Assembly: GCF_024159265.1 (NCBI RefSeq)
Contig: NZ_JAMYWY010000001.1
Location: 4,340,001-4,404,000, forward strand
Length of the DNA stretch: 64,000 bases
Source of the DNA: Paenibacillus sp. 1781tsa1
GTDB lineage: Bacteria > Bacillota > Bacilli > Paenibacillales > Paenibacillaceae
Reading direction: 5' to 3'
Under the pieces are notes generated by a model. That model worked only from the letters and a program-made list of their open reading frames with translations. It had not been told where the DNA came from and did no database searches. Within the stretch, counting starts at the first letter, position 1. Each line of letters starts with the position of its first letter. The position numbers and the translations under genes are program-made. Positions 1 through 64,000 of the stretch are shown in pieces.

Positions 1-1291
1 TATGAAAATAATCGCGTATAATGCCATCTTCAAGATAGTTGGCGATCGACACCATAATCATTCCTTGATCCAGTGCCAGATAAGCTTTCGTAATTTCTCC
101 TGTTTCAACATTGACTGAGTCATAGAGACCATATTTACCGACCATTTTGAATTTCTTTAAAGCTTTAATGTTCTTTCGAACAGCTTCAGGGGCATAATCC
201 AGGGCGAGGAATGTTGCGTGTGCTGTAACCGTTGCTCCATCTTTATAACCTGAGGTCCCTAACGGCGTTGCTGCAAACTCACTGTAACCTGTCGGAGTTG
301 CAGAAGGTGAAAAGCCCCATGCGGCATACCCTTTTTCTTTGGCATATTCGATTTGCAATTCAACATGACGCTGATTGTTCAAGCCCAAAGCTTGAGTACC
401 CAGTTCTTGTTCCTTTATGACCATACCGGGCATAAGAGCTTCAAACATACTGCCTCCCCAGCTTGGCACGAACTTTTTATCCTTGTATACATAACTTCCT
501 TCAAACACATCCACTCCATCGTACTTAACGGATTTGCCTTGAGGAATCTGAGCTTGCCAATCCCATTCTTGAGGTAATGTGCGATACATCTTCCACCAAT
601 GCTCTTGGGGAACGTCACCTTTCCCAATGGCAATATAGCTGCCTACACGTGGTTCCGTGTAAAACATTCCATAATGGTGATCCGTCAGTGCGCCTTTAGC
701 CACATCATAGCCTCCGCGGAATTGGCCGACTTCAGGATCATATAACGGAGTATAATTCATATTTGTAACCAACTTGCTTGTTTTCCCATGAAGTTCTTCA
801 TAGGCTTGCCCAACAACAATTAAACCAGCGGATAACCAGCCATTATCGACTTGAGAAATAAATTGTCCCCAATCTTTCTTCACTGAACCGTCATCTGTGT
901 TATACCAGTTATAAAATAGGCCGTTCCACTTTTCTAACTTTTCGAGGGAATTGATAGTCGTTTGCAGACGATGTACAGCTTCTTTCTTTGAAATAATGCC
1001 TAATTGTTGCGCTGAAACGGTGCTCATCATATACATGGCAATGTTCGTGGGCGAGGTACGTTTAGCTTCTTCTGTCCCGTTTTCAGTGAGCCGAACTTCA
1101 TCGTAAGTCAAGCCAGTGTTCTGATCCGTATAGTCCTCAAAATACAAATAGGTCTTATATGCAATCGCTTTCAACTCTGCTCGAAATCCAATTAAATTGT
1201 TTGAGTCACCTGCTGAGGCCATAGGAGTTAAAGCTAAATTAGTGAGCAGACAAAAAGTTAAAATGAAGCTGAATATTTTTGCTTTTTTCAT
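1..1291 (-). CDS. Secreted GH144/glycoamylase-like glucanase (3' end cut by window edge)
   Basis: Open from the window edge to an ATG at 1291, preceded by an AAGGGAG ribosome site. About 430 residues are visible. The N-terminus is a signal peptide: Lys-rich start, hydrophobic stretch, then a PMASAG cleavage region at residues 20-26. Segments such as WGGSMFEALMPG, RGGYDVAKGALTDHHYG and GYKDGATVTAHATFLAL fit the glycoamylase-like domain PF10091 (COG5368), now largely in GH144, whose characterised members are beta-1,2-glucanases. The substrate here is an inference. Two LacI-type palindromes lie upstream, so sugar-responsive repression is likely. Only the last few residues should be missing, judging by the family length. 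Confidence 0.8.
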   Translation of the reverse strand, partial: MKKAKIFSFILTFCLLTNLALTPMASAGDSNNLIGFRAELKAIAYKTYLYFEDYTDQNTGLTYDEVRLTENGTEEAKRTSPTNIAMYMMSTVSAQQLGIISKKEAVHRLQTTINSLEKLEKWNGLFYNWYNTDDGSVKKDWGQFISQVDNGWLSAGLIVVGQAYEELHGKTSKLVTNMNYTPLYDPEVGQFRGGYDVAKGALTDHHYGMFYTEPRVGSYIAIGKGDVPQEHWWKMYRTLPQEWDWQAQIPQGKSVKYDGVDVFEGSYVYKDKKFVPSWGGSMFEALMPGMVIKEQELGTQALGLNNQRHVELQIEYAKEKGYAAWGFSPSATPTGYSEFAATPLGTSGYKDGATVTAHATFLALDYAPEAVRKNIKALKKFKMVGKYGLYDSVNVETGEITKAYLALDQGMIMVSIANYLEDGIIRDYFH

Positions 1292-1314
1292 GATGTTCTC
1301 CCTTCAAATGGATT

Positions 1315-1326
1315 CGAAACGTTTCG
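1315..1326. promoter_or_regulatory. LacI/CcpA-family operator, proximal
   Basis: Perfect 12-base palindrome CGAAACGTTTCG between the candidate promoter and the start codon of the glucanase gene. The central CG with flanking AAAC/GTTT is typical of LacI-family repressor operators, and it also resembles a cre site. A regulator bound here would cover the transcription start. Confidence 0.65.
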
Positions 1327-1336
1327 TGTATATGTT

Positions 1337-1364
1337 ATCATAAATTTCCCATTTCCGTAAACAA
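1337..1364 (-). promoter_or_regulatory. Candidate sigma-A promoter of the GH144-like gene
   Basis: On the minus strand a TTGTTT (1359-1364) and a TATGAT (1337-1342) are separated by 16 bases. The palindromic operator at 1315-1326 starts just downstream, at about the transcription start. The -35 is poor, so this is a moderate call. Confidence 0.4.
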
Positions 1365-1421
1365 GAAAATAAAACGCTTACAAATACTGATTATCATAAA
1401 GATGATTTATAAATTTTAATT

Positions 1422-1433
1422 CGAAACGTTTCA
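1422..1433. promoter_or_regulatory. LacI/CcpA-family operator, distal
   Basis: Second copy of the same site (GAAACGTTTC core at 1423-1432), with AATT/CATT flanks. Its centre is 107 bases from the proximal copy, about ten helical turns, which would suit a repression loop. Confidence 0.6.
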
Positions 1434-1581
1434 TTAAATATGCCATTTGCATTTTCATTGGAACTGAGTTGCTCTGGTTCAGGATGGGGATGGGTGAGAT
1501 AATATCAAAGCTGCATACATGGTATTTGTCGCCACGGTTTTTCATATGATATTTCTCCTATATTAGAATGTTCATATTAGT

Positions 1582-1617
1582 AAAAACCTCTTCCGCATGT
1601 TAATTAGGAAAGAGGTT
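1582..1617 (-). terminator. Rho-independent terminator of the ankyrin-repeat gene
   Basis: Inverted repeat with arms AACCTCTTCC and GGAAAGAGGTT (one bulge). Read on the minus strand it is followed by a run of five T. It lies just after the stop codon of the ankyrin-repeat gene. Confidence 0.7.
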
Positions 1618-1642
1618 AATAGAATTTCCGTATACAATCCAT

Positions 1643-2710
1643 CTAATTCAGGGTACCTTCTAAAAGTGCAACAGGATCCGCCATGAATTCTTCAAATGTA
1701 CCTATCGTTCCGTGTTCTTGATGTTCAATGTCTGCATATCCAATCATTTTTTCACTCGGATTCCAGACAATCAGGATATGTGAGTATTGATCGATGTTCG
1801 AGGAAATACGTAGCAGCTTCTGTCTGCCCATTTTCATCTCCACGGTATCGATTAAATGAAAGAATTCTATATACCGGATACCTAATTCATTATCTGGCAA
1901 GTCCATTCTTCTCTTACTGCTAGTTAGAAAATCAATAAGTTGCTGTGGGAGTTTATAAGACTTTAAAGCATGCAATTTGTTGCTCATATCATGAAAATCT
2001 TGAGGTTCATGCCCCTTTAGATATTCAGCCATTTCTTCATTTTTCTGACTGACTGCAATCGTGTACGCCCGCTCTCCATCCTTCTCCTGAATGGTCACAT
2101 CTGCTCCCTGGTCCACCAGATATCGAACCATCTTCATGTTATTAAGTCGTGCAGCTACCGTGAGAGGGGTGGCCTTGTACGGATATACCATGTCCGGTTC
2201 ATTGTAATTGACGTCCACTCCTTGATCCAGCAAGTACTGGACTGTTTTCATATCGTGATCAGCTACCGCTTTGCGTAACGTTTTGCCTCCATATTTACGA
2301 ATATCCAACCCCAGTTCATTCAGCACGGTTATATTCTTTTTGTTACCATAGTAGGCTTCATCATATGCACTGGATTTGACCCGATTAAGGCCATTTAACT
2401 TGGCTCCTTGCTGGTACAGGTATCGCACCATTTCTTCTCCACAATATCTAACCGCCTTCAGGATTGCCGGATTATTTTTGACATTCAGATTAACTCCATG
2501 CTCTACCAACAATTTAATTACTTCCAGTTGATTGCAGATTAAGGCAAGGTCGAGCGGCGTTAATGCTATGTATTTACTGAGCGTAATCTCTTCCTCAAGA
2601 TCCATGCCCTGCTTAACGAATTGCTCTACAGCACCGGTATCTCCCTCATATATTGCCCTGGCATGATCAGGAAGCGTTTCGAACGATCCTTGATTTCCGA
2701 TCTGGAACAA
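1643..2710 (-). CDS. Ankyrin-repeat protein with SUKH-like C-terminal domain
   Basis: 355 residues starting at a TTG with GGGGGA eight to nine bases upstream. Five to six ankyrin repeats run from about residue 20 to 235; TPLDLALICNQLEVIKLLVE and TPLTVAARLNNMKMVRYLVD are the clearest, each followed by the hairpin GADV/GVNL type. The last ~110 residues (IEFFHLIDTVEM, then HILIVWNP, then GTFEEFMADP) resemble a divergent SMI1/KNR4 (SUKH) fold, as used by immunity proteins of polymorphic toxins. No toxin gene is adjacent. Ankyrin domains bind other proteins, so a cytoplasmic binding or immunity role is inferred. The SUKH call is tentative. Confidence 0.75.
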   Translation of the reverse strand: MFQIGNQGSFETLPDHARAIYEGDTGAVEQFVKQGMDLEEEITLSKYIALTPLDLALICNQLEVIKLLVEHGVNLNVKNNPAILKAVRYCGEEMVRYLYQQGAKLNGLNRVKSSAYDEAYYGNKKNITVLNELGLDIRKYGGKTLRKAVADHDMKTVQYLLDQGVDVNYNEPDMVYPYKATPLTVAARLNNMKMVRYLVDQGADVTIQEKDGERAYTIAVSQKNEEMAEYLKGHEPQDFHDMSNKLHALKSYKLPQQLIDFLTSSKRRMDLPDNELGIRYIEFFHLIDTVEMKMGRQKLLRISSNIDQYSHILIVWNPSEKMIGYADIEHQEHGTIGTFEEFMADPVALLEGTLN

Positions 2711-2777
2711 GTAAGATTCCCCCTATCACTTTTTACTAACCTCTTCTATATAATCACATGTTGTAGAAATCAAAATA

Positions 2778-3047
2778 TTAGCTTGAGCATCCACACTCAA
2801 TCATAATCAACGTCCCAATCTTGAAACCACTCGCAAAAACCTCTTTTGAATGTATAGAGTGAACTTGATCCATCATATCAAACAATTCCTCCAGTTGTTT
2901 AAAGTCATCCTCCGAGAGCTTTTTCTGAAATTTTTCGATAGTAGCTGTAATCTCCTTATTAATAGATCGATACTCCGAATCTTTAGGTACAATATTCTCC
3001 TCTGGTCTCAGGTTACCGTAATACAATTCTTCTATTATATTTCCCAC
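2778..3047 (-). CDS. DUF6809-like small protein
   Basis: 89 residues, ATG preceded by AAAGGGG. The pattern of an N-terminal IIEELYYGNLRPEE, a central EITATIEKFQKKLSEDDFKQLEEL helix and a C-terminal ASGFKIGTLIMIE matches a small Firmicutes family I recall as DUF6809, which has no known function. It is cytoplasmic and mostly helical by composition. It lies 67 bases upstream of the ankyrin/SUKH gene on the same strand, so the two may be co-transcribed. Confidence 0.6.
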   Translation of the reverse strand: MGNIIEELYYGNLRPEENIVPKDSEYRSINKEITATIEKFQKKLSEDDFKQLEELFDMMDQVHSIHSKEVFASGFKIGTLIMIECGCSS

Positions 3048-3298
3048 ATCACAGCCCCTTTCTCTTATACATGTCTAGTACTCTTTTCATGACAATTATA
3101 TAAGATTGACAGACAATGCTGGAGATTTATGCAATATTCGCATGGCTTTCTTATCGCTTACATCGAAAATCGCATTTACATGCTTGCTTTGACATAATAA
3201 TGTAGTGCTTGTTGAGCCCTACATCGGGAGTATGCTAAGATAATGGACAACTATTTCTACAAAATCTTATAACAAATCAACCGTACAGAAAGGACACT

Positions 3299-4279
3299 AT
3301 GAATCCTTCATCACTGTCATCCAAGTTACAACATATCATTCCACCGCTGGATCTGCGAAGCTGCCTCATTAGCGTACGCGGTGAGCTTATGTACGAACAC
3401 TACCGCAACCAAGAGGCTGCGACAGATATTGCAAAAATCAATTCATGTACCAAGAGTGTGCTGTCCGCACTCATCTGTATAGCGATGGATAAAGGCTTGT
3501 TGCCAGAGGCATCAGCCCCAATCTCTACCTTTTTCCCACAGTTGATATCCGATCCTGACCCGCGTAAACCAGCAATCACACTGGAACAACTGCTCACCAT
3601 GACAGCTGGATTCAACTGGGATGAGTTTGGCGGGCAGAATTCATTTCCTCGCATGACCCGCACCGATCATTGGGTGGATTTTGCGTTGGAACAACGGTTA
3701 AGTCATGTACCAGGTACACATATGGAGTACAACTCAGGAGTATCACAGATCCTATCCGCCATTCTGATGCAAAATGCAGGTATGAACGTAGCCGCGTTCG
3801 CAGAACGTTATCTCTTTGACCCGCTAGGAATTAAGGATTATGAATGGGAAAGCGACCCTCAAGGTGTACACACCGGCGGATTCGGACTTAAGATGTTACC
3901 CGTAGATCTGCTAAAATTCGGTCAGCTGTTCTTACAGCAAGGAATGTGGGAAGGGGAGTCTCTCATTTCCAGTCATCTCGTCACCCGTTCAACGCAGCCA
4001 TTCATTACAGTCAGCCCACCTAATTACGGCAGTTATGCTTGGCATTGGTGGGTCGATATCTATCCGAATGAAAGGTCTGTTGCCGAAGATATTGCTGCTG
4101 AAAACGACAGACCCAACCTCCATTATTATTACGCGCGAGGATTTGGTGGTCAGTATGTATATATTGTCCCTGAGTTGGAACTTGTTACGGTGTTAACCAA
4201 TGACAAACGAAAGAAAGAGAAACCTCCACTGGATGTTTTCCCTCGATTAATAGCTCCTGAGCTGTGGAAAATGTTATAA
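3299..4279 (+). CDS. Serine hydrolase, beta-lactamase/DD-peptidase (class C) fold
   Basis: 326 residues. The catalytic Ser-x-x-Lys is S49-C-T-K52, in the usual place near the N-terminus; the second motif is Y144-N-S in EYNSG; a FGG near residue 282 may stand in for the KTG/HxG triad. No signal peptide is visible, so it is probably cytoplasmic, as in many Bacillus esterase-like members of this family. The substrate is unknown (ester, beta-lactam or D-amino peptide). It is convergent with another, unrelated serine hydrolase of the same superfamily at 4377-5399. Confidence 0.8.
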   Translation: MNPSSLSSKLQHIIPPLDLRSCLISVRGELMYEHYRNQEAATDIAKINSCTKSVLSALICIAMDKGLLPEASAPISTFFPQLISDPDPRKPAITLEQLLTMTAGFNWDEFGGQNSFPRMTRTDHWVDFALEQRLSHVPGTHMEYNSGVSQILSAILMQNAGMNVAAFAERYLFDPLGIKDYEWESDPQGVHTGGFGLKMLPVDLLKFGQLFLQQGMWEGESLISSHLVTRSTQPFITVSPPNYGSYAWHWWVDIYPNERSVAEDIAAENDRPNLHYYYARGFGGQYVYIVPELELVTVLTNDKRKKEKPPLDVFPRLIAPELWKML

Positions 4280-4325
4280 ATGCAGGCCGCTCTTTTATGT
4301 TGTTCGACCAATGGTTAGACCAATG

Positions 4326-4371
4326 AACCCTCAACCTGTTGTAGGATAACTAATCCATAAGCTGAGGGTTT
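4326..4371 (+). terminator. Inverted repeat between convergent hydrolase genes
   Basis: Arms AACCCTCA and TGAGGGTT separated by a long loop of about 29 bases and followed by TTTATT. It probably terminates the plus-strand hydrolase gene. The large loop makes the call moderate. Confidence 0.5.
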
Positions 4372-4376
4372 ATTCG

Positions 4377-5399
4377 TTATGCTAATGCTTCTTCGATGGC
4401 AACCGTGATTGGATACGGACCAGACTCTTGATTCGAGAGCGCAACCAGTTGCAGATCATAGTCTGGATACACGGAAGACATGAACGACACCCCTGGATCA
4501 AACCCCATGACATGAAATTTGAAAATCCCTTCCCCCTTGCGGTCAATCCAGATACCCTGCCCATAGTACTCTTCATCCTCTTGATGGACTTGTGGAGTTA
4601 ATAACTGACGTGTTGTCTCTGCATTCAACAATTGGTGACCCAGCAAAGCCTCCCAGAATCGAATCATGTCTGGTGCCGTAACATAGGCCCCGCCATCTGA
4701 TCCACCTTTGACTGGGATGGAGAATATATTGGTGTTCCAGGAGCCATCTTCATGATCGATATACCCTAAAGCCGTGTTACGCGGAAGCTGATCTGTTACG
4801 AAATAACCGGAGTCCTTCATGCCAATCCTTTTGAAAATGTGCTCTTCCACATAATCTGTAAACGACAGTCCTGAATGCTGTTCCACGATAAGCCCCAGCA
4901 CTATGAAACCCGCATTGTTGTAGTGAAAACGTTCACCCGGAGACGACTTCATCGGCAACTGCTGAAACATGGGCAGAAAGTCACTTAATCGCCGCATCGC
5001 GTAGACGGGTCTGTCTTTCCACAATTCTGAAAAATCCTCCATCACTTCTTCATCGAAATAATCTGGAATACCTGACGTGTGTGTTAACAACTGCTGGATA
5101 GTGATCCCTTCGTCCCACAGTGGAAACTTCACATCCAACACATCCGTAAGCTTGGAATCAGCAGATAACTTACCGGCTTCAATTAGTTGGCATATACTCA
5201 CTGCCGTGAAGATCTTACATCCTGATGCAATTCCAAAGCGTGTGTCCACCTGATTCGCAAGCTCTTCACTGCGATTCGCATAACCACGTTTCATATTCAA
5301 AAGGGTTTTCCCGCCTTGTTGGAGTAATACAACACCCGAAAAATTAACGCGTTCCATAACTTCTTCTACTTTTGTTGTCAGCACTAATACATTTAACAT
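4377..5399 (-). CDS. Serine hydrolase, beta-lactamase family
   Basis: Class-C type serine hydrolase. The nucleophile motif is Ser-Gly-Cys-Lys in FGIASGCKIFTA, the second motif is YNN in FHYNNAGFIVLG, and there is a conserved LLTHTSGIPDYF stretch. I place the start at the ATG at 5399, which has AGGTG about nine bases upstream; a GTG at 5411 would add four residues but has no ribosome site. There is no signal peptide, so it is probably cytoplasmic. The substrate is unknown. Confidence 0.8.
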   Translation of the reverse strand: MLNVLVLTTKVEEVMERVNFSGVVLLQQGGKTLLNMKRGYANRSEELANQVDTRFGIASGCKIFTAVSICQLIEAGKLSADSKLTDVLDVKFPLWDEGITIQQLLTHTSGIPDYFDEEVMEDFSELWKDRPVYAMRRLSDFLPMFQQLPMKSSPGERFHYNNAGFIVLGLIVEQHSGLSFTDYVEEHIFKRIGMKDSGYFVTDQLPRNTALGYIDHEDGSWNTNIFSIPVKGGSDGGAYVTAPDMIRFWEALLGHQLLNAETTRQLLTPQVHQEDEEYYGQGIWIDRKGEGIFKFHVMGFDPGVSFMSSVYPDYDLQLVALSNQESGPYPITVAIEEALA

Positions 5400-5485
5400 T
5401 TTGTTGTTCACCTACTTGTCTATGTATTCATTACATTCTCATTCTTAATTCTTCGTCATATCCAGCATACCTGCCAAATTCCCAC

Positions 5486-5531
5486 AAAAAAGAAGGGCTA
5501 CTCCCTTATAAAAGGAAATAACCCTTCTTTC
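5486..5531 (-). terminator. Terminator of the tetR-type gene
   Basis: Nine-base stem AAAGAAGGG/CCCTTCTTT with an inner CTCCCTTATAAAAGGAAAT loop. On the minus strand it ends in six T. It lies just after the TetR-family gene. Confidence 0.8.
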
Positions 5532-5544
5532 ATACAAGATAAGA

Positions 5545-6138
5545 CTAAGTTAAACACAGCATGCTCAAATGTTGTTCAATCACTTGTTCCACTCGGTTTA
5601 CTGTAAGTCTATCAGGCTGCATTAACATATGAATGGCGAGTCCATCCACAAGAGCATATAACTTCTCTATCTCCATCTCGACATCCAGATCAGGAGGTGT
5701 CATGCCTTGGCTCTGCAACTCCTGTATTACCCACTGAACAGATCGATACATCCCCTGATGCATCTCGTCACTTAACTTTTTTAATTCGGGGTACACCAAT
5801 AATTTAGCTGTAAACGAAAACCAGACCTCCATTTCCATCATTCTATCTTCGTCCAAGGGGAGAAATTGCAAGAGCAGATTCTTCATATCCTGCAGGACAG
5901 ATCCGCTCATCTGTAACGCCTCCACCCTTTTCTGTACCCTTTCTGCAAAAAGATTCATGCAAAAGGTGAACAATTCGGCCTGTGTGGCAAAATAATGACG
6001 CATGGAACCTACAGATAGTCCTGCTTCCTTTGCTATATTCCGAACTGTAGCATGCTCCAGTCCATGCTCTTGAATGACCCGGATTGCTGCATCAGCAACG
6101 ATTTTCCTCTGAGCTTCATGATCTACGATTTTTGGCAT
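5545..6138 (-). CDS. TetR-family transcriptional repressor
   Basis: About 197 residues from the ATG at 6138 (MPKIVDHEAQRK); a GTG at 6153 is possible. The N-terminal helix-turn-helix is clear: TVRNIAKEAGLSVGSMRHYF, with the Tyr-Phe that ends TetR recognition helices. The C-terminal ligand and dimerisation domain resembles the BetI/TetR_C_6-like type. It is divergent from the alpha/beta-hydrolase gene at 6248 with a 109-base gap containing a pair of near-identical direct repeats, so it most likely represses itself and that hydrolase. Confidence 0.88.
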   Translation of the reverse strand: MPKIVDHEAQRKIVADAAIRVIQEHGLEHATVRNIAKEAGLSVGSMRHYFATQAELFTFCMNLFAERVQKRVEALQMSGSVLQDMKNLLLQFLPLDEDRMMEMEVWFSFTAKLLVYPELKKLSDEMHQGMYRSVQWVIQELQSQGMTPPDLDVEMEIEKLYALVDGLAIHMLMQPDRLTVNRVEQVIEQHLSMLCLT

Positions 6139-6170
6139 GACAACATTATACACCAGACTTCTATTTTAGT

Positions 6171-6209
6171 AATACACTGTGCTATAATATATTTTAATAC
6201 ATTGTACTA
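6171..6209. promoter_or_regulatory. Candidate TetR operator region with direct repeats
   Basis: AATACACTGTGCTA (6171-6184) and AATACATTGTACTA (6196-6209) match at 12 of 14 positions, with starts 25 bases apart. A TATAAT at 6183-6188 is a good -10 for the hydrolase gene and overlaps the first copy. Location between the divergent genes supports an operator role, but binding is inferred. Confidence 0.5.
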
Positions 6210-6247
6210 AATAAAAAAGCAGCTGTAGGAGAGGAATTCTTAAGATC

Positions 6248-7261
6248 ATGCTTACAACTATTCCAACCAAAAAACGAAAAAGATTCAGAATTTTCATTAT
6301 CATGGTGAAGCTGCTCTGCACAGTGCTACTACTAATTGGTGCAGCATTCCTCTATGAGTGGTTTGCTTCGTCACAGGCCAAAAAGGATTTTCCACCTCCG
6401 GGTACGTTAGTTCAAGTCGGCGGTTACCAACTGCACATTCATAAACAAGGCAATGGCTCGCCGACCATACTTATGGAGGCTGGAAGTGGTGAGACGAGTT
6501 TGTCGTGGAGAGACATTCCTGCGGAACTAGCTAAACATGCAACGGTGGTCACATATGATCGCGCAGGGTATGCCTGGAGTGAATCTGCTCCTACAGAACG
6601 TACAGGTGCGAATATCGTCAAAGAGTTACATGCAGCTCTGGAGAAGGAGAATATCAAGGGACCTTACGTTATGGTAGGTCATTCCCTTGGTGGTATGTAT
6701 GCCAGACTCTTTGCACAGACCTATACAAGTGAGGTTCAGAGCCTAGTCCTCATTGATGCGAGACCTGAGGATGATGAACAGAATACTAAGGCTTTGTTGG
6801 AACAGGCTCAGTTTCAGGGAAACCCGTCTGCCTCCTTCCTATCCTTACTGAAGTTATCCGGCGCTTTCAGATTATTTCCAGATTTTTTGCTTGATGGTCT
6901 GGTTGCCAAGCAAGATCGAGATACCTTTGTTAATGTGATTGCTACCCCCTCCTTTTTTCATGCCAAAGAAGAAGAAGCCTTACTCGCCCATTTAACAGAA
7001 GATGCCATTCGTGGCCAAAATCTTGGATCAATGCCTGTGCGTATCATTGCACGCGGACGTACTCAAGACTATGCTCAAGCAGGGATTTCAGTTGAACTGG
7101 GGCAGAAGCTCGAATCCATATGGCAATCGGGGCAGCGTAACATGTTGAATATATCGAAGGATAGTCAGCTCATCGTGGCAACACGCAGTGGTCATATGGT
7201 TATCCACGATGAACCCGAACTGGTTGTGAAAACAATCCTTGAGTTAATCTCTGATAAGTAG
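6248..7261 (+). CDS. Membrane-anchored alpha/beta hydrolase
   Basis: 337 residues. A Lys/Arg-rich start and one hydrophobic helix (about residues 15-38) anchor it, leaving the catalytic domain outside. The nucleophile elbow is GHSLGG in VMVGHSLGGMYARLF, the acidic region is LIDARPEDD, and the catalytic His is in RSGHMVIHDEP near the C-terminus. A GGAGAGG ribosome site lies 13 bases before the ATG, somewhat far. It is divergent from the TetR gene, which probably controls it. The substrate is unknown; lipids, esters or a small xenobiotic are possible. Confidence 0.85.
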   Translation: MLTTIPTKKRKRFRIFIIMVKLLCTVLLLIGAAFLYEWFASSQAKKDFPPPGTLVQVGGYQLHIHKQGNGSPTILMEAGSGETSLSWRDIPAELAKHATVVTYDRAGYAWSESAPTERTGANIVKELHAALEKENIKGPYVMVGHSLGGMYARLFAQTYTSEVQSLVLIDARPEDDEQNTKALLEQAQFQGNPSASFLSLLKLSGAFRLFPDFLLDGLVAKQDRDTFVNVIATPSFFHAKEEEALLAHLTEDAIRGQNLGSMPVRIIARGRTQDYAQAGISVELGQKLESIWQSGQRNMLNISKDSQLIVATRSGHMVIHDEPELVVKTILELISDK

Positions 7262-7300
7262 AGGTGTTTTTTTTCAGCAGATCCAGGGCTCGTTATAATG

Positions 7301-7349
7301 TTAAAGGCTGTTCCAATAGCCATGTGTATGACTTGGAACAGCCCTTTAA
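7301..7349. terminator. Bidirectional terminator-like hairpin
   Basis: Arms TTAAAGGCTGTTCCAA and TTGGAACAGCCCTTTAA, 15-16 bases with one bulge. It sits between the convergent hydrolase and DUF1361 genes. Confidence 0.7.
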
Positions 7350-7400
7350 ACAATATACATTAAGATTAGATCGAATGAGTTCGGCCTTAAAAAACATACG

Positions 7401-8129
7401 TTAGCGTAACGCTTGCAGGTCCGACCCGGGACTTCCTGTACTCTTCTTCGTTTCACGGGGAGACCTCGTATTGATCAGATAATACAATGTGGCATAGATT
7501 GTAGTGATAAACGCGCCAAAAAACAGGCAAAACGCCAGAGACGGGCGGCTTACACTTTCGTGCATCAGCTCAATCAGCGTCTCGCGATTCGTCAGTGCAT
7601 CCCAGCTATTCAGTCGATATACACGTCCAAGTAATACCCCGTAACTTCCCAAAGCACAACCTGCCAGTACAAAGATCCAGGATGCCCAGCGTCCAATTCG
7701 GTGATAGATCACTTCCTGAAGCTGATACATCGACAGGAAGCCAAGCAGGAGTCCAGTCCAGACAAACATTAATACAACACTCAAGTCGTACCAGTATGTG
7801 TAGTCCACTCCGTTCCCACCATAATACCGGGAACTTCTTGCTGTCAGATGAACCAAATCCGTAACAATGTAAGAAGAGTTCGGGAAAAATAACAACCACA
7901 GCAACCCACTTCCCACTGCAAGCCATGCGGACCCTTTCCATTTCACATCAGATAGCAGATAGGATGCATATGAAAACATAAAAGGAATCCAGCCCAAAAA
8001 CAGATTCCAGATCAGGAAGCGGAAATAACGCTGATCCAGCCAATCAGCGGCTACATAGTACAAGCCAAGCGTTACTGCTGTGACCACACAAAGGAAAATA
8101 AATATGCGAATATAATTCAGTTTTCTCAA
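7401..8129 (-). CDS. DUF1361 integral membrane protein
   Basis: About 242 residues with seven or so hydrophobic helices. FFPNSSYIVTDLVHL in the middle and the RFLIWNLFLGWIPFMFSY region are hallmarks of DUF1361. I prefer the TTG at 8129 because GTGAGG lies eight bases upstream; a GTG at 8144 would overlap that site. The function of the family is unknown. It follows the 8160-8696 gene on the same strand, a probable two-gene unit. Confidence 0.8.
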   Translation of the reverse strand: MRKLNYIRIFIFLCVVTAVTLGLYYVAADWLDQRYFRFLIWNLFLGWIPFMFSYASYLLSDVKWKGSAWLAVGSGLLWLLFFPNSSYIVTDLVHLTARSSRYYGGNGVDYTYWYDLSVVLMFVWTGLLLGFLSMYQLQEVIYHRIGRWASWIFVLAGCALGSYGVLLGRVYRLNSWDALTNRETLIELMHESVSRPSLAFCLFFGAFITTIYATLYYLINTRSPRETKKSTGSPGSDLQALR

Positions 8130-8159
8130 TGATTCTGACCTCACTTGATAAAATTCAAA

Positions 8160-8696
8160 TTAATTTCGAAAATATCGGATGATTTCTTCCTTGTTCTTTT
8201 CAACACGCAAATTCAATCCACGTTTATCCTTTAATCCATACTGCTGTAATTCATGGCCTGGATCAAGCACCAACGGTTTAGTCGCCACATCGACCAGCAA
8301 ATCCATCGTCAATTGATAGGTTTCCCGTATCTTGTCCATTGGCAGAGAGGATTCATACCGTTTAATCAGCTCAATCAGACGTTCAGCATACACGAGACGA
8401 ACCATACTGTCCGCGCTCTTCATTTGTCTTGAAGCAAATGCTGTAATAGCCGTAATAATACTGGGTTCTGTCCGATGTTTGGCAATCAACGCAAGCTCAT
8501 CCACCGCATCCCAATTCATGATAGACAGCTCTGAACTTAATTGTTGAATCCGCTCCCCTATCCACTGTTCCTCTAACTCTTGGGGTACGTCCCGTCGCTT
8601 ATAGTCCGCATACACGCCTTCTCGATGCATCTGTACAGCGCTCCCGTAATGTCTGACAAAGACATCCTTGGCTACACTCCAATCGGTCTCCTCCAC
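8160..8696 (-). CDS. Unrecognised helical protein
   Basis: 178 residues from a GTG (VEETDWSVAKDVF). I do not recognise the family. It is charged, without membrane or signal segments, and appears all-helical, with SIITAITAFASRQMKSADSMVRLVYAERLIELIKRYE reading like paired amphipathic helices (segments shown only in outline). It lies 30 bases upstream of the DUF1361 gene on the same strand. Confidence 0.6.
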   Translation of the reverse strand: MEETDWSVAKDVFVRHYGSAVQMHREGVYADYKRRDVPQELEEQWIGERIQQLSSELSIMNWDAVDELALIAKHRTEPSIITAITAFASRQMKSADSMVRLVYAERLIELIKRYESSLPMDKIRETYQLTMDLLVDVATKPLVLDPGHELQQYGLKDKRGLNLRVEKNKEEIIRYFRN

Positions 8697-8818
8697 TTAA
8701 TCACCACCAAACCTGTCCTATTTGTTGCTTACGCTTTTTTCCGTACACATTACATAAATTTACTACTCTCCAAGCATACTAGAATCATACCATTTACCAA
8801 AGGAGAATCAAATTACCA

Positions 8819-9475
8819 ATGAATCCGAATTCGATGAACCCACAGAATTTAGTACAACCTACTTTAAACACAAATCCCAATGTTACGCCTAACATGAATC
8901 ATGGCGGTCATGAGATGTTCGATGTGCATGAGATCCTGTCCTCCACCATTAATGTGCTGGATCAATATATGATCTTCCGTACATTCGTGCAGAGCCAGGA
9001 ACTGATTGGCATTCTAGACCGGCAGTATAACTTCATTTTATCCCAGTACAATCTGACAGCAGAGTGTTTTGCATCCGGACAGAAGCCTCATCAAGAGACG
9101 GCAACCTACATGATTCCCAACATCGTACCGCCGGTATATGGCCTTAAGCCCTCAGCACCGAAAAAGCCAAACCAGAGCCTGGCTGATGTGAAGGATGCCG
9201 GGATTAGCGGTCATATGCTTGGACTCATTAAATCACATGCGAGTCTACTCGGCATGTCCTGCAGTGAGATCACGAACGGAACGGTTCGCCGTGTCATCGC
9301 TTCACAGATCCAGCATTTTATCGAGATGGCTTATGAAATTTTCATGTTCCAGAATAAAAACGCCTATTACCAAGTCCCTCAACTCACTGCAAGTGATACA
9401 CAACAGATGCTTCAGGCATACATCCCAGCAACCGGAGCACCTCAGATGCCTAATAGCAATAAACCACTTCATTAA
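8819..9475 (+). CDS. CotF-like spore coat protein
   Basis: 218 residues. The Asn/Pro-rich N-terminus (MNPNSMNPQN) is followed by a CotF-type helical core: FDVHEILSSTINVLDQYMIF, then QELIGILDRQYNFILSQYN, and a second half with GHMLGLIKSHASLLGMS. The C-terminal QVPQLTASDTQQMLQAY is also typical. Such proteins are deposited on the spore coat by the mother cell. AAGGAGAATC precedes the ATG. Sporulation-controlled expression is expected; I cannot assign the sigma site with confidence. Confidence 0.85.
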   Translation: MNPNSMNPQNLVQPTLNTNPNVTPNMNHGGHEMFDVHEILSSTINVLDQYMIFRTFVQSQELIGILDRQYNFILSQYNLTAECFASGQKPHQETATYMIPNIVPPVYGLKPSAPKKPNQSLADVKDAGISGHMLGLIKSHASLLGMSCSEITNGTVRRVIASQIQHFIEMAYEIFMFQNKNAYYQVPQLTASDTQQMLQAYIPATGAPQMPNSNKPLH

Positions 9476-9500
9476 TTAGAAAATAAAGTCCGAATACCTA

Positions 9501-9545
9501 GAACAGTCTCTTTAACCCTTTCGGGTTTAAGGGGCTGTTCTTTAA
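9501..9545 (+). terminator. Terminator of the CotF-like gene
   Basis: Long stem: GAACAG, TTTAACCC, a TTTC loop, GGGTTTAA, CTGTTC, followed by TTTAATT. It lies 25 bases past the stop codon. Confidence 0.85.
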
Positions 9546-9713
9546 TTATGTAATCTTTTTCCTACTGAAGACACTTGATTCACTTACCAGAAACTGGTTT
9601 AATCAAAGACAGAACTTACATATTCAACATACGGATCATACATATAAAATACGGTGAAATGCGGTTATAAGAAAATTCAAATGACTTTTCTTCATTAATG
9701 GGGAGGTATACAA

Positions 9714-10667
9714 ATGAGATGGAATCAACCTGCTAAACTTGGTTTACTGGCTATGGCTCTCGGCTGTACTGCTATCGGCTCAACACTTACGACTTCAACA
9801 ACACTGGCTGCACCTGTTCCCGCTTCCAAAGCGGTATATCATCAATTCCAAACGTATCGAACGGAAGCAGTGAAATCCACAGCGAGTGTGGCTAAAGCAC
9901 GTAAATACCTGATGAATCATATCGACAAAGTCGGTCCTTGGCAGGCAACATTAATGACCCTGCAATTGGAGAATATGCAGAATATGAAGCTGGCGGATAT
10001 GGATAACCAAATGTATACGGAACAGTTTCAACAAGCCCTATCTCGTGCCCATGAACAACTTGGTTACGAACAGAAGCTTACATATAGTCGTCTGCTGAAA
10101 GAAATTAAAGATCCGTCAGTGAGGAAGGTTCTGCAGGAAGCATCTGATCTCGGGTTCAAACTGGAAACCAGTGAGGGCTTGTATTACCCTATCATCAATT
10201 ATGAGATCTACCAAAAGTTCAAACCTTTTGTTAAAGCAGATATTGCCGCGTACATTGATATTATGGCTACTGAGTCCAATCAGATGACAACTGCAGATGC
10301 TGGCATCATCATCTCCTGGAACGAATTAATTCAGCGTACATTGGAGAAAGAAGCCTTTTTGAATAACTTCCCGAATTCCAATCGCATATCAACAGTGAAA
10401 CAGTGGTTATTTGTAGAATATGTGTTTTACGGAAGTGACAACACGCCTGTATATGATTGGTACACGGATGAAGAAATCCGCACCATGGACCCCGAAGTGA
10501 AAAAGGCTTACGAGAAAGCCCTGGCTAAGCGTGAGCCCAATACGGAGAGTGTTCTTTTGGATACCATGGAAAAGATTTTGCTGATCCTCAAGCAGAACAA
10601 TGATGAGCTTACCCCTGAGATCAGAGCAATCATCGAAACTGTTCAACAACAATTTGCCCTTGATTAA
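9714..10667 (+). CDS. Secreted protein of unknown function
   Basis: 317 residues with a strong GGGGAGG ribosome site. The signal peptide runs from about residue 1 to 33 and ends in TTLAAPVPA. The mature part is mostly helical and charged, with a KVGPWQATLMTLQLENMQ segment and a C-terminal run of amphipathic helices. I do not recognise a domain. It stands alone between two terminators, so it is monocistronic. Confidence 0.7.
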   Translation: MRWNQPAKLGLLAMALGCTAIGSTLTTSTTLAAPVPASKAVYHQFQTYRTEAVKSTASVAKARKYLMNHIDKVGPWQATLMTLQLENMQNMKLADMDNQMYTEQFQQALSRAHEQLGYEQKLTYSRLLKEIKDPSVRKVLQEASDLGFKLETSEGLYYPIINYEIYQKFKPFVKADIAAYIDIMATESNQMTTADAGIIISWNELIQRTLEKEAFLNNFPNSNRISTVKQWLFVEYVFYGSDNTPVYDWYTDEEIRTMDPEVKKAYEKALAKREPNTESVLLDTMEKILLILKQNNDELTPEIRAIIETVQQQFALD

Positions 10668-10700
10668 CCCGGATGCTGAATAGCAAAATGTGTATGCCAA

Positions 10701-10739
10701 AAAAGCGGCAGTCCTCGTGACAGAGGGTGCCGCTTTTAA
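10701..10739 (+). terminator. Terminator of the secreted-protein gene
   Basis: Ten-base stem AAAAGCGGCA/TGCCGCTTTT with a smaller inner hairpin. It also faces the convergent sigma-factor gene and may serve both strands. Confidence 0.75.
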
Positions 10740-10767
10740 GTTTACATATCAAGTCCTTACATTTGGA

Positions 10768-11703
10768 TCAAAGAGTTGAAGTATCTATTGATGTAAGTTT
10801 GTTCGGATTTACGACGAGATACACGCCCTCAATCCGCTCTCCGAAAGCGTCCAACTCCAAACAGAGTACCTCGGACAATTGCCCTTCTTTCATCAACGCG
10901 AGTTGAAGTTCGCCATTGATCCACATGGGTACCCATTCTCTTTCACGCAATCGCGTAAGAACTCGCCGTGAGGTCAGGAGTGCAAGCACACCTTTGTGAA
11001 CGTTCATTGTTCTCATAACCGTGTGCACTACGCCACCGCCATCTGCTGTAAATACAGGCTGATCTGCCAGTAACTCCAGCATGGCAGAGACGTCATAACG
11101 AAGGAAAGCCGTTGTAAAACGGCTCAGCAATTCACCTTTGGCTATCATATCCGCATCACTTTGCTCGATCGGCGGAAGTCTTTCGGGCAGATTTCGTCTG
11201 GCACGGCTAAAGATTTGACGGCAGTTACTCTCTGTTTTGCCCAGCCAATCCGCTATTTCGGAATAATCATATCGAAACGCTTCACGAAGGACAAAAACAG
11301 CCCGTTCCATGGGCGATAGACGCTCCAACATGACCAGATAGGCGTAGGAGATCAGCTCTTTTTTCTCCATCGTTTCCTCTGGCATGTTCGCCTCTTCACT
11401 GTCACCCATCGGCTCTGGCAGCCACTCACCAACATAACTTTCCCGCTGATTACGGGCGGAATTTAGCAGATTCAAGCTTCGGTTCACAACCAATCTGGCG
11501 ATGTAGGAATTGGGATTACGAATATCCTGAGCAGACGTGCTCTGAATCCCCGCAAAGCAATCCTGCACAATATCTTCAGCTTCTACCACACTGCCCAGCA
11601 TGCGGTAAGCTATTGAAAATGCATATTTTTTATAACGAATATACAATTCACCAACATCCAGAGAAGACACATCTGGCTCATTGGCGTGGAGATTGGAATT
11701 CAT
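10768..11703 (-). CDS. ECF41-family sigma factor with SnoaL-like C-terminal extension
   Basis: 311 residues from the ATG at 11703, chosen for its GAGGGGG site eight bases upstream. Region 2 is in AFSIAYRMLGSVVEAEDIVQD, region 4 in AVFVLREAFRYDYSEIADWL. The ECF41 hallmarks are all present: a linker WLPEP, a DGGG motif, and a C-terminal NPNKL (family form NPDKL). The SnoaL-like extension acts as a built-in anti-sigma and activation module in characterised ECF41 proteins, replacing a separate anti-sigma factor. It lies 34 bases after an AhpD-like gene, the classic ECF41 partner, under a matching promoter. Confidence 0.92.
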   Translation of the reverse strand: MNSNLHANEPDVSSLDVGELYIRYKKYAFSIAYRMLGSVVEAEDIVQDCFAGIQSTSAQDIRNPNSYIARLVVNRSLNLLNSARNQRESYVGEWLPEPMGDSEEANMPEETMEKKELISYAYLVMLERLSPMERAVFVLREAFRYDYSEIADWLGKTESNCRQIFSRARRNLPERLPPIEQSDADMIAKGELLSRFTTAFLRYDVSAMLELLADQPVFTADGGGVVHTVMRTMNVHKGVLALLTSRRVLTRLREREWVPMWINGELQLALMKEGQLSEVLCLELDAFGERIEGVYLVVNPNKLTSIDTSTL

Positions 11704-11737
11704 AAGAATGGCCCCCTCTGGCATGGTGCGTGTAGTT

Positions 11738-12184
11738 TTAGTTAAAGCAACCCGGATACATCCCTGTTGTAATCGCAATCCGGTTCCAGTTGTTAATCGT
11801 GTTAATGGCCAGGATCAGATCCACCAGTTCGGATTCACTGAAATGTTCACGGACCTTATCGTACAACGCAAGCGGTACACCGTGTTCCGAGATTCGGGTC
11901 ACCGCTTCAGCCAGCTCCAGCATAACACGTTCTTGATCCGTGAAGAAAGCCACTTCACGCCACACACTCAGCAGGAGAATATGATCCGCATAATCTCCCA
12001 ATTTCATCAGATCTTTGGCATGCATATCGAGACAAAAGGCGCAGCCATTAATCTGGGACACGCGGATTTTTAACAACTCATACAATACTTTATTTTCAAA
12101 TTGCCCGGATATATATTGCTCCATTGCCATCATCGCTTTAAAAGCGCCTGGACTCACTGCTCTGTAGTTCGTTCTTAAATTCAT
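11738..12184 (-). CDS. Carboxymuconolactone decarboxylase/AhpD-like protein
   Basis: 148 residues. The AhpD-type Cys-x-x-Cys-x-x-x-His is in NGCAFCLDMHAKDL near residue 50, a peroxidase or thiol-redox signature. The GGAGGCG ribosome site is 8-9 bases before the ATG. It is the first gene of the ECF41 operon; this pairing is well established for the family, and the protein is thought to be the regulon's output. Actual substrate unknown. Confidence 0.9.
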   Translation of the reverse strand: MNLRTNYRAVSPGAFKAMMAMEQYISGQFENKVLYELLKIRVSQINGCAFCLDMHAKDLMKLGDYADHILLLSVWREVAFFTDQERVMLELAEAVTRISEHGVPLALYDKVREHFSESELVDLILAINTINNWNRIAITTGMYPGCFN

Positions 12185-12221
12185 TTCTCATTCGCCTCCG
12201 TCATTTGGTTTACATACTGTA

Positions 12222-12248
12222 GACAAACGACGGTCGGGATCTGTGACA
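12222..12248 (-). promoter_or_regulatory. ECF41-type autoregulated promoter
   Basis: On the minus strand TGTCACA (12242-12248) is followed after exactly 16 bases by TGTC (12222-12225), 37 bases upstream of the AhpD-like start codon. TGTCACA with a (C/T)GTC-type -10 is the published ECF41 target motif, so the sigma factor most likely transcribes its own operon from here. Confidence 0.75.
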
Positions 12249-12588
12249 TACTTTACGAAAATCTTTTTATTCCCATAAGAATGTAAGCTCAACTAACAGA
12301 TATTACACTGAGATTCTAACAAAACATTTCAATATAGCCATCCATCAGTTAAAGAAATAAAAAACTGAAAGGTTGTTCTCTTTTACTACAAGTAACATCT
12401 GACGTAATGTAATTCCGAAAATTTCCGTGTTCATGTACGGTTTTTGCTGTACTGTTTGTGATTTCAACCAAAAGTAGGTTGGATATATTGATACTTTGAC
12501 CAAGAGAGTAGTAACATACGTCTAATCAAGTTAACTTTTCTGACATAAAAAGAAAAACGTTATTCCTATTGGCAAGGAGTGTTTTACT

Positions 12589-13635
12589 ATGATAACTTCC
12601 AACGCAAACCCTAATGTGACGTCCGAATTGCCTAGAGGTTGTACCTTCACCGCTGAAGACTGGCATGTATTATCACAATATTGGTATCCAGTAGCACAAG
12701 CTACCGAAGTAACAGACAAACCACTTGCTGCTCAATTACTCGATGTGAAGCTGGTTCTTTATCGAAGTAATGACCAGGTAGTCGTAGCCAAGGATCTTTG
12801 TTTTCACCGCGGGGCCCCACTCAGCAAAGGCTGGGTAGAAAATGGTGAGATTGTCTGTCCTTATCATGGCTTCCGTTACAATTGTGAAGGTAAATGTACC
12901 GCAGTACCTGCACACCCAAGCTCCAAGATCTCGCCTAAGCTCAGACTTATCGTGTATCCGGCAGTTGAACGTTATGGTTTAATCTGGACCACTTTGGCGG
13001 GAACGGAAGAACAGATCCCCTCCTTCCCTGGATGGGATGATCCGGATTATATTAATATTTTGCCACCCAACTTTGACATTGCCGGTTCTTCTGGACGACA
13101 AATGGAGGGATTCCTCGATGTATCCCATTTTGCCTATGTGCATACTGAAACGTTTGGTGACCGAAATAATACAGAAGTGCCCCAATACAAAGTGAAACGC
13201 GAAGGTAATGAGTTACTGGCCGAATATTGGAGTACGGTGAGCAACTATGGCAAAGGGCAAGATCTTGTTGCTCCAGAAGGTTTCCAATGGTTGCGTGAGT
13301 TTAGGGTGTTCCCGCCTTTTGCGGCTTCTCTGACGGTACATTTCCCAGGTGAAGACAAGCTGAATATTCTAAATTGTGCTTCGCCGATCTCTGCCCGTTA
13401 TACCCGTCTATTCTGTCCAATCACACGAAACTTTGACAAAGATGCTCCTATTGAAGACACAATCAAGTTCAACTTGCAGGTATTTGAAGAGGACCGCGAG
13501 ATGGTCGAGTCACAGAAACCGGAGGATCTGCCCCTGGATCTGCATGCCGAGGCCCATATTCCCGCTGACCGTACTTCAATTGCTTATCGTCAATTATTAA
13601 CGGAAATTGGTTTGGGCCGAAATTACACATCGTAA
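12589..13635 (+). CDS. Rieske non-heme iron oxygenase
   Basis: 348 residues with an AAGGAG site before the ATG. The Rieske [2Fe-2S] ligands are in CFHRGAPLSKG and, 18 residues later, CPYHGF. The mononuclear iron triad is in FLDVSHFAYVHTETF (Asp-x-x-x-His-type). This is the phthalate/vanillate O-demethylase-like class of terminal oxygenases, which usually need a separate reductase; none is adjacent. It is divergent from the ECF41 operon across a 404-base gap and ends near a repeat element. Substrate unknown. Confidence 0.88.
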   Translation: MITSNANPNVTSELPRGCTFTAEDWHVLSQYWYPVAQATEVTDKPLAAQLLDVKLVLYRSNDQVVVAKDLCFHRGAPLSKGWVENGEIVCPYHGFRYNCEGKCTAVPAHPSSKISPKLRLIVYPAVERYGLIWTTLAGTEEQIPSFPGWDDPDYINILPPNFDIAGSSGRQMEGFLDVSHFAYVHTETFGDRNNTEVPQYKVKREGNELLAEYWSTVSNYGKGQDLVAPEGFQWLREFRVFPPFAASLTVHFPGEDKLNILNCASPISARYTRLFCPITRNFDKDAPIEDTIKFNLQVFEEDREMVESQKPEDLPLDLHAEAHIPADRTSIAYRQLLTEIGLGRNYTS

Positions 13636-13644
13636 ATTAAATCA

Positions 13645-13867
13645 TATATAAGTTCAACTAATGAATATATTTACACTGGAACTCCGATGGCAGAATAACT
13701 TTACGATCGCTGTTATCCCCAGATTTTTTATTCCATTTTTTTAAAGGGAAAATCCGGTGATAGCGTAGGCTTCCGATGTAGCTTTCTTTTAGAAAGCTTT
13801 TAGGCGAACGCTCCGCTTCTTCAAGTTATTTCTGCCCTCTCCGTTATCGTGTAAATGTTAGTTGAAA
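13645..13867. repeat. MITE-like intergenic repeat, family A, copy 1
   Basis: About 223 bases, strongly similar to 31844-32072 in the same orientation. Imperfect terminal inverted repeats: left TTCAACTAATG...TTTACAC, right GTGTAAATGTTAGTTGAA. Inside are further stems: one pairing CCCCAGATTTT with AAAATCCGG, a perfect AGCTTTCT/AGAAAGCT hairpin, and a GCGAACGC stem. No open reading frame is present. It looks like a non-autonomous mobile element or a structured RNA element. Confidence 0.7.
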
Positions 13868-14130
13868 ATTTTCTTAGGAACTCAGGACACCTTATTTGGC
13901 CTCTAGGTCCTCAATTAAAATTGTAAGGAACACCAGACATGTTATTTCCCGAAATCCCCGATATAAACACGTCAAACGGCTGTTTCTTCTGATATAGCAT
14001 GTCTCAGATTCTTTAAATTTCTGAGCACGCTTTAAATCCTTCATTAATACGCCTGCGATTCGTTAGCACTCCATGCTTCGGACACGTTCAGGTATGCATC
14101 GGCTTTCGGCAAGTTTGAAGACAGCTTTAA
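13868..14130. other. Structured non-coding stretch next to repeat A
   Basis: No plausible gene. Two imperfect direct repeats of about 23 bases begin TAGGAACTCAGGACA (13875) and TAAGGAACACCAGACA (13924), and a CTCAGA...TCTGAG hairpin lies near 14002-14024. The layout suggests a second repeat element, but there is no other copy in this window to prove it. Confidence 0.35.
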
Positions 14131-14133
14131 TCC

Positions 14134-14169
14134 AAAAAAAGAAGCGTTCCTTTGTGGACGCTTCTTTTT
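14134..14169 (-). terminator. Terminator of the cupin/coat-like gene
   Basis: Ten-base perfect stem AAAGAAGCGT/ACGCTTCTTT. Both strands give a T run (seven T on the minus side, five on the plus side), so it can work in both directions. Confidence 0.85.
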
Positions 14170-14228
14170 CTATACATATTTCAACTGAAGTACCTATGTG
14201 TACTAGATAAACCTTGCCTAATAAACCG

Positions 14229-15062
14229 TCATCTTTCCTCTTGAATATTCGTATTCACAGGAAGCTCTCTATAATACGGGCAACCCGGTTCGTGGATAAT
14301 ACGTGGATCGACCCAAGTACCCCAGTACGGAAGACGGTTTACGTAAGGTTGCATATTGGACTGAGTATTTGGTGCCATGTTTGGTTGTGCATTTGGTTGC
14401 ATATTCGGCTGTGTGTTTGGTTGCATGCTGGGTTGTGTGTTTGGTGGCATGTTTGGCTGTACATTAGGCATTACGTAAGGCTGATGATTCACATTGGGAG
14501 CACTGTTAGAGACAGGGGCAGTGGAAGTCTTACAATCTGCCGGCGGTCCAATGATCACTGTTTTTTGAATGGGAGCCAGCGCTTCTTGAACTTTTTTCTC
14601 GTCCAGACAGTACGTATAAGCCAGAAGTTTTGCAGGTGTAAGACGCAGGATGTCTGAGCCAAATATCGCCTCAGGCACAGGAGCATCAAAGATCGCCAGT
14701 AAATGGGTATGATCTACAGTAGCCACTTCATAGTGCCACCAGCCTTGAGGTACATTAGCTACCTGCCCTGGTGTAATCGGGAAATGAAGCAACTCGTTCG
14801 TGAACGGATTAATGAGTGACACGACTGCTGAACCGCTGATGCAGTATACCAGTTCTGTTGCATTCTGATGAATATGAGGTTCAACCACATTGCCTGTGCT
14901 GAGGAAAATATCCAGTAAAGAAGTATTGCCGAGTGTGTTTAACTGGTTGATGGACAGAGAATTAATGTAGTTGTTCTCATCCTTCTTGAATAACGGGTTT
15001 TTGCTTAAATCATAAGTAAATTGAGTGCTTGGTAAAGTGTAATCCATGTATGAGGTTGCCAA
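14229..15062 (-). CDS. Cupin-domain protein with PNMQP repeats (coat-like)
   Basis: 277 residues from a TTG (ATG at 15047 is the alternative). Residues 50-150 form a cupin: PHIHQNATELVYCISG gives the His-x-His and Glu metal ligands, with PGQVANVPQGWWHYE as the second motif. The C-terminal third is low complexity, with many PNMQPN/PNTQPN units, then a Tyr/Pro-rich tail. Cupin plus Asn/Pro repeats suggests a spore-surface or exported structural protein, by analogy with oxalate-decarboxylase-like coat proteins. No signal peptide. The cupin is clear; the coat role is inferred. Confidence 0.75.
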   Translation of the reverse strand: MATSYMDYTLPSTQFTYDLSKNPLFKKDENNYINSLSINQLNTLGNTSLLDIFLSTGNVVEPHIHQNATELVYCISGSAVVSLINPFTNELLHFPITPGQVANVPQGWWHYEVATVDHTHLLAIFDAPVPEAIFGSDILRLTPAKLLAYTYCLDEKKVQEALAPIQKTVIIGPPADCKTSTAPVSNSAPNVNHQPYVMPNVQPNMPPNTQPSMQPNTQPNMQPNAQPNMAPNTQSNMQPYVNRLPYWGTWVDPRIIHEPGCPYYRELPVNTNIQEER

Positions 15063-15170
15063 AATAAAACGCCTGCCCTTCGCTCTCGGTTTAGGTCATA
15101 ACCTATATGCCAGCTTATGCCCAGCGCCCAGATCCGTGAGCCCATTTCCGCCAAATTTTCATCGTATAAC

Positions 15171-15210
15171 AAAATATCCCTGACTCGGACATCCCGAGCA
15201 GGGATATTTG
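15171..15210 (-). terminator. Terminator of the LRR gene
   Basis: Eleven-base stem AAATATCCCTG/CAGGGATATTT with an inner CTCGG/CCGAG stem, immediately after the LRR gene's stop codon. Confidence 0.8.
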
Positions 15211-15214
15211 GCTA

Positions 15215-16264
15215 TTAAAATTCTGCTTCGTCGGAGACGTCCTCCCAACTGATCCCTAATGGAGTACTGTTCAAATTTACACTCTGAAGCCAGGTCATTC
15301 GCTTGACTATGTCTGGCGTTCCCTCGATTAAACTATTCGTTATACTCAGATAACGCAGATTCTTCAACTGCTCCAGTTCGGGTGGGATTTCACGGATGCC
15401 AGAGTAACTTATATCCAGACTCACAAGTTCACTCAAATCGCCAATCTCGGCTGGAATATGTTTCAGACCAAGATCCGACTTCTCCTTTGGCTTCCACCCG
15501 GTAGGAACATGATAAGAACTACCGCAATAAATTCTAAGCTCTCGAAGTTGTTTCAATTTTCCAATGTCTTGGTGAATGCCTTCCAAATCCGCTGTCATGA
15601 TCTCCAATTTTTCCAATGATGTCAGTTCAAAAAGGGCTGGAGGAAGTGTATATACATCCTGCTCAAAAATCGTCAAACGTTTTAAGTGCGTCAATTCCCG
15701 AATTCGTTCCGGAATCTCTTTCAAGTAATGTGAACTAATATTCAGCACATCAGTCTGATGCCTGATGGCATCGTCCAACAGTCGATGAATATCTTTCTGA
15801 CGATCTAAATCGAAGAACAAGCCTGGAATACGCTCCATTAGCTCAATTGCTTCTTCTTGTGTAATGTTCATGCCATACATATTCTCATGAGCAACAGTGT
15901 AGAAGTAATCGCTCCCATCCTCTTTCAGAAAACAAAGATCGTCCGGCAATGACGGATATAACCAGTCATGAAAGCGATTGGCTTCCTCCTTAAGGACCTG
16001 CCCAGATTCAGGCGTGCAACGATATATGTAATAGATGCCTTCTGCATACATGGAGCCACTTTGCATCATCATTTCTTCCATCGTTCTGTTTTCAATCAGA
16101 TACGGCTCAAGTCTCTGTAATACTTTGGCAACTCTTTCAGGTGTAGCTCCCTCAACATACTTTCGGTCAACCAGCATAAAACGATCTGTCTTCTCGATCA
16201 ATTCGTCAATCAACAGTTCATAGGCAGTTCCTCTTGGATCGGTGTGAAAAGCTACGGCTACCAT
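15215..16264 (-). CDS. Leucine-rich-repeat protein
   Basis: 349 residues with a GAGGGGGA site before the ATG. The N-terminal ~170 residues are unrecognised, with acidic and aromatic stretches. From about residue 175 there are seven or so 22-24-residue leucine-rich repeats, such as LTHLKRLTIFEQDVYTLPPA and LSELVSLDISYSGIREIPPE. Repeat spacing is typical of cytoplasmic bacterial LRR proteins; there is no signal peptide. A protein-binding role is inferred. Confidence 0.78.
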   Translation of the reverse strand: MVAVAFHTDPRGTAYELLIDELIEKTDRFMLVDRKYVEGATPERVAKVLQRLEPYLIENRTMEEMMMQSGSMYAEGIYYIYRCTPESGQVLKEEANRFHDWLYPSLPDDLCFLKEDGSDYFYTVAHENMYGMNITQEEAIELMERIPGLFFDLDRQKDIHRLLDDAIRHQTDVLNISSHYLKEIPERIRELTHLKRLTIFEQDVYTLPPALFELTSLEKLEIMTADLEGIHQDIGKLKQLRELRIYCGSSYHVPTGWKPKEKSDLGLKHIPAEIGDLSELVSLDISYSGIREIPPELEQLKNLRYLSITNSLIEGTPDIVKRMTWLQSVNLNSTPLGISWEDVSDEAEF

Positions 16265-16372
16265 AGGTTCCCCCTCATGACTCTATATTGATTAATCTTC
16301 AATCTGCTGTATCACCTGAAACCATTGTGGCATAGGCTGATATCATCAATCCAGTTATTGGAGGCTTGTTAC

Positions 16373-16693
16373 ATGGCATACGGCCCTGGTTCAGTATCAT
16401 CCCCGCAACCTGCGGGTTATCCTTACCCTTATTATCCGCCACCACCGTACCCGTACCCTTACCCTTATCCCTATCCGTACCCGCCCATCGTTCCTGTTCC
16501 ACTTCCATTTCCGATCGGAGGTCCTTGGTGGCATGGTGGCTATCCCGGCGGCGGTTACCCCGGTGGACACCCTGGTCATTTCCCAGGAGGTGGCTATCCC
16601 GGTGGACCTCACGGCGGCGGGCCGGGTGGTCCGGGTGGACACGGAGGTCCCCCAGGCGGCGGATTTCACGGACATCGTTTTTTTCAGTGGTAA
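16373..16693 (+). CDS. Tyr/Pro/Gly/His-rich spore-coat-like protein
   Basis: 106 residues from the ATG at 16373, chosen for the GGAGG eight bases upstream; a longer frame from 16325 lacks one. The sequence is low complexity: a PYPYPY run, then GGYPGG and GGPGGHGG blocks ending in HGHRFFQW. Such composition is common in spore coat and exosporium proteins of Bacillales. A CATA at 16331 with AC 15 bases upstream loosely fits a sigma-K -10/-35. Long frames in other registers here are composition artefacts. Confidence 0.7.
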   Translation: MAYGPGSVSSPQPAGYPYPYYPPPPYPYPYPYPYPYPPIVPVPLPFPIGGPWWHGGYPGGGYPGGHPGHFPGGGYPGGPHGGGPGGPGGHGGPPGGGFHGHRFFQW

Positions 16694-16730
16694 ACATGTG
16701 ATTCATTCAAAGTCCAGGTTCAGATCAGAA

Positions 16731-16760
16731 AAAGGAGCTGCTTCGGCAGCTTCTTTTTTA
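16731..16760 (+). terminator. Terminator of the Tyr/Pro/Gly-rich gene
   Basis: AGGAGCTGC, TTCG loop, GCAGCTTCT, then a run of T. A UUCG-type tetraloop and T tract make this a strong terminator. Confidence 0.85.
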
Positions 16761-16789
16761 TCGAAACCTATTCTCTGATCATTCAGGAC

Positions 16790-17401
16790 TTAATACGTAA
16801 TCTCATCCATCATCTTCAGATTTCGGTTCGACATACTGAGGAGATCCGTGAAGGTAGGCGTTAGATAATAGATAAAGTCCGGATCGTGCACGTACATAAT
16901 AATCTGCCCATACTGCCCTTCCGCTGTTGGATCGAAATCGAGCATCAGATACAGTGAACCTCCCGCGATCGTTGCAAATGGAATCCATGGTTTATGGAAC
17001 AGATATGGCTTGATCTCCGGGTCCAACTGGCTGATCTCTTCCGCAAAATAATACTCTTCGAGCTTCTCATCTACCTCACAGAAGTATTGTTTGGTCTCTC
17101 GAATCTCTTCCAATGACATCAGATAAAATGGCGTACAACGCCCAGCCTCAGCATCACCCGGGTAGAGCACATGCAACCCATAGCCACTACCATCTTTGCC
17201 TTGGTAAAAGGTACGAAAATCGCCAGGTAGCCGGACGCCATACTCTTTTTCGAATACATCGAGACTTTCTTCGGATGCCCCTTCCCGATGTTGATACTCT
17301 TCAAACAATTGGCGAATCTCTTGATCCTGTATTTTCTCATCCAACAAGCGATTCAGCTCGTCAATAAGTACGTTTAATGTTACATTCGATTCCGGTTTCA
17401 C
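16790..17401 (-). CDS. SUKH (SMI1/KNR4) family protein, last gene of the SUKH operon
   Basis: 203 residues from a GTG that overlaps the upstream stop (TAGTG); AAGGGGAGG lies just before it, so translation is probably coupled. The SUKH pattern is clear: ESLDVFEKEYGVRLPGDFR near the N-terminus, GLHVLYPGDAE, PWIPFATIAGG with the typical aromatic, and LMLDFDP. SUKH proteins are mostly immunity proteins against nuclease-type toxins, or cytoplasmic binding modules. No toxin gene lies beside it. Confidence 0.85.
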   Translation of the reverse strand: MKPESNVTLNVLIDELNRLLDEKIQDQEIRQLFEEYQHREGASEESLDVFEKEYGVRLPGDFRTFYQGKDGSGYGLHVLYPGDAEAGRCTPFYLMSLEEIRETKQYFCEVDEKLEEYYFAEEISQLDPEIKPYLFHKPWIPFATIAGGSLYLMLDFDPTAEGQYGQIIMYVHDPDFIYYLTPTFTDLLSMSNRNLKMMDEITY

Positions 17402-17844
17402 TAGACCTCCCCTTTCTTAGCTCCGCCATTGTCTTCTTGCACATATTGATGATATTCCCAAAACGCTTCTTCCTCTCTACCACCTTCGATCAGGATCATG
17501 ACTGCGTAAGATAACAAATTAAGCCATTGTTCCATCAACACTACCTGCTCGTCCGAAATGAGATTGTTTCTGCGGAGCATGCCCTCGGGTTCAACGGCCC
17601 AGGCACGTGCCATATGAGTAATTCCCCAAAGACATGCCATGACTTCCCGATCCAGTGAAGGCTGTGCAAGTTCTGGTGCCAGAACACGTAATATCTTCAT
17701 CAATTCATGAAAATTCTCCTCAATCAAATGTCCGCGAAAGGGACGCAGACTGCCAATAAAACCGTTCTCCATCTTGGGATGACTCAGATCATCATAGGAA
17801 AAAGCATGACATTTTAATAACATTACAGCCTCTTCACGTTCCAT
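17401..17844 (-). CDS. Unrecognised protein in the SUKH operon
   Basis: 147 residues; AGGGGTGA precedes the ATG. All-helical appearance, with a conserved-looking Trp/His core ACLWGITHMARAWAVE and a hydrophobic C-terminal helix LLSYAVMILIEGG. I do not recognise the family. The one-base stop/start overlap with the following SUKH gene suggests the two proteins are made in similar amounts and might interact. Confidence 0.65.
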   Translation of the reverse strand: MEREEAVMLLKCHAFSYDDLSHPKMENGFIGSLRPFRGHLIEENFHELMKILRVLAPELAQPSLDREVMACLWGITHMARAWAVEPEGMLRRNNLISDEQVVLMEQWLNLLSYAVMILIEGGREEEAFWEYHQYVQEDNGGAKKGEV

Positions 17845-17876
17845 GCCTTCACCCCTAACCAGGTCATAATGCTACC

Positions 17877-19178
17877 TCACCAGCGCAGAGGTTCTTCTCC
17901 ACGCCACAATACATACCTCTCCAACTCACGAAGACTGCCTGTACCGATCCCGTACTCGTCCATCTCGTTGGAATGAAGATCGAGCACATGCAACATACCG
18001 CCATAGGTACCTACTGCTAGCTTGGACTGCTCAGGGGATACAGCCAGAGAATAGATCGTACTGCCCACAAAATGACGCCATACTTCCTCACCCTCGCCAT
18101 TCACACAGTACAGGTAACCATAGGCATCTCCAAGCACCATGCCCGCCTCTATTTCCACTGCAGCATACACACGTGCATTCTCATCCATGACTGGCCAGTC
18201 TTCCTTCGTTTCGTTCCCTTGTATATCTTCTAGTGGAACCTGTATCGTGACCCCATTATAGAAATGACATGCGTTAAACCAGACGCTCTGCTTAGCACTC
18301 ATGAATGCGGCATAATGAGGGTAACTCGATTCCGGATAGAGGGAATATACCTTATTCACCTGACGGTCCATCACCATATGATTGCTCCCTTGGCTGCCAT
18401 AAGCAATCCATCGGTTATCCCGAGATACCGCTGCATGTCCCATATCTATCTGTGTATCCTCTAACTCATACTCTTCGATCTCTGCCAGATCGGGATGAAG
18501 CAAGGTCACCTCAGCTTGCGTGACCAGATATATCCCATATCGTGAATGTATAAGTATTGCTCTACCTTCATCCATAGGTACAAGTCCCTCTAGTGTCCGT
18601 TCGGGATGCTCACAGTCCGCAAGCGATTCGATCCGAGGGAAGGAAGACTGTATCCGGGCTTGAATATCCTCCCAACGATATGCTGCCAACTCCTGTCCTT
18701 CCAATCTGCGATCAGGCTGACGAATAACACGAATCCCATCCGGTCCTGCAAGCGCATAGTCCAATCCGTCTGATGAGCACCCTGCAAAAGTAAACGGAGA
18801 AATCAACTGCCATCCATGTTGATCCATTGTATAGATCTGACCTCTCTCTGTGAAGATTCCCGTGTTACATACACACGTTTCTTCGTTCAGATAACCTGCA
18901 ACATTGACCGCTTGCATGGAAGCCTGAAACGCCTCGCTCAATGGCCATGTCGCTGCTGGCAGTTCACGTCGGAGCATCTCCAAGTCACTGTGGAGATTGG
19001 CCTGTCTCACCATATGGAATACTTCAGTACTCATCGCGCTTCTGGAGTCTCCTTCCAGCTCGGATTCATCTGGTTGCTCTCCCTCCATGATTCTCCGTAC
19101 AAATGCATTCACATCCCTTGCATAACGCTTGCCTTCATTGCGCCATTGTTCCGCGATGTCTTCCTTTAACCAACTCAT
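17877..19178 (-). CDS. Beta-propeller-like protein in the SUKH operon
   Basis: 433 residues. After a helical N-terminus of ~75 residues, blade-like segments recur, with GDAYGYLYCVNGEGEEVWRH and LAVSPEQSKLAVGTYGGMLHVLDL (PQQ/WD40-type strands) near the C-terminus. There is no signal peptide, so this is a cytoplasmic propeller, probably a binding scaffold. It sits 20 bases after the upstream SUKH gene and 32 before the next. Blade number cannot be fixed by eye. Confidence 0.65.
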   Translation of the reverse strand: MSWLKEDIAEQWRNEGKRYARDVNAFVRRIMEGEQPDESELEGDSRSAMSTEVFHMVRQANLHSDLEMLRRELPAATWPLSEAFQASMQAVNVAGYLNEETCVCNTGIFTERGQIYTMDQHGWQLISPFTFAGCSSDGLDYALAGPDGIRVIRQPDRRLEGQELAAYRWEDIQARIQSSFPRIESLADCEHPERTLEGLVPMDEGRAILIHSRYGIYLVTQAEVTLLHPDLAEIEEYELEDTQIDMGHAAVSRDNRWIAYGSQGSNHMVMDRQVNKVYSLYPESSYPHYAAFMSAKQSVWFNACHFYNGVTIQVPLEDIQGNETKEDWPVMDENARVYAAVEIEAGMVLGDAYGYLYCVNGEGEEVWRHFVGSTIYSLAVSPEQSKLAVGTYGGMLHVLDLHSNEMDEYGIGTGSLRELERYVLWRGEEPLRW

Positions 19179-19198
19179 CTGTTCCCCACCACCCTAAC

Positions 19199-19933
19199 CT
19201 ATTCATATGCCGTGCAATGATGTGCTTGCAAAAACAGACTGATATCGTTATCTGTGGCCTCTTCAGTACCGTTCTTTTCTTCATAAAACAAGGCAACTTC
19301 TCTCCCAGTTGCATAGTTAAAACGTACATATCCGCCCATTGACGCCATAAACAACTTGCACATGTACTCATTCTCCAACACAGCGTCCCACTCGTATTCC
19401 GTTTTACACATCTCTGCCAGTGCCTGCATTGAACTTCCCTGTTCCTGACCTGTAAAGTGGTAAAACGTATGTTTCCGCAGCTCATTCCACGGTTCATAGT
19501 ATCGTGGCGTTATCGGCGTATCCTGACGGTAATACCCACAATAGATCCGATCCAGCGTTTTGCCAAATTCATTCTCCGAGCATGTCCATAAGGTGATATT
19601 CTCATCATGACGCGGTAGCCACAACAGCCCCTCAACTTCCGGATGAACAGCAAGGAAATCTCCATCTACTGAACTGCCGATGGTAATGCACTGCTCAAGT
19701 TGATGCTGACTTATAGGCGATTCATCCGTATGTATCCAAAAATCATATTCAACAAAAGGCTTCAACACTTCCGGGTCCGGTCTTTGTACATTCATCCAGC
19801 CCGTATACGTGCCTTCCCCGTATTGTTCAATCCAGGTACAGTATGACGTAGGTAGTGAGATGGCATGCTGTTGTTCAAAGTGATCCAGTTCCTCTGGTGG
19901 AACCGGCTTAAGTGCACGGGATACGATATACAT
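19199..19933 (-). CDS. SUKH (SMI1/KNR4) family protein
   Basis: 244 residues from the ATG at 19933, which has GGGAG ten bases upstream; an ATG at 19966 adds 11 residues but lacks a ribosome site. The N-terminal SUKH motif is PVPPEELDHFEQQHAISLPT, followed by WIEQYGEGTYTGW and a SSVDGDFLAVHPE strand pair typical of the fold. The C-terminal ~80 residues are an extension I do not recognise. Second SUKH in the same operon. Confidence 0.8.
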   Translation of the reverse strand: MYIVSRALKPVPPEELDHFEQQHAISLPTSYCTWIEQYGEGTYTGWMNVQRPDPEVLKPFVEYDFWIHTDESPISQHQLEQCITIGSSVDGDFLAVHPEVEGLLWLPRHDENITLWTCSENEFGKTLDRIYCGYYRQDTPITPRYYEPWNELRKHTFYHFTGQEQGSSMQALAEMCKTEYEWDAVLENEYMCKLFMASMGGYVRFNYATGREVALFYEEKNGTEEATDNDISLFLQAHHCTAYE

Positions 19934-19978
19934 TTTTTTGACATCTCCCATCTCAATTTGGTTCATTCGTTTACAGAT

Positions 19979-20539
19979 CTAAGCCAGTTCTTCCTGTACA
20001 ATGTCAGTCCATACCCCTTTACGATTCAGAATACGAATGGCAAATGCATCATATCCATCACGTTTGACCTGATCAAAATGCACGCGCTCTCCCGTAATCA
20101 GTTCATACGAGCCATTTGCATCTACATCTTCGCCGAACTCATCATCCCAAGGCACATTGTAAAAGGCCGTCAACTCCACCTCAAAGATGTCCTCTCCTTC
20201 AACATCCAGATAAGGACGAAGGGGTCTGTCACGTAGTGTTTCTTCCGAATAGGTCTCACATAACATGGCATCATATCCATGCTTGGCGGCATCAATGAGC
20301 AGATAGCGTTCACCTGTGACGGTATGCTCCGCATATACAAGAAGCGGTGTCGAATCATGCCAAGTAATCAGATCATCTTCCGTCAAGTCACCATAATAAA
20401 AAATATGGAATTTATCATGACCATCACTCGTTTGAAGTTTGCCTTTCCACTCCACTTCCTCGGACTTAATGTCCTCTTCTTTTCTTGTCAAACCTTCAAG
20501 ATAAGCAGGTCCGTGTTGCACACCATACTCATTCATCAT
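19979..20539 (-). CDS. Unrecognised acidic protein in the SUKH operon
   Basis: 186 residues, strongly acidic (many Asp/Glu). Its start overlaps the stop of the upstream gene by four bases (ATGA) with GGAGG just before. It appears alpha/beta, with segments LLIDAAKHGYDAML and HFDQVKRDGYDAFAIRI that look like two copies of one motif (K-x-GYDA), so it may be an internal duplication. Function unknown. Confidence 0.65.
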   Translation of the reverse strand: MMNEYGVQHGPAYLEGLTRKEEDIKSEEVEWKGKLQTSDGHDKFHIFYYGDLTEDDLITWHDSTPLLVYAEHTVTGERYLLIDAAKHGYDAMLCETYSEETLRDRPLRPYLDVEGEDIFEVELTAFYNVPWDDEFGEDVDANGSYELITGERVHFDQVKRDGYDAFAIRILNRKGVWTDIVQEELA

Positions 20540-21186
20540 CTCGCCTCCGATTTGTTCATTCGAATGGTCACCACTTTGTGCTCTTCATCCACCGTCAGTT
20601 TCACATCGATGTTTAGCTTCTCGCGGAATAACGCCGTAATATTGATATATGGATCGCGGGCAGCTTCACTACTACCGCCACTGTTACGGCTCATTCCCTG
20701 ATGAATTATGGACTTCACCAATTCGTCATCCGCTTTGCCAGTGTTATCGTAGGAGTAAATCACCTGCCCCTCCTGATCATACAGATTCAAGACCGTTGAG
20801 AAATCATTGGCGTTCTCATACTGCTTCTCGGTCTGTACGTAGTTGTGGTCCGTGTGTTCATAGTTTATAGTACCAGCCAGATATGGATTGTCCCCACCGG
20901 GCTTCACTTCATACTCCCGATAGGCCAGATTAAACAGATATTGGAGATGACTCATGTCGATCCGGTAATAAAACTGACGGTTATCCTCTTGTTTATCCAT
21001 CGCTGCAAAACTGTTAATCAGCGGCCAGGCTGCATAGGACTTGCCATTCACATCAACCGCGAGAGCATAGTCAGATAAGACTGTCTGTTTTTGAAATATG
21101 CCATAAGTCTGTAAAATAAAATAAGCCGGAATCATCAACATACCCAGAATGATTGCAAAAATAGTTAATTTAAATCGTAGTTTCAT
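20536..21186 (-). CDS. Membrane-anchored extracytoplasmic protein in the SUKH operon
   Basis: 216 residues. One N-terminal membrane helix (FKLTIFAIILGMLMIPAYFI), then a hydrophilic outer domain. No lipobox. I do not recognise the domain; it has Tyr-rich segments and a GMSRNSGGSSEAARDP loop. It is the only operon member exposed outside the cell, so it could connect the cytoplasmic SUKH and propeller proteins with the surface. This link is inference. Confidence 0.6.
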   Translation of the reverse strand: MKLRFKLTIFAIILGMLMIPAYFILQTYGIFQKQTVLSDYALAVDVNGKSYAAWPLINSFAAMDKQEDNRQFYYRIDMSHLQYLFNLAYREYEVKPGGDNPYLAGTINYEHTDHNYVQTEKQYENANDFSTVLNLYDQEGQVIYSYDNTGKADDELVKSIIHQGMSRNSGGSSEAARDPYINITALFREKLNIDVKLTVDEEHKVVTIRMNKSEAR

Positions 21187-21233
21187 GTTTCACTCTCCCT
21201 TGCAGCTTTAACGCTTCATCTTCGCTTTCAGTC

Positions 21234-21842
21234 TCATCCAGTCTTGTGCTGAAGCTTCGATAGTGTACGTACAACCAAATCCCTGTTCTTCGCATCCTTA
21301 ATATAAGCTGGAATACTATGTGAAGCTGTTTTTAAAGGCATATTTCCAGGTTTTTCACGCAGATCTGCGGAAACATAAGCGATGAGATAATTTAAGTGCT
21401 CCCGATTCACTGCCCATATTATTTTTCCTCTGAACTCATCCAGGAAGTATAGATCCAACCCGAATACAGGATCTTTCCCTGCACGAATCTCGGAAAAACA
21501 CCTTCCGTATATCGGCTTGGCATGTAATTCAACCTGATTTACAGAACCACAATGCGGACATTCCAGTTGCGTTATTCGGTGAGACGTTTTCTTCTCGTCT
21601 GTGACCTCCACGTTCAACCAACGTTCACATACAGCACAATTCCCCTTGGCGTTATATTGATACACTGGTTCTTCAAGAGCTTGAGCGTAACAATCAAAAC
21701 ACTTCCATCCCAGTTGATCTTGCCGCTTTTCAATAGATGCGTGTCCACCGCATTTTGGACATTTCACATCCACCCTATCGCCCCGACGAAGTACCGAATA
21801 GAAGCTATACTTATACGCACTCTCATCTTCGAAACGTTTCAT
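21234..21842 (-). CDS. Double zinc-ribbon protein, first gene of the SUKH operon
   Basis: 202 residues. Two treble-clef or ribbon sites: CPKCGG with CFDCYA (residues ~29-55), then CAVCERW with CPHCGS (~69-98). The second half has FGLDLYFLDEFRGKIIWAVNREHLNYLIAYV, known from TFIIB-type ribbon proteins found beside SUKH and toxin-immunity genes. Strong AGGAGAAAGG site before the ATG. A nucleic-acid or protein-binding role is likely, and it heads the seven-gene operon. Confidence 0.72.
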   Translation of the reverse strand: MKRFEDESAYKYSFYSVLRRGDRVDVKCPKCGGHASIEKRQDQLGWKCFDCYAQALEEPVYQYNAKGNCAVCERWLNVEVTDEKKTSHRITQLECPHCGSVNQVELHAKPIYGRCFSEIRAGKDPVFGLDLYFLDEFRGKIIWAVNREHLNYLIAYVSADLREKPGNMPLKTASHSIPAYIKDAKNRDLVVRTLSKLQHKTG

Positions 21843-21996
21843 TCCATATCCACCTTTCTCCTGAAACTAAGACACACTCAGGCTGAAAATACTCAACATT
21901 TACCAATCCATCTCTCTAAAATTATATGAAACTCCGTTCCTCAGCACAAGAATGGAAGCCAGATTGTTGAAAACGGCACTACATAAGATATACACA

Positions 21997-22016
21997 AGTG
22001 TGTGCCTCATCACACT
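21997..22016. promoter_or_regulatory. Possible Crp-like site
   Basis: Inverted repeat AGTGTG-N8-CACACT upstream of the first Crp/Fnr-family gene. It resembles a TGTGA-N6-TCACA half-site pair but not exactly. Confidence 0.3.
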
Positions 22017-22113
22017 CGTTCCTGCCTCTATAACGTAATCTATACCTATATAACTACTGAAATGAAAGAACAAAGTATCTCTGTTCCAGCATCTTGATCC
22101 ATCCGAAGCTGCA

Positions 22114-22734
22114 TTGCTGAGCTCCCTTCTGCATACCCGCCAGTATAACAAAGGCGAAGTTGTTGTCCAGGAAGGCGATCGCTCAGATACGCTTTACGTG
22201 GTTCATCAGGGATGTATGAAGTTATCCAAAACCAATGAAAATGGCAAGGAACATATTATCCGGTTTCTGTTTCCCGGCGATTTCTTCGGACAAGATTCCC
22301 TGTTACACCAAAAACCACATGCTGCAAACGCTGAAGTTCTGGAGCCTTCGGCCATCTGCTCCATTAACAAACATGACTTTGACCAGTTACTTGAACATGA
22401 TTCGAAGCTTGCTTATCATTTCCTGCTTGCCATTTCCAATCTTCTCCGTGAAACGGATGAATGGAACAGCTCGCTTAGTGCGATGACAACGGAACAGAAG
22501 ATTGCCAAGTTGCTTTTGTTCTTCCACACCCGAAATCATGCAAAGCATGAGATCCGATTGCCTGTTTACAAAAAAGATATGGCTCTATTGCTTGGTATCA
22601 CACCAGAGACGCTTAGTCGTAAACTCGTCCTGATGCAAACTCAGGGATTGCTTCAGGTTACAGGGAACTGCATTCTTATTCTTCAACTGGAACAGCTCAG
22701 GAAAAGAATTGAATTGCCCGCCCACAGCCAATGA
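22114..22734 (+). CDS. Crp/Fnr-family regulator with a disrupted 5' end
   Basis: 206 residues from the TTG at 22114, but the family sequence clearly continues upstream in the same frame to about 22080 (LFQHLDPSEAALLSSLL), where no normal start exists. An ATG at 22062 in another frame gives MKEQSIS; joining the two needs two extra bases (TC) in a TCTCT run at about 22078-22082. So this looks like a frameshifted start, either a real mutation or a sequence error. The rest is a cyclic-nucleotide-binding-like domain (GEVVVQEGDRSDTLY) and a winged helix (MALLLGITPETLSRKL). No Fe-S cysteine cluster is seen. Confidence 0.8.
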   Translation: MLSSLLHTRQYNKGEVVVQEGDRSDTLYVVHQGCMKLSKTNENGKEHIIRFLFPGDFFGQDSLLHQKPHAANAEVLEPSAICSINKHDFDQLLEHDSKLAYHFLLAISNLLRETDEWNSSLSAMTTEQKIAKLLLFFHTRNHAKHEIRLPVYKKDMALLLGITPETLSRKLVLMQTQGLLQVTGNCILILQLEQLRKRIELPAHSQ

Positions 22735-22783
22735 ACTGGGTAAGGAAGCTTGCAGGTACGTAGGAACTTGTTTTTGGCAGAAA

Positions 22784-22828
22784 AAAGAGTATCCGATCAG
22801 AAGTCACTCTGTTCGGATACTCTTTCGT
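22784..22828 (-). terminator. Bidirectional terminator between Crp-type and ZIP genes
   Basis: Thirteen-base perfect stem AAAGAGTATCCGA/TCGGATACTCTTT. Six T follow on the minus strand, favouring the ZIP gene. Confidence 0.8.
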
Positions 22829-22841
22829 ATGGTCAGTTCAT

Positions 22842-23564
22842 TCAGATATCCAACAACAGCGACACAAGCAATCCCATGGATGCAATCAAACCCACTACGG
22901 GTCCGCCTTCTTCAAATGCCTCCGGCATCATCGTCGAGCAGATCATGGCAATGATGCCACCACCTGCAAATGCACCAATCGCTGCACCCATCTCCTTTGG
23001 AAGCTGTTCCAGAAACAGATATCCACCCAGTGCTGCAAGAGCCGAGATCAACAGGACACTCAGCCACATCAACATGATTTTGCCACGACTATACTTGCCC
23101 TGTAGTCCAACTGTACTGGACAGGCCTTCAGGGATGTTGCTGACAAAGATCGATACTACCAGGACCACACTGACACCGTTTCCGGCAAGCAAGCTGGCTC
23201 CAAGCATGATGGATTCCGGGATAGCGTCCATTACGGTTCCTGCAAAGATCCCAAGCCCGCTTTGATTCGAGTCTCCCGACTTTGCCGAACGTTTACGCCC
23301 TGCTCCTCCCTTTGCAGAAACGAGCAGGTCAAACAGGGTATACACGACGGCACCCGCCGTAAATCCAATGGCTGTAGGTATAATTCCTCCATCATTCAGC
23401 GCATCTCCGAGAAGTTCAAAGGTCGCTGCACCAATTAATGTTCCTGTCCCAAAAGCCATGATCCAGCCAATGACTCGTTTGGGAATCTTCAGAAACAATG
23501 CTGCGAGTGCGCCAATGACTACCGCTGAGGCAGAGATGCCGCCCCACATGAATGCAGTCCACAT
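22842..23564 (-). CDS. ZIP-family divalent metal transporter
   Basis: 240 residues, about eight membrane helices. Metal-binding helices carry DAIPESIMLGASL and SNIPEGLSSTVGL (the His/Asn-x-x-x-Glu signature of ZIP helices IV and V), and a Lys/Arg-rich, Ser/Gly loop lies between helices III and IV. The GufA-like branch usually carries zinc or manganese inward. It is divergent from a second Crp/Fnr gene, with an FNR-like palindrome in between. Confidence 0.85.
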   Translation of the reverse strand: MWTAFMWGGISASAVVIGALAALFLKIPKRVIGWIMAFGTGTLIGAATFELLGDALNDGGIIPTAIGFTAGAVVYTLFDLLVSAKGGAGRKRSAKSGDSNQSGLGIFAGTVMDAIPESIMLGASLLAGNGVSVVLVVSIFVSNIPEGLSSTVGLQGKYSRGKIMLMWLSVLLISALAALGGYLFLEQLPKEMGAAIGAFAGGGIIAMICSTMMPEAFEEGGPVVGLIASMGLLVSLLLDI

Positions 23565-23649
23565 CCGGGCCGACCCCTCTCTTATTCAATCAGATTCTAT
23601 CATTCCATTAACCCTGGTGGAGCATTCAAAAACAGTGAAGTGGCTTTAC

Positions 23650-23665
23650 GGTGATCTATATCACC
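23650..23665. promoter_or_regulatory. FNR/Crp-type palindrome between zip and fnr-like genes
   Basis: GGTGATCTATATCACC: six-base arms around CTAT. Compared with the FNR consensus TTGAT-N4-ATCAA it differs at one position in each arm. It lies 77-92 bases upstream of the regulator and 86 upstream of the ZIP gene, so it could serve either. Confidence 0.55.
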
Positions 23666-23741
23666 TGATGTGTTCCAAAATCACGCTATGATGAAATGAT
23701 CTCGTCGTTCAGAAAAATGAACACAGAGAGGAGAGATTCTC

Positions 23742-24443
23742 ATGAGCAGGGTAAACAAAGGTACAACAGCGGAGTTTCTACAACAGTTCCCCATCTTCCA
23801 GGACCTTAGCCCCGAGGAATTAAAGCAGGTCGAAGATATCGCCATTTCCAGAAGCATTCAGAAGAAATCGGTTATTTTCAGCGAAGGAAGCGAAAAAGAA
23901 GCTGTCTTTTTCATCCGTACCGGCATTGTAAAGGCCTATAAAACCGATGAGAACGGGCATGAACAGATCGTCTCTTTCCTCAAAACAGGAGATATGTTCC
24001 CACACACCGGCTTTTTTAACGCGCACCCTTACCCGGCGACCGCAGAAGCCATTACCCCTACCGAACTATTGGCCATACCTGTCCGACTTTTCGAACGATT
24101 AATGTTGAGTACACCATCCATTGCGATCAAAATTATGCGTGTGCTCGGTGATAAAATAAGAGAATTACAGGATAAATTGCAGGTGCTCTCTGGTCAGGAT
24201 GTACGCAACCGTGTGCTTTCCTTCCTTCTTATGCTCGCAGAGCAGCACGGACAGACGCATAAAGACCAGATTATCATCAACCTGCCCATGACACATCAGG
24301 AGTTTGCCAATTCCATTGGAACCACAAGGGAAACAGCAAATCGGCTTTTAAACCAGCTTACGAAAGAGAATTTGCTCGGAGTGGATCGCAACCGGATTAT
24401 CATTCATGATTTGCAAGCTTTGAAGCAACAAAGGGATGCGTAA
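23742..24443 (+). CDS. Crp/Fnr-family transcriptional regulator
   Basis: 233 residues, GAGAGGAGAG site before the ATG. Effector domain: FQDLSPEELKQVEDIA, then FSEGSEKEAVFFI and GDMFPHTGFF. DNA-binding domain: MTHQEFANSIGTTRETANRLL, with the ETANR recognition helix of the FNR/ArcR/NtcA branch. None of the four Fe-S cysteines of FNR is present, so oxygen sensing through a cluster is unlikely; another signal such as redox, cAMP-like or heme is possible. Likely autoregulated from the upstream box. Confidence 0.88.
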   Translation: MSRVNKGTTAEFLQQFPIFQDLSPEELKQVEDIAISRSIQKKSVIFSEGSEKEAVFFIRTGIVKAYKTDENGHEQIVSFLKTGDMFPHTGFFNAHPYPATAEAITPTELLAIPVRLFERLMLSTPSIAIKIMRVLGDKIRELQDKLQVLSGQDVRNRVLSFLLMLAEQHGQTHKDQIIINLPMTHQEFANSIGTTRETANRLLNQLTKENLLGVDRNRIIIHDLQALKQQRDA

Positions 24444-24455
24444 CCCCCTTCAATG

Positions 24456-24797
24456 TTAGATGTCCTTTGCATACGATGCTGCTGGCACTTGGTTTAACAC
24501 CACGAACAAACGCACCTCCTGATCTCCTGTATTCTGGAATTCAAATTCCGTCTCTCCGCCGCAATGGATCACATCCTCTTGTTTCACCACTTGTTCTTCA
24601 CCATCCAGAATAAGTGTGCCTGTGCCTTCGACTACCAGCAAAATAACGTCTGTGCCCGGATGTTTATGAACGGGAAGCTGCTGACCTGGCAGAAAATGAA
24701 GGACAAAGGTCACTCCTCCGCCCTGCTGGAATATAACCCGTTTCGTAAAACAGTCCTCGCTGAATACTTTAACTTTTTGCAGTGACGTAATACTCAT
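24456..24797 (-). CDS. Small cupin-domain protein
   Basis: 113 residues from the ATG at 24797, which has GAGGAGG six to seven bases upstream; longer starts are less likely. Cupin motifs: PGQQLPVHKHPGTDVILLVVEG gives His-x-His with an Asp where Glu is usual, and the second motif is in the QEDVIHCGGETEFEF region. One compact barrel, likely a metal-bound sensor or enzyme. A perfect FNR-type box lies upstream, so it is probably controlled by a Crp/Fnr protein from this locus. Confidence 0.82.
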   Translation of the reverse strand: MSITSLQKVKVFSEDCFTKRVIFQQGGGVTFVLHFLPGQQLPVHKHPGTDVILLVVEGTGTLILDGEEQVVKQEDVIHCGGETEFEFQNTGDQEVRLFVVLNQVPAASYAKDI

Positions 24798-24865
24798 TAT
24801 CATCCTCCTCCTCGATAATGTAATCTGTGAATACATTCATCTTATCGCAAGAAAGCCCGCAGTTC

Positions 24866-24881
24866 CTTGATCTGAATCAAG
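24866..24881. promoter_or_regulatory. FNR-type box upstream of the cupin gene
   Basis: CTTGATCTGAATCAAG contains an exact TTGAT-N4-ATCAA, the FNR consensus, extended by one base pair on each side. It is 69 bases upstream of the cupin start codon. Confidence 0.65.
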
Positions 24882-24939
24882 AAATGCAGGCAATGAATAG
24901 ACTACGAGGACATCTTATAATCATTCGTTTCCAGGAAGA

Positions 24940-26898
24940 CTAAACCATCATTTTGCGCAGAGAAGCGATATATCTCGAACGAATAACAAAGAAATAAAAC
25001 GTCTGTGCAAGTAGAAACGCACCAAATACAGTCAACACCGGCATCGTATAATTGGTAATACCGAATTCAGTAAGAAATGGCTTAACCACGACCAACGTTT
25101 CAATGATAGCTACCCCGATCGGTAAAAAGAACAGAATGGCAATCTGAACGGTGGATGATCGTTTCATCTCCTGGAAACTGAGACCCATTTTCGAAAGAGA
25201 GTGCACCATCTTTCCATCGGCTTCAAGATCGGTATGCAGTCTGAAATACAGAAAGCTTGCCGAAGAGATGGAGAAGATCAATCCGATAAATATGCCCAGA
25301 AAGGTAAAAAGTGCTGTACCCTGTCTGTATCTTTCAAAATCTCCATATCGAGTGGTCAGAAATCCGGAGTAATTCTCATCCGAAGCATTATCGCTTCGAA
25401 TGGTATCTGCGGACGAAAGTAACTGATCGGTAACCATAGCTTCCGAGGAGTGCCGTTCAGGTACCGCATGACCCCAGGCAGGAATCTGATACAGAACTTT
25501 GCCAGATAATCTATTTTCATGGGTCTGTTGTGTGATCTCTTCAAACTTCTCATCCGGGAGGACAACTACACCTGTTGAATAGATCAAGGTTGCAAACCGT
25601 GTCTCAACATCCGTGGCTGTAACTCTTGCTTGCATCGGGCCAGCTTCCAGATTCAAGGTCAATGTGTCTCCTTCCGCATAATTGCGAAACCTGTTGCGAT
25701 CGATCTGAGCCTGATCCTTCTCATTACGCGAATCTACGAATAATGCTGCACTTGAATCCAATTGGAATGTCTTTTTTCCTTGGATCGCATTGAATCGGTT
25801 GTAATGACTGAGTGGCATGACTGAGACAGCACTCTGATCTGCATCAGACCAGAAGTACTCCAGATACACTTGCTGATAATCCAAGCCTGCGGCTTCAAGT
25901 GTCGAATCAATAGCGCTCATATCCATTTGATCCGATGGTGTGTACACATTGTATATGACTGGAAAATCGTTATTGGTAAACTGCTCCCGGTTCTCTTGAT
26001 CCAGTGACAAAATTACAACTGCACTCATCGAAGCAATCGCAATGACCACGGTCACCATAAACAGCATGCGAGCATTATCCTTCATTTTGTAACTCATCTC
26101 TGAGATCCATAACAGACGAGTACCATGCCATACCGTTTTACGATTACGCTTTAATACCCGTATAATGAGCACGGAAAGTTGTGAGTAGAAAAAATACGTC
26201 CCCGCGATGCCTGTTACTGCTGCGAGTAAGATCGTACCGCCGCTCAATTTACTGCGGAGTACTACAAATCCGATTGTAAGTAATGTCAGGCCCAGAAGTG
26301 AGAAGAACCAGGAAGCTTTGGGTTCTTTTTTAGGTTTGCTGGTCCCTGTCAAAAGCTCTAACGTCCGTTTGTTTCCGATAAATACCAATGTGAAGAGCGA
26401 AATGCAGAAAAATAATAACAGAAAGGCCCCGATCGTAATCAGAATTGCTTTCACCGGAAAATAAAAGGGCAGATCTTCCATCCCGATAAAACGAGTAGTT
26501 AACATCAGGAACAGCTTCGACAACAACATGCCTCCGCCGATACCGGCAATAATGGAAAGACAGCCGATCAACATATTTTCCAATATGACCAATTTCCGAA
26601 TCTGTCCAGGCTCCGCACCAAGTATGGTTAGAATGCCAAACTCCTTGCTCCGTGACTTGAGAAAAGCACTGATCGAATACATGACAAAGAAAAATGCAAA
26701 CACATAAACAATGATCGAAGCCACCTGCATCCCCGTTGCGGTTGTGGCACCCATCGGCAACTCGGTCACATATGGATGATAGATGAACACTGCATAAGCG
26801 AAGAAAATCATGACCATAAACACACTGCTTAGAAAAAAAGCAATATACGCTCGCCCATTGCGGCGAATGTTATTAAACGCGAACTGAGGAAAGCTCAT
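24940..26898 (-). CDS. BceB-type ABC transporter permease
   Basis: 652 residues from the ATG at 26898, which has GGGGAGGG about eight bases upstream; any longer reading frame overlaps the ATPase gene out of frame. Ten membrane helices in the FtsX/BceB pattern, with helices 2-4 (residues 15-300) followed by a large extracellular domain of about 200 residues (roughly 310-510) between helices VII and VIII. That domain binds peptide antibiotics in the BceAB family. The start overlaps the ATPase gene by 26 bases. Confidence 0.9.
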   Translation of the reverse strand: MSFPQFAFNNIRRNGRAYIAFFLSSVFMVMIFFAYAVFIYHPYVTELPMGATTATGMQVASIIVYVFAFFFVMYSISAFLKSRSKEFGILTILGAEPGQIRKLVILENMLIGCLSIIAGIGGGMLLSKLFLMLTTRFIGMEDLPFYFPVKAILITIGAFLLLFFCISLFTLVFIGNKRTLELLTGTSKPKKEPKASWFFSLLGLTLLTIGFVVLRSKLSGGTILLAAVTGIAGTYFFYSQLSVLIIRVLKRNRKTVWHGTRLLWISEMSYKMKDNARMLFMVTVVIAIASMSAVVILSLDQENREQFTNNDFPVIYNVYTPSDQMDMSAIDSTLEAAGLDYQQVYLEYFWSDADQSAVSVMPLSHYNRFNAIQGKKTFQLDSSAALFVDSRNEKDQAQIDRNRFRNYAEGDTLTLNLEAGPMQARVTATDVETRFATLIYSTGVVVLPDEKFEEITQQTHENRLSGKVLYQIPAWGHAVPERHSSEAMVTDQLLSSADTIRSDNASDENYSGFLTTRYGDFERYRQGTALFTFLGIFIGLIFSISSASFLYFRLHTDLEADGKMVHSLSKMGLSFQEMKRSSTVQIAILFFLPIGVAIIETLVVVKPFLTEFGITNYTMPVLTVFGAFLLAQTFYFFVIRSRYIASLRKMMV

Positions 26899-27643
26899 GT
26901 GAATTCCCTCCCCAGAAGGATAAGGTATCAATGATCCGCTGGAAAAACGTCTGTCGATTATCTCCGCGGTGTACCTCCGCTGCCAGTTTCCCGTCCTTGA
27001 TGAACACAATTCGGTTGCAATAACTTGCAGCAAGGGGATCATGTGTAACCAGCATAATGGTCGTTTTCTCCTGCTGATTAATCTGTTCAAGCGACTCCAT
27101 GACGGCCTGAGATGAAGTGGAATCCAATGCGCCAGTAGGTTCATCCGCCAATACAATCGAAGGCATATTGATCATGGATCTGGCAATGGCTGTGCGCTGT
27201 CGCTGTCCGCCCGAGATTTCGTACACTCGTTTATCCAGAATATGATCAATCCCAAGCTTGGCTGTAATGCGTTGTAGTCTGCTCTCCATCTCCTTCAGTT
27301 TGATCTTGTCCAGTGTCAATGGAAGTACAATATTCTCGGCAACTGTCAGTGTGTCCAACAGATTGAAATCCTGAAAGACAAATCCGAGTTCCCGACGGCG
27401 GAACATGGCAAGTTCTTTCTTTTTCATATCAAACGGGTTCATGCCATTAATTAGCACCTTGCCTGAGCTGGGTTCATCAATGGTAGAGACCATGTTCAAC
27501 AATGTAGTTTTGCCACTGCCGGACGGGCCCATAATGCCCACAAACTCACCTTGTTTGATTGTCAGATGAATATCGCTAAGGGCTTGAGTCTGCACTTTGC
27601 CCTGATATACTTTGCTCAGTCCCGATACTTGTAACATTTCCAT
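26873..27643 (-). CDS. BceA-type ABC transporter ATPase
   Basis: 256 residues. Walker A is GPSGSGKTTLLN, the Q-loop is VFQDFNLLD, the signature is ISGGQRQR, and Walker B with the catalytic Glu is VLADEPTGALD. It partners with the BceB-type permease to detoxify or sense cell-wall-active peptides such as bacitracin. CAGGAGGG precedes the start. The HK/RR genes lie upstream on the same strand behind a terminator, so the transporter has its own promoter. Confidence 0.92.
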   Translation of the reverse strand: MEMLQVSGLSKVYQGKVQTQALSDIHLTIKQGEFVGIMGPSGSGKTTLLNMVSTIDEPSSGKVLINGMNPFDMKKKELAMFRRRELGFVFQDFNLLDTLTVAENIVLPLTLDKIKLKEMESRLQRITAKLGIDHILDKRVYEISGGQRQRTAIARSMINMPSIVLADEPTGALDSTSSQAVMESLEQINQQEKTTIMLVTHDPLAASYCNRIVFIKDGKLAAEVHRGDNRQTFFQRIIDTLSFWGGNSHELSSVRV

Positions 27644-27728
27644 GCGTAATTCCCTCCTGATCCATCATTCTTTATATGTTAATCCTATACTTATCCTACC
27701 TGAGCTTCCGTAACGGTGCTATCGAATT

Positions 27729-27760
27729 ACCTTAAACTTGCCTTACATCCCGTTTAAGGT
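27729..27760. promoter_or_regulatory. Candidate response-regulator site upstream of the BceAB operon
   Basis: Perfect nine-base arms ACCTTAAAC/GTTTAAGGT with a 14-base gap, centred about 100 bases upstream of the ATPase start codon. BceR-like regulators bind inverted repeats in this position upstream of their transporter genes; the sequence itself is not the published consensus. Confidence 0.5.
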
Positions 27761-27795
27761 TCTGTTCCCCTGCCTCCATGACTTTTGGTATCTAT

Positions 27796-27832
27796 AAAAA
27801 AAACACTTCACCCACGGCTGTGGGCAAAGCGC
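27796..27832 (-). terminator. Terminator of the two-component operon
   Basis: CTTTGCCCAC/GTGGGTGAAG stem (two G-U pairs) with eight T following on the minus strand, directly after the kinase stop codon. Confidence 0.8.
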
Positions 27833-27835
27833 TCT

Positions 27836-28834
27836 TTACTGCGGAACTTTCGTATGAACCCAGCTGAATCTAACCAATGTTCCCTTATTCAGCTCCGAAA
27901 ACAACTCTACCCGGTTATCCAGGCGTGCACTAATCTCACGAACCAGATATAATCCCATTCCCGTAGATTCATGGTATTGCCTGCCACGTTCACCTGTAAA
28001 ATAGGGATTGAACACACGATAAATATCCTCGGACGAGATGCCGATTCCCTCATCCTGAATATCCAGGATTGTACGCTCTCCCTGATTATAACCGGTAATA
28101 AAGACTTTTTTGCCTGATTTGCTATCGGAATAGTTCACGGCATTGGTCAGGATCTGGGTAAACATGAACCGCAGCCACTTGGAATCACTGTAGATCTTAA
28201 GACCTTCCTCCATACGGATATCCGGGGTAATGCCTTTGCGTATAAACAAACGTCGGTTCTCTGCAATGCTGCTCCGAAGCACCTCTTGCAGAGATAGCAG
28301 CTCCACACGAAAATCTCCTTCGAACTGTTCAAGCCGGGATGAATGCAAGACCATTTCAAGTCCTTTGCGCATTTTATCCAGCTCATCCTGAATACTGCCA
28401 GCCGTCTCATCTTCCACGTCTTCCAAGGTCAGTTGGATAATGGACAACGGTGTCTTCATCTGATGGACCCAGCGATTCATGAATACCACCTGCTGTTCTT
28501 TGCTGGAACGTAACTGACCAATCTCGTTCTGCCGATTACGCTCCAGTTCGTGTAACAATTCCTGGATAGCCTCAGCTACAACCGAATTTCCAAGCGTCTG
28601 AAAAGGCTCTTTTACCCATTTGCGTGGTTGTTGAAGTAGATGATAATACGCTCTTAGCTGGAAGTAACGTACGACCAGATAGACCAGTAGCACAACGGTA
28701 CTAATCAGCATGCCATAGAGGATAATTTTCATCGGGCGATCTTCACCAGAGAGCCAATACACACACGGAACAAGCAGCATCTGCAGCACATAAAATCCAA
28801 CTAACATCTGGTGGTCTTTCAGGAAAAGTTTCAT
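27836..28834 (-). CDS. BceS-type intramembrane-sensing histidine kinase
   Basis: 332 residues. Two close N-terminal membrane helices with almost no outer loop (residues 10-55), as expected for intramembrane-sensing kinases that read the signal from their BceAB transporter. H-box is WVHQMKTPLSI, N-box NAVNYSDS, G1 DEGIGIS and G2 STGMGLYL. Start overlaps the response-regulator stop by four bases (ATGA). Confidence 0.92.
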   Translation of the reverse strand: MKLFLKDHQMLVGFYVLQMLLVPCVYWLSGEDRPMKIILYGMLISTVVLLVYLVVRYFQLRAYYHLLQQPRKWVKEPFQTLGNSVVAEAIQELLHELERNRQNEIGQLRSSKEQQVVFMNRWVHQMKTPLSIIQLTLEDVEDETAGSIQDELDKMRKGLEMVLHSSRLEQFEGDFRVELLSLQEVLRSSIAENRRLFIRKGITPDIRMEEGLKIYSDSKWLRFMFTQILTNAVNYSDSKSGKKVFITGYNQGERTILDIQDEGIGISSEDIYRVFNPYFTGERGRQYHESTGMGLYLVREISARLDNRVELFSELNKGTLVRFSWVHTKVPQ

Positions 28835-29544
28835 TTCCCTTGTCCTTGTGCAGAGGGACCCAGATCCAACACGCGATAACCCGCTCCGCGAACCGTCTCC
28901 AAAATCTCTTCTGCACCCAGTTCCTTCAACTTCCGGCGTACCCGTGTAATATATACATTCAACGTATTATCATCAATAAAATGCTGATCTTCCCACATCT
29001 GTTCAAGTAATTTTTCCCGGCTGACCACTCGACCTGCCTTCACCATCAGTGCTTCCACCAGTATAGCTTCCTTCTGAGTCAGCTCTGTTGAGCGTTCATC
29101 ATATTCCAATATGAATCTCTCAGGATAAAGAATCATGGGACCGTTATTCACTTTCAATTCCTGCTGCACAGCAGCGTAAGAACCATAGGCTCTTCTCAGC
29201 TGACTGCGGACTTTGGCAAGAACGACTTCATATTGAAAAGGTTTTGTAATATAATCATCCGCTCCATGCTCCAATGCCATAATCTGATCCATGCCGCTAT
29301 CCCGAGCGGATATGAATAGAATGGGACATATGGAATGTGTGCGTATCTGTCTGCACCAGTAGTATCCATCATATTGAGGCAAATTCACATCCATCAGCAC
29401 AAGATCCGGTTCCATCTTCACGAATTCATCCAATACATGACGAAAATCACCGGTGACCTGTACCTGGAATCCATTTCGGTTCAGATAAGCCGCCAGCAAT
29501 CCTGCAAGCTTGGCATCATCTTCAACCAACAATATCGACTGCAT
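28831..29544 (-). CDS. BceR-type OmpR-family response regulator
   Basis: 237 residues. Receiver domain: SILLVEDDAKLAGLLA start and phosphorylation site LVLMDVNLPQYDG. A winged-helix DNA-binding domain in the C-terminal half ends with RVRRKLKELG and ETVRGAGYRVL. It should activate the downstream BceAB-type transporter on antibiotic stress. Confidence 0.92.
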   Translation of the reverse strand: MQSILLVEDDAKLAGLLAAYLNRNGFQVQVTGDFRHVLDEFVKMEPDLVLMDVNLPQYDGYYWCRQIRTHSICPILFISARDSGMDQIMALEHGADDYITKPFQYEVVLAKVRSQLRRAYGSYAAVQQELKVNNGPMILYPERFILEYDERSTELTQKEAILVEALMVKAGRVVSREKLLEQMWEDQHFIDDNTLNVYITRVRRKLKELGAEEILETVRGAGYRVLDLGPSAQGQGK

Positions 29545-29627
29545 CGTTAACCCTCTTTCCGTTTCCTGACGTTAATGTATCACATCTAGTTACCCATTTT
29601 AGTTGGAAACGGCTTGGAAATAAAGGG

Positions 29628-30677
29628 TCAGACTACGAGACGCCCCCTTCTCTCTGCCAAACCAATGATAGCTTCCACTCCTGAATTAAACTCAAGAAAG
29701 TCCTGCTCAACCCCATCGCTGAAAATAACACCATCCTCTGGCATCTGGGATACAATGTGCAGTGGTTGCTTCGAATGAATCTGTCCAAACACCAGGTTGG
29801 CCGCTGTCGTTCGGCTTGGAAAGGGTTCTCTTACTGAGAAATACAAGTACGGCGCATCCCAGTTAAACTGATTCAGCTCCTGCCTGCTTTTATGAATGGA
29901 TGAGGATGCAACAGCAACCTCAGCTTCCGAATTCATGTCCTGCCATGCTGACGATGCTACAATTCCGGTGGCCCCGGCCAGCACACTTTTGAACCAGCCT
30001 GTCGATCCCATGCCTGTCGATACAATGATACCGCTCGAGGATTGTTGTTCTGCGGATGTACCCAAACGCACTTCATAACGTGCCGATACATGTGTCTTTC
30101 GACCAATGAACAGATCGTTGACGCCATATAGATACTGTCCATCATTGAGTTCCACTTTAGCGAGAGTGACTTCTTTCAAAGTCCGTTGCTTTCGAATGAC
30201 ATCAGGAACAATGAAGCTCAGATCCTCCACGGTAAAAGGTAATAACACCCCGTCCCACCGCATCGGGTCCGGGTTCACACCAATGAGCGGCTGCTCGGTT
30301 ACGTATTTGAGGGTATTGGCTACAAGGCCATCCTGTCCAACCACCACTACGATATCCTGCTCTCCAAAAATAAAGTTCGGCACATGTTCCCGATCAATGG
30401 TCTGTACACGGCCCAATTGCCCCAGTTGCTGCTGCGCCTGCTGCACAGATAACCGATAACGATGGTCTTCCTCCATATAATCACTGAAGTCGGCGCCCAG
30501 ACGTTCAATATAAAACTGAGCTTGCTGCACCGTGTTATATCGAACCACCAACTCTTCCAGTCGGGTCCGACGCTTAACGAGAATGAGCTTGTGTTCACTC
30601 ATTCGATCGTCCGGCGCAGCCTGATGACGTACTGATTTCCCTGCTTGCTCTGTCTGCTCTCTTCTTCCTAATCTCAT
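29628..30677 (-). CDS. NAD-kinase-like (ATP-NAD kinase superfamily) protein
   Basis: 349 residues, coupled to the upstream SPFH gene by an ATGA overlap. The C-terminal half has the NAD-kinase signatures: VVVVGQDGLVANTLKY for the GGDGT-like loop (degenerate), LIGVNPDPMRWDGVLLPF, and GMGSTGWFKSV for the second glycine loop. The canonical GGDGT is replaced by GQDGL, so activity toward NAD is uncertain and another nucleotide or lipid may be the substrate. The N-terminal 120 residues are helical and unrecognised. Confidence 0.7.
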   Translation of the reverse strand: MRLGRREQTEQAGKSVRHQAAPDDRMSEHKLILVKRRTRLEELVVRYNTVQQAQFYIERLGADFSDYMEEDHRYRLSVQQAQQQLGQLGRVQTIDREHVPNFIFGEQDIVVVVGQDGLVANTLKYVTEQPLIGVNPDPMRWDGVLLPFTVEDLSFIVPDVIRKQRTLKEVTLAKVELNDGQYLYGVNDLFIGRKTHVSARYEVRLGTSAEQQSSSGIIVSTGMGSTGWFKSVLAGATGIVASSAWQDMNSEAEVAVASSSIHKSRQELNQFNWDAPYLYFSVREPFPSRTTAANLVFGQIHSKQPLHIVSQMPEDGVIFSDGVEQDFLEFNSGVEAIIGLAERRGRLVV

Positions 30678-31717
30678 CGCCCTCTACCTCCCTGATCTCT
30701 GCCCGGCGCGGGAGCCATCAACCCCTGCAACAGATCCGGCGAGATATTAAGCTGTCCGATCTTGCCTGCATTTTCAGCCAGCTCCTGGAATGCAAGTGCA
30801 ATCAGCTTATCGGAATTCATGCCCATGTTTGCCATCGCTTGCAGTACATTGGGCTGTACATGTTGCAACGAATTCATCACGGCAGCGATCTCATACGCTT
30901 TTGCATCGGCTTCGGCATTGTGATTGGCAATGGTTAATTCAATCAGTTGCTGCTTGCGTTCCTCCATCGCTGTATTGAACTGAAGCTGCTCCTGCTCCAT
31001 CTCGTTTTGTTTCTGTTTCACCGAGCGCTCTGCCTGCAATTGGGTCTCACGAATTTGCTGTTTCTTCGTCTCCACGGCAATTTCCGTGTTCAGTTCGTTC
31101 TCCTTCACTCGTCTCTCCTGTTCAATCGATGCATTGCGACGCACATACAGCGCTTCATCTGCTTGACGTAAGATCTCTTCCCGCGCTTGTGCTTCCAATG
31201 CGCGCATCGTCTCTTTATTGGGCAGAATGGCCAGAATGGATAGACTCATCAGCTCAACGCCCAGTTTCTCCAACTCTTCACTTTGCACAACTTCGCGTTT
31301 CATGCTGCTTGCCAGCCGTTCACTGGATTGAATGGCCTCCTTCAACGGCATTTTCTCCAGATATTTCTTGGTTAGTACTTTCGCTGTGGTGATTACCCGT
31401 TGGTCCAGTTTGCCGGGGTCGTCGGAAATATACCGATTCTTGCGCAAATTGTATGTGTAATTCAGGCTCTGTGTTATTTTCAAATAATCTACAATGCGAT
31501 AGCTTAGTTGTCCCTGCACTGTAACGGTTTGATAGTCCGCCGTAATCTCTTCGAACATGAATGGTACATCCACCGAGGACACGGGTAGGACCACTACCGA
31601 TGTGGTCGGCTCATAGTAATAAAAGGACAATCCAACACCCTGACGTTTTACCTCACCATTTTTCACTTTCATTACATATTCACTGGGTTGAAACTTCGCA
31701 AATCGGAATCCAAACAT
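30674..31717 (-). CDS. SPFH/Band-7-domain protein
   Basis: 347 residues. SPFH domain from about residue 10 to 190 (YVMKVKNGEVKRQG, then SLSILAILPNKETMRAL), followed by a long coiled coil (Glu/Gln/Lys-rich, residues 180-280) and a disordered Gly/Arg tail. It lacks a clear N-terminal membrane anchor, unlike flotillins, so it may be a cytoplasmic or membrane-peripheral oligomer. Operon with the NAD-kinase-like gene. A strong promoter with an overlapping inverted repeat lies upstream. Confidence 0.85.
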   Translation of the reverse strand: MFGFRFAKFQPSEYVMKVKNGEVKRQGVGLSFYYYEPTTSVVVLPVSSVDVPFMFEEITADYQTVTVQGQLSYRIVDYLKITQSLNYTYNLRKNRYISDDPGKLDQRVITTAKVLTKKYLEKMPLKEAIQSSERLASSMKREVVQSEELEKLGVELMSLSILAILPNKETMRALEAQAREEILRQADEALYVRRNASIEQERRVKENELNTEIAVETKKQQIRETQLQAERSVKQKQNEMEQEQLQFNTAMEERKQQLIELTIANHNAEADAKAYEIAAVMNSLQHVQPNVLQAMANMGMNSDKLIALAFQELAENAGKIGQLNISPDLLQGLMAPAPGRDQGGRGR

Positions 31718-31743
31718 GGCTCATTCCCCATTTCTTAATATTG

Positions 31744-31791
31744 TCGTTTTGATATTATCGAAATGATATCAAACGAAAATGATATTGTCAA
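31744..31791 (-). promoter_or_regulatory. Sigma-A promoter and operator of the SPFH operon
   Basis: TTGACA (31786-31791) and TATCAT (31763-31768) with exactly 17 bases between them on the minus strand, a near-consensus promoter. The inverted repeat TCGTTTTGATAT-N10-ATATCAAACGA at 31744-31776 overlaps the -10, a good place for a repressor. Confidence 0.7.
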
Positions 31792-31843
31792 TACGACATT
31801 AACAAAATGTTTATATGCCTATGTAAAGAAAGCGGGTCCGTTC

Positions 31844-32072
31844 TATATAAGTTGAACTAAAGATTATTTACACTGACACTCCGATGACAGAATAACCTTC
31901 TAATCGCTGTTATCCCCAGATTTTTTCGATCCCCTTTTCTAAAGGGAAAATCCGGTGATAGCATATGCTTCCGATGTAGCTTTCTTTCAGAAAGCTTTTA
32001 GGCGAACGCTTCGCTTTTTCAGTTTTTTCTGTCCTCTCCGTTATCATGTAAATCAATAGTTAAACTTATATA
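31844..32072. repeat. MITE-like intergenic repeat, family A, copy 2
   Basis: About 229 bases, highly similar to 13645-13867. Here the terminal inverted repeats are better kept: left TATATAAGTTGAACTA, right (reverse complement) TATATAAGTTTAACTA, continuing into GATTATTTACA on both sides. Same internal stems. No coding capacity. Confidence 0.75.
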
Positions 32073-32085
32073 ATCTCTTTTCACA

Positions 32086-32123
32086 AAAAATAAAGAGACC
32101 GAATCATATGATCCGATCTCTTT
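32086..32123 (-). terminator. Terminator downstream of the galactanase gene
   Basis: AAAGAGA/TCTCTTT stem with further CCG/CGG pairing; on the minus strand TTTATTTTTT follows. It is 90-120 bases past the galactanase stop, beyond the repeat-B fragment. Confidence 0.65.
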
Positions 32124-32154
32124 AGCTACTTCGTTATTTTCTATTCATGAGTGT

Positions 32155-32218
32155 TGATAATGCCATCAAGCATCATCCTTCATAATCAAAAGTGGGCTTT
32201 TTGAACTACCTCTAATAC
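32155..32218. repeat. Repeat family B, partial copy
   Basis: Tail similar to the right end of 46135-46325: TGATAATGCC, CATCCTTCATAATCAAAAG, then CTTTTTGAACTACCTCTA. Only this end is present. It covers the galactanase stop codon (32212-32214). Confidence 0.55.
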
Positions 32219-35200
32219 AGTTGTTCCATCAATCTGGCTACCGCAACAGCCCCTTGTGCACGGTTCGCCGTTTCTTTCGGAGCAAACGTGCCATCAGGCA
32301 TGCCATTCAGCAGTCCAAGTTGTTGCATCGAGGCTACAGCCTCTTTGGCGTATGGCGCGATCTCATCGTTGTCTACAAACACCATATTTCCTGGTACAGA
32401 ATGGGTTGCATCCTCACGCTGAACAACCTTCAGTGCTCTGTTCAGCATAACGGCCATATCTTCTCGCGAAATACGTTCATTGGCTCCAAAGCTTCCATCT
32501 GCTCGGCCTTGAATAATGTTCATTTCAATGCCAAGTCTTACTGAATCGGCATACCACTGCCCTTCCTTCACATCCGTTGGGGTTGAAATAGATGGATCCG
32601 GCTGGCGTGTATCACCAATACCTTTAATTATCATTTGCAAAAATTGTGCTCTGGTCAGTTCACCTTGCGGGGCGAAACGAGTTGCGCTCATCCCCGCAAT
32701 AATTCCCTTACCGTAAAGGTTCTGCACTTCTTGGAGAGCCCAGTTGTAATTTTGCAGATCATGTAATGGTACTTCAACTTCTGTAATGACATAACTGCCG
32801 GATTCCAGCGGTTTGAACGCCATCGTCTTTGTTTTGTCATCGTACTTGGAGTACGTAACAGGTTTCATTTCCCCACTTGAAGATATGGAATGTACGATCA
32901 TAACCACATCATTCAGCTTAGGCTGCTCTACACTGGATAGAGCAATTTCAATCGCTCTGTTTGTCCATGATATTGGCTTATTGTTCATTAATAAATTCAC
33001 ATCAACAATCGTATGATGACCGATTGCTTTTTTTTGAGATGTGGATAGTGCATCTGTTGATCCTTTTGCCACTACAATGTCGAACGTTCCCGCAGTCTCT
33101 GCAATGTTTAGCGGCAGTGATTTTAGAGGAACACGAACGGTAGTCTGTCCTACGACTACATCCAGGGATTTCACTTCCTCGGAACGAATCCATGCCGCCA
33201 GTTGACTTGCAGCCAATTGGAATGTGACTGTGTTGGCTGTGTCAGGCACATCTGCAATCAGCTTCAACGTACGATTTCCTGCATCCATGGATTGCAGTGC
33301 CTGAGTTAATAGAGATACATCTGGACGAATTGAATACTTGTCATCCCCGGTTGCTGTTCCTTTTACCGTTATTAGACCCTTCGCTGGCGGATTACCAGGT
33401 TCAGCCGGTGTTGTTACAGCCGGATTCCCCGTCGAAGGAGCTGTTCCAGGGTTGGAAGGTTGTGAAGGTACACTTGGTTGTGATGGCTGACCAGAGCCAG
33501 GTGTACTATCTTGACGCACAAGCTTACTCACAGCATCTTGTAACGCACGATCCGCATTGCTTACATCTTGCGTTGAAGATTCAACATCCTGAATGAACGC
33601 CTTCGCTTCAGAAAGCGCCTTACTGAATACATTCCAGCTTGATGTCGTGTATTCGGCTTGTTTTAATTTCTCAGCCGTATCCACAGTAGCTTGCAGTGCC
33701 GATTTGTCCGCCGGGAACGTACCGTATGCTTCAAATTCCATGAATCCTACCCATGTGGGACCTGTTTTAATCGTTACCCGAATATAACGTCCCTCCGTGC
33801 CTTCTGGAAGTACATGGCTAGGTGCGGTCGATACAACAACATCACTTGTGGTGTCCACTACTTTCACAAAATTTTTGTTATCATTGGACACTTCTATCGT
33901 ATATTTGATACCGCCACTCCACATCGACATCTCAATCTTGCGGAGGTTAGCAACCTGACCCAAATCCACTTGCCACCAGCTATCTTTACTCTGGTCTGTT
34001 CCCCATGAAGTGTTCGGATTGTTGTCAATTGCACCTTCAGGAGAGTTGGCTTGATTGCCTCCTGTCCCTGCACTGCTTGAAGCCGTTGCCGTTTTGCCTG
34101 TTGTTAAAGCCTCCAGAGAGACCAGATCAGCAAAGGCTTGTTTCAACGTACTCAGTGCTGAATTCACCTCAGACTGGACAACAGCATTGTTATCTCGGAC
34201 CTGAATCGCTGCCTGCAAAGATTGTTGCAATACAGACCAACTCCGGCGTGTATAGGAAGATTCATTCTGCTGCTGCATTTGTTGAATGTACTGGTGCAGT
34301 TGTGTTTTGTCCACATTGGATAGACCTTGAATGGCATCATGCAAACGTTTAACTGCTGTATTCGCATCCGTCTGTGTTGCTCTTGGATCATTCAAGACCT
34401 GATCAGCGCCTTCCAGCGCTTTGGTCAATACCGCCCAAGTGGCCGCAGACCAGTCAGCCTGCTGATACGTACGCGCTTCCGATATTTTGGCTCTGAGCTC
34501 GTCAAGCTGCGGAGGGATAACCTGCATTTGCTGCATCACATGTTCTAGCGCTGCTGTCGCTGCATCTGTATCTGCTTGAGTCACCCCACCCGGCGTGTAT
34601 GCCTGTTGGTATATTGCATTCGCTGAGGAGATTGCCGGAGCCAGAGTACCCCAGCTTTCCGGAGTAAAATCAGTCTGTACCAATGATTTGGCTCGTGTAA
34701 GTGCCGCATCCAGTTGCTGGCGGTCTGCCGGCAGAAGGTTTAATCCGCGTTTGTACACATCAAGGGACCATAACGCTCTGCCTTCATACGAATGGCCGCC
34801 ATTAGCCGGAAATTCATCGTAGTCAAACATCGCTTGGTTCTCCCATGCATTCCCTTCAGATGCAATCCAGCCTACACCGGCCGGAATCCATGCTGGCTCC
34901 CAGTAGAAGAAACCTGCACCATGATTATTCGGCACATTTGCAATCATGTCCATAATGCCGGCGATGGCATCATATTGACCTTGAACGGTTGCGGGGAAGT
35001 CTGCTCCCCCAACATGAAGCGCTTCGTCCGATCCAATGATGTTCCCATGAGCGTCCCCGTTTTTGTAGGAAAACGGATAGGATGTTTCAGCGATAATGAC
35101 ATCTTTGCCAAACTCAGCTGACACTTCATTCATCGTTTTCTGTACATCCGCAAATGTCCCATGCCAGAACGGGTAATATGACAGTCCGATAATGTCATAG

Positions 35201-36588
35201 TCCAGATCGCGTGCACTTAACTCTCTGAAATACCATTTGAACGTATCCGCCTTGCCGCCTTCTGCGAGATGAATCATGATCTTCACCTTATCCGCGTTAT
35301 CGGTGATCTCTCCTTCTACTGCACGTACAGCATCAATTCCGCTTTTCAGCAATGCAACATTTTGCTCGAAATCCACGTCGCTGCTCAAGCCGTTCAGAAG
35401 ACCACTGTTGATCTCATTACCGATCTGCACCATATCTGGCATGGCGCCCTTTGCTTTCATCTCTCCCACAACTTCAACCGTATAATCGTATACGGCTTGC
35501 TTCAACTCTTCGTGGGAAAGACCTTCCCAAGCTTTGGGTCGAAGCTGCTGACCCGGGTGAGCCCACTCATCCGAATAGTGGAAGTCCAACAGGATTTTCA
35601 TGCCTTTTTCCTTCACCCGCGTAGCCAAACGAATGACATCTTCCTTATCGTTGTAGCCCCCTGATTTCTGTGGATCATTCCACAGACGAAGACGTACATA
35701 ATTGACACCGCGATCCTTGAGAATATCGAGCAAATCACGCTCCGTACCGTTGCTGTCCACGTATTTGCCGCCTTTGTCCTCAATGGCAGTCAACGTGGAA
35801 ATATCGACACCTCTAACATAGTCTGCACGGTATCCCTCAACGATCACCTTAGCTTTAAGCTGAGGCTCTGGAGGCGCACCATATACAGTCCCTGTTACCG
35901 TAAAATCGCCTTCAGAAGCGTATTCCAGAGGGTCGATATGATCCCATGTCACAGGTACCATCCCCGATTTTCCGTTCTGGAACTGTGCTTTTACCTCGTT
36001 GGGCAGAATTGGCGCACTTCTGGTCACCGTTCTCACTTCGATCGGATCATATCCGATAATATTGGCCGGTTCAGTGCCATCTGCTTCTCCCCACACTTTG
36101 AACTCCAATATTTCCGGCCAAACTCCCTCACCCTTGTAATAAGATATATTCAGTCTGATGTATCGTACATCATTCTGCTGAAAGGTCAGATCGGCGATCT
36201 GTTTGGGATCGGCATTTTCACTTTGATCAACAACTTCCGTCCATGTCTCCTGGTCAGCAGATGTTTCTATCATATATTTTACAACCGTGTCTTCTCTCCA
36301 CGTGATTTCCGCTCCAGACAGATTGTAGTCTTGACCCAGATCAATCATGACCCACTGTGGTTGTTCCGTTGTCACTCCAGCCGTAGCTGCCCAATGCGTG
36401 TCACTTTTACCATCAACCAAGTGCTCCTTTTTACTCTTCCACTCCAAATATTCTGTGCTTACCGTAACTGCCTTGTTAAGTGCCACGTTCACTTTCGCAT
36501 CTTCTGCAGCCGCTGGACGAACCATCAGTCCCAGATCACAGAACAGCATCAGTAAGACCAGACAACCACTTATGTACCTTTTGTTCAC
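32212..36588 (-). CDS. Secreted, SLH-anchored GH53 endo-beta-1,4-galactanase
   Basis: 1,458 residues from the GTG at 36588, chosen for GGGGGAG seven bases upstream and because the signal peptide (KRYISGCLVLLMLF ... PAAAEDA) starts there. Order: F5/8-type discoidin domain (~40-170); Ig-like Big_4 domain (~175-255); GH53 catalytic domain (~260-620) with acid/base Glu in IGNEINSG and nucleophile in IIAETSYPF; four FIVAR-like helical repeats (~630-860); a second discoidin domain (~870-980); another FIVAR; a Pro/Ser linker; and three SLH repeats at the C-terminus (~1270-1458) that bind the cell wall. It degrades galactan side chains of pectin. A cre-like site lies upstream. Confidence 0.93.
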   Translation of the reverse strand: MNKRYISGCLVLLMLFCDLGLMVRPAAAEDAKVNVALNKAVTVSTEYLEWKSKKEHLVDGKSDTHWAATAGVTTEQPQWVMIDLGQDYNLSGAEITWREDTVVKYMIETSADQETWTEVVDQSENADPKQIADLTFQQNDVRYIRLNISYYKGEGVWPEILEFKVWGEADGTEPANIIGYDPIEVRTVTRSAPILPNEVKAQFQNGKSGMVPVTWDHIDPLEYASEGDFTVTGTVYGAPPEPQLKAKVIVEGYRADYVRGVDISTLTAIEDKGGKYVDSNGTERDLLDILKDRGVNYVRLRLWNDPQKSGGYNDKEDVIRLATRVKEKGMKILLDFHYSDEWAHPGQQLRPKAWEGLSHEELKQAVYDYTVEVVGEMKAKGAMPDMVQIGNEINSGLLNGLSSDVDFEQNVALLKSGIDAVRAVEGEITDNADKVKIMIHLAEGGKADTFKWYFRELSARDLDYDIIGLSYYPFWHGTFADVQKTMNEVSAEFGKDVIIAETSYPFSYKNGDAHGNIIGSDEALHVGGADFPATVQGQYDAIAGIMDMIANVPNNHGAGFFYWEPAWIPAGVGWIASEGNAWENQAMFDYDEFPANGGHSYEGRALWSLDVYKRGLNLLPADRQQLDAALTRAKSLVQTDFTPESWGTLAPAISSANAIYQQAYTPGGVTQADTDAATAALEHVMQQMQVIPPQLDELRAKISEARTYQQADWSAATWAVLTKALEGADQVLNDPRATQTDANTAVKRLHDAIQGLSNVDKTQLHQYIQQMQQQNESSYTRRSWSVLQQSLQAAIQVRDNNAVVQSEVNSALSTLKQAFADLVSLEALTTGKTATASSSAGTGGNQANSPEGAIDNNPNTSWGTDQSKDSWWQVDLGQVANLRKIEMSMWSGGIKYTIEVSNDNKNFVKVVDTTSDVVVSTAPSHVLPEGTEGRYIRVTIKTGPTWVGFMEFEAYGTFPADKSALQATVDTAEKLKQAEYTTSSWNVFSKALSEAKAFIQDVESSTQDVSNADRALQDAVSKLVRQDSTPGSGQPSQPSVPSQPSNPGTAPSTGNPAVTTPAEPGNPPAKGLITVKGTATGDDKYSIRPDVSLLTQALQSMDAGNRTLKLIADVPDTANTVTFQLAASQLAAWIRSEEVKSLDVVVGQTTVRVPLKSLPLNIAETAGTFDIVVAKGSTDALSTSQKKAIGHHTIVDVNLLMNNKPISWTNRAIEIALSSVEQPKLNDVVMIVHSISSSGEMKPVTYSKYDDKTKTMAFKPLESGSYVITEVEVPLHDLQNYNWALQEVQNLYGKGIIAGMSATRFAPQGELTRAQFLQMIIKGIGDTRQPDPSISTPTDVKEGQWYADSVRLGIEMNIIQGRADGSFGANERISREDMAVMLNRALKVVQREDATHSVPGNMVFVDNDEIAPYAKEAVASMQQLGLLNGMPDGTFAPKETANRAQGAVAVARLMEQLY

Positions 36589-36653
36589 TCTTGATCTCCC
36601 CCTTTTTGTGTTTGATTGTGCATGGATCAATGAATGTGATGAATCCTCCTCAT

Positions 36654-36667
36654 TGTAAGCGCTTAAT
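36654..36667. promoter_or_regulatory. cre-like catabolite repression site
   Basis: TGTAAGCGCTTAAT, close to the cre consensus TGWAANCGNTNWCA with a perfect AAGCGCTT core. It is 66 bases upstream of the galactanase start; repression by CcpA is plausible for a polysaccharide hydrolase. Confidence 0.55.
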
Positions 36668-36775
36668 AGCGATGGGTAACACGGCATTATCCAAAGGAAA
36701 CAGCAGTTATTTTAACAATATGATCCTGTATAAGTGTCATTTGAGCGATAAGAATCACACAATTTGTAAGAAACA

Positions 36776-36822
36776 AAAAAATCTGTCCGTCCACCAGAAG
36801 GCGAAAGCAGAACAGATTTTTA
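36776..36822 (-). terminator. Terminator of the YceI-family gene
   Basis: Ten-base perfect stem AAAAATCTGT/ACAGATTTTT with A and T runs on either side, so it can function in both directions. Confidence 0.8.
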
Positions 36823-36843
36823 GGTATATGATCGTTGCTACAC

Positions 36844-37560
36844 TTACTTGGAGAGTTTTAATTCAAGCTGTACCTGAATATCATTTTCTGTCGAAAGTAC
36901 AACCGAATGCGGATTTTCCATTCCGAAATCTTCGAATGTTACCATCGATGTCGCCGACAACAATACTTCGTTATTCTCATAAGCCGCTTTTGCATCAAAA
37001 GTTACTTCTTTTTCAATACCTCTAACGGTTAAAGTACCCTTCATCTTGATATCAACCGTTTGACCAACAGGCCATTCCGCAGGTACCCCTTCAAATGACG
37101 TCGCTGTAAATGTTGCTTGTGGATATGTCGCAATGTCGAAGAAATCGGCTTGCTTCACGTGTCCATCACGCTGTCCATTCCCGGAATCGATCCCGTCCAT
37201 CTCGATCTGCCCTTCAGCTTTCATCTGAGCAGCATCGTCTACATTAATAGTCCAATTGCCTGTTACTTGCTCGTCCACAAAATTAACGGTCTCCTGCGAA
37301 GTGGTTACGGAGAAGTATACTTTGGAACCTTCGCTAATGCTCCAGTCTCCGTTCAGTTGCTCTGCTCCCGCAGTTTCATTGGCTACAGCCGTTCCTGTGC
37401 TATCTACCGTAGTTGTGGAAGTCGCTGTGCTCGCAGGAAGCACCTGCTCAATCTCCACGTTGTTCCCCAAGTAGCTATTGCTAAGATAGTATCCGCCGCC
37501 ACCGATTACGACAACCGCCGCTACACCTGTAATAAGCCATGCTTTCGCTTTCTTGTTCAT
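36844..37560 (-). CDS. YceI-family protein with membrane anchor
   Basis: 238 residues. N-terminal helix (AWLITGVAAVVVIGGGGYYL) anchors it; a Thr/Ser linker follows; then a YceI lipocalin-like barrel from about residue 68 (NGDWSISEGSKVYFSVTT, RDGHVKQADFFDIATYPQATF, GTLTVRGIEKEVTFDA). YceI proteins bind polyisoprenoids or other hydrophobic molecules. GGAGGAAAC precedes the start. An inverted repeat lies 41-61 bases upstream of the start codon, a likely operator. Confidence 0.85.
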   Translation of the reverse strand: MNKKAKAWLITGVAAVVVIGGGGYYLSNSYLGNNVEIEQVLPASTATSTTTVDSTGTAVANETAGAEQLNGDWSISEGSKVYFSVTTSQETVNFVDEQVTGNWTINVDDAAQMKAEGQIEMDGIDSGNGQRDGHVKQADFFDIATYPQATFTATSFEGVPAEWPVGQTVDIKMKGTLTVRGIEKEVTFDAKAAYENNEVLLSATSMVTFEDFGMENPHSVVLSTENDIQVQLELKLSK

Positions 37561-37600
37561 CTGTATGTTTCCTCCAGTTATATGATTGTTTAGATTGCTT

Positions 37601-37621
37601 GTTGATATGGATCATATCAAC
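37601..37621. promoter_or_regulatory. Inverted repeat upstream of the YceI gene
   Basis: GTTGATAT-N5-ATATCAAC, perfect eight-base arms. The half-site TTGATAT is the same as in the repeat overlapping the SPFH promoter. Candidate repressor site. Confidence 0.5.
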
Positions 37622-37753
37622 CGAATGTGTCAGGAAGAAGTCAAGATACGACAAGTGCGATATTTTTTTCAAATCTGTAATACAGGATTGGCTTTACGCT
37701 CTTGCTCATGTAAAATCAGTACAAGTTTATGAAATGAAGGGAGAACGCTTTTC

Positions 37754-38440
37754 TTGAAATCCATACTTATCGTCGAGGATGAGCAAGCTATTGCACGAGT
37801 ACTGGCTGCTTATCTGAGAAAAGCAGAATTTGAAGTTCATCATGCAGCAGATGGACCGACTGCACTTACCCTTTTTGATACCGTCACGCCTTCCCTCGTA
37901 TTACTTGATGTGATGCTGCCAGGAATGGACGGATGGGATCTGCTGCGGATTATTCGTGAAAAAAGTGCTTGTCCCGTGATCATGCTAACCGCACTGGATG
38001 ACATTTCAGACCGTCTCAACGGATTGAATGCCGGTGCGGACGATTATATGAGCAAACCTTTTGTACCAGAAGAAGTGGTCGCCAGAGTTAATGCGGTGTT
38101 GCGGCGTAATCCACATTGGACCTCAGGTGGCGAAGAGAAACGTTCCTTTGGAAATCTCGTCATTGATCTTGCTGCCAAGCAGGTGCTGCTGAATGGTGCA
38201 GAGGTTGCACTCACACCTCGTGACCTGTCATTACTGTTTTTCCTGTCCGATTATCCGAATCGTACGTTTACCAGGGATCACCTCATTGAACAGGTATGGG
38301 GGATGGACTATGATGGCAGTGACCGTGCTGTGGATCTATCGATTAAACGACTACGCCAAGCCCTCTCCCACTGGTCGCCAGAGACGGGAGAAATTCGGAC
38401 GTTGCGAGGAATGGGGTATCAATTTTGGATCGCCAACTGA
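37754..38440 (+). CDS. OmpR-family response regulator
   Basis: 228 residues from a TTG; AAGGGAG lies about ten bases upstream. Receiver: KSILIVEDEQAIARVLAAYL, Asp in LVLLDVMLPGMDG; C-terminal winged helix ending in RLRQALSHW and RTLRGMGYQFW. It overlaps the partner kinase gene by 16 bases. It is divergent from the YceI gene, which may be a target. Confidence 0.9.
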   Translation: MKSILIVEDEQAIARVLAAYLRKAEFEVHHAADGPTALTLFDTVTPSLVLLDVMLPGMDGWDLLRIIREKSACPVIMLTALDDISDRLNGLNAGADDYMSKPFVPEEVVARVNAVLRRNPHWTSGGEEKRSFGNLVIDLAAKQVLLNGAEVALTPRDLSLLFFLSDYPNRTFTRDHLIEQVWGMDYDGSDRAVDLSIKRLRQALSHWSPETGEIRTLRGMGYQFWIAN

Positions 38441-39891
38441 AACAGAAGAAACCGAAACGAACGATATCCATTCTGTCACACTGGACACTGCGATATTTTC
38501 TGATTCTATGCATTGGTTTCACGATTATTGCGGCAGGGGCACTCTACTGGATTCGAACAACTTCCATTGAGAAAAGCCTCAAAACCGCAGAACTTCTTGG
38601 TCTGGAGATTGCCGATCATGTGACCAGTGAAAATAATATGCTTCGGGTTCCACCCGATCTGGACAGATTGGTAACCAAGCGAGAGAAACTATTTAATACA
38701 GATCATTATTTTTGTGTGATGATCTTGGACAATAACAATCAATTGATCTTTTCCCAGCCTAAAATGGAACAAAAAGATGTGCAGTATCGACTGTCAGACG
38801 ACTATCTTGAACCGCGAAACAACAAATATGCAGGTGTAACGGTCAACATATCCGAGGGCGATCAAACCTTGGGTAAAGTGTGGGTTATGCAGTCCAAACA
38901 ATCCATTACATTTGGTCCAGAGACCATATGGCTCGTGGCTCTAATCCTCGGAGGACTAATCCTCTGTGGATGGTTCACAATCTATCTCCTGTCCAATAAG
39001 TTATCCAGACCTATTCGTCAGGTAGCCTATGCAGCTGAACAGATTCGAGGTGGCAATTATAATGTGAGTCTTGACTTGAATACACGAGAGCGTGAGATCA
39101 ATGAACTTGTTAATTCATTCCGCGATATGGCCTCTCGTCTCCAACAACTCGAAGAATGGCGCACACTTTCGCTGGCAGGGGTAAGTCATGAACTCAAGAC
39201 ACCGGTAACTTCCATCAAGGGGCTCGTTATGGCAGTACGTGACGATGTCGTGAGTCCACAGGAAGGGAAAGAATTTTTGGATATCGCTTTGAAGGAATCT
39301 GAACGCATGGAGCGTATGGTCGCAGATTTGCTTGACTATAACGCCATGGCTGCAGGAAGTGTTACCGTTCGCAAGGAACGGACGGATCTGAAGCTTTTGG
39401 TCGGTGAGATCATCTATCAGTGGAAGATTGCGTATGAGGACAAACTGCCAGAGGTTCAGCTGCACACCCCACCAGTCAACTTCTTTACCCTGGGGGATGC
39501 TCTCCGCATTCAGCAGATCATTGTTAATTTGCTCAATAACGCACTTCATGCCACAGCTCCTGAACAAAAGGCTGTCTTCGATATTTATCTACGCGCAGAA
39601 GGACAGATGCTGTATGTTGATGTCAAGGACAACGGCACAGGCATCGCGGCCGAAGACCAACCCAAGATCTTCGAACGCTTCTATCGTGGAGAGCTCAAGA
39701 AACGTCGTAACCGTGGCCTGGGTCTAGGCTTAACATATAGCCGGTTACTCGCTCAGGAACAAGGCGGTGAACTGACACTTGTCTCCAGTAGTCCGGAAGG
39801 GAGCACGTTCAGATTGAGCCTTCCACGCTGGACTGCAACTCAAGAAGCCATGAATACAGAAAAAGCATACGGAGCAGCCGTTAAAGTGTAA
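38425..39891 (+). CDS. Sensor histidine kinase
   Basis: 488 residues from a TTG overlapping the response regulator. Two membrane helices (about residues 28-45 and 172-195) enclose an outer sensor of ~125 residues that I do not recognise. Then a HAMP domain (SNKLSRPIRQVAYAAEQIRG), H-box GVSHELKTPVTSIKG, N-box NLLNNALHAT, G1 DNGTGIAAEDQ and G2 GLGLGLTYSRLL. A classic transmembrane kinase; its signal is unknown. Confidence 0.9.
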   Translation: MDRQLKQKKPKRTISILSHWTLRYFLILCIGFTIIAAGALYWIRTTSIEKSLKTAELLGLEIADHVTSENNMLRVPPDLDRLVTKREKLFNTDHYFCVMILDNNNQLIFSQPKMEQKDVQYRLSDDYLEPRNNKYAGVTVNISEGDQTLGKVWVMQSKQSITFGPETIWLVALILGGLILCGWFTIYLLSNKLSRPIRQVAYAAEQIRGGNYNVSLDLNTREREINELVNSFRDMASRLQQLEEWRTLSLAGVSHELKTPVTSIKGLVMAVRDDVVSPQEGKEFLDIALKESERMERMVADLLDYNAMAAGSVTVRKERTDLKLLVGEIIYQWKIAYEDKLPEVQLHTPPVNFFTLGDALRIQQIIVNLLNNALHATAPEQKAVFDIYLRAEGQMLYVDVKDNGTGIAAEDQPKIFERFYRGELKKRRNRGLGLGLTYSRLLAQEQGGELTLVSSSPEGSTFRLSLPRWTATQEAMNTEKAYGAAVKV

Positions 39892-39910
39892 CGCAGCATG
39901 CTAACATGAC

Positions 39911-39950
39911 AAATAGCCCAGAATTCCATTCAGGAGACTGGGCTATTTCA
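39911..39950 (+). terminator. Terminator of the two-component operon
   Basis: Eleven-base stem AAATAGCCCAG/CTGGGCTATTT 20 bases after the kinase stop codon. Confidence 0.75.
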
Positions 39951-40013
39951 GCGTTTTTTCAGTCAACACTCTAAGACACGTGGCCTGTATTCATCGTACG
40001 CATCCGAGATCAG

Positions 40014-40320
40014 TTACTTATGAAGTGTACTGCACCCTGCTAGGCGTTCACATATGTAATCTTCCAGCCGGCTCTCCTGTTCAAATGCCCCCACCAACTT
40101 GCTGATATACAATCTGCGACTTGAATCATCAGGCATTCCATAGGTCATCTTTGTATCAAAACGCCGCCATATGGCATGATCCAGTTGGGTTTCCAGATTC
40201 GTTGCAGCCACCAAAATACTGTCCCCATCGAATCTCACGAGAACCAATGGCAGATCAAGGCGCTCCGCCAGATGTGATGCCGTTAATGTTTTGCTGCCTT
40301 TTTTGCAAATATAACCACAG
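40014..40320 (-). pseudogene. Internally deleted AAA+ ATPase remnant
   Basis: The open frame reads from about 40320: KKGSKTLTASHLAERLDLPL matches the Walker A segment of AAA+ proteins (consensus GPPGTGKT, here degenerate), followed by VLVRFDGD and then directly by SILVAATNLETQLDHAIWRRFD, the sensor-1 and arginine-finger region. The Walker B part (about 60-70 residues) between them is missing, and the N-terminus is absent. The surviving C-terminal frame is intact to a TAA. No start with a ribosome site. Decayed gene fragment rather than a working protein. Confidence 0.7.
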
Positions 40321-40528
40321 CACGTCCACTATTCTGCCACAGGAGGAAGTCATTGGTTGCAAGCTTCAATAAAATTTGCTATTCTAAATATGCATCGTTG
40401 TGTATAACGCAAAAAAGCCCTCTAAATTTCGTGAGAGCAACAAATTTCCAGATTTGCAAGCGGCAACTTGCTATCTCTGGATTCTTTATACCAACGAATG
40501 TAATCCAATTAAAGTGAGGTTAACAATC

Positions 40529-40681
40529 ATGGCAAAAGACGTATTGTGTGAAGTTAATTCCTGTCGTCACTGGGCTCAAGAGAACAAATGTAACGCTTCT
40601 TCGATCTACATCGTGAGCCACAGTTCCAAAGAAGCAAGTCAGTCTGCTGAAACAGACTGTAAGACTTTTGAAGTAAAATAA
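40529..40681 (+). CDS. DUF1540 Cys-containing miniprotein
   Basis: 50 residues; ATG at 40529 with GTGAGG upstream. Cysteines at 7, 12, 21 and 44 (VLCEVNSCRHWAQENKC ... DCK) are the DUF1540 pattern, likely one small metal site. Such proteins are common in Bacillales and clostridia, with unknown function, and are often sporulation-linked. Its own terminator follows. Confidence 0.8.
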   Translation: MAKDVLCEVNSCRHWAQENKCNASSIYIVSHSSKEASQSAETDCKTFEVK

Positions 40682-40703
40682 GTAATTTCATGTGATCCAC
40701 TTG

Positions 40704-40730
40704 AAGGAACCCTTACCGGTTCCTTTTTTC
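40704..40730 (+). terminator. Terminator of the DUF1540 gene
   Basis: AAGGAACC, CTTACC loop, GGTTCCTT, then T run. 22 bases after the stop codon. Confidence 0.85.
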
Positions 40731-40750
40731 TTTGTCTATTGTAACAAGAA

Positions 40751-40765
40751 TGATAATTATTATCA
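40751..40765. promoter_or_regulatory. Fur box of the hpaB-like gene
   Basis: TGATAATTATTATCA: a perfect 7-1-7 Fur box (TGATAAT-N-ATTATCA). It is 121 bases upstream of the HpaB-like start codon. Confidence 0.8.
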
Positions 40766-40885
40766 AGCCCTAATCTACATAAAAATCCTTCTCGCCTCTT
40801 AAATGCACATTGGACAGATCACCTACGTACACTACGTAAGAAATGAGTCTGCCCATGAACGATTAGAACCAAGAGGTGAATAACA

Positions 40886-42343
40886 ATGCCTGTTAAAAGT
40901 GGCACACAGTATCGCGAACGAATTGATGCACAGTCCGTCCCTTGCTGGTACAAAGGTAACCTTATTACTGGAAAACGCTCTGAACATGTAGCATTTGCTG
41001 GTTTAATGGAGACCCAGATGTACATGTATGATCTGCAATCTGATCCTAAATTTGCAGAAACGATGACGTATGCCTCCCCGGCAGACGGCAAACCTGTGGG
41101 CATATCCTTCCTGCCTCCAACCAGTGCCGACGACCTCCGTAAACGACGGGAAGGGATGAATATCTGGGCAAATGTGCATCATGGCTTTCTTGGTCGCTCA
41201 CCCGATTACATGAATACAGCCATAATGTCCTTTTACACAGGTGCCGATCTCCTGAACGAACTGTCTCCGCAATATGCGGAAAATCTCAAAAATTATTATG
41301 CGTACTGCCGTGATCATGATATCACGCTATCCCATGCCTTCATTCAGCCATATGCCAGCAAAATGTCAGGGCAATTGGATGCTACTGAGGATGCTATTGC
41401 CGCAAAGGTCGTGGATCGCACCGAGGAAGGTCTCATTATTAGCGGTGCATTCATGATGGCTACACAAGCTGCCACTTCGGATGAGATTTTTGTCTATCCG
41501 TCACCTTCTCCCGCCCCATTTGATGACGAAAATCCATTTGCATTCTCTTTTGCTGTCCCCAATGATCTCCCAGGAATCAGTCTGGTATGCAGGGATACGT
41601 ACGCTGCCGAATCTCACACCAACTATCCTCTGAGTTCCAGATATGAAGAAATGGACAATATCGTCATCTTTGACCGGGTGCTTGTTCCGCATGAACGAAT
41701 ATTTTTTGCAGGAAGTGAGGAAATGTCCTCGCGTCTCTTCAGTGGCAGCAACTTTCATATTCACGCAGGTCATCAGGTATTGTGTCGTTATATTGCCAAG
41801 ACGGAATTTGTTCTCGGTACAATCCAGCTTCTCACGGATACGCTGGATCTGAATACGGAAGCACATGTTATAGAAAAATCTGCACGTGTGTTCGCAGGTC
41901 TTGAATCGTTAAAAGCATTGGCCTTGGCCGCGGAGGCAGGTGCAATACCAGACGGAAGAGGATTTGTAATACCTGCACCCAAACCATTGATGGCAGCCAA
42001 TCTCCTTTTTCCGAAACTTTATCCTGAGATGATTGAAATTCTGCAGCTCTTGGGTTCGAGCGGGGTGATTATGATCCCTCAGGAAGAAGAGTTTCAATCC
42101 GATATCGCTCCTTCACTGAATATATATCTGAAAGGGAATGATATGGCTTCTCACGAACGCAACGCTCTCTTCCGCCTGATCTGGGAGCTTGGAGCTGGAT
42201 CATTCGGGGGCAGACAGACCCAATTCGAACGATTCTTTTTTGGCAATGTCCTTACGGTATCCAATCGGTTGTACTCTGTCTACAACAAAGATCAGACGAA
42301 TCGTCAGCTCGTTCGTGATTTTCTATCCAACAACAGCCAATAA
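40886..42343 (+). CDS. hpaB: HpaB-type flavin-dependent aromatic monooxygenase
   Basis: 485 residues with AGAGGTGA before the ATG. Features of the 4-hydroxyphenylacetate 3-monooxygenase large subunit family: SHAFIQPYASK, EGLIISGAFMMATQAATSDEIFVYPS (split across the FAD pocket), the VLVPHERIFFAG loop and ERNALFRLIWELGAGSFGGRQ near the end. Such enzymes hydroxylate phenols to catechols with FADH2 from a separate flavin reductase; none is adjacent, though the convergent nitroreductase could supply reduced flavin. A perfect Fur box points to induction by iron starvation, where catechol formation might help iron capture. Substrate is inferred. Confidence 0.88.
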   Translation: MPVKSGTQYRERIDAQSVPCWYKGNLITGKRSEHVAFAGLMETQMYMYDLQSDPKFAETMTYASPADGKPVGISFLPPTSADDLRKRREGMNIWANVHHGFLGRSPDYMNTAIMSFYTGADLLNELSPQYAENLKNYYAYCRDHDITLSHAFIQPYASKMSGQLDATEDAIAAKVVDRTEEGLIISGAFMMATQAATSDEIFVYPSPSPAPFDDENPFAFSFAVPNDLPGISLVCRDTYAAESHTNYPLSSRYEEMDNIVIFDRVLVPHERIFFAGSEEMSSRLFSGSNFHIHAGHQVLCRYIAKTEFVLGTIQLLTDTLDLNTEAHVIEKSARVFAGLESLKALALAAEAGAIPDGRGFVIPAPKPLMAANLLFPKLYPEMIEILQLLGSSGVIMIPQEEEFQSDIAPSLNIYLKGNDMASHERNALFRLIWELGAGSFGGRQTQFERFFFGNVLTVSNRLYSVYNKDQTNRQLVRDFLSNNSQ

Positions 42344-42364
42344 GAGAACTAATGAATTATTTTT

Positions 42365-42931
42365 TTATACCAGATGGTCATAGACCGTCATCAGTTCAGA
42401 GGCTGGTCTGCTTGCATCCATATCCCGCAATGCAGGCTGGTCTCCGTAACCGATATGGAATACACCTAACACCTTCTCTTCAATTGTCAAACCCATCAAA
42501 TTCATAAATACAGGATGTTGTTGATAATCATTGATCTTCCAAACCGCATTCAAACCCTGTTCCGCAGCCAGTATACTAAAGCGTTTGCTCCAGGCTTTGG
42601 CCGGCAGAAGATCATCCTCTCGGGCATTTCTAGGCGCCACGACAACCAGATGGGTAGGGATTGCTTCCGTGTATTGATATGTAGCCCAATCGCCGTAGCG
42701 ATCAGCCAGATGGGGTGGATAGCTCTGTCTGACCGCTTCTAGATAAAGCTGTCGTCCTTCGCCTGCAAACAACATAAACCTCCAAGGTTCTGAACTCATC
42801 ACATATAATGAAGGATCTGCTTCATCAAGCAACTTTCGTATAACCGACTGGGGTACTGGCAACGGACTGAATTCGCAAGTTCCTGCACGTCTTTTGCCGC
42901 TGCTTATATCGTGACTTAGACCGGTAGACAT
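42365..42931 (-). CDS. Nitroreductase-family flavoprotein
   Basis: 188 residues; GAGGGGAAG before the ATG. Nitroreductase signatures: an N-terminal SSGKRRAGTCEFSPLPVPQ (the R-R-S/T-x-R region), ADPSLYVMSSEPWRFMLF and C-terminal LTIEEKVLGVFHIGYGDQP. FMN-binding, NAD(P)H-dependent. Last gene of a flavodoxin operon under a Fur box. Confidence 0.85.
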   Translation of the reverse strand: MSTGLSHDISSGKRRAGTCEFSPLPVPQSVIRKLLDEADPSLYVMSSEPWRFMLFAGEGRQLYLEAVRQSYPPHLADRYGDWATYQYTEAIPTHLVVVAPRNAREDDLLPAKAWSKRFSILAAEQGLNAVWKINDYQQHPVFMNLMGLTIEEKVLGVFHIGYGDQPALRDMDASRPASELMTVYDHLV

Positions 42932-42983
42932 GGCAACTTCCCCTCCTCTATCTGCATGATATATCGTTCTCCTTCAACTGTCT

Positions 42984-43790
42984 TCACATCAACCATGTTT
43001 TCTTCGGTTCAATGGCTTCCGTTCTCCAGCGGTCTACCTCTTCGTGTATGCGCGCTTTATCACGCGTCGTAAATTCTTCTGACTCCACCACTTCCGCTTG
43101 CGGCATGCTATCACGTATCAAGTGAATGTAGTCCATGGAACGAATCAGAGACTGGCGTCCAGGGATGTACCTAATTTTGCGTCCTTCCAACAAGCAGTAT
43201 ATCTCAATCATCCCCGGTAATTTTCCGAAGGCTTCCCAGCAGAATGCACTGGCCATATGCTGAAACGCCTCAACTACGTTCGGATCATGGACAACCATAT
43301 ATTTCTGAATAAGTAGCGAATCCCAGCCTTCTGGTTGCCAGACGGCCTGAAATATCATCGACAAATGCATGGATAATGAAGGTAACTCCGTTCTCCACTG
43401 TTCAAAAAGAATGGCTGGATGCTTCAGATCATCGTTCATTGCAATGGCGAGTGACAATTCATCCGTGATCTTGCTCTTCACATCCCAGTAATGGAGAACA
43501 GATTCGAAACCATCCGCCTTTCTGGGCCACCATTTTTCAAGTAAATACTGTACGGGTACCTCTTTGCGAACATCGGGGTCGAGACTGTAAAAGGCATTGA
43601 CCGCATGGCTCACCGCATATTGTACACGGTGCCTCCATTGCAGTGGAGGACGCTGCTCAGACACTGGTTCAGGGCGGATGAATCGGTGTGGGCTGCGCAG
43701 CATTTCTTCCAATCTGTAATCTTCAAGCAGACGTCCAGGAAGGTCATTCCTTCCGACTGGCATCGCTGCCTGAACATTATGTCTTAACAT
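42984..43790 (-). CDS. Unrecognised protein in the Fur-controlled flavodoxin operon
   Basis: 268 residues. Starts five bases after the flavodoxin stop, so clearly co-transcribed. DYRLEEMLRSPHRFI at the N-terminus, WRHRVQYAVSHAVNAFYSL and LLIQKYMVVHDPNVVEAFQHMASAFCWEAFGKLPGMIEIYCLLEGRK (shown in pieces) remind me of PD-(D/E)XK/Cas4-like nucleases, but I cannot place a complete catalytic Asp/Glu-x-Lys set, so the resemblance is weak. No signal or membrane segment. Function unknown; the iron-starvation setting is the main clue. Confidence 0.55.
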   Translation of the reverse strand: MLRHNVQAAMPVGRNDLPGRLLEDYRLEEMLRSPHRFIRPEPVSEQRPPLQWRHRVQYAVSHAVNAFYSLDPDVRKEVPVQYLLEKWWPRKADGFESVLHYWDVKSKITDELSLAIAMNDDLKHPAILFEQWRTELPSLSMHLSMIFQAVWQPEGWDSLLIQKYMVVHDPNVVEAFQHMASAFCWEAFGKLPGMIEIYCLLEGRKIRYIPGRQSLIRSMDYIHLIRDSMPQAEVVESEEFTTRDKARIHEEVDRWRTEAIEPKKTWLM

Positions 43791-43795
43791 GATCT

Positions 43796-44248
43796 TTAGG
43801 ATACCTGTAATCCGGCAGCAGCGAAGCGTTTGCCAAAGTCACGGCATGTTTCTTTCTCCTGCTCAAGCGGACTATATTCAATTTTCAACATCTCTGGAGA
43901 TACCTCCGCCCCACGTTCTTGCAGCTTGGCAGCCGCGAGATCAACTGCACCACAGAACTGCTCATACGAGGTGTCACCACTACCAAACACCGCGGCTCTC
44001 TTACCACTCAGGTCAAGCTCATCCAGCTCCTCATAGAAATCAAGGAATTCATCTGGCAACTCCCCGTCTCCCCAGGTGTACACACCGATCATGAATCCGT
44101 CATAGTCCAATACATCAGATGCATTACAATCCGTAACGGATTTTAGGTCTGCCTCGTGGCCTCCCTGTGTAATTCCTTCCACAATCAGTTCTGCAATTTC
44201 TTCTGTATTTCCCGTCATGCTCGCATAAGCCACTAACAATTTAGCCAT
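43796..44248 (-). CDS. Flavodoxin
   Basis: 150 residues. FMN phosphate loop is AYASMTGNTEEIAE; the 50s/90s loops are in VYTWGDGELPDEF and VFGSGDTSYEQFCG. Short-chain flavodoxins replace ferredoxin when iron is scarce, consistent with the perfect Fur box about 80 bases upstream. First gene of the operon with the 268-residue protein and the nitroreductase. Confidence 0.95.
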   Translation of the reverse strand: MAKLLVAYASMTGNTEEIAELIVEGITQGGHEADLKSVTDCNASDVLDYDGFMIGVYTWGDGELPDEFLDFYEELDELDLSGKRAAVFGSGDTSYEQFCGAVDLAAAKLQERGAEVSPEMLKIEYSPLEQEKETCRDFGKRFAAAGLQVS

Positions 44249-44330
44249 CTATGTTTCCCTCACTTTAGTTGGATCATGTAATATTCTCTCTATGAAGAAA
44301 GAATGAATTTTGGATTAACAAAATCATATG

Positions 44331-44350
44331 TGATAATGATTATCATTGTC
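44331..44350. promoter_or_regulatory. Fur box of the flavodoxin operon
   Basis: TGATAATGATTATCA (44331-44345), perfect 7-1-7, continuing into TTGTC so a second overlapping Fur dimer site is possible. Confidence 0.85.
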
Positions 44351-44543
44351 AAATTAAATTTTTGGTTATCTTTGTTTTTCAGTATATGGCACACATTGAA
44401 TTTCAACACAGCTAAACATCCTTCACCCTTTTATGATCAGATATAATAACTTCCTCCAATGATCCCGCCCCCCAACTGGCGTACAAGCCCTTTTTTGTTG
44501 TACAATAGTATCCAAATGACTTTTGAAGGATGGATAAATCATT

Positions 44544-45407
44544 ATGTACGTAGCTAAGAATTGGAAGGACTATGAAGTAATCGATACAGGAGGCGGCGAG
44601 AAACTGGAGCGTTGGGGAGATGTGATTTTACGCAGACCCGATCCACAGATTATCTGGCCCCTTGAGCAAGAAACCAATGAATGGCGTCAGGTGCATGGTC
44701 ACTATCATCGCAGTTCTTCCGGTGGCGGTAACTGGGATATGAAAAAGCCCATTCCCGAGCGCTGGACGATCGGATACGAAAACCTGAAATTCCACATTAA
44801 ACCTACCAGCTTCAAGCACACTGGTCTGTTCCCTGAACAAGCCGCCAACTGGAGCTGGATGATGGATAAAATCTCCAATGCAGGACGCCCGATTTCTGTC
44901 TTGAACCTGTTTGCCTATACGGGCGGAGCAACAGTAGCCGCAGCTTACGCAGGCGCTTCTGTCGTGCATGTGGATGCAGCTAAAGGCATGGTTCAATGGG
45001 CCAAGGAAAATGTTCAATTATCCGGACTGGCTGATCGCCCTGTTCGTTTTATTACAGATGATGTATTCAAATTCGTACAACGGGAGCAACGGCGTGGAAA
45101 TCGTTATGACGCCATTATCATGGACCCTCCTTCTTATGGCCGCGGTCCGAATGGCGAGACATGGAAACTGGAAGAAAACCTTTATCCATTCTTGAAGTCA
45201 TGTATGACGATCTTGTCGGATAATCCATTATTCATGCTGGTTAACTCCTACACCACGGGTATCTCCTCCACAGTTCTGCGCAACATGTTGACCATGACGA
45301 TGTCTGCTCAGTACGGTGGTGACATTACCGCAGGTGAAATCGGTCTGCCGATCACACGCAGTGGTCTGGATCTGCCTTGTGGTATTTTGGGCCGTTGGGA
45401 GTCCTAA
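44544..45407 (+). CDS. Class I SAM-dependent methyltransferase, RlmI/RlmK-like
   Basis: 287 residues. SAM motif I is LNLFAYTGGATVAAA, motif II has VVHVDAAKGMVQWA, and the catalytic motif IV is MDPPSYGRGP, as in the rRNA (cytosine-C5) methyltransferase group with PPSY. Adjacent to a pseudouridine synthase gene (3-base gap), which supports an RNA target. Lacks the N-terminal PUA domain of RlmI. Confidence 0.82.
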   Translation: MYVAKNWKDYEVIDTGGGEKLERWGDVILRRPDPQIIWPLEQETNEWRQVHGHYHRSSSGGGNWDMKKPIPERWTIGYENLKFHIKPTSFKHTGLFPEQAANWSWMMDKISNAGRPISVLNLFAYTGGATVAAAYAGASVVHVDAAKGMVQWAKENVQLSGLADRPVRFITDDVFKFVQREQRRGNRYDAIIMDPPSYGRGPNGETWKLEENLYPFLKSCMTILSDNPLFMLVNSYTTGISSTVLRNMLTMTMSAQYGGDITAGEIGLPITRSGLDLPCGILGRWES

Positions 45408-45409
45408 TC

Positions 45410-46141
45410 ATGTCAGAACATCGGCATGATCACGATGCAATTCCGATTCTGTTCGAAGACAACCATCTGTTAGGTATTACGAAGCCGGTCAATGTACCTA
45501 CCCAGGAAGATGCATCAGGTGATCCGGATTTGCTCACATTGCTGAAGCAAGATCTGAAAGAACGATATAATAAACCTGGCAATGTCTATCTCGGGTTAGT
45601 ACACCGACTTGATCGTCCCGTTGGAGGGGCAATGATCTTTGCCAAGACATCCAAAGCAGCTTCGAGATTGTCCGAGACAGTGCGGGGACGTCATTTCCGT
45701 AAAATATATGCGGCTGTTGTACATGGCAAGTTGCCTGCACAGCAGGGAACGTTAAAACACACGCTTCTGAAAGATGCACGCACAAATACCGTTACCGTTG
45801 TACCTAAGGGTACGGCTGGCGGTAAGGATGCCGTTCTGGATTACCGTGTTATAGGGGAGACAGACCGTTACAGCCTCGTCCATATTGAACTGCACACCGG
45901 CAGATCTCATCAGATTCGAGTGCAGATGAAAGAAGTCGGCTGCCCTCTGTACGGGGATCAGAAGTACGGTGCAAGTGTGAATAAACCCGGGCAACAAATT
46001 GCTCTATGGTCTGTGATTGCAGCCTTTCCTCATCCAGTTACCAAAGAAGAAGTTATTCTACAATCTTTGCCTGCAAGAGAGTTTCCCTGGGCAGAATGGC
46101 CTGCTGCGGTGTACCAAAAAGCTTTTGAACAACCTATATAA
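45410..46141 (+). CDS. RluA-family pseudouridine synthase
   Basis: 243 residues from the ATG at 45410 (GGGAG eight bases upstream), three bases after the methyltransferase stop. Catalytic Asp in GLVHRLDRPVGG; also GRSHQIRVQMKEVGCPLYGD. The usual N-terminal S4 domain is missing, so this is the short form. It modifies an rRNA or tRNA uridine. The last codons (FEQPI) and stop lie in DNA that matches one end of repeat family B, so its 3' end may derive from the repeat. Confidence 0.87.
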   Translation: MSEHRHDHDAIPILFEDNHLLGITKPVNVPTQEDASGDPDLLTLLKQDLKERYNKPGNVYLGLVHRLDRPVGGAMIFAKTSKAASRLSETVRGRHFRKIYAAVVHGKLPAQQGTLKHTLLKDARTNTVTVVPKGTAGGKDAVLDYRVIGETDRYSLVHIELHTGRSHQIRVQMKEVGCPLYGDQKYGASVNKPGQQIALWSVIAAFPHPVTKEEVILQSLPAREFPWAEWPAAVYQKAFEQPI

Positions 46142-46325
46142 ATACGTGTTCAAAAAGACTGGTTTTCAGTACCGAGAAGATGGGATGAAGCTAGAAATGG
46201 AGTAGCGGAGCGTAGGAAAGCTACGTGAGCAACGGACATTTCGGCTGAATGCCATATTCGATGCTGATGATGCCGATAGGCATCCTTTGTAATCAAAAGC
46301 GGTGTTTTTGAACAACCTCTATAAG
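46135..46325. repeat. Repeat family B, full copy
   Basis: About 190 bases between matching ends: left TATATAAATACGTGTTCAAAAAG, right (reverse complement) TTATAGAGGTTGTTCAAAAAC. Inside: AGCGGAGCGTAGGAAAGCTACG and a GATGCC/GGCATC stem. The right end recurs at 32155-32218. The 5' flank (TTTTGAACAACCTATATAA, inside the RluA-type gene's last codons) also looks like the right end, as if two ends abut. Confidence 0.6.
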
Positions 46326-46357
46326 TGCACAGGATCAGGTTAGATCTGTCCATACAA

Positions 46358-46396
46358 CGTGTCGTTCAGATTCTGTATCTGAACGACACGTTTTTT
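46358..46396 (+). terminator. Terminator of the methyltransferase/pseudouridine synthase operon
   Basis: Perfect 14-base stem CGTGTCGTTCAGAT/ATCTGAACGACACG followed by six T. It lies beyond repeat B, which suggests the repeat was inserted between the gene and its terminator. Confidence 0.9.
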
Positions 46397-46441
46397 AATA
46401 TTTCCAGCTATATGCCTAAGATACAGAGAGGAGACATTTTG

Positions 46442-46786
46442 ATGACCCCATTTACCAAACAAGTCATTGCAATCATCGCAGCAATTCCCGAAGGTAAAGT
46501 GATGACTTACGGTCAGATTGCAGCCCATGCCGGTAGTCCAAGAGCCGCGAGACAAGTCGTACGAATCCTGCACTCTATGAGCCGCAAGGAACGTCTGCCT
46601 TGGCACCGCGTCGTCAATGCAAAAGGCGAAATCTCCATCCCGGATGAACACTCGCGTATGATGCAGGAAACAGAACTGATTAGCGAAGGTGTGGAGTTTC
46701 AGCTGAACGGAACCATTAATCTCAAACGGTTCGGACATGAGCCCGATCCTGTATTTCTTATCGATCCAACGATCCAGCCCGAATAA
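46442..46786 (+). CDS. Alkyltransferase-like (ATL) protein
   Basis: 114 residues from the ATG at 46442 (GAGAGGAG upstream). MGMT-type DNA-binding fold: EGKVMTYGQIAAHAGSPRAARQV with the Arg finger. The active-site Pro-Cys-His-Arg is Pro-Trp-His-Arg (LPWHRVVNAKGEIS), so it cannot take alkyl groups; such ATL proteins bind O6-alkylguanine and hand it to nucleotide excision repair. Length matches Atl1-like proteins. Confidence 0.9.
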   Translation: MTPFTKQVIAIIAAIPEGKVMTYGQIAAHAGSPRAARQVVRILHSMSRKERLPWHRVVNAKGEISIPDEHSRMMQETELISEGVEFQLNGTINLKRFGHEPDPVFLIDPTIQPE

Positions 46787-46812
46787 GATTACTCTCCCCA
46801 TATTTCACACAC

Positions 46813-46874
46813 CAAAAAAGAGAACTCAGGCAGTTAGGGGGTACCCCTCTTCAACTGCTAGAGATCTCTTTTTT
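46813..46874. terminator. Bidirectional terminator
   Basis: AAAAAAGAGA/TCTCTTTTTT outer stem with inner CAGTT/AACTG and GGGGTACCCC hairpin. Terminates both the ATL gene and the convergent MFS gene. Confidence 0.8.
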
Positions 46875-46893
46875 GATTTTTATCTGATATTCG

Positions 46894-48405
46894 TTATGCT
46901 GTAGCCGTCGCTTTTTCCTGTTCTACCGTAACAGGTTCAACAGCTGGTTTTGTTTTACGAATAAAGAACGCCATAATTAAAGCAACCACGGTCATTCCGG
47001 TAGCCACGATGAATGCATAGTTAACACCGTAAATCGTTGCATCGGCGGTAGCAGCTAACATCGCTGTCTTATTATTAGGGTCTACTTGGCCAGCAGCCAC
47101 TGCATCCGCCAGATGTGTTTTGAGCTTGCTGCTCATGATGGTAACGAGAATGGCTGTACCGATTGCACCGGCAACAGTACGCAATGTGTTGGACATCGCT
47201 GTACCATGTGCATTCAGACGTTGAGGCAGTTGATTCAGACCTGCTGTCTGGATCGGCATCATCAGCATCGACATACCGAACATACGAGCCGTATAGATAA
47301 ACATCATGTAGCCGTAAGTAGTATCGATGGCCAGACGACTCAGTCCAAATGTTGTAATCGCCGTAATGGCAAGACCTGCAACCGAAAGCCAGCGAGCGCC
47401 TACCTTATCAAATATGCGACCCGTGATCGGAGACATGATCCCCATCAATATCGCACCAGGCATCATCAGAAGTCCTGATTCAATCGGTGAGAAACCACGA
47501 ATGTTTTGCAGGAAAATAGGAAGCAGGATCATACCTGCAAACATCGCCATCGTCACAAGCATATTGATAATTGTCGTTAATGAATACATATTGTACTTGA
47601 AAATACGGAATTCAAGGAGCGGATGATCTGTTGTCAGTTGACGAATAACGAACAGAATCAGGGATATCGCACCTACGACGAGGCATCCAATGACAATTGC
47701 ACTGCCCCATCCATCGGTACCCGCATCACTAAATCCGTAAAGCAAACTACCAAAACCAAGTGTAGATAAAATAACACCTGGATAATCCAGTTTAGGTCTG
47801 GACTGACGTGTTACGTTTTTGACAAAAGCAATACCAATTGCCGTTGCAATAATAGAGAATGGCAAGATGATGTAGAACAATAATCTCCAGGAATAGTGCT
47901 CAACTACATAACCTGAAAGTGTAGGCCCAATCGCAGGAGCCAGAATCATCGCAATCCCCATGGTTCCCATGGCCTGGCCGCGTTTCTCAATCGGGAAGAT
48001 GGTCAGGAATACAACGGTCATCAGAGGCATCAGGATACCTGCACCCGCAGCCTGAATGACACGACCTACCATTAGAATGGTGAAGGTTGGACTAAGACCA
48101 CAGACTAACGTCCCTATGGTAAAGAGAGTCATGGCTGTAATGAAAATTTGACGAGTTGAAAATTTCGCAATCAGATACGCCGTAACTGGAATCAGTACAC
48201 CGTTGACGAGCATGTAACCCGTGGTTAACCATTGGGCTTTGTTTGCATTGATCGCGAGGTCTTCCATGATTTTAGGAAGAGCTACGTTCATCAGGGTTTG
48301 GTTCAAAAATGCCACGAAGGCACCAATTAACAATGCCGCTACAATCGGGCCTTTCTTGATGTTGTCCATCGCGGAGGATGGAGCTGCAGCAGTAGTCGTG
48401 CTCAT
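46894..48405 (-). CDS. DHA2-family (EmrB/QacA) MFS drug exporter
   Basis: 503 residues, about 14 membrane helices. Motif A is around LIAKFSTRQIF and motif C is in APAIGPTLSGYVVEHYSWR, both typical of drug:H+ antiporters of the EmrB/QacA group. Its start overlaps the MarR stop (ATGA), so the pump is co-transcribed with and probably repressed by the MarR protein. Confidence 0.9.
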   Translation of the reverse strand: MSTTTAAAPSSAMDNIKKGPIVAALLIGAFVAFLNQTLMNVALPKIMEDLAINANKAQWLTTGYMLVNGVLIPVTAYLIAKFSTRQIFITAMTLFTIGTLVCGLSPTFTILMVGRVIQAAGAGILMPLMTVVFLTIFPIEKRGQAMGTMGIAMILAPAIGPTLSGYVVEHYSWRLLFYIILPFSIIATAIGIAFVKNVTRQSRPKLDYPGVILSTLGFGSLLYGFSDAGTDGWGSAIVIGCLVVGAISLILFVIRQLTTDHPLLEFRIFKYNMYSLTTIINMLVTMAMFAGMILLPIFLQNIRGFSPIESGLLMMPGAILMGIMSPITGRIFDKVGARWLSVAGLAITAITTFGLSRLAIDTTYGYMMFIYTARMFGMSMLMMPIQTAGLNQLPQRLNAHGTAMSNTLRTVAGAIGTAILVTIMSSKLKTHLADAVAAGQVDPNNKTAMLAATADATIYGVNYAFIVATGMTVVALIMAFFIRKTKPAVEPVTVEQEKATATA

Positions 48406-48848
48406 ATGTTGTTCATCTCTCTTCCTTGTAACTTTTCAATCATTTGACTATGAATTCTAAGTAGGTGCTCAAGATCTTCCTTCGATATATCCAGAATGGG
48501 CGACACTCTTTCCATCCACAAATGGTGCGTTTCCCGTTGGACCTTTTCCCCTTTATCCGTAATCTGAAGCTTAACGGATCGGCGGTCAGCATCTGAACGT
48601 GTCCGAACGATATACTCGCCCTTTACGAGCCGCTCCACAACAGCACTCATGGAACTGCTGCCCATATGGCATAGCTCAGCCACTTCGTTGATGCCGATGG
48701 AAGGACGCTCCCTCAGGATGGATAACACCATAAACTGAATCGAAGTCAACTCGATCTCCTTGTTTTCATTCCAGAATGCTCGAAAGAGCATTTGATTCAC
48801 TTGGCGGAACGAATTGATAATATAGAATACTTCATACGTATCAGTCAT
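48402..48848 (-). CDS. MarR-family repressor of the MFS operon
   Basis: 148 residues. Winged helix: IGINEVAELCHMGSSSMSAVVERLV and wing RTRSDADRRSVKLQITDKG (DRR is the MarR hallmark). Precedes and overlaps the MFS gene. A perfect palindrome lies 28-48 bases upstream of its start codon, so autorepression with release by a toxic ligand is likely. Confidence 0.9.
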   Translation of the reverse strand: MTDTYEVFYIINSFRQVNQMLFRAFWNENKEIELTSIQFMVLSILRERPSIGINEVAELCHMGSSSMSAVVERLVKGEYIVRTRSDADRRSVKLQITDKGEKVQRETHHLWMERVSPILDISKEDLEHLLRIHSQMIEKLQGREMNNI

Positions 48849-48876
48849 TGATTCACCCTTTTACTTATGGAATATA

Positions 48877-48896
48877 ATATTTCGTACACGAAATAT
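48877..48896. promoter_or_regulatory. MarR operator
   Basis: ATATTTCGT-AC-ACGAAATAT, nine-base perfect arms and a two-base centre, directly upstream of the marR gene. Size and symmetry fit MarR dimers. Confidence 0.7.
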
Positions 48897-49054
48897 CAGG
48901 GGAACAATTATTTATTATAACAAAAATATTTACATAGTCAACTCTTTACATATGAAATCACGAAAATAATATTGAGACATACTAAACTGTATTATTTCCT
49001 TGCCTTTCATCAACTAACCTGGACACAATGTGTATCATATGTAATTTGTAAATA

Positions 49055-49105
49055 AAATAACCATAGGGCCCCTGCATGAAACGAGCAGGTACTCCTATGG
49101 TTATT
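49055..49105 (-). terminator. Terminator of the second marR-type gene
   Basis: Outer stem AATAACCATAGG/CCTATGGTTATT plus inner CCTGC/GCAGG hairpin. 20 bases past the stop codon. Confidence 0.8.
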
Positions 49106-49124
49106 CAGAAGAATCAGCATTGTA

Positions 49125-49565
49125 TTATACCGAAGTAGATAATGCAGGCTCTTTGGTTTTGGGTGTTGTCATTTTGCCTAACAGATATACCAGCAATTGT
49201 TGATTGTGCATCGATATGTTACTGAGAACAGAGTTCATGAATTCATTGCGGATGGTAATCCCCCGCTCTGTTTCCATTCTTCCTTTATCGGAAAGAGAAA
49301 CCCAGACAATGCGTCGATCCTGATTATCCCGATTCCTGCGAATCAGATCATTCTTTTCCATCCGATCGAGCAGCATGGTTACGGCAGCTGGCGTAGTCGC
49401 CAGATAAGGAATCAGATCCGAAGGTTTCATCTTCTGATGATCCTCAAGCACCTCCAGAACAGCTAACTGAGCCTCCGTCAATGAGGGTGCCAGCTCTTGA
49501 TCCATATGCAGTTTATAATCTTTGGTTAGTCTGGACCAGCACTTGGCAAAATCGGAATTATACAT
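49125..49565 (-). CDS. MarR-family regulator
   Basis: 146 residues from the ATG at 49565, which has AGAGAGGAG nine bases upstream. Winged helix: LTEAQLAVLEVLEDHQ, then MKPSDLIPYLATTPAAVTMLLDRM; wing RNRDNQDRRIVWVSLSDKG. Not linked in operon to any target; regulated genes unknown. About 40 percent different from the neighbouring MarR by eye. Confidence 0.88.
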   Translation of the reverse strand: MYNSDFAKCWSRLTKDYKLHMDQELAPSLTEAQLAVLEVLEDHQKMKPSDLIPYLATTPAAVTMLLDRMEKNDLIRRNRDNQDRRIVWVSLSDKGRMETERGITIRNEFMNSVLSNISMHNQQLLVYLLGKMTTPKTKEPALSTSV

Positions 49566-49732
49566 CTTGCATCGCTCCTCTCTGCAACCGGTTATCACTT
49601 CACCTGCTTAAGTTTTCGCCCTCCAAAGCCGCATTCCTGCTGCCTTTTTTCATTTTCCTAGCGATCGACCGTAATCGACGAAGGTTGTTAAACTTCGCAT
49701 GGATGTGCTCTTCTAATCCGCCTTCGAACAAC

Positions 49733-49781
49733 AAAAAAAGACTCTTCGCATGACAGGATTAGCTGCGCTGCGAAAAGTCTT
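49733..49781 (-). terminator. Terminator of the topoisomerase IV operon
   Basis: AAGACT-C-TTCGC/GCGAA-A-AGTCTT stem with inner GCGCAGC hairpin, 13 bases past the parC stop. A run of seven A precedes it on the plus strand, so seven T follow on the minus strand. Confidence 0.8.
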
Positions 49782-49793
49782 ATTTGCTTGTTT

Positions 49794-52256
49794 TTATGAA
49801 GTTGATGCTGGTTGATTCTCATTGAAGTCCCTCAGAAGTTCAACGATCTCGTCCTGTTTGTCCACAGGAACGAGCAGTTTGCCAATATGTTTGCGTTCAG
49901 TGATCGGAACACCTTCCGAAGAGATCGGATGCACGTGGCCTTCCTTGGTCATGACAGTGATGTTACGTTGCTCTTTGCAATAAAAAGCGCCAACAATACG
50001 ACTGCCATTCGGTTTCACACGTTTGCCTTCCTTGAACTCGAATGTGGCAAGCCCCTTGCCTCCACGGCTCTGCACAGCATAATCTAAGAGTAATGAACGT
50101 TTACCATATCCCAAATCGGACAACACGGCAACTTCACCTTCATCTCCTGCAACCCATAGGGCGGATACAACTTCATCTGTATCTCTCAATTGAATACCAC
50201 GAACACCACCAGATACACGTCCCATTGGATTGACCTCATCCTCACGGAAACGAATCGCCATGGCTTCTTTTGTAATCAACATTATATCTTGGTCACCCGT
50301 ACTCAGATGTACAGATAACACTTCATCGTCCTTGCCCACCTTACAAGCTGCAACTGCTCCGGAACGTTTGGTAACGTAATCCTTCAGTTCCGTTCGTTTC
50401 ACCTGTCCTCTTCGTGTGACGAAGACCAGACTGTGATTCGGCTCCTCAAAGGATTTCACAGCAAGCACACTTGCAATACGGTCGTCTTTCGCAAGGGGAA
50501 TGACATTCACAATGGCTGTACCAGGGTCTTTCCACTTGAACTCAGGTACCTGATGAACTGGTAACAGGAAATACTGACCTTTCCTCGTAAAGACAAGCAG
50601 ATTCTCAAGCGTATTTACTTCCAGAACCTGAGCGATATAATCGCCATCTTTTACACCACTTCCGCTCCGTTCACCACCAGAACGTGTAAAGGACTGCATG
50701 CCTGTACGTTTCACGTATCCTTCTTTGGATAACGTAACAAATACATCTTCCGCATTCACAAGTACCTCGAGATTAACCTTGAGTTCTTCCACTTCACCCT
50801 GGATCGCAGAACGACGGTCTATGCCGTATTTCTCACGAATCTCCATCAATTCCTTGCGGATGACTCCGATGAGCTTGCGGTCACTATCCAGAATGGATCG
50901 TAATTGCGCAATCTTTTTCATCAGTTCACCGAGTTCCTTCTCCAGAGAATTAATCTCCAGATTCGTCAGACGGTACAATTGCAAAGTAAGGATGGAATCC
51001 GCTTGACGTTCCGTGAATCCAAACATCCACATCAAGTTATTTTGAGCATCCTGCCGATTCTTTGACGCTTTGATCGCTGCAATGACCTCGTCAAGGATGT
51101 TAAGAGCTTTAACCAAGCCTTCCAGCACATGTGCACGGTCTTCCGCTTTCTCCAGCTCAAACCGGGTACGGAATGTAACAACTTCACGCTGATGGGCAAT
51201 GTAAGCCTCCAGAATTGATTTCAATCCCATTTGCTGTGGTGCTTTATTCACAATCGCAACCATATTGAAGTTGTATGTGACCTGAAGGTCGGTTTTCTTC
51301 AGCAAATAAGCCAAAATACCTTGTGCGTCAGCTTCTTTTTTCAGCTCAACCACGATCCGTAACCCTTCACGTCCGCTCTCATCACGCACTTCGGCAATAC
51401 CTTCTACCTTTTTCTCAAGTCTAATGTTCTCCATCGCTGTAACCAGACGCGACTTCACGACTTGATAAGGAATTTCGGTAATGACGATCTGCTGTTTGCC
51501 ACCGCGCATATTTTCAATCTCGGTTTTGGACCGGATATAGATCCGTCCTTTACCTGTGCGATAAGCATCCAGAATGCCGTCACCGCCCATAATCAATCCG
51601 CCGGTTGGAAAGTCAGGGCCCTTCATGAACATCATGATCTCGTCCAGCTCAATTGACGGCTTCTCCATCACAGCGATGGAAGCATCAATGACCTCACGCA
51701 AATTGTGTGGAGGAATCTCCGTTGCAAACCCTGAAGAGATACCGCTGACACCATTAACCAGCAAGTTGGGATAACGGGATGGCAATACAACCGGTTCTTT
51801 GGCCGTATTATCAAAATTATCCTTAAACAGAACCGTCCGTTTCTCGATATCGCGAAGCATCTCCATCGCGATCGGCGACAAACGGGCCTCCGTATACCGC
51901 ATCGCCGCTGCCGGGTCATCATCCTGTGATCCCCAGTTACCATGACCGTCCACGAGCATATGGCCCATTTTCCATGGCTGAGCCATCCGCACCATGCCCT
52001 CATAGATGGAGGAGTCACCATGTGGATGATAATTACCCATTACGTCCCCAACGGTTTTGGCAGACTTGCGGTAAGTCTTGTCAGGCGTATTACCTGAATC
52101 GTACATGGCGTACAGAATACGCCGTTGTACTGGCTTCAATCCATCCCGGACGTCCGGAATGGCTCGATCTTGAATAATATATTTGGAGTAGCGACCGAAA
52201 CGGTCCCCTACGACCTCTTCGAGAAAGGCCGGCATAAATTGTTCTGATGGACTCAT
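49794..52256 (-). CDS. parC: DNA topoisomerase IV subunit A
   Basis: 820 residues from the ATG at 52256 (AAGG eight bases upstream; a GTG at 52265 adds three). Catalytic Tyr in [12 protein letters not shown] at about residue 121. The quinolone-resistance-determining region is [14 protein letters not shown], with Ser and Glu at the positions of S. aureus GrlA Ser80/Glu84, so the drug-sensitive form is present. C-terminal beta-pinwheel repeats (e.g. [32 protein letters not shown]) bind DNA. It decatenates daughter chromosomes with ParE. Confidence 0.97.
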
Positions 52257-52268
52257 TCCAAGCACCTT

Positions 52269-54248
52269 CTATTCTTCGTACTCTGTAAAGTCGACGTTCT
52301 CTACAATCCAGCGTTTCCGCGGATCAACCTTATCACCCATGAGCGTAGATACACGACGTTCTGCTTTTGCTGCATCAACAATCTGTACCTTCAGCATCGC
52401 ACGAGTTTCCGGATTCATTGTTGTCTCCCACAGTTGATCCGGATTCATCTCACCAAGACCTTTATAACGTTGAAGCTCAACATTATTACCGAATTCCTTC
52501 ATATAATTCGCCAGTTCTTCATCCGTCCATGCATATCGAACACTCGCAAGCTTACCAGACTTACGAGTAAGTTTGTACAATGGCGGCTGAGCAATATATA
52601 CTTTGCCTGCATCAATTAAAGGCTTCATATAACGATAAAAGAAGGTCAATAACAGCACCTGAATATGTGCGCCGTCCGTATCCGCATCGGTCATAATGAT
52701 AATTTTGGAATAATTGCTGTCTTCAACTGCAAATTCGGTTCCTATGCCCGCTCCGATCGCCGCGGTAATGGCGCGGTATTCTTCATTTTTGAGAATGTCC
52801 GCCAGCTTTGATTTTTCCGGATTAAGCGGTTTTCCCTTAAGGGGCAAAATAGCCTGAATCTTTGAGTCGCGCCCTTGTTTGGCAGAACCACCTGCGGAAT
52901 CACCTTCGACAATAAACAACTCATTTCGGGTAAAATCCTTGGATTGCGCCGGCGTCAATTTGCCGTTCAGGTTGGAACTTTCACTGCGTTTCTTGCCTGT
53001 ACGCATATCATCACGTGCTTTGCGAGCTGCTTCTCTGGCTCTGGAGGCTTGCACCGCTTTGCGAATTAACGTTTGCGCTACCTGCGGGTTTTCTTCCAGG
53101 AACCGCTGAATATTCTCGGACACGACCGAATCCACAGCACTCCGCGCGGTTGCGCTTCCGAGCTGATCCTTCGTCTGACCTACGAACTCAACCTCTGACA
53201 TTTTGACACTGATGACGGCCATCATGCCTTCACGCAGATCATTACCTTCGAGGTTTTTATCTTTTTCCTTAATCATGCTGGTTCGCCGTGCGTAATCATT
53301 CATTACACGGGTATACGCAGCCCTGAATCCGGTCTCATGAGTACCGCCGCCCCGAGTAGGGATCGAGTTCACGAACGAAGCCAGTGTCTCTGTATAACCC
53401 GCGTTATACTGGATTGCCACTTCGACTTCAATGTCATCCTTCTCCGCATAGAAGTGAATAACATCATGCAACACATCTTTATTTTCGTTAAGAAAAGCAA
53501 CAAACTGGCTTGCTCCGCCTTCATACATGTATTCATCCTGATTGCCCGAACGTTCGTCCTTGAGCACAATTTTCAGACCAGAATTCAGAAAAGCAATCTC
53601 CTGAAGGCGTTCTGCCAATGTATCATAATTAAATTGAATGCCATTCTGGAACACCCGAATATCCGGTTTGAATGTCACTTTCGTACCTGTCCGATTGGTA
53701 TTGCCCAACACTTCGAGACCGGAGACCGGTTCACCGACATGTTCAATCCCTTTTTTGTCCTTCCAATACTCGAATCGCTGACGATGAATCTTACCATCAC
53801 GGAAAATCTCGACTTCAAGCCACTCGGACAATGCGTTTGTAACTGACGCACCTACACCGTGCAAACCGCCTGATTTTTTGTATCCTGATCCACCGAACTT
53901 TCCGCCTGCGTGCAAAATCGTAAACACGACCTGGGGAGTAGGAATCCCTGTTTTATGTATACCTGTCGGAATTCCCCTTCCGTTATCCTGAACCGTAATA
54001 GAACCGTCCTTATGCAGCGTGATATCGATTTTGGAGCAGAATTTGGCGAGATGTTCGTCGACAGCGTTGTCGACAATTTCCCATACCAAATGATGTAAAC
54101 CCGAAGTGCTGGTGCTGCCGATGTACATCCCCGGCCGTTTCCGTACCGCTACCAACCCTTCAAGTACTTGAATGTCGTCCGCGTCGTAGCCTGAAGACCC
54201 CTGTCCTCCGCCTGTCGAACCTGCCGACATATCGATTTGCTCGACCAT
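52269..54248 (-). CDS. parE: DNA topoisomerase IV subunit B
   Basis: 659 residues with GGGGGAG before the ATG. GHKL ATPase: EIVDNAVDEHLA and DNGRGIPTGIH, GGLHGVGASVTNALS; Toprim: FIVEGDSAGGSAKQG and MTDADTDGAHI with metal-binding Asp residues. Shorter than GyrB of proteobacteria, as in Firmicutes ParE. Twelve bases upstream of parC. Confidence 0.97.
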   Translation of the reverse strand: MVEQIDMSAGSTGGGQGSSGYDADDIQVLEGLVAVRKRPGMYIGSTSTSGLHHLVWEIVDNAVDEHLAKFCSKIDITLHKDGSITVQDNGRGIPTGIHKTGIPTPQVVFTILHAGGKFGGSGYKKSGGLHGVGASVTNALSEWLEVEIFRDGKIHRQRFEYWKDKKGIEHVGEPVSGLEVLGNTNRTGTKVTFKPDIRVFQNGIQFNYDTLAERLQEIAFLNSGLKIVLKDERSGNQDEYMYEGGASQFVAFLNENKDVLHDVIHFYAEKDDIEVEVAIQYNAGYTETLASFVNSIPTRGGGTHETGFRAAYTRVMNDYARRTSMIKEKDKNLEGNDLREGMMAVISVKMSEVEFVGQTKDQLGSATARSAVDSVVSENIQRFLEENPQVAQTLIRKAVQASRAREAARKARDDMRTGKKRSESSNLNGKLTPAQSKDFTRNELFIVEGDSAGGSAKQGRDSKIQAILPLKGKPLNPEKSKLADILKNEEYRAITAAIGAGIGTEFAVEDSNYSKIIIMTDADTDGAHIQVLLLTFFYRYMKPLIDAGKVYIAQPPLYKLTRKSGKLASVRYAWTDEELANYMKEFGNNVELQRYKGLGEMNPDQLWETTMNPETRAMLKVQIVDAAKAERRVSTLMGDKVDPRKRWIVENVDFTEYEE

Positions 54249-54324
54249 TCATGCTCCCCCTTCTTAACTTGCAACTAAAAAAATGCCTAAAATGCAAACA
54301 GATGTTTTCTTATCCTTGTCCATT

Positions 54325-55323
54325 TTAATTCAAGATATCCCGTTTCGTAAAGACAAGGAATGACACAATGAGTGAAGCAACGCCCCAAACACTAAGCACA
54401 ATAAGAGAAAAACCTAAATTCATACCCTCGATTGGCGGTAATCCACCTGACAAATAATCAGGAAGTTCGAGGTTAACCATGAACAGATATTTGGCTGTCT
54501 GCCAGGATGCAGCCATACTGGTCAAGATTGTTCCTGCAATCAGAGCGGCCATCATGATAACGATACTTGCTGCTGTACTTCGCACAAGTACGGATACCAT
54601 AAATGCAAGCATAGCCACAATAACGCTCACAAACCAGATCAATCCTGCCTGCATAAGCATATACAACCACTGGTCTACAGCATGCACTGCCGACATATCG
54701 ACATCTGTTCCCACAACTTTGAATCCTGTGAAGATTGGCATGTTGAAGCCTTTGTAACCAAAGACCGCACCCGATATGACATAACATATAATGTAGGCTG
54801 ATACCACGATGATCGAGACAAACATAATCAGCGTAATTAATTTGCTCAGAAGCACTTTCCAGCGTCTAACCGGACGCGTTAAAAGCATTTTAATCGTACC
54901 TGTCGTACGTTCACCTGAAACAAGATCTGAAGCAATAGCCATGATTAACAGTGGAATAAACAATCCAACTGCATTGTTCATGAACTCCCGTGTAAAGGTA
55001 ACACCACCCGGTTCTTTTGGATTGATGTCATTTTCGAGATAATACTGCATCTGCTGGATATACACTGTTCTATATTTCTTGTACTCTTCAGGTACCCGAT
55101 CGCTACCGAGCGAGTTTTGATTGTCTGTGATGGCCTGTTGCAGTTCAAGCCGCCAATCGCCGCCAAACTTGTCGCGATTATTCTCCGCAGATTTCATCTG
55201 GGCATACGTAAACATCGGTACCAGGATCGCAAGTACAATAAATATAATATAAAGCCGTTTTTTCTTCACCATCTTAATCGTTTCATTCCGGATCAGCGGC
55301 ATGATATTACTCAATGGATTCAC
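54325..55323 (-). CDS. ABC-2-type transporter permease
   Basis: 332 residues. One N-terminal helix, an outer region of ~75 residues, then five or six helices with LLTRPVRRWKVLLSK, a typical ABC-2 loop. Its start overlaps the ATPase gene by 17 bases. Together they form an ABC-2 exporter of unknown substrate. Confidence 0.85.
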   Translation of the reverse strand: MNPLSNIMPLIRNETIKMVKKKRLYIIFIVLAILVPMFTYAQMKSAENNRDKFGGDWRLELQQAITDNQNSLGSDRVPEEYKKYRTVYIQQMQYYLENDINPKEPGGVTFTREFMNNAVGLFIPLLIMAIASDLVSGERTTGTIKMLLTRPVRRWKVLLSKLITLIMFVSIIVVSAYIICYVISGAVFGYKGFNMPIFTGFKVVGTDVDMSAVHAVDQWLYMLMQAGLIWFVSVIVAMLAFMVSVLVRSTAASIVIMMAALIAGTILTSMAASWQTAKYLFMVNLELPDYLSGGLPPIEGMNLGFSLIVLSVWGVASLIVSFLVFTKRDILN

Positions 55324-56272
55324 CTTCTGTCATTTTTAAGAATAGTTGTTCAAGCGTAGGCTGAATCCGCTGTACCCCTTCAACTTGTACACCAGCTTGA
55401 ACCATCTGTTGTACCATATCAGGAATGCGATCTTCATGCATCTCGGCAACCACAGCGTTGGGACCAAGGCCCGCAACAATGGTATCATCCATTACATCCG
55501 CAGGTCGACTTACCAGAGCAATTTCTGCATCCAGTAACATCTTTTTGCCTTGCTCAAGTGGGGAAACATGCCATATCGCCAACTTGGAATGATCTTCAAT
55601 CAGTTCGCTTACGCCTCCAACGGCAAGCACACGCCCTGCACTGATAATCGCTACTCTGTCACAGAGAAGCTGGATCTCACTTAACAAGTGACTGCTGACA
55701 AATACAGCCATCCCTTCACTCGCAAGTTGTTTAATAAAGACACGAAGTTCCTTAATTCCTTTTGGATCAAGGCCATTCGTCGGTTCATCCAGAATGAGCA
55801 GACGAGGCCGCCCAAGTAACGCTTGTGCAATACCGAGCCGCTGACGCATACCAAGTGAGTATGTTCTGACTTTATCGTGAATACGCTGATCCAATCGTAC
55901 AATATCCACAACTTCCTGGATACGATCATTATCCACTCCCGGTTGCATGCGGGCAAAATGTTCCAGGTTCTCCCATCCGGTCAGATAGGTATATACCTCG
56001 GGATTTTCAACAATGGAGCCTACATACTTCAAAGCGCGCTCAGGGTCCCGATTCACATCATAACCACAGACTTTAATTTTCCCTTCTGTCGGTTTGATCA
56101 GATCCACCAGCATCCGTATCGTTGTTGTTTTCCCTGCACCGTTTGGACCGAGAAATCCAAAGATCTCACCAGGTTTTACGTCAAATGTAACGTCTTTAAT
56201 GATCCACTTGCGCCCGATCCGCTTCTTCAGATGCTGTACAGACAGGACGGAATCATACTGCTGCTCTGCCAT
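55307..56272 (-). CDS. ABC transporter ATPase (CcmA/NatA-like)
   Basis: 321 residues. Walker A GPNGAGKTTTIRM; signature YSLGMRQRLGIAQA; Walker B LLILDEPTNGLDP. A C-terminal ~100-residue domain typical of the CcmA/NatA-like family. It starts right after the SGNH hydrolase stop codon, in one operon with the permease. Confidence 0.92.
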   Translation of the reverse strand: MAEQQYDSVLSVQHLKKRIGRKWIIKDVTFDVKPGEIFGFLGPNGAGKTTTIRMLVDLIKPTEGKIKVCGYDVNRDPERALKYVGSIVENPEVYTYLTGWENLEHFARMQPGVDNDRIQEVVDIVRLDQRIHDKVRTYSLGMRQRLGIAQALLGRPRLLILDEPTNGLDPKGIKELRVFIKQLASEGMAVFVSSHLLSEIQLLCDRVAIISAGRVLAVGGVSELIEDHSKLAIWHVSPLEQGKKMLLDAEIALVSRPADVMDDTIVAGLGPNAVVAEMHEDRIPDMVQQMVQAGVQVEGVQRIQPTLEQLFLKMTEGESIE

Positions 56273-57145
56273 TTAATTTCCGCTCCCTTCTGCCGGTGTA
56301 TCCGCCTGGAATTCCTGTGCAATCCGAACTGCAATTTGCTCATAACCTTGTCCGTTTGGATGAAAATGATCTGACGAAAGATACTCCCCCAGATGATTTT
56401 CAAATAAATCGAATGTAGGGACAAGTGTCATCTTATCCTCATTGTTTAAAATAGCCAGTGCAGCATCGTTCCAAGCGGCAACAACTGCATTCCCTGGCTT
56501 CTCCAATTCTTTCACATCACCAAATGGATTGTACAACCCTATGTACGCAATCTGTGCATCGGGATTGATTTCTTTGACTTTCTTCAAAATCTCTTGAAGG
56601 CGTTTGGACGTTTCGGGTAAAGCCGCTGCCAGCTGCTCTGCTGTTGGCGGATCTTCCCCCTGTAGAACTTGCCCTCCCTGGAACAGATCATTCGCGCCAA
56701 TGGATAGCAAAATAAAATTGGACTGCTGCAGGACGTAACGTACGCCTTGCTCATCGAGTTTTTCCAATAAAGCATCCGTTCTCAAACCGTTCACACCCAG
56801 ATTGTTAAGAACCTGAACGTCATATCCTTTATCTTTAAGCAGGTTCCCTGCACGTCTCACAAAACCGAGTCCCTCATCATCCCCCGTACCTCTTGCCAGG
56901 GAATCGCCAATGACGGCCATCCGAATCTTGCCATCTTCCACTACAGCGGGTTCTCCTTCCTTATCCTTGGATGGAGCAGTTGCCTCCTGGCCTGTAGTTA
57001 ACGCTGAATCTCCCTCGGGGAAAATCACGTCTTTTATAGCGTATCCAAATCCAAACAACAACAACAAGGTTGCCAAGATGGATACTGTACTGACGGTTCT
57101 CCAGATCCATGGTGCTGAATCAAGGCTTTTTTTCTTTTTCATCAT
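56273..57145 (-). CDS. Membrane-anchored SGNH/GDSL hydrolase
   Basis: About 290 residues from one of two adjacent ATGs (57145/57142), placed there by GGAG seven bases upstream. N-terminal membrane helix (SILATLLLLFGFGYAI), a Glu/Thr-rich linker, then SGNH blocks: AVIGDSLARGTGDD, NNLGVNG, SIGANDLFQG and SSDHFHPNGQGY (catalytic Asp and His). Extracytoplasmic lipase/esterase-like activity, possibly on cell-wall ester groups. First gene in an operon with the ABC exporter. Confidence 0.87.
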   Translation of the reverse strand: MMKKKKSLDSAPWIWRTVSTVSILATLLLLFGFGYAIKDVIFPEGDSALTTGQEATAPSKDKEGEPAVVEDGKIRMAVIGDSLARGTGDDEGLGFVRRAGNLLKDKGYDVQVLNNLGVNGLRTDALLEKLDEQGVRYVLQQSNFILLSIGANDLFQGGQVLQGEDPPTAEQLAAALPETSKRLQEILKKVKEINPDAQIAYIGLYNPFGDVKELEKPGNAVVAAWNDAALAILNNEDKMTLVPTFDLFENHLGEYLSSDHFHPNGQGYEQIAVRIAQEFQADTPAEGSGN

Positions 57146-57200
57146 CACATCTCCGCTCATGTACACCAGTCTGGGTGCTTAATAATTTATAATGACTTTA

Positions 57201-57257
57201 CATCAAGGCGTGTCTGAAAATCCGCTTGCTTCGGAGTTTTCAAGACACGCCTTGATG
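57201..57257. repeat. Long near-perfect hairpin
   Basis: CATCAAGGCGTGTCT and AGACACGCCTTGATG form a perfect 15-base stem, extended inward by GAAAATCCG/CGGAGTTTTC, in 57 bases. No T tract follows on either strand. Probably a palindromic repeat unit or insertion remnant rather than a terminator. Confidence 0.55.
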
Positions 57258-57351
57258 ATGCTATTCCTAAATAACATAAATGTTCTGTCGTTAATTTGCA
57301 AATTTTGCCGCTACATTCGCAGAATTCATTTTCGATATGTCATTTAACGGA

Positions 57352-57399
57352 AAAAAGGTTATGCCATACACAGATTTCAACTGTGCTGGCATAACCTTG
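57352..57399 (-). terminator. Terminator of the CAP-domain gene
   Basis: Twelve-base stem AAGGTTATGCCA/TGGCATAACCTT, six T following on the minus strand; 38 bases past the stop codon. Confidence 0.85.
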
Positions 57400-57436
57400 T
57401 GAAAAAGAAAGTTCATACTTTCTTCATTATAATTGC

Positions 57437-58270
57437 TTATTTACCGATAAACTCTTGAGCCCAGTATCCGTTGTAGAACCCTACACCGATATGCGTAAAG
57501 TTTTTGCTCAGGATATTGGCACGGTGTCCTGCACTATTCATCCAGGCTGTTACAACTTCCTGAGGTGTTTTTTGTCCTTTGGCAATGTTCTCACCTGCAT
57601 AGCTGTAAGTTACTCCGAATTGTTTCATCATATCAAACGGAGAACCATACGTAGGTGACTGGTGATCAAAATAGTTATTGTTGCTCATATCTTTTACTTT
57701 GGCTACAGCTACTTTGTCCAGAAGAGCATCTGAAGTCAGTGCGCTCAGACCTGCTTTGGCACGCTCAGCGTTCACAAGCTTTACAACTTGCGTAGCAAAG
57801 TCGGATTGTGTGCTTTCGCTACCATTATTACTTGTATTGTTACCTGTGTTACCCGTGTTTGAAGGATCTTTAGCCGGTGTCGTTGCCGGTTTTTCTTCTT
57901 GTGTTGGTTGTGCTGGTTTAGTCGGTTGCTCAGGCTTAGTTGTCGGCTGAGTTGGCTTTGTAGTCGGCTGAGTTGGCTTTGTAGTCGGCTGAGTTGGCTT
58001 TGTAGTCGGCTCAGCAGGTTTGGTCGTTTGATCAGGCTGTGTAGCAGGCTTCTCTACGATTTGCCCCTCGGATACAGTATATCCGTTTTGTTTCAGCCAT
58101 TTCTCCAGATATGCTTTCAGGCTGTCTGTACTTGTAATTTTGTAAGTGGTGACAGTCTTATATGTTGAATCTGCAGCAGACGCGGAAGCAGGAAGCATTA
58201 CACCTACGGCCAGTACGGCTGTCAGACTACTCGTTACGACAGTTTTCATCCATTTCTTTTTCAAATTCAT
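57437..58270 (-). CDS. Secreted CAP/SCP-domain protein (YkwD-like)
   Basis: 277 residues; AAGGAG before the ATG. Signal peptide ends in ASASAAD. Residues 34-70 carry a short domain common in Paenibacillus YkwD-like proteins, then a Thr/Lys/Pro repeat linker (TTKPTQP units), then a CAP domain (LVNAERAKAGLSAL, FDHQSPTYGSPFDM, YAGENIAKG, GHRANILS). Found widely on Firmicutes surfaces and spores; function unclear. Confidence 0.9.
   Translation of the reverse strand: MNLKKKWMKTVVTSSLTAVLAVGVMLPASASAADSTYKTVTTYKITSTDSLKAYLEKWLKQNGYTVSEGQIVEKPATQPDQTTKPAEPTTKPTQPTTKPTQPTTKPTQPTTKPEQPTKPAQPTQEEKPATTPAKDPSNTGNTGNNTSNNGSESTQSDFATQVVKLVNAERAKAGLSALTSDALLDKVAVAKVKDMSNNNYFDHQSPTYGSPFDMMKQFGVTYSYAGENIAKGQKTPQEVVTAWMNSAGHRANILSKNFTHIGVGFYNGYWAQEFIGK
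57942..58004. repeat. Three perfect 21-base tandem repeats
   Basis: GTCGGCTGAGTTGGCTTTGTA repeated three times exactly, inside the CAP-protein linker, each coding for a TTKPTQP unit; degenerate units flank it. Confidence 0.9.
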
Positions 58271-58448
58271 TCATCTCCTTAAGATTAGTTATTACAACTT
58301 TGTAATTAATACTCTAGCAGTATATCAATTCAACAGGAGATTGTGAACCTATAAAATATGGAAAAGTAACTTTTTTGTCATTTTCTAGAATGTATCAGAT
58401 CATACTGAGAGCGTGCCCTGCCTGCCTCTATCCCTGCCTATAAAAGCA

Positions 58449-58490
58449 TAAAAAAAAGACATTCAGACTAAAAATATTAGTCGAATGCCG
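58449..58490 (-). terminator. Terminator of the purT operon
   Basis: Stem GACATTCAGACTAA/TTAGTCGAATGCC with one bulge and eight T following on the minus strand, about 90 bases past the GNAT gene. Confidence 0.75.
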
Positions 58491-58580
58491 CTTCACCATC
58501 TATTTATCAGTCACTACATCAGAACGTGCAGATCCGGATATCATGAGAATTTCCATGCAATAGAAGAAACTTATTTTATA

Positions 58581-59039
58581 CTATAGAAGAACTTTACTGA
58601 ACCGATAACCTCTCTTCTGAAAACCAATGTGCTCATAAAAAGAGTACGTTGTTGAAGTCACTTCACGGTTCGCACCTGTGACAAACAGTTGTTTACCACC
58701 TTGCTGTCTGCCCCAATCTTCGGCACGAGCCATCAGACGACGGCCAATACCACCACCACGATGTTCTTGACCTACAATCAGGGAAGTAATTTGTGCGGCA
58801 GGTTCTGGATAGGCATGACTTTGCACACATTGCAAGCCAATCACACCAATAATTTGTTCATCCACTTCGGCAACAAGCATGCATGCGTTAGGATTGGTTT
58901 CCAAACATTCAATGCGTTCTTTCATGACATTGGCTGTTGTCGGATAGCTGACCTCTCGCATCAGTCCCGTTACCGCTTCAGCATCTCGCAGTTCACACTC
59001 TCGGATCATCAGTACAGGGGCCTCAACATTATTGGACAT
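58581..59039 (-). CDS. GNAT-family N-acetyltransferase
   Basis: 152 residues. Acetyl-CoA loop is [19 protein letters not shown] (R/Q-x-x-G-x-G/A), with the C-terminal [13 protein letters not shown] typical of GNAT. Starts inside the end of the purT gene (11-base overlap), so it is translationally coupled; amino or peptide substrate unknown. Confidence 0.88.
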
Positions 59040-60216
59040 GATTTACCTCCACTTTCAGCATATTAGCGGCTTGCACCGCTGTTTTACGAGCTTCTTCCAC
59101 ATCTTGGCCAGCACTTAGCGCTACAGCCATTCGGCGTCCTACTTTGGTCTCAGGTTTGCCAAATACACGAATCTGAGTACGAGGAAGAGCCAACGCTTCT
59201 TCAATCCCGCCTACAGTAAAGTCAGATGTTTCATCATTAGCCTTCAGCGTCGCTGAAGCTCCCGGTGTCAACAGATGTACACCTGTAACCGGAAAACCAA
59301 GAATTGCACGTACATGCAGCGCAAACTCGGAACTGTCTTGCGTCACCATTGTAACCATACCTGTGTCGTGCGGACGAGGAGATACCTCGCTGAACACAAC
59401 ACCATCCGATGTTAGGAACAATTCCACTCCAAACAGTCCATAGCCGCCAAGTTCATCCGTAACGGATTTGGCAATATGACAAGCCTGCTCCCATTGCTCA
59501 GGAGTCATCGCATGAGGCTGCCACGATTCGACATAATCCCCATCTTTTTGAATGTGGCCTATCGGAGGACAGAATACGGTGCCTGATACAGACCTAACGG
59601 TAAGTAATGTAATCTCACTGTCAAATTGCACAAAGCTCTCCACGATGACACGAACGGATTTGCCACGAGCCCCCGAAAGAGCAATGTTCCAGCAATCCTC
59701 CACATCCCCCGGTGTACGGCATACACTCTGCCCTTTGCCGGAAGAACTCATCAATGGTTTAATAACACAAGGTGTGCCAAGCTCACGTACGGCATCCTGA
59801 AGTTGTTCCAGGTTATCCGCAAAAAGGTAATCAGCTGTAGGAAGTTTCAATTGTTCGGCTGCAAGACGACGGATGCCTTCGCGATCCATCGTTAGACGTG
59901 CAGCTCGGGCAGTAGGTACTACACAAAATCCCTCTTCCTCAAGCTCCAGTAAAGCTTCTGTTGCAATAGCTTCAATCTCAGGTACGATGTAATGAGGTTT
60001 TTCTTTACGGATCAATTGTTTCAAAGCTTCGGCATCCAGCATGTCGATGCAGTAAGACCGGTGCGCGACCTGCATTGCAGGTGCGTTCTCATAACGATCA
60101 ACAGCGATCGTCTCTACACCCAGTCGTTGGGCCTCAATAACGACCTCTTTTCCCAATTCTCCACTGCCTAATAGCAGCATTTTTTTGGCTTGAGCCGTAA
60201 AAGGAGCACCCCACAT
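59029..60216 (-). CDS. purT: Formate-dependent phosphoribosylglycinamide formyltransferase (PurT)
   Basis: 395 residues from the ATG at 60216 (GGGAGG 12 bases upstream). ATP-grasp: [60 protein letters not shown]. Makes formyl-GAR from GAR, ATP and formate in purine synthesis, an alternative to PurN. Length and motif order match PurT rather than PurK. No purine riboswitch seen upstream. Confidence 0.93.
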
Positions 60217-60457
60217 GTTCTTTCCAATCCTCCCAAAGAGAAATCTTCTATATATCTGTCTCTCTATTTTCGGGGTTTTGGTTAAAGATTGCAAGAGTGC
60301 TCCCTATTTTTCTTGTGAATTTTACAAGATTTTTTGTGTTTTTTCGATCAAATTTTACAATTACCGCTTACAGATTCGATACTCTTTCCATTCCTCCCAG
60401 AATTAAGGAAAAGTTAAAAGGGAAGATTTTAATATTTCAGAGAATCGGAATACACAA

Positions 60458-60489
60458 ACAAATCCCAAATTTAAAATCTTGGGATTTGT
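60458..60489 (-). terminator. Terminator overlapping the end of the reductase gene
   Basis: ACAAATCCCAA/TTGGGATTTGT, 11-base perfect stem. The stop codon of the upstream gene (60471-60473) is inside the loop. Confidence 0.75.
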
Positions 60490-61502
60490 CGATTCTTTTC
60501 TCTGAAAATTTCATTATGTGAGGAAACGTAGGCCATCTTGGGTGCGTCTGGTGTCATGTATTGTTTCGCACTATTGACTGCAACAATCGCATCATTGAAG
60601 GCTCCGGCAATGAGTCTGACTTTGCTCTCGTGGGTCGCACAATCCCCTGCTGCAAAAACACCTGGAAGACTCGTCTGTGCATGGTGGCTCATTCGAACCA
60701 TTCCATCGTCCATTTCTATGCCACAACTGGCCAGATCACTTAAATTGCTTTTATATCCGTGACTAACAACGACTTCATCCACTTCCAACACGACTTTGTC
60801 CTGACTTTCCATATGCGTAATCACAACTTGATGGATTCGTTCACCATTATTGTGAAGCTGCGTGATACTATATGGTGTTCTCACATCCGTTATATTGTTC
60901 ATCTCGCTCACATTTCGTTCCATTGCACGGAACTCATTATTCCGGTGGATTACGACTACACTGTGTGCAAGTTTAGCAAGTTCAATTGCCCAGTCTACTG
61001 CACTGTTGCCTCCTCCTGAAATGAGCACACGTTTCCCTGAAAAATGTGCTGGATTTTGCACGGTGTAATGAAGATTTTCATACTCACATTCAATTGGCTC
61101 CTGAAGCTCCAGCTTCTGAACTTCTGCGACACCACGGCCTACCGCAACAATAATCGTACGCGTATAATGGATATCCCCTTCAGTGGTAAACATACTCCAT
61201 ATTCCGTTATCCAGTCGAGTGAACCTTTCCACTTTGCAATTCAATACAAACGTTGGATTAAACGTATTGGCCTGCTGAACAAGCCACTCGATCAACTTCG
61301 AACATTTCATAGGCGGTAGACCACCTACATCCCAAATTGTTTTTTCCGCATAGGTATGCAGAAATCCACCAAGCTGGTCTTTACCTTCGATGATTTTAAC
61401 TTTCATGTCACGCATCCCTGCATAAAAAGCCGCATACATGCCTGCAGGTCCGCCTCCAATGATGGTTACATCATAGATATCTTCTTCATTCATCTTGAAC
61501 AC
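60471..61502 (-). CDS. Ferredoxin/flavodoxin-NADP+ reductase-like (TrxR fold)
   Basis: 343 residues. FAD site IIGGGPAGMYAAFYAGMR; NADPH site VLISGGGNSAVDWAIELA; second FAD motif GVFAAGDCATHE. Thioredoxin-reductase redox CxxC is absent, as in the YumC/FNR2 class. Beside siderophore genes it might supply electrons for iron release or for the flavodoxin at 43796. Confidence 0.87.
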   Translation of the reverse strand: MFKMNEEDIYDVTIIGGGPAGMYAAFYAGMRDMKVKIIEGKDQLGGFLHTYAEKTIWDVGGLPPMKCSKLIEWLVQQANTFNPTFVLNCKVERFTRLDNGIWSMFTTEGDIHYTRTIIVAVGRGVAEVQKLELQEPIECEYENLHYTVQNPAHFSGKRVLISGGGNSAVDWAIELAKLAHSVVVIHRNNEFRAMERNVSEMNNITDVRTPYSITQLHNNGERIHQVVITHMESQDKVVLEVDEVVVSHGYKSNLSDLASCGIEMDDGMVRMSHHAQTSLPGVFAAGDCATHESKVRLIAGAFNDAIVAVNSAKQYMTPDAPKMAYVSSHNEIFREKNRQIPRF

Positions 61503-61554
61503 ACCCTGTTAATTTAGTTATGAATTCGAGATACATGTAACATTACCAGTTTGT

Positions 61555-62544
61555 TTATTTGTTTTTTTCTTCAAAAGCAGCAACAATATCATCAATGACA
61601 TATTCGTCGGCAAGCGGAGACATTCCCAGATTGAACCATTCCTTGCCACCCACCATGTAAACATGGTCCTGCTTGACAGCTTTCAGGTTTTTCCATAACG
61701 ATGTCGATAACATATCTTCAAATTTCTTTTTAATTTCCGGATTAGTCTCATCATCCAGCTGAACGATCAGATGATCTGCGTCGTATTCAGGCAGTACTTC
61801 CAAGGATACGGACATGGCCGTTTGATCTTTCGGGAAATTAGGAAGTGGCTTCATTCCCAATCGTTTGTGGACAAAGTTTCCTCGGTCAAGATTCTCTCCA
61901 TGCAGTACAATTTCTTTTTCCATTACTCTAATGTAGAGAACAGTCTCTTCACCAATCAGCTTATCCAATTTGTCAGCAGTTACCTTTTCCTTAGCGACCA
62001 AATCCTGAATAACCTTTTCTGCCTGCTCTTCTTTGTCCAAAATTTTGGCCATATCCCGCAGTTCATCACGCCAATCATCACGCTGTGGTAAAAGTACGGT
62101 AGGGGCAATCAGAGTAAGCTGATCATAGTCCTTTTTGGACCACCAGTCAGGAGCGATAATTAAATCCGGAGCTGCCTCCATGAGGGCTTCAAAGTTAGGC
62201 GTTCTTCCTATTCCCATTTTCATCGTGTTTGCGAACGGTTCCTGCAAGTAAGAAGGAAACTCCTCATGGTAGTTCTGTACAGCAATGGGTACGATCCCAA
62301 GTGAATATAAAAACTCTGGATATACAACAGACAGACCCACTATTTTTTGTGGGTTTACCGGGATTTCAATTTCTCCCATTTCCGTATTCACTTTCTTCAC
62401 CTGACTTGCTTCTGTCGTTGAAGAATTGGCGGTACCCGCTTCTTTGCCTTCACTCGTAGACGCTTCTTTACCTGCTGCCCCACAAGCCGAAATAACGAGC
62501 ATCAACATCATTGTACATATGACGGTTAACCATCTGAATCTCAT
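61555..62544 (-). CDS. Iron-siderophore ABC transporter binding lipoprotein
   Basis: 329 residues. Lipoprotein signal with Cys in VISACGAAG. Periplasmic-binding type III fold: KIVGLSVVYPEFLYSLGI, PNFEALMEAAPDLIIAPDW and WKNLKAVKQDHVYMVGG, as in FecB/FhuD/YclQ proteins. A Fur box lies 48-66 bases upstream. Permease and ATPase genes are not in view; they may be elsewhere in the genome. Confidence 0.92.
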   Translation of the reverse strand: MRFRWLTVICTMMLMLVISACGAAGKEASTSEGKEAGTANSSTTEASQVKKVNTEMGEIEIPVNPQKIVGLSVVYPEFLYSLGIVPIAVQNYHEEFPSYLQEPFANTMKMGIGRTPNFEALMEAAPDLIIAPDWWSKKDYDQLTLIAPTVLLPQRDDWRDELRDMAKILDKEEQAEKVIQDLVAKEKVTADKLDKLIGEETVLYIRVMEKEIVLHGENLDRGNFVHKRLGMKPLPNFPKDQTAMSVSLEVLPEYDADHLIVQLDDETNPEIKKKFEDMLSTSLWKNLKAVKQDHVYMVGGKEWFNLGMSPLADEYVIDDIVAAFEEKNK

Positions 62545-62591
62545 TCTGTATGTACCCCCTATAGGTCGTTAATATATGACAATGTCTAATC

Positions 62592-62610
62592 AATAATAAT
62601 TATCATTATC
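62592..62610. promoter_or_regulatory. Fur box of the siderophore-binding gene
   Basis: AATAATAATTATCATTATC matches the 19-base Fur consensus GATAATGATAATCATTATC at 16 of 19 positions, 48 bases upstream of the start codon. Confidence 0.75.
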
Positions 62611-62663
62611 ACTAAGATATAGGAGTAGTATAATCAAATATGTTCAGGCATGATATTGACTAT

Positions 62664-64000
62664 TCAGACTTTTTGCCATGGACGATCTTGCCATAACTTT
62701 AATATTTCATCCAACATAAGCTCATGGGTAAACGCCGTGTAGTCCAGCAGGACGCTCGACAAAAGGACATCTATTACGCCATTCTGTACCGCTAACAGCT
62801 CAAGCCACTCTTCAGACTTACGCACAACAGACCATGTTTGTCTGGATGCCTCATCATCACCAACAATCAGTAATATTCTTTCAATGTTAAGAACAGACAA
62901 CTCCTTAATGTTCACTGTGCCCTGCTCCCAATAAATTTCAATTCCTTCGGGACCTTCCATTTGCATATCAACGTAAAAAACGGAAGCAATGCTCCTTGGA
63001 CCTAACAATTGCAACTCTTCGCCATAAAATTTGAGTACAACTAGCTTGTCTTTTCGTATGAAATCCGCAAGCTGATTCTTTATGACCGTTGCTTTCTGTT
63101 CATATCTTTGAAGCCATACCTCTGCAATATCAGACCTGTCCAAAAAGCTTGCAACATATCTCAAATGCTCTCTCCAATCCCCTTTTTCCCACGGAAGGTC
63201 ACACACAGGAGCAATGGATTGAAGCTGACTTTGCAAAACCTCAGACTCCGTCCCAATCGTAATAATATAATCAGGCTTAACTAATCGAAGCTGTTCCAGC
63301 CAGGTGATCTCACTCTCAGCGAGTGGCATAACTTTGTCCGTTTCATATTTACGTCTGTAATAATATGTCCATGGATGACTTGCCGGCGCGGCACATGGAA
63401 TGATCTGCAATGCAAGCAGTATACCAATGCTCAAAGAATGAACCGCAGCAATTTTTTGTTTGCTATTACGTATAAACGCTGCCGGTGGAACGCCGGAGAT
63501 TTGCTTGAATTTACGCCGGAAATACGTCTCATCCTGATACCCCATGTACGATGCCACATCCTTGAGTCGATAACTGTGATCATTTCTCATTAAGATCTGG
63601 GCTTGTTTAATTCGATATAGCGTTAAATAGTCGACTGGACTGTAGCCATACCTTTTCTTGAATAAACGCATGAAATGTCGAGGGCTCAATCGTGCCACAT
63701 TTGCTAATTCCTCAATAGTTAATCTCTTGGAATAATTCTGCTCCATGTAGCCTTTAACATGTTCAATTGGTGAAGCCAGATCCGTCTTTTCGGCATAGGC
63801 CACGTCGTAAAACATGGTATACAACAGTTCCTGAAAACGAATCTGACCATAGTACCTTTGCAAGCCATCCTTCTTCATTGTGTGGTGGTAAATCATCTGA
63901 CAGATCACGCCAACAGCAACGGGCGAAGATGAGCTGACCTCGCCATTCACTTCATTACGTAAAAGTTGCTTCATCATATTAAGGGCGGTTCCAGCATCCT
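62664..64000 (-). CDS. AraC-type regulator with substrate-binding domain, Btr-like (5' end cut)
   Basis: The frame is open to the window edge, so the N-terminus is missing; 445 residues are visible. AraC DNA-binding domain: SKRLTIEELANVARLSPRHFMRLF and GYQDETYFRRKFKQISGVPPAAF. A periplasmic-binding-protein-like domain (~230-440: LRLVKPDYIITIGTESEV, ELSVLNIERILLI) then follows, as in B. subtilis Btr, which senses bacillibactin and activates siderophore uptake. The adjacent iron-siderophore binding gene is the likely target. Confidence 0.9.
   Translation of the reverse strand, partial: DAGTALNMMKQLLRNEVNGEVSSSSPVAVGVICQMIYHHTMKKDGLQRYYGQIRFQELLYTMFYDVAYAEKTDLASPIEHVKGYMEQNYSKRLTIEELANVARLSPRHFMRLFKKRYGYSPVDYLTLYRIKQAQILMRNDHSYRLKDVASYMGYQDETYFRRKFKQISGVPPAAFIRNSKQKIAAVHSLSIGILLALQIIPCAAPASHPWTYYYRRKYETDKVMPLAESEITWLEQLRLVKPDYIITIGTESEVLQSQLQSIAPVCDLPWEKGDWREHLRYVASFLDRSDIAEVWLQRYEQKATVIKNQLADFIRKDKLVVLKFYGEELQLLGPRSIASVFYVDMQMEGPEGIEIYWEQGTVNIKELSVLNIERILLIVGDDEASRQTWSVVRKSEEWLELLAVQNGVIDVLLSSVLLDYTAFTHELMLDEILKLWQDRPWQKV

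Follow-up and report, generated by a model that had tools for sequence, protein, structure and literature searches.

Two convergent units with candidate Fur boxes in Paenibacillus: an HpaB-type hydroxylase gene and a flavodoxin operon with a predicted inactive nuclease-fold protein

In a soil bacterium of the Paenibacillus amylolyticus/xylanexedens group, two convergent transcription units lie between perfect Fur boxes: hpaB on the plus strand, and genes encoding a flavodoxin, a 268-residue protein and a nitroreductase-family protein on the minus strand. They were analysed within a stretch of 64,000 nucleotides, here called the window. The initial annotation suggested that hydroxylase, flavin reductase and electron carrier could together form catechols at low iron. 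The question is whether these genes belong together, and what the 268-residue protein does among them. We consider it probable that these are two separate Fur-repressed low-iron units, the minus-strand one formed by a flavodoxin and an inactive nuclease-fold protein, and the plus-strand one by an HpaB-type hydroxylase.

Gene layout and Fur boxes

The genes and their order (Table 1) are as initially annotated, and the same order was observed in all 25 loci of the amylolyticus group (L016-L040), each of which contains the nitroreductase gene. Both Fur boxes, TGATAATTATTATCA upstream of hpaB and TGATAATGATTATCA upstream of the flavodoxin gene, had been described as perfect, and indeed neither deviates from the 7-1-7 consensus. 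They had also been described as facing each other; this fits the transcription units, but not the boxes, which are palindromes.

Table 1. Features of the two convergent units (positions in the window)
Feature	Position	Strand	Description	Basis
hpaB	40886-42343	+	485 aa, HpaB-type FAD-dependent phenol ortho-hydroxylase (by similarity)	Pfam, PDB 2yyg
nitroreductase-family gene	42365-42931	-	188 aa, last in minus-strand unit	Pfam
268-aa gene	42984-43790	-	predicted RecB/Cas4-like PD-(D/E)XK fold, predicted inactive	
flavodoxin gene	43796-44248	-	150 aa, short-chain, first in minus-strand unit	Pfam, NCBIfam
Fur box before hpaB	40751-40765	.	perfect 7-1-7, 120 nt before hpaB	
Fur box before flavodoxin gene	44331-44345	.	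perfect 7-1-7, 82 nt before flavodoxin start	
second, overlapping Fur site	44337-44351	.	2 mismatches	
promoter-like site	44323-44352	-	TTGACA-18-TATGAT, overlaps Fur box	consensus match only
terminator-like hairpin	40703-40726	+	after DUF1540 gene, divides it from hpaB unit	consensus match only

Sites with at most three mismatches are no more frequent in the window than expected by chance (eight, against a mean of 5.87 in shuffled sequences, 28 of 100 of which reach eight), and thus only the perfect sites carry weight. The whole genome (7.08 Mb) contains nine perfect sites and 31 sites with at most one mismatch, versus one for the reversed pattern. All 25 loci of the group have a perfect flavodoxin box and 23 a perfect hpaB box; in L035 and L036 the latter has three mismatches. 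A strong match to a sigma-70-type promoter (11/12), on the correct strand, overlaps the flavodoxin box. At the hpaB box, the sole listed promoter-like match (10/12) is directed away from hpaB, and a consensus scan found no good match on the hpaB strand. Thus the flavodoxin box lies at a candidate promoter; upstream of hpaB the box is present, with no clear promoter on that strand. The position and conservation of the boxes support the earlier suggestion of Fur control, and both units would be repressed by Fur and switched on at low iron.

The 268-residue protein and its family

The 268-residue protein had been annotated as unrecognised. It indeed has no match in Pfam or NCBIfam, but its fold can now be predicted to be the RecB-like PD-(D/E)XK fold of Cas4/ACE1, AdnA and AddAB. 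A single AF2 model, built from 15 sequences (pLDDT 78.6, pTM 0.72), produced 12 Foldseek matches in PDB with E<=0.001, all of them nucleases or helicase-nucleases of this class, including ACE1 of the Cas4 family (3.9e-6), RecE, AdnA and AddAB chain A. The TM-scores (by query length) were 0.34-0.56, the best rows having 0.49-0.56 with rmsd of 8-9.5 A. A second structure comparison (VIA) yielded Z-scores of 13.5 for AdnA, 13.2 for CtACE1, 10.8 for Cas4, and 10.7 and 8.8 for AddAB chains A and B, respectively.

At the sequence level, the Pfam domain PDDEXK_1 was found in eight of ten Bacillaceae-type relatives at E<=0.013, L118 and L119 exceeding the gathering score and L115 and L126 having no match; the window protein has none either. 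Cas4 matches of the relatives are weak and mostly fall in the cysteine region; against the NCBIfam cas4 model (cut-off 65 bits) the best relative scores 18.2 bits, and the window protein is not matched. Aligned by profile with 23 Cas4 sequences, the family gives a weak match (E 0.0088, probability 4.6%; two of the original 25, L178 and L184, were lost when only unbroken frames were retained). A profile alignment to AddB gave nothing useful, and a search of PDB sequences with the family profile retrieved no nuclease, only one chance match.

The catalytic columns were assigned from topology and the weak Cas4 profile alignment. The acid of the (D/E)xK motif is present in none of the 28 aligned family members and its lysine (Lys163) in all of them; the column of the metal-binding Asp contains Gln in 21 members, Asp, Glu and His in two each and Pro in one, and His62 is kept in 18 members. 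Since the metal-binding acids appear to be lost, the family most likely no longer cuts, and the window protein is predicted to be catalytically inactive. One could imagine an active nuclease with catalytic residues shifted along the chain, engaged in DNA repair under iron stress, and the predicted fold, the invariant lysine and the frequent His62 are consistent with that. However, with no acid at the (D/E)xK position in any member and Gln prevailing in the Asp column, we consider such an enzyme unlikely.

Of 36 family members, eight have the whole four-cysteine Fe-S pattern of Cas4 and AddB, with one N-terminal Cys and a C-terminal CX2CX5C. The likeness to Cas4, solo-Cas4 and the Argonaute-associated ACE1 thus comprises the fold predicted for most of the chain and, in those members, the cysteines. 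In contrast to these proteins, the aligned members uniformly lack the (D/E)xK acid, the window protein does not have the four cysteines, and the genes are located in Fur-linked flavodoxin operons. The AddAB/AdnA nuclease domains resemble the family in the predicted fold and, in some relatives, in the staple cysteines, but the 268-residue protein stands alone, without a helicase. In the available part of a survey, the whole Cas4 family is described as having catalytic motifs and four cysteines; one inactivated Cas4-like derivative, from an archaeal virus, is noted there (PMC5704561). A role in defence was considered and rejected, as PADLOC produced only weak matches, chiefly to Cas4 (best E 2.9e-4), and none for the window protein. 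In PHROGs, 3 of 28 members have a weak 'CRISPR/Cas system associated' match.

Among 398 Bacilli genomes, 58 were found to contain the family. A phylum sample, likewise of 398 genomes, gave 7 with a match, all of them Paenibacillaceae, the non-Bacilli share of this sample being only partly shown; by these matches the family appears so far only in Bacilli. In all 36 loci compared, the 1250 bp preceding the family gene contain a Fur box with no more than two mismatches (no more than one in 32 loci), versus 4.1% and 3.5%, respectively, of control windows from the same loci (n=4563). These 36 loci are hand-picked distinct lineages among the fetched ones, six of them from the amylolyticus group, and share descent; the gene start in L129 is only approximate in the Fur-box count, and this locus is excluded from the tally of flavodoxin neighbours and cysteines. 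Among the 23 non-Paenibacillaceae genomes matching the family, 15 were looked at; the others are G123 and G353 (good matches) and G069, G113, G128, G142, G373 and G408 (weak or partial matches). In 28 of 35 loci the family gene directly follows a flavodoxin gene, and in loci where it does not (L118, L121, L122, L123, L126) the Fur box persists at 45-231 bp.

The available text of two studies places the B. subtilis operon ykuNOP in the Fur regulon (PMC3896406, PMC4409812). There, too, an accessory gene immediately follows a short-chain flavodoxin, and the 268-residue protein, occupying the same slot behind a flavodoxin with a Fur box, might be taken for YkuO. We give this identity virtually no credence, and it is rejected by the sequences of B. 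subtilis relatives: in L134-L138 the gene between the two flavodoxins encodes a dissimilar 297-residue BNR-repeat-like protein (the middle genes of ykuNOP-type loci have weak Pfam BNR matches), the family does not match the middle ykuNOP gene even with hmmsearch --max (E>6), and the six genomes (out of 398) with strong YkuO matches all lie outside the 58 carrying the family. The accessory gene of ykuNOP is thus unrelated, and is followed by a second flavodoxin gene. The accessible text of a study of B. anthracis Sterne reports that iron starvation induces two flavodoxins, one together with a neighbouring hypothetical protein and the other together with a BNR-repeat protein (PMC2742718). Among the literature matches listed, which cover few subscription papers, none describes the 268-residue family or a Fur-controlled HpaB.

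In the favoured reading with two separate units, low iron would lift Fur repression from both together. The minus-strand unit would yield a flavodoxin standing in for ferredoxin. The 268-residue family would derive from Cas4/AddB-type RecB-like nucleases by loss of the metal-binding acids, and its member in the window would most likely bind nucleic acid or a protein partner within the low-iron programme, without cutting. The nitroreductase gene would have joined behind the 268-residue gene in the amylolyticus group. A bolder proposal, to which we attach only slight probability, is that the family is a flavodoxin-coupled pseudonuclease whose ancestor had a Cas4-type Fe-S cluster reducible by flavodoxin or an FNR-like reductase, and which senses the iron or redox state and conveys it to nucleic acid. 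Several lineages, including Paenibacillus, would have lost this cluster under recurrent iron starvation while retaining the binding fold. If so, the pseudonuclease would be an iron-sparing rewrite of an Fe-S regulator within the Fur regulon. Nuclease-derived low-iron proteins with the putative Fe-S site kept in some and lost in others would also provide a natural case of the rewriting of iron-dependent proteins when iron is limiting. Fur-controlled flavodoxin operons of Bacilli contain accessory genes with no assigned function; one of them, the 268-residue gene, now has a predicted fold, a predicted catalytic loss and a link with Fur boxes in the loci examined, which makes its role testable.

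HpaB and its relation to the flavodoxin unit

The product of hpaB contains the HpaB_N and HpaB domains (Pfam, 1.9e-78 and 1.3e-47) and matches PDB 2yyg over its full length (E 9.4e-104). R104, Y108 and H150 align with R100, Y104 and H142 of the 4-hydroxyphenylacetate 3-monooxygenase HpaB from T. thermophilus, a triad with a role in phenol binding according to the available part of PMC10537072, so that both the domains and the Arg/Tyr/His triad are those of an HpaB-type phenol hydroxylase. Ser197 is also retained; however, Thr198 of the carboxylate site is replaced by Pro, the score against TIGR02309 (4-HPA 3-monooxygenase equivalog), 428.7 bits, is below the cut-off of 480.2, and the gene has a Fur box upstream. 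As the phenol-binding residues are kept, conversion of phenol to catechol at low iron is possible. The hpaB half of the locus provides one Paenibacillus group with a predicted Fur-controlled phenol hydroxylase. The leader of hpaB is conserved, but a structured RNA in it was rejected: none of 11 predicted pairs changed on both sides, and Rfam yielded one match at chance level.

On the minus strand, the flavodoxin, a one-electron carrier, matches Flavodoxin_1 (Pfam, 1.1e-34) and NCBIfam flavodoxin models above cut-off. The nitroreductase matches Pfam Nitroreductase (2.9e-7) and, as the best PDB entry, 2i7h (1.9e-17). It had been proposed as the flavin reductase of HpaB. In the consulted part of the source, HpaB receives reduced FAD from HpaC (PMC10537072). 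The genome encodes two Flavin_Reduct proteins elsewhere, and one of these genes, which follows a siderophore-binding-type lipoprotein gene and lies 1.2-1.3 kb behind another Fur box, is the likelier candidate. HpaB would then probably be supplied with reduced flavin by a split-barrel flavin reductase encoded away from the locus.

The proposal that nitroreductase, flavodoxin and HpaB form one catechol-forming system for iron capture draws on the perfect Fur boxes common to both units, on the neighbourhood kept in 25 of 25 loci of the amylolyticus group, and on the retained active-site residues of HpaB. Comparison with other genomes argues against it. In two deeper Paenibacillus loci, L077 and L081, hpaB (55 and 56% identity) occupies the same place, but no nitroreductase gene was found in the fetched stretch, and the 400 bp preceding hpaB contain no Fur box, the best sites having 5 and 4 mismatches. 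Fur control of hpaB therefore looks local to this species group, and the nitroreductase, judging by gene content, is dispensable to the arrangement. The flavodoxin and 268-residue genes occur without hpaB in 9 of a set of 11 loci that includes L077 and L081, with a nitroreductase in none, and in 20 further loci neither gene was found (open frames of at least 70 aa, E<=1e-4; neighbours within 4 kb listed in the latter set). No isochorismate synthase or HpaD gene scores above the curated cut-off in the genome, although weaker matches exist; thus the search detected neither a 2,3-DHB pathway nor degradation of homoprotocatechuate. Together with the flavin-reductase genes elsewhere, and with flavodoxin carrying single electrons whereas HpaB takes up reduced FAD, this makes a joint system quite improbable, and the initial proposal of such a system lacks support.

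A further reading is that hpaB has no working connection with the flavodoxin unit, its Fur box only silencing, at ample iron, an oxygenase that would otherwise waste reduced flavin or make toxic catechols. The decay of the box in L035 and L036, where hpaB still matches over its length, and the hpaB genes of L077 and L081 lacking it are consistent with this. On the other hand, 23 of the 25 loci have a perfect box, and the convergent placement is kept even in the distant L077 and L081, so that we regard this as a possibility of some substance, though not the expected outcome. It is compatible with the explanation given above for the minus-strand unit.

Under the preferred explanation of two units, the plus-strand hydroxylase would have come under Fur in the amylolyticus group. 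An enzyme of catechol chemistry under Fur has a counterpart in B. subtilis catDE, described in the available text of PMC6212828 as a Fur-controlled catechol dioxygenase. The catDE product is a ring-cleaving iron enzyme, whereas HpaB is a flavin hydroxylase.

Fur boxes and gene order

The genome (7.08 Mb; nearest named relatives in the amylolyticus/xylanexedens group of Paenibacillus) contains nine exact Fur sites, and 31 once a single mismatch is allowed, compared to one for the reversed pattern. An exact box (7-1-7 consensus) precedes each of the two convergent units. On the plus strand it is followed by hpaB as a single gene; on the minus strand, the flavodoxin gene is followed after 5 bp by the gene of a 268-residue protein (97% identity in Paenibacillus sp. 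PAMC 26794) and, after a further 52 bp, by the nitroreductase gene. The order is identical in all 25 related loci (L016-L040), and the exact box is retained upstream of flavodoxin in 25 and upstream of hpaB in 23. The two exceptions, L035 and L036, have three mismatches in the hpaB box and lack a DUF1540 match at this position, with hpaB matched over its full length. The initial annotation placed Fur boxes at both units, and this observation is sound.

The hpaB leader is conserved in 13 aligned loci, with blocks GCACA, ACGTA and TGC.CATGA; covariation was absent from this alignment. A DUF1540 gene is also found near a relative of the 268-residue protein on a plasmid of Anoxybacillus amylolyticus. 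The fragment resembling the anti-phage ATPase IteA is probably a gene remnant.

Features of the region (window, C1:4340001-4404000) and of the compared loci
Feature	Position	Strand	Remarks
IteA-like fragment, 77 residues	40017-40247	-	profile 224-289 of 367; 49.5 bits, cut-off 510
DUF1540 gene	40529-40681	+	small, cysteine-containing; directly before hpaB unit
Fur box	40751-40765		before hpaB
Leader	40766-40886		Fur box to hpaB
hpaB	40886-42343	+	
Nitroreductase	42365-42931	-	
268-residue protein	42984-43790	-	
Flavodoxin	43796-44248	-	
Fur box	44331-44345		before flavodoxin
Fur-like sites	62591-62611		overlapping each other; 2-3 mismatches
L043, source genome	C1 ~2809239-2812685		flavin reductase at ~2.8107 Mb
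L079	3253-5288	-	consecutive genes for flavodoxin, 268-residue relative and beta-propeller-like protein
L119	4829-6672	-	family gene overlapping 3' end of FNR/thioredoxin-reductase-like gene (by eye), no flavodoxin before it
L125	5019-5933	-	additional, shorter family member of genome G411, adjoining DUF2325-like gene (by eye)
L139	1893-2528	+	early-terminating family copy after YkuN-like flavodoxin

The 268-residue family and its Fur linkage

The 268-residue protein has no matches in Pfam and NCBIfam; in the public record of a Paenibacillus sp. IHB B 3084 plasmid, a relative adjoining flavodoxin is annotated "hypothetical protein". Searches detected the family in 38 of 59 related genomes and in 58 of 398 Bacilli genomes, a few of the latter via weak or partial matches; of the 398 genomes in the phylum sample, the 7 that matched all belong to the Paenibacillaceae. 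In a set of 36 loci representing distinct lineages, the 1250 bp preceding the family gene contain a Fur box with at most two mismatches in all 36 and with at most one in 32, the rates in 4563 control windows from the same loci being 4.1% and 3.5%. The gene immediately 5' encodes flavodoxin in 28 of 35 loci. In five of the seven others (L118, L119, L121, L122, L123, L125, L126) a box lies 45-231 bp before the family gene itself. The L125 box has two mismatches and a distance of 395 bp, and in L119 a perfect box lies 1166 bp upstream.

The L119 family gene also has a siderophore-type ABC transporter (recognised by eye) beside it, in divergent orientation. A DUF2325/hypothetical gene pair is annotated on an Anoxybacillus plasmid. 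The L139 copy may be a broken gene, as the profile match extends beyond the stops. The L079 beta-propeller-like protein has weak propeller-type matches and no match to the YkuO profile.

Identity with YkuO was considered and rejected, since the gene in this slot in B. subtilis relatives is dissimilar. In these (L134-L138, located with a YkuN query sequence) the gene flanked by two flavodoxins encodes a 297-residue BNR-repeat-like protein without similarity to the 268-residue protein. In a 398-genome sample of the same kind the YkuO profile matched 12 genomes (six strongly, five weakly and G393 by a fragment); no strong-YkuO genome is among the 58 with the family, and G393 carries the YkuO fragment and the family at separate loci. 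One operon slot is thus occupied by two unrelated proteins.

Predicted fold and active site

The AlphaFold2 model (15 sequences; pLDDT 78.6, pTM 0.72) has as best Foldseek PDB matches the ACE1 Cas4-family proteins (3.9e-6, with TM-scores of 0.49-0.56 and an rmsd of 8-9.5 A), followed by RecE, AdnAB, AddAB and MGME1. VIA gave Z 13.5 for AdnA (205 residues, rmsd 4.0), 13.2 for CtACE1 (217 residues, 4.4), 10.8 for Cas4, 10.7 and 8.8 for AddAB chains A and B, and 10.1 for 3l0a. Sequence evidence from relatives agrees with the nuclease-type fold of the model: PDDEXK_1 is matched by eight of ten Bacillaceae-type members (E up to 0.013), L118 and L119 passing its gathering score, and Cas4 models weakly match the family, chiefly in the C-terminal cysteine region. 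However, the family profile found no nuclease among PDB sequences, and its profile alignments to Cas4 and AddB were weak or empty, which counts against the fold.

Catalytic columns were placed by strand order and a weak Cas4 alignment (E 0.0088, probability 4.6%), which pairs the Gln148 column with the catalytic Asp. Among 28 members this column contains Q in 21, D, E and H in two each and P in one. The (D/E)xK position is Ile161-Gln162-Lys163, with the acid in none of the 28 and the lysine in all; His62 is kept in 18. The principal outcome is this Fur-linked family, encoded behind putative low-iron flavodoxins and predicted to be catalytically inactive and of Cas4/AddAB fold.

An N-terminal Cys and CX2CX5C occur in eight of 36 members (L114, L116-L120, L127, L128), all within one 16-row non-Paenibacillaceae group, and resemble the Fe-S-binding arrangement of Cas4 and AddB (PMC3466216, excerpt). 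The tree requires at least three changes of this trait (3-4 in bootstraps). Well-supported branches by themselves force a single change, which makes loss on more than one occasion probable but unproven; the trait is taken to have been lost, not gained, since the pattern is common to Cas4 and AddB. The relative 3L0A binds zinc according to the same paper, so the metal of the four-Cys members need not be Fe-S.

HpaB and flavin reductases

HpaB matches T. thermophilus HpaB over its full length and retains the Arg/Tyr/His triad (R104, Y108, H150), with roles as described in an excerpt of PMC10537072. Ser197 of the T. thermophilus enzyme is retained, whereas Thr198 is replaced by Pro. The score is under the equivalog cut-off, and thus the match does not fix the substrate. 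In the distant Paenibacillus loci L077 and L081, hpaB is convergent with the flavodoxin/268-residue pair, nitroreductase is absent from the fetched stretch, and no Fur box was found within 400 bp of hpaB. The joint catechol-forming unit suggested initially is not supported as a unit. Isochorismate synthase and HpaD had no match above cut-off in the genome.

The source genome contains two Flavin_Reduct genes. In L043, a one-mismatch Fur box is followed by a siderophore-binding-type lipoprotein (by eye) and a flavin reductase for which nitrilotriacetate monooxygenase component B scores highest among PDB entries (3.5e-67); this reductase is a candidate partner of HpaB.
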